8,346 nt of DNA from Bdellovibrio sp. (GTDB lineage: Bacteria; Myxococcota; SpSt-1050): positions 1-8,346 of the forward strand of contig DYEF01000001.1 in NCBI GenBank assembly GCA_020725805.1, written 5' to 3'. Numbering within the stretch: the first letter of the stretch is position 1; the number at the start of each line of letters is the position of its first letter. The position numbers and the translations under genes are program-made. Shown here in pieces: positions 1-8,346 of the stretch. Below the pieces are notes generated by a model. The model had not been told where the DNA came from. It saw only the letters and a list, made by a program, of their open reading frames with translations, and did no database searches.

Positions 1-120
1 CCCTATTACCCCCCATAGGGAAACATATACTTTTCCCTGTAATTCCACTTTAATCCCTAACTTTTCTTTATATCCAAACCTATTAAATGTAACATTTCTA
101 CTTTGCAGATAATGTAACAT
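1..120 (-). pseudogene. Open frame continuing past the lipoprotein stop, possible severed C-terminal part (partial)
   Basis: Seen: the frame shifted by one base from the lipoprotein gene is open from an ATG at 120-118 (no Shine-Dalgarno) to the window edge, about 40 codons. From base 85 it reads TFNRFGYKEK and then LGIKVELQGKVYVSL. The stretch VTFNRFGYKEK resembles the opening of the ASH domain in the adjacent gene, VEFGAMRFGEK: a V-x-F start, then a shared R-F-G, then a charged turn and a strand. Inference: this may be the continuation of the lipoprotein, cut off by the 25-bp duplication at 86-135. It could instead be a chance open frame or a separate overlapping gene. Forty codons is too short to decide, and the true end lies outside the window. 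Confidence 0.35.
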
Positions 121-135
121 TTCTATTTTGGAACA
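86..135. repeat. Imperfect 25-bp tandem duplication over the lipoprotein stop codon
   Basis: Copy 1 is 86-110 and copy 2 is 111-135. They match at 20 of 25 positions, including a perfect 15-bp core, AATGTAACATTTCTA, at 86-100 and 111-125. Each core holds a short palindrome: AAATGT-A-ACATTT at 85-97, and AATGT-A-ACATT at 111-121. Because 25 is not a multiple of three, the second copy in the gene's reading direction is read in a different phase, and its TAG becomes the stop codon at 100-98. Confidence 0.8.
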
Positions 136-1273
136 ACACAGAAAGCTGCGGGTCTTTATAGCCTGCAAGCGCCTTAAAACTCAATATCAGAAGTCCGTCC
201 TCCTTGTTGTCGTCATCGTTATTGACATCAAGGTCATTTGTCTTGAGGGAGACCGAATACTTATCGTCAAGTGCTTCTGTATCTGCAGGATATTCAACAA
301 CCAGCACGATTGAATCGGAAGGCGAGAGATAGACCGGAAGAGTTATTTCATTCCCTTCGGCCGTATCTTTCAGATAGGCACTGAATTTGTTGATATTCGT
401 GCTGTTGTTGCTGTAAATATCATATTTAATCTCAGAAATCTTTACAATAGACTCTTCCGAGACATTCAGAATTGTAACAATCTGTATTTTCTTCTCCTTA
501 AGAGGTATGTTTCCTATGTTAACAGTAACTTCATTTGTCGGACTCTTCTTGTCCGGTTCGGGATATACAACCTCTTCATTTGCGGCATTCAGATATTTAA
601 CCGCAATATCGGGCTTGTCCTTGTAACTGTTTTTCATCTTGATTCTGAGAATCGGCATATCCCCGTCATCAGATGAGACAAGGAGGTCTCCGTTATCCGG
701 CATCTCGTCATTCTGCTGGCAATATACAGTTACTTCAAACTCTCCGCCGGGAGAGAGATTCGAACCAAAGGCAAAATCGGTCCTGAATCCGAATGTAGAT
801 GAATCAGCATTCGCATCCAGCTCTACCTTCAGAATTTTCAGGTCTGCGTTTCCGGTATTTTTTATCCTGACAGTCCTTTCTCTCTTTTCACCAAATCTCA
901 TTGCACCGAATTCGACTGTCATCGGGTCTGCCGAAATCTTTCCTTTCTTGACTATATCCACATCACCAGTATCATTCCCTCCATCAATCCCGGCATCATC
1001 AGCCATATCAACACATTTTCCGTTGATGCAATCCTGTTCCGGTTTGCAGTCAGTCTTATTTCTGCATACAGTCGTTTCTTTCTTTACACAGTAATTGTTC
1101 TTGCATTCCTCATCAGCATTGCACTGTGCATTGTTTTTGCAGGGACGGAGTGCTGCATCCTGTACACCTGTATCACCGCCAAGCGGATTGACAGAATCTC
1201 CGCAGTTATGAACAAATATAATCACCACTGAAATTACAGCAAATACAAAAAGTGACTTAATTCTGAAAGGCAT
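98..1273 (-). CDS. Cysteine-repeat, ASH/choice-of-anchor-D domain exported protein, probable lipoprotein, possibly truncated
   Basis: I recognise domains but not a specific gene. The start is ATG at 1273: AAGGAGG at 1286-1280 gives a 6-nt spacer, whereas the GTG at 1279 abuts the ribosome site and is unlikely. The product is 391 residues. Residues 5-22 are a hydrophobic export segment ending at Cys24 (V-H-N-C), a non-canonical lipobox followed by an acidic, glycine-rich linker. Two tandem modules with spacing C-x5-C-x5-C-x4-C follow (Cys45/51/57/62 and Cys70/76/82/87), then an acidic linker. Residues about 112-215 form an ASH/choice-of-anchor-D-like beta domain starting VEFGAMRFGEK. Residues about 219-370 look like a second beta-sandwich. 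Family knowledge: such proteins are usually surface or periplasmic, and none has a known enzymatic role. The gene has its own promoter. The stop falls inside a 25-bp duplication, so the C-terminus may be artificial (see 1-120). Confidence 0.8.
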   Translation of the reverse strand: MPFRIKSLFVFAVISVVIIFVHNCGDSVNPLGGDTGVQDAALRPCKNNAQCNADEECKNNYCVKKETTVCRNKTDCKPEQDCINGKCVDMADDAGIDGGNDTGDVDIVKKGKISADPMTVEFGAMRFGEKRERTVRIKNTGNADLKILKVELDANADSSTFGFRTDFAFGSNLSPGGEFEVTVYCQQNDEMPDNGDLLVSSDDGDMPILRIKMKNSYKDKPDIAVKYLNAANEEVVYPEPDKKSPTNEVTVNIGNIPLKEKKIQIVTILNVSEESIVKISEIKYDIYSNNSTNINKFSAYLKDTAEGNEITLPVYLSPSDSIVLVVEYPADTEALDDKYSVSLKTNDLDVNNDDDNKEDGLLILSFKALAGYKDPQLSVLFQNRNVTLSAK

Positions 1274-1292
1274 ATCCACCCTCCTTAAATAT

Positions 1293-1328
1293 TATTAGTA
1301 TAATACCAGATATAATCCGAAATTACAA
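1293..1328 (-). promoter_or_regulatory. Sigma-70-type promoter for the lipoprotein gene
   Basis: On the minus strand, TTGTAA (1328-1323, 4/6 to TTGACA) is followed after exactly 17 bp by TATTAT (1305-1300, 5/6 to TATAAT). The -10 is preceded by TGG, an extended -10 TGn element. Transcription would start near 1293, giving a leader of about 20 nt that contains the AAGGAGG site. The rest of the 1280-1447 intergenic stretch is AT-rich. It holds only an 8-bp direct repeat, CACAACTC, about 35 bp apart (near 1347 and 1382), and I see no further gene. Confidence 0.6.
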
Positions 1329-1439
1329 TAACCATAAATTTATTGTACACAACTCTGCAAAACTTATCTGCCAACCTCTCTCACAACTCCGAAAAATATC
1401 CTCAGATTGTTAATTCCGGATAAAAATCGTGAACATTCA

Positions 1440-1499
1440 ATCAAAAGCCCTGTATCTTTGCCTAGTCGGAAGAGAGTATTCATTCCGAGAGATACAGGG
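1440..1499 (-). terminator. Hairpin terminator beginning inside the AI-2E gene
   Basis: A perfect 10-bp inverted repeat pairs 1448-1457 (CCCTGTATCT) with 1490-1499 (AGATACAGGG). A nested 6-bp stem sits inside it (1466-1471 with 1483-1488, TCGGAA/TTCCGA). Read on the minus strand, the outer stem is followed by CTTTTG, a short U-tract. The 5' arm encodes the last residues of the AI-2E protein and the stop codon is within the inner hairpin. The long interrupted stem and short U-tract make it a moderate candidate for intrinsic termination of the four-gene operon. Confidence 0.6.
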
Positions 1500-2550
1500 A
1501 ACTCTGTTTATATTTCTCAATAAAAATACCTGCAAGAACTTTAATAATCGCTGCAGACGGGACAGCAATGAGTATACCAATAAATCCCATAAGTGTCCCA
1601 CCGATAAGCAGTGCAAGAATAATAAAGATAGGTTTCAGACCTATCGATGAACCCATAATACGGGGAGTAATAAAGAACTGGTCGATGAGAGGAATTGCCG
1701 AATAAACGATTACCGAACCAAGTATCGGATAAAGGCCGTTCCCGTAAATAAGGGAAAGCAGAAGACTCAAAGAGAGCCCTGTAATCAGACCCGCATACGG
1801 AATAAAGTTGAGAATTCCTGTAATGACACCAATTGCAACCGGATTCGGCACTTTGGCTATTATAAGGGCAACAGAATAGACAATAGCCATAACCGTACAT
1901 ACCGTAATCTGTCCGCGGAAGAACATCGACATTGTGGAATCAATCTCTTTGAAGATATCATCAATAAGACTCTTGAATTTCAGAGGAATCATCGAGTCTA
2001 TCCACCTTATGACATCGTAGTAATATACTATCAGGTAGTATGCTATAAGGGGTATCAGTATCAGGGCAACGAGCATATATGCCAGAATAAATATGTTCGA
2101 TATTGCCCTCTTCAGGAGTCCGCCCAGAAAGGAGAAGTCCTTACCGGAGAGATTGGAAGTAAATTCGTAGAGTCTCTCCTTATATCCCTCTATTGTATCG
2201 GTAATATCGATCTGGAATTTATCGAGAAGATATGGCCTCAGCCTTTCCTCAACAAGAGATATCAGTTTCGGTCCGGCCCCGGAAATAGCAGTCACAATAT
2301 CTGAAATCAGCGGAAAGATAATCAGGACAAAAGTTGCAACAAGTATTGTCAGAAATATAATCACAAGAACTGCGCTTGTCCCTCTCGAAATCTTTCTCTT
2401 CTCAAGTCTGTCAACGACCGGTTTGAAGATATATGCTATCAGAAAACCCAGAAAAACCGGTATAAAAACTTTTCTCAGGACATAAAGAAGAAAGAGAATT
2501 CCGGCAAATACCCCGATATATACAAGAATATTCCTCTGTTCCTTTGTCAT
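1480..2550 (-). CDS. AI-2E/PerM family transporter-like membrane protein
   Basis: A 356-residue polytopic inner-membrane protein of the AI-2E transporter family (PF01594), at the usual family length. Hydrophobic segments lie at about 8-25, 28-44, 58-85, 147-178, 213-233, 235-268, 273-290 and 303-342, with a soluble loop at about 90-145. Family-typical motifs include FRGQ at 211-214, NFIPYAG at 248-254, ITPRIMG at 294-300 and a final glycine-rich hydrophobic stretch ending AVP near 329-331. Family knowledge: members have been linked to AI-2 export, Na+(Li+)/H+ antiport or generic efflux, so the substrate cannot be assigned here. The start ATG lies 3 nt after the FecR-gene stop (TAA-AGT-ATG). 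No good Shine-Dalgarno is visible, so expression probably depends on translational coupling. It is last in the operon, and a hairpin overlaps its stop codon. Confidence 0.9.
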   Translation of the reverse strand: MTKEQRNILVYIGVFAGILFLLYVLRKVFIPVFLGFLIAYIFKPVVDRLEKRKISRGTSAVLVIIFLTILVATFVLIIFPLISDIVTAISGAGPKLISLVEERLRPYLLDKFQIDITDTIEGYKERLYEFTSNLSGKDFSFLGGLLKRAISNIFILAYMLVALILIPLIAYYLIVYYYDVIRWIDSMIPLKFKSLIDDIFKEIDSTMSMFFRGQITVCTVMAIVYSVALIIAKVPNPVAIGVITGILNFIPYAGLITGLSLSLLLSLIYGNGLYPILGSVIVYSAIPLIDQFFITPRIMGSSIGLKPIFIILALLIGGTLMGFIGILIAVPSAAIIKVLAGIFIEKYKQSSLYLSE

Positions 2551-2553
2551 ACT

Positions 2554-3300
2554 TTACTTGTTTTCTTCTTTCTTCCCTTCCTTTTCGTCGAGACTCATAT
2601 TCCAGGCCACCCAGTCATCTTTCTTCTCTTCTTCAAGGTCAAATGCTATCGGCTCGCTTATATCTCCCTCAGCTGAAACCTTGATCATCTGCATAGCCTT
2701 TGCGATCATCTCCTCCCACTGTTTCTTTGTCACTTCCTTGAACGGAGGCGGAATCTCCTTCCTCTCTTTCTTGGCTTCCGCAAGTTTCGTCTCCTCTTCC
2801 TTGTTCTTCCTGTCGACCACCGGTCTGTTGTTTACCCCTACCTCCCCTTCATAAACCTTGATTATCGAGCTCTCATCCATCAAGGCCGTCACCGAAAAGA
2901 CTGTCCCTCTGACACCTGCAACCGCAGACTTGGTCTTGACCTCAAATTTCTTCTGGTCAGTTGTCTTCTTTACCTTTGCCCAGACCGAACCTATAGAAAC
3001 CATTACAGAATTATCATCCTTCTTTTTTAAGGAAAAGAACTTAAAAACTGTCTTCGGGGCAAGCCTGATTGTACCTTTTTCGCTCTTGACCTCGAGTCTG
3101 GAATCCTCATCGGTCTTGAGATAAATATCACCTGTCAGTTTATCGCCTGCCTTTACTGCCTTCCATGGCCCGTTTTCGGATTTACCCTGAAAACACTTCC
3201 CTTCACAAAGGGAGACCTGAGATGAAGATTCGCCGGCAAAGACATAGAATGCTATTCCTGCAAAGACTATAAATATCAGACCAACGAAAAGTTTTTTCAT
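2554..3300 (-). CDS. Exported FecR-domain protein
   Basis: 248 residues. A basic MKK start and hydrophobic segment (4-22) end in VFAG, a likely signal peptide or anchor. Residues about 50-157 form a FecR domain: a strand-rich region, then IGSVWAKVKK, then the signature AVAGVRGTVFSV at 126-137 and VYEGEVGV at 149-156. A charged Lys/Glu linker follows (165-185), then a helical stretch (187-207), and a tail with the W-x-x-W-N pattern at 230-234. Two cysteines at 32 and 36 flank EGK. Classical FecR proteins are anti-sigma sensors with a cytoplasmic N-terminal domain. This one has no such domain and no FecI or FecA neighbour, so a structural or carbohydrate/peptidoglycan-associated periplasmic role is more likely (inference). 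AAGGAG at 3313-3308 gives a 7-nt spacer. The gap to the upstream gene is 21 nt. Confidence 0.85.
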   Translation of the reverse strand: MKKLFVGLIFIVFAGIAFYVFAGESSSQVSLCEGKCFQGKSENGPWKAVKAGDKLTGDIYLKTDEDSRLEVKSEKGTIRLAPKTVFKFFSLKKKDDNSVMVSIGSVWAKVKKTTDQKKFEVKTKSAVAGVRGTVFSVTALMDESSIIKVYEGEVGVNNRPVVDRKNKEEETKLAEAKKERKEIPPPFKEVTKKQWEEMIAKAMQMIKVSAEGDISEPIAFDLEEEKKDDWVAWNMSLDEKEGKKEENK

Positions 3301-3321
3301 AGCAACTCTCCTTATAAAAGT

Positions 3322-4515
3322 TTATTTGCCACCCTTCGTAACCTTGATCTTTACCGTATTCTGCTGCATATCTGTAACTTCCAGAACGGATTTGCCGATC
3401 TTCTTGCCGGAAAGTTCAAGTCCCAGATCCTGTCCCTTACCCTTGTAATCAATATCAAGGGAGGCATCGGGCTTCTTGAATTTTCTGATCTGAACTCCCT
3501 GAACACCCCTTATCTGCTGTGTCAGAAAATTCTTGAATTCAGAGAGAAATCCCGGGTCATCAATACCCGTAATATCTATGGAAACCATCTGTCCGCCAGA
3601 AAGTTCCTGATTCCATTTTTCCATAATTCCGTCAATCAGCTGATTCGAGACCTTCTCGGCAGCCATTTTGAGGGCATTATTGCCTGCGGAAATCTCCGAA
3701 GGGTGAGGATACACATGTTCACCTGTTGCAGTTGCAAGAATCTCCCCGTTGTCAGTATTGAGGGCTCTGACAGACATATTTGCAGAGGCAGTAGGATACT
3801 TGGGAGAATCCGGAGAAGTCCCGATAGGCTGATTACCAAGTGATTTTGCAATAGCCTGACCAAATATCACTATCTGTGCATCAGTCTGATTTGCTATGCT
3901 CTTCGCTGCATCTGAGGAGAGCGAAGCCACCCTGTATGCATCCTTGACCTTGATTTTTCCTGAGACGGCCTGTCTGTCTATAACTGTAAAACCGTTCTTC
4001 TGAAAGATATTTATCATCGTATTTTCGACAATCCCTATATCAGATACTGAGGCCGTGGTACCCCACCAGTAGGACGGGGTCTCCTGACCGACATTCTGCT
4101 CTGAAATCAGGAACATCACGCGGGGTTTCCCTTTCCTCGAAAGTGCTATTCCGATTGCCTTTAGTTTCCCTTCGATCTTCCCCGTTGAGACATCTGCCTG
4201 AATATCAACTATGTATACGTTGTCCTCGACCTTCTCAGAGACAATTTTGTATGACTCAACATAACCCTTTGAATGGGTATATATGTTGTCTTCGAGGAGC
4301 TGAAAGTCCTTTGCCTTCGATTCGGAAGTGACCATCGTACCTACGACCTGTTCAACAGCCCTTCTTAGCGCATCCTCTATTGCCTTGTCTCTCGCCATAG
4401 CCTTGTCGTTATTTACAATAGCGGCCTGTCCCCTTGCTGTAACCGAACCGGCATACAGATAGGCGGGGACCAGAAAAGTTATCAGAACAAGTGAAAAAAT
4501 AATCTTTCTAAACAT
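3322..4515 (-). CDS. FlgT-N-domain (flagellar assembly protein T-like) exported protein
   Basis: 397 residues from ATG 4515, which has GGAGG (AAAAGGAGGC, 4530-4521) five to six nt upstream. An in-frame start at 4599 would overlap the preceding gene by 62 nt, has no ribosome site and would bury the signal peptide, so I reject it. Residues 1-22 are a signal peptide (MFRKIIF to YLYA). Residues about 24-110 match the FlgT N-terminal domain style: GQAAI-x5-AMARDKAIEDALRRAVEQ, then TMVTSES, a helix reaching HSKGYVESY, and a closing strand VYIVDIQADV. Residues about 130-300 form an alpha/beta region with RVMFLISEQ, a helix plus GFTVIDR, and DAQIVIFGQA, reminiscent of the FlgT middle, CsgG or TolB-N folds. 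Residues 308-397 look like a small C-terminal domain. In Vibrio, FlgT builds the outer-membrane flagellar H ring. Here a flagellar role is only an inference, since no flagellar gene is in view. Confidence 0.75.
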   Translation of the reverse strand: MFRKIIFSLVLITFLVPAYLYAGSVTARGQAAIVNNDKAMARDKAIEDALRRAVEQVVGTMVTSESKAKDFQLLEDNIYTHSKGYVESYKIVSEKVEDNVYIVDIQADVSTGKIEGKLKAIGIALSRKGKPRVMFLISEQNVGQETPSYWWGTTASVSDIGIVENTMINIFQKNGFTVIDRQAVSGKIKVKDAYRVASLSSDAAKSIANQTDAQIVIFGQAIAKSLGNQPIGTSPDSPKYPTASANMSVRALNTDNGEILATATGEHVYPHPSEISAGNNALKMAAEKVSNQLIDGIMEKWNQELSGGQMVSIDITGIDDPGFLSEFKNFLTQQIRGVQGVQIRKFKKPDASLDIDYKGKGQDLGLELSGKKIGKSVLEVTDMQQNTVKIKVTKGGK

Positions 4516-4537
4516 TATAAGCCTCCTTTTCTTCTTA

Positions 4538-5443
4538 TTAGTCAACAATGATTGCAAGTCTGCCGCTTCTGAGCAGCTCCCTGTTGATCTTCTTTGCATC
4601 TTCGCTGCGGATAATAATCTCGGATTTGTTCTTTACAGAGACTGCGTTTATTACAACAGGCTTATCCTTGACACGTTCGGAATTCCTTGCTGCATTCTCA
4701 CTCAGATAGTACGATACGAGTTTACCGTCATTTGCAACGGACGGGTCTATTTTCTCGGCTGCAAAGAGCTCATTGTTCTTATCATCGAGAATTTTCGGAA
4801 ACATCACAGGCTGATACGGATGTCCCTTGACATTGATGATATACCCTGTTGAATCTGCCGTCTCAGCCTTCTTTTCTTCCTTTTTGGGCTCATTCTTCGG
4901 AACCTCCGGAGCCGCCTTGGCTTCTTTTACCTCCTGAGGTTTTGCCTTACTCTCCGCAGCCTCCTCTTTCTTTTCCTCCTTCTTCTCCTCCGTCTTCTTC
5001 ACAACCTCCTTGGCAACCGTAGAAGCCATCATTCCCTCAAGGTCTACCTGAACGATAACATCCACTCCTCCGTCCGAATAATACTTGGTATCAATCCTCT
5101 TCATTCCCTTAATCAGTCCCTCAACAGTAGTCTTGACCTCGGGAACGGACTGCATCATATCTCCGACAGTCCAGCTCGAATCAACCCTGACGCCCTTTAC
5201 TACTTCAAGGACCTTTCTGTATGCATCCAGTTCGGCCGCCCTCTCTGTCTGAAGCCTTACCTGAGCTGCTGTAACCCCTCCCTTGAGATTCGGTGCCGCC
5301 GAGCCTGTCACAACTATGACCTTGTTGGTCCAGTTGACCTGCCCGTGTCCTATCTTCTGTATTACCTGGTCCTGCTGCTTGGAATCTGTCTGGGCATAAA
5401 GACAGGTGGCTATCAAAAGCATAATAAAAAGGTATCTCTTCAT
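4538..5443 (-). CDS. LPP20-family exported protein (FlgP-like)
   Basis: 301 residues. The N-terminus is a signal peptide (MKRYLFIMLL to YAQ). Cleavage is possible after Ala17, or at Cys14 if it is a lipoprotein, but I-A-T-C is a poor lipobox. Residues about 32-138 carry the LPP20 pattern: VVTGSAAPN, then RLQTERAAELDAYRKVLE, then VVKGVRVDSSWTVGD, then VEGLIKGMK and a strand ending in DVIVQVDLEG. A Lys/Glu/Ala/Pro low-complexity linker spans 144-197. The C-terminal domain (198-301) begins TGYIINVKG and includes FPKILDDKNNELFAAE and a final LAIIVD; it is often found behind LPP20 domains. Family knowledge: LPP20 proteins include Helicobacter LPP20 and FlgP, the flagellar outer-membrane disc protein. 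AAGGAGG at 5456-5450 gives a 6-nt spacer. It is first in a four-gene operon, with 22 nt to the next start. Confidence 0.8.
   Translation of the reverse strand: MKRYLFIMLLIATCLYAQTDSKQQDQVIQKIGHGQVNWTNKVIVVTGSAAPNLKGGVTAAQVRLQTERAAELDAYRKVLEVVKGVRVDSSWTVGDMMQSVPEVKTTVEGLIKGMKRIDTKYYSDGGVDVIVQVDLEGMMASTVAKEVVKKTEEKKEEKKEEAAESKAKPQEVKEAKAAPEVPKNEPKKEEKKAETADSTGYIINVKGHPYQPVMFPKILDDKNNELFAAEKIDPSVANDGKLVSYYLSENAARNSERVKDKPVVINAVSVKNKSEIIIRSEDAKKINRELLRSGRLAIIVD
4853..4999 (-). repeat. Lys/Glu-rich low-complexity linker in the LPP20-family gene
   Basis: Encodes residues 149-197. EEKKEEKKEE is followed by mixed K/E/A/P sequence, and the DNA is a run of GAA/GAG/AAG codons. It separates the LPP20 domain from the C-terminal domain and probably acts as a flexible or helical spacer across the periplasm (inference). 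Confidence 0.7.
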
Positions 5444-5466
5444 CCTAAACCTCCTTGGTTATTCAT
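5440..5466 (-). CDS. Possible 8-residue leader ORF overlapping the LPP20-family start
   Basis: ATG at 5466-5464 is preceded by AGGAG (5475-5471) and encodes MNNQGGLG. It stops at TGA (5442-5440), which overlaps the ATG of the downstream gene as ATGA. Overlaps of this type can couple translation, and the main gene's own AAGGAGG lies inside the leader. It is equally possible that this is chance. If transcription starts at 5471, as the class II promoter reading suggests, its ribosome site would be lost. Confidence 0.25.
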   Translation of the reverse strand: MNNQGGLG

Positions 5467-5470
5467 ATCT

Positions 5471-5505
5471 CTCCTATATAGTAGACGAAAAAGGTCAAAA
5501 TGCAA
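5471..5505 (-). promoter_or_regulatory. Candidate promoter of the envelope operon
   Basis: TACTAT (5483-5478, 4/6 to TATAAT) lies 16 bp after TTGCAT (5505-5500), a poor -35. The inferred start at about 5471 puts the CRP-like palindrome (centre 5512.5) at -41.5, the class II activator position. A weak -35 is typical of activator-dependent promoters. TATATA at 5480-5475 is an alternative -10. Confidence 0.4.
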
Positions 5506-5520
5506 GTGATATCTGTCACA
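5505..5520. promoter_or_regulatory. CRP/FNR-family operator-like palindrome
   Basis: The plus strand reads AGTGA-TATCTG-TCACA; the minus strand reads TGTGA-CAGATA-TCACT. This matches the TGTGA-N6-TCACA CRP consensus at 9 of 10 defined positions. It lies between the nrdJ terminator and the LPP20-family gene, about 62 bp upstream of that start codon. Which CRP/FNR-family regulator would bind is unknown. Confidence 0.5.
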
Positions 5521-5524
5521 GAAA

Positions 5525-5569
5525 CAATATATAGCAAATATCCCGGAGACAAAATGGAACCCGGGATAT
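5525..5569 (-). terminator. Intrinsic terminator-like hairpin after nrdJ
   Basis: A perfect 9-bp inverted repeat, ATATCCCGG (5538-5546) with CCGGGATAT (5561-5569), has a 14-nt loop. It begins 3 nt after the nrdJ TAG. On the minus strand it is followed by TTGCTATATATTGTTT, U-rich but interrupted, so termination may be only partial. Confidence 0.6.
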
Positions 5570-5572
5570 ACA

Positions 5573-8128
5573 CTACAGACATTTCGAAAAACCGCAGGTC
5601 GGCTCTGTACAAACGAAGCACCCTTCCACGGTCATCATATTGCTTCCGCATTCCGGACAGGTCACCGAAGTCTTTTCGCCTGTGCTGCTTATATTCCCTT
5701 TGGTCTGAGTCTTCTTAATCTCGACCTTCTCTGCAGGAGGCGGGAGTGTCTTCTCTGTCTTCATATCACTTCTTCTCTCGAGATATGTCTTCATTGCCCT
5801 CGAAATCGCATCTGCACAGGAGAGGATGAGTTCACCGTTAGACCATTGCGGATTCGGGCACCTGACTCCCTGCAACTGTTTGATTATCGACTCCATATCG
5901 ATTCCAGCCCTGAGAGAAAGGGAGATAAGCCTCGAGATTGCCTCGGCCTGTGAAGACGCACAACCTCCGGCCTTCCCTATTGCTGTAAAGAGTTCGACAG
6001 GACCATTTTCATCTTCATTGACTGTAACATAGATATTTCCACAGCCGGTAATCAGTTTCTGCGTAATCCCCCAGACACAGTCGGGTCTCTCCCTCGGGAC
6101 AATTCTTAAAGGCTGCACCGGTTCTGTCTGAGCCACCTCTTTTGTCTCTGTTGTCTTCTTGGTCGACAGGACCTGATCCTCTCTCGAACCATCCCTGTAA
6201 ACCGTTACACCCTTGCAACCGAGCTTATATGCAAGCAGATAGATATCCTTGACATCTTCCTGAGTGGCATCGTGCGGGAGATTCACCGTCTTGCTGACAG
6301 CATTGTCAACATACTTCTGGAAGGCCGCCTGCATCCTGACATGCCATTCGGGAGAGATATCGTGAGCAGTCCTGAAAATCCTTCTGACCCTCTGAGGAAT
6401 CCCTTCAATATCCTGAGCACTCCCCTTCTCGGCTATTTTTGCAATTATCTCCTCACTGTAAAACCCCTCCTCTCTTGCAATCTTCATAAAGAGCGGGTTC
6501 GTCTCATAAAGTTTGGTATTGTCCATAACATTCCTTACGTACGCAATCGCAAAGAGCGGCTCGATACCCGAGGATGTTCCGGCGATAATGCTTATAGTTC
6601 CGGTCGGGGCGATAGTAGTAGTGGTGGCATTTCTAAGTGGTTTGAATCCCGGTTTGTCATAGATACTCCCCTTAAAGTTGGGGAAGGCCCCTCTCTCCTC
6701 CGCAAGCTGTGCTGATTCAATCTTGCTCTCCCGGTTGATGAAATTCATCACCTGTTCTGCAAGATTCAGTGCATCAAACGAGTCATACTGGACACCCAGT
6801 TTTATCAGCATATCGGCAAAACCCATTACCCCGAGACCTATCTTTCTGTTCCCCTTTGTCATACGCTCAATCTCCGGAATCGGATACTTGTTGACCTCAA
6901 TCACATTATCGAGGAAACGGGTTGCTGTACGGACGACATAAGAGAGTCTGTCGAAATCTATCTTCCCGTCCCTTACCATCAGGGAGAGATTTATCGAACC
7001 AAGGTTGCAGGATTCATACGGGAGAAGCGGTTGCTCACCGCAGGGATTGGTACTCTCGATCATTCCGATATGCGGGGTCGGATTGGCCGCATTTATCCTG
7101 TCGAGAAAGACTATACCCGGCTCACCGTTTTTCCATGCATAAAGGACAATCTTGTCAAAGACCATCCGTGCATTAAGTCTTCCGGTGACCTGCCGTGTAT
7201 TGGGATTTATAAGTTCGTAAGACTCGTTGTTAATGACCGCCTTCATAAAATCTTCCGTAAGGCCGACCGAAATATTGAAATTATTGAACATCTTGTCCTG
7301 TGCCTTGGATTCGATAAAACGGAGAATATCGGGATGATTGACATTCAGAATACCCATATTGGCACCGCGTCTCGTTCCGCCCTGCTTTATGGTCTCTGTG
7401 GCCACATCAAAGACCTTCATAAACGAGAGGGGACCGGATGAAACACCTTTTGTTGAGGCAACCACATCGTTCTGGGGTCTGATTCTCGAAAAGGAGAATC
7501 CTGTGCCGCCGCCGCTCTTATGAATAAGGGCTGTATTCTTTATTGCCTCGAATATGGATTCCATCGAATCATCCACCGGCAATACAAAACAGGCTGAAAG
7601 CTGACCGAGTTCCCTGCCGGCATTCATAAGTGTGGGTGAGTTCGGAACGAATTCGAGCGAGGACATTATTTCATAGAACTTTATAGTATATTCCTCTGCC
7701 AGCTGCTCCCCGTCAGGTCTTCCGAATTTCTTCTCTGCCTGCGCGATATAGGAGGCCACTCTGAAAAAGAGTTCCTCGGGTGTCTCCGTTACATTTCCCT
7801 CATTGTCCTTCTTAAGATATCTCTTCTCAAGAACCTTCATCGCATTTTCCGAGATGTTAATAGGTGTCAGAAAGCCGTATTCAATAAGTTTTTTGTTCAG
7901 GATCTTCTTGGCGAGATAGACGAATCTGTGGTCCTTTTCGGAGAGTTTTTCGTATTCCGACCTGACCTCGTTAATAATATTACGGGCTGTATCGTTCTCT
8001 ATTCCGAGAAGTCCGAGGCGGTTTATTATCGGACCAAAATCGATACCTTCCTTTGTATTATGCTTCAAATCCCCGAAGGTTTGTTCGATGAGCTGAATGT
8101 AACTCGTTTGAAAAGACTTCTTTTCCAT
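5573..8128 (-). CDS. nrdJ: Class II (adenosylcobalamin-dependent) ribonucleoside-diphosphate reductase NrdJ
   Basis: 851 residues, essentially complete. It reduces ribonucleotides to deoxyribonucleotides using a thiyl radical generated from coenzyme B12, so it needs no metal-radical subunit and works with or without oxygen. Seen: NSPTLMNAGRELGQLSACF with redox Cys180; SGGGTGFSFSRIRP at 205-218; the catalytic loop NPCGE at 361-365 (Asn361, Cys363, Glu365); second redox Cys374 in YESCNLGSINL; and phosphate-binding APTGT at 507-511. A TSCPD domain spans about 680-760 (PDCVWGITQKL, GKAGGCASSQAEA). A charged linker follows, then a C-terminal cysteine cluster (Cys824, 827, 837, 840, 845, 850), which shuttles electrons and/or binds zinc in this family. 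Residues 1-90 precede the usual NISENAMKVLEKRYL start and may be a worn ATP-cone. AAGGAGG (8141-8135) gives a 6-nt spacer. No class I or III reductase gene is nearby. Confidence 0.96.
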   Translation of the reverse strand: MEKKSFQTSYIQLIEQTFGDLKHNTKEGIDFGPIINRLGLLGIENDTARNIINEVRSEYEKLSEKDHRFVYLAKKILNKKLIEYGFLTPINISENAMKVLEKRYLKKDNEGNVTETPEELFFRVASYIAQAEKKFGRPDGEQLAEEYTIKFYEIMSSLEFVPNSPTLMNAGRELGQLSACFVLPVDDSMESIFEAIKNTALIHKSGGGTGFSFSRIRPQNDVVASTKGVSSGPLSFMKVFDVATETIKQGGTRRGANMGILNVNHPDILRFIESKAQDKMFNNFNISVGLTEDFMKAVINNESYELINPNTRQVTGRLNARMVFDKIVLYAWKNGEPGIVFLDRINAANPTPHIGMIESTNPCGEQPLLPYESCNLGSINLSLMVRDGKIDFDRLSYVVRTATRFLDNVIEVNKYPIPEIERMTKGNRKIGLGVMGFADMLIKLGVQYDSFDALNLAEQVMNFINRESKIESAQLAEERGAFPNFKGSIYDKPGFKPLRNATTTTIAPTGTISIIAGTSSGIEPLFAIAYVRNVMDNTKLYETNPLFMKIAREEGFYSEEIIAKIAEKGSAQDIEGIPQRVRRIFRTAHDISPEWHVRMQAAFQKYVDNAVSKTVNLPHDATQEDVKDIYLLAYKLGCKGVTVYRDGSREDQVLSTKKTTETKEVAQTEPVQPLRIVPRERPDCVWGITQKLITGCGNIYVTVNEDENGPVELFTAIGKAGGCASSQAEAISRLISLSLRAGIDMESIIKQLQGVRCPNPQWSNGELILSCADAISRAMKTYLERRSDMKTEKTLPPPAEKVEIKKTQTKGNISSTGEKTSVTCPECGSNMMTVEGCFVCTEPTCGFSKCL

Positions 8129-8161
8129 TAAGGACCTCCTTGATAATTTTCTTCCCGGTCA

Positions 8162-8177
8162 CCACTATATCTTGTGG
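8162..8177. promoter_or_regulatory. NrdR box 1 (promoter-proximal)
   Basis: CCACTATATCTTGTGG agrees with the NrdR consensus acaCwAtATaTwGtgt at 13 of 16 positions. It lies downstream of the -10 region of the nrdJ promoter. Family knowledge: NrdR is an ATP-cone zinc-finger repressor of ribonucleotide reductase genes that binds paired boxes. Confidence 0.75.
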
Positions 8178-8206
8178 GTTGAGCGATAATTACACACAAG
8201 ATATAG
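8165..8206. repeat. Perfect 12-bp inverted repeat joining the NrdR boxes
   Basis: CTATATCTTGTG (8165-8176) and CACAAGATATAG (8195-8206) are exact reverse complements with an 18-nt spacer. The symmetry follows from the two boxes being near-palindromic. In RNA the arms could form a hairpin in the leader only if transcription began upstream of 8206, which the promoter position argues against. Confidence 0.85.
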
Positions 8207-8215
8207 ACTTGTCAA
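8187..8215 (-). promoter_or_regulatory. nrdJ promoter
   Basis: A perfect -35 TTGACA (8215-8210) is followed by either TGTAAT (8194-8189, 5/6, 15-bp spacer) or TAATTA (8192-8187, poor match, 17-bp spacer). Just upstream is an A/T-rich run, TTTAAAAATTTTC, that resembles an UP element. NrdR box 2 fills the -35/-10 spacer, which fits repression by occlusion. Confidence 0.65.
8194..8209. promoter_or_regulatory. NrdR box 2 (promoter-distal)
   Basis: ACACAAGATATAGACT agrees with the NrdR consensus at 13 of 16 positions. Its centre is 32 bp from that of box 1, about three helical turns. This is the spacing known for functional NrdR box pairs. It lies between the -35 and -10 elements. Confidence 0.75.
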
Positions 8216-8250
8216 GAAAATTTTTAAACCTGGAAATACCCCAAAATTTT

Positions 8251-8346
8251 TCATAAATCCTCCGCAAAACTAAATCTTAGCTGGTTTTTATTCACTTTTT
8301 TCTCTTTACTAAGCATCTGCTTTATCCTTTTCATAATGATTTTAAG
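8251..8346 (-). CDS. Possible 3' end of an upstream gene (partial, unrecognised)
   Basis: A frame open from the window edge codes 31 residues and stops at TGA (8253-8251). It contains ATG at 8334-8332, without a Shine-Dalgarno, and reads MKRIKQMLSKEKK then NKNQLRFSFAEDL. The lysine-rich composition matches the other proteins here, but I recognise no family. A frame this short may be open by chance. Confidence 0.2.
   Translation of the reverse strand, partial: LKIIMKRIKQMLSKEKKVNKNQLRFSFAEDL

Follow-up and report, generated by a model that had tools for sequence, protein, structure and literature searches.

Contig DYEF01000001.1 of the Bdellovibrio sp. assembly GCA_020725805.1 opens onto the reverse-strand reading frame of a multi-ASH lipoprotein gene, which comes to a TAG stop codon within a pair of 25-bp repeats close to the contig edge, raising the question of whether the gene ends there or was broken and, if so, by what. 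A sequence-only reading of the window, i.e., the whole 8,346-nt stretch analyzed here (contig positions 1 to 8,346), had proposed that a longer multi-ASH gene was frameshifted by a tandem duplication, acting as a slipped-strand switch or arising as an assembly error. The repeat pair and the stop codon at 100–98 are both present as described: positions 86–110 and 111–135 are identical at 20 of 25 bases, with a perfect core of 15 bases. The pair is also conserved at many contig ends of the same genome and hence does not reflect local chance. The features considered below are as follows:

1–138, minus strand: promoter-proximal end of an IS1202-type insertion sequence (IS), with its outward terminus ...TTTTGGAACAACA at 138 (from identical contig ends and from the matching opposite end and target duplication on contig C2; orientation from sister-genome remnants)
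86–110, minus strand: inner subterminal repeat AATGTAACATTTCTACTTTGCAGAT, a probable transposase-binding site (20/25 identity to the neighboring copy; paired at both IS ends and in sister genome G001)
111–135, minus strand: outer, terminal repeat AATGTAACATTTCTATTTTGGAACA, a probable transposase-binding site on the same basis
98–100, minus strand: TAG stop of the truncated lipoprotein open reading frame (ORF), supplied by the IS (from translation)
139–154, no strand: 16-bp target site duplication CAGAAAGCTGCGGGTC, with the second, exact copy on C2 (locus L047)
155–160, plus strand: TTTATA, a weak -35-like hexamer where most other insertions have TTGACA-like boxes, with no good -10 element after it
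139–1279, minus strand: 5' part of the multi-ASH lipoprotein gene, whose frame continues over at least 466 codons of C2

Interruption of the lipoprotein gene

A search of the window's own genome matched positions 1–138, or most of them, at 99% to 100% identity to the ends of about 12 other contigs (C24, C100, C79, C77, C58, C56, C43, C21, C74, C33, C94, and C32). Past base 138, the contigs sharing this sequence all diverge from each other. A shared stretch followed by unlike flanks marks 1–138 as one end of a multicopy mobile element, the collapsed interior of which is missing from the assembly. Weaker matches to 85–122 led to fourteen contig ends that bear ...AAATGTAACATTTTGACGTTGCAGTTACA followed by differing flanks and represent the opposite end of the element, and the sequence of window positions 139–154 recurs on C2 directly beside this opposite end. 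There, the lipoprotein frame is in phase across the junction (DPQLSV/LDLNDKDIL...) and stays open for 466 codons to the end of the stretch read; the continuation carries two HYDIN/VesB-type Ig stretches, one ASH domain, and Cys-rich repeats. Because the C2 frame runs on in phase from the target duplication, we read the gene as a longer multi-ASH lipoprotein gene broken by an IS and, judging from the sequences of the two junctions, it is cut by an insertion between window positions 138 and 139. A search of relatives for orthologous DNA representing the unoccupied lipoprotein site gave no match.

The sequence-only reading was thus right that a longer multi-ASH gene is interrupted near the window start, the in-phase C2 frame carrying further ASH-type domains, but mistaken as to the cause, which is the IS with its 16-bp target duplication. 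The alternative frame that it had pointed to is indeed open to base 1, but consists of IS rather than gene sequence: the "rejoined" NVTFNRFGYKEK/LGIKVELQGK stretch is present at the ends of unrelated contigs too, and its likeness to the start of an ASH domain is accidental. The last 12 residues of the window ORF, LFQNRNVTLSAK, are similarly IS-derived and found at unrelated contig ends. A tandem duplication, whether by slippage, as a phase switch, or through misassembly, would fit the repeat and the shifted open frame, both of which exist; however, the same 138 bp stand at the ends of many unrelated contigs, and the true continuation of the gene begins at the target duplication on C2, a junction that refutes this explanation and leaves it practically no weight. 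A slipped-strand phase-variable repeat would rejoin the frame of its gene, whereas the repeat here lies in a multicopy IS end and the gene resumes on C2.

We consider it highly probable that an IS1202-type element split the lipoprotein gene and that the group to which it belongs cuts at the -35 edge of σ70-type promoters. On this account, a long-duplication IS1202-family element would have inserted into the multi-ASH gene, and the tandem repeat would be its subterminal repeat pair.

The inserted element and its family

Nine of the 16 promoter-side ends in the genome, that is, ends of the window type, pair with an opposite end through an exact 16- or 17-bp duplication, the window pairing with C2. 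The element has TGT...ACA ends on both sides (termini AACAACA and GTTACA), and paired repeats with a ATGTAACAT core, putatively bound by the transposase, lie near both; the pair at the opposite end is similarly spaced, as are the pairs in related remnants of sister genome G001. TGT...ACA ends and subterminal repeats characterize the long-duplication group of the IS1202 family (PMC10132070; also PMC10045372), and the nine exact pairs fall within the duplications of at least 15 bp that define this group.

The interior of the element is present in no contig of the assembly, the contigs stopping ~139 bp into both ends. A profile search of the window's genome for the ISNCY family transposase (NF033594) gave no matches, and a search for IstB/IS21 gave two weak, partial matches only; an exact-end search of viral contigs and an Rfam search of the window were without a match. 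Contig C36 was considered as a carrier of the interior and rejected, since it holds a short variant end beside ordinary genes. This variant, with CTTGAGAGAATAA in place of CTTTGCAGATAA, also occurs at the ends of C113 and C72; on C36 (L050, 17–87), it is a solo end of ~70 bp and, via the overlap with C72, still adjoins a promoter-like site ahead of a tRNA-Leu gene. It is probably an older, mostly deleted copy.

The sister genome G001 contains 16 matches to the NF033594 transposase, mostly decayed. In four of the loci (L055, L057, L058, and L061), the transposase N-terminus survives along with an IS end that reads TGTGATTTCTATTTTAAAATGTCACAGGATATTACTAATTTGAAATGTCACAT and has the same kind of repeat pair, spaced by ~25 bp. 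Because these remnants keep the N-terminus beside the same kind of end, window 1–138 is most likely, on sequence grounds, the transposase-5' end of the IS. A -35/-10 pair begins 15–16 bp outside the IS end at L055, L058, and L061; at L057, the distance is 17 bp, to a TTGACT that no good -10 follows. The ERRFRFFQ motif in remnants from the same genus has its Q at +7 from E, which is described as the hallmark of the IS1202 DDE transposase (PMC10132070). Intact relatives encode a D,D,E transposase with Q at the same +7 position and score above the NF033594 cut-off. For the relatives, which stand in for the unrecovered transposase of the element itself, the matching models are NF033594/IS481 and TnsB/IstA, and none is of the Mutator type; a profile of these relatives matches solved TnsB and IstA structures, and a structure model of one member (mean pLDDT 84) had IstA, TnsB, and MuA among its best folds.

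Judged by the sister genome, the element, the own transposase of which was not recovered, appears to belong to the long-duplication (ISTde1-like) part of the IS1202 family and, judged from relatives, would be roughly 1.3–1.8 kb long. A nonautonomous, MITE-like derivative moved by an IS1202-type transposase would fit the lack of a transposase in the assembly, but we regard it as unlikely: the contigs stop at a similar depth into both ends, as for a longer collapsed repeat, and a short MITE is usually read through in assembly. Moreover, one end reads YKGKRLCKTKSGIVKEYSEAVI and then a stop, by eye like a transposase C-terminus, although with no significant match.

Insertion sites in the window's genome

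On the side of the window-type end, the sequence beyond the duplication has a -35-like hexamer at offset 0, mostly followed by a -10 element ~17 bp later. The hexamers of the nine paired sites are TTTATA (window), TTTACA, TTGCAA, TTTACA, TTGACA, TTGACA, TTGCTT, TTGCAT, and TTGACT. Promoters were predicted by score, using matrices with approximate E. coli values. Across the 16 sites, the σ70 promoter score averages 8.6, compared with -2.1 (sd 1.0, maximum 0.5) for control offsets within those flanks; at the seven ends lacking a partner, three duplication lengths were tried and the best one kept, for sites and controls alike. All but two of the sites score at least 5 (14/16), the exceptions being the window (4.5) and C94 (3.5). 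Downstream lie mostly co-directional ORFs, several with ribosome binding sites, as well as tRNA-Val and tRNA-Leu genes. The site in the window, weak and intragenic, departs from this pattern and has no convincing promoter, and the copy found there would be an off-target insertion at the weak -35-like TTTATA within a gene, yielding the truncated protein.

Insertion sites across other genomes

Transposase genes were gathered by an NF033594 search and a scan of genome contigs, and further copies were fetched. Defining IS boundaries from inverted and direct repeats, blind to promoters, yielded 100 distinct sites, some of which share genome and element and are thus not fully independent, although their flanks differ; many source genomes are metagenome bins, and sampling by one family model may miss divergent members. 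The duplications comprise four of 6–7 bp, nearly all others of 12–19 bp, and one initially called as 28 bp.

For 99 sites, with both flanks scored and the better of the two sides used at offset 0, the mean score at that position is 9.8, compared with -2.7 (sd 0.38, maximum -1.6) at offsets of 60–400. Scores of at least 5 are reached by 85 of 99 sites versus 2.5% of controls, scores of at least 8 by 73 of 99 versus 0.4%, and TTG adjoins the duplication in 83 of 99 versus 3.3%. A shift by a single base in either direction cuts the mean from 9.8 to ~2.4. The sequence logo is TTGACA-N17-TATAAT, with G enriched at the extended -10 and the duplication itself nearly free of signal, and tRNA promoters are among the targets. 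Among sites scoring at least 5 (L073–L321), T never stands directly 5' of the -35 hexamer, as the last base of the duplication (0/84), as if the strand-transfer step avoided T. By these alignments, the group cuts exactly at the upstream edge of the predicted σ70-type -35 hexamer.

Random insertion, with copies persisting only in harmless upstream regions, is a very improbable main cause of this pattern. Promoter-side flanks do tend to lead into co-directional genes, as such survivorship predicts, but selection cannot determine the cut with single-base accuracy, and one end consistently faces the promoter in most element types. The base-level precision refutes survivorship as the main cause; it may contribute to the pattern.

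The element of genome G854 required its automatic boundaries (13, 19, and 28 bp) to be replaced by ones drawn from its own conserved ends, whereupon its four copies have duplications of 26–28 bp, all at the promoter anchor (TTTACA-17-TATACT, TTTACT-17-TATAAT, TTGACA-17-TATTCT, and TTGACA-17-TATAAT). With this redefinition, 88 of 100 insertions, from many phyla, fit the promoter rule (84/96 plus 4/4) and 12 do not. If the right end of the G854 element (L215 and L271–L273) is TTGACA, its left end reads TATGATTC, not TGT. At the short extreme, TTGACA plus a -10 occupies this anchor position in L119 and L108 (duplications of 6 and 7 bp), and neither a promoter nor an obvious alternative target is seen in L117 and L118, which form a small clade and duplicate 7 bp.

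Plasmid copies offered few usable duplications. Those that follow the rule are a Paenibacillus copy (18 bp, TTGACC-17-TATAAT) and a Spiroplasma copy (18 bp with one mismatch, TTGTAA-15-TATAAT); Microvirga, Enterococcus, and Klebsiella copies show no clear duplication. Two Sphingobium plasmid copies (L331 and L334) without a long duplication lie a few bases from the dif-like TTATGTTAA, consistent with the published group that targets dif.

Recognition of the promoter and geometry of the cuts

With only the -35 used to pick the side, a -10 score of 4 or more is found at 66% of sites, compared with 3.9% of 1,781 other -35-like hexamers in the same flanks, and a spacer of 17 dominates. Of the 13 sites at which the -35 is weak, most keep a correctly spaced -10 that is unusual for those flanks. 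ORF starts in the same direction follow 68 of 81 promoter sides and 48 of 81 other sides (Fisher p = 0.0008). Because the -10 is enriched independently of the -35 and co-directional ORF starts follow, the recognized object is most likely, as far as the sites tell, the promoter as a unit; the simplest form of this would be a promoter occupied by RNA polymerase.

An alternative is that the transposase reads the -35 hexamer directly, or reads TTGACA as it would its own IS terminus, striking promoters merely for that motif. In its favor, the logo is strongest at the -35, ...TTGACA forms the end of many relatives, and one GC-rich site (L147) has TTGACA without a -10; yet the -10 enrichment and its persistence at weak -35 sites speak against this reading, as does the element in the window's genome, which targets TTGACA-like boxes with its own AACAACA and GTTACA ends. 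We judge direct reading possible but rather unlikely, and the independent -10 signal counts against recognition of TTGACA only.

On the -35 side, the cut position is constant, at the upstream edge of the hexamer, and the second cut falls 15–19 bp upstream in most elements, 6–7 bp in two, and 26–28 bp in one, i.e., at positions about one helical turn apart. A near-helical-turn spacing of duplication lengths had been noted earlier, without an anchor (PMC10045372); one anchored cut and one sliding cut are a likely reason for it. One copy of the duplication always lies between the IS end and the -35 box, so that the -35, the -10, and the adjoining upstream stretch are left intact, with the IS parked immediately upstream of the core promoter. 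Orientation is nearly always constant for a given element, all copies agreeing in G672, G857, G920, G1195, G1216, and G1036, and mixed in G1220; on the transposase tree, like orientations group together (13 and 9 changes versus 24 and 18.5 with shuffled labels).

In the mechanism that we favor, the transposase would capture promoters to which the RNA polymerase holoenzyme is bound, by docking onto σ region 4 at the -35 box; a comparable docking, beside XerC at dif, has been proposed for the ISAjo2 group. We lean toward such docking on σ region 4 as the means of capture. With slightly less assurance, we extend it to long-duplication IS1202-family elements as general promoter hunters of bacteria, which would combine polymerase recognition, a cut at the -35 edge, a second cut set by helical turns, and a family-wide docking on either XerC or σ.

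Relation to known systems

The 2023 paper that defined the IS1202 family found no target for its long-duplication members (PMC10132070). The element described here has in common with the ISTde1 and IS1202 groups (15–29 bp duplications) the TGT...ACA ends, the subterminal repeats, and duplications of 16–17 bp, and its relatives likewise have a TnsB-like DDE transposase with Q at +7; it differs in that a target is now identified, the upstream edge of σ70 -35 boxes. The ISAjo2 group, which has 5-bp duplications and lies beside dif/pdif, targets dif sites at a fixed distance (PMC10132070). It shares with the present elements the transposase family and the arrangement of an IS end, one duplication copy, and a fixed host protein-binding site in fixed orientation, but has a shorter duplication and the XerC side of dif, rather than a promoter, as its target.

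Promoter targeting itself is known behavior. Mutator-type TnGBS, ISLre2, and some ISKra4 elements insert 15–17 bp upstream of σA -35 boxes with 8–9 bp repeats (PMC3942029). The IS end lies 15–17 bp upstream of the -35 here as well, usually with one fixed end toward the promoter; however, the transposase, judged on relatives, is unrelated to the Mutator type, and the duplications are 16–17 bp here and 6–7, 15–19, or 26–28 bp in relatives. Mutator-type duplications, at 8–9 bp, are too short for the -35-side cut to fall at the edge of the hexamer. TnsB of Tn7-like elements and IstA of IS21 are remote relatives, in sequence and fold, of the transposase of the relatives. Tn7-like and IS21 systems use accessory proteins (TnsC/TnsD and IstB, respectively). 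For IS1202 elements, no accessory proteins have been reported (PMC10132070). Within the open-access full text searched, we found no report of promoter targeting by IS1202, for which the behavior, with an unrelated transposase and another cut geometry, appears to be new.

The rule supplies the target of long-duplication IS1202 members at single-base resolution in many phyla, accounts for these elements seldom breaking genes, and brings to two the unrelated transposase families in which promoter targeting is seen. The insertions provide natural landing marks for σ70 promoters in uncultured bacteria, and capture of RNA polymerase by a transposase becomes directly testable. If the proposed mechanism is true, duplication length would be a readout of one anchored complex, and the IS1202 family would have evolved by docking next to different DNA-bound host proteins, XerC or σ.

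Other genes of the window

The remaining genes of the window look ordinary by eye: an AI-2E-transporter-like permease (1480–2550), a FecR-like protein (2554–3300), two LPP20/FlgT-like proteins (3322–5443), and a ribonucleotide reductase-like gene (5573–8128).
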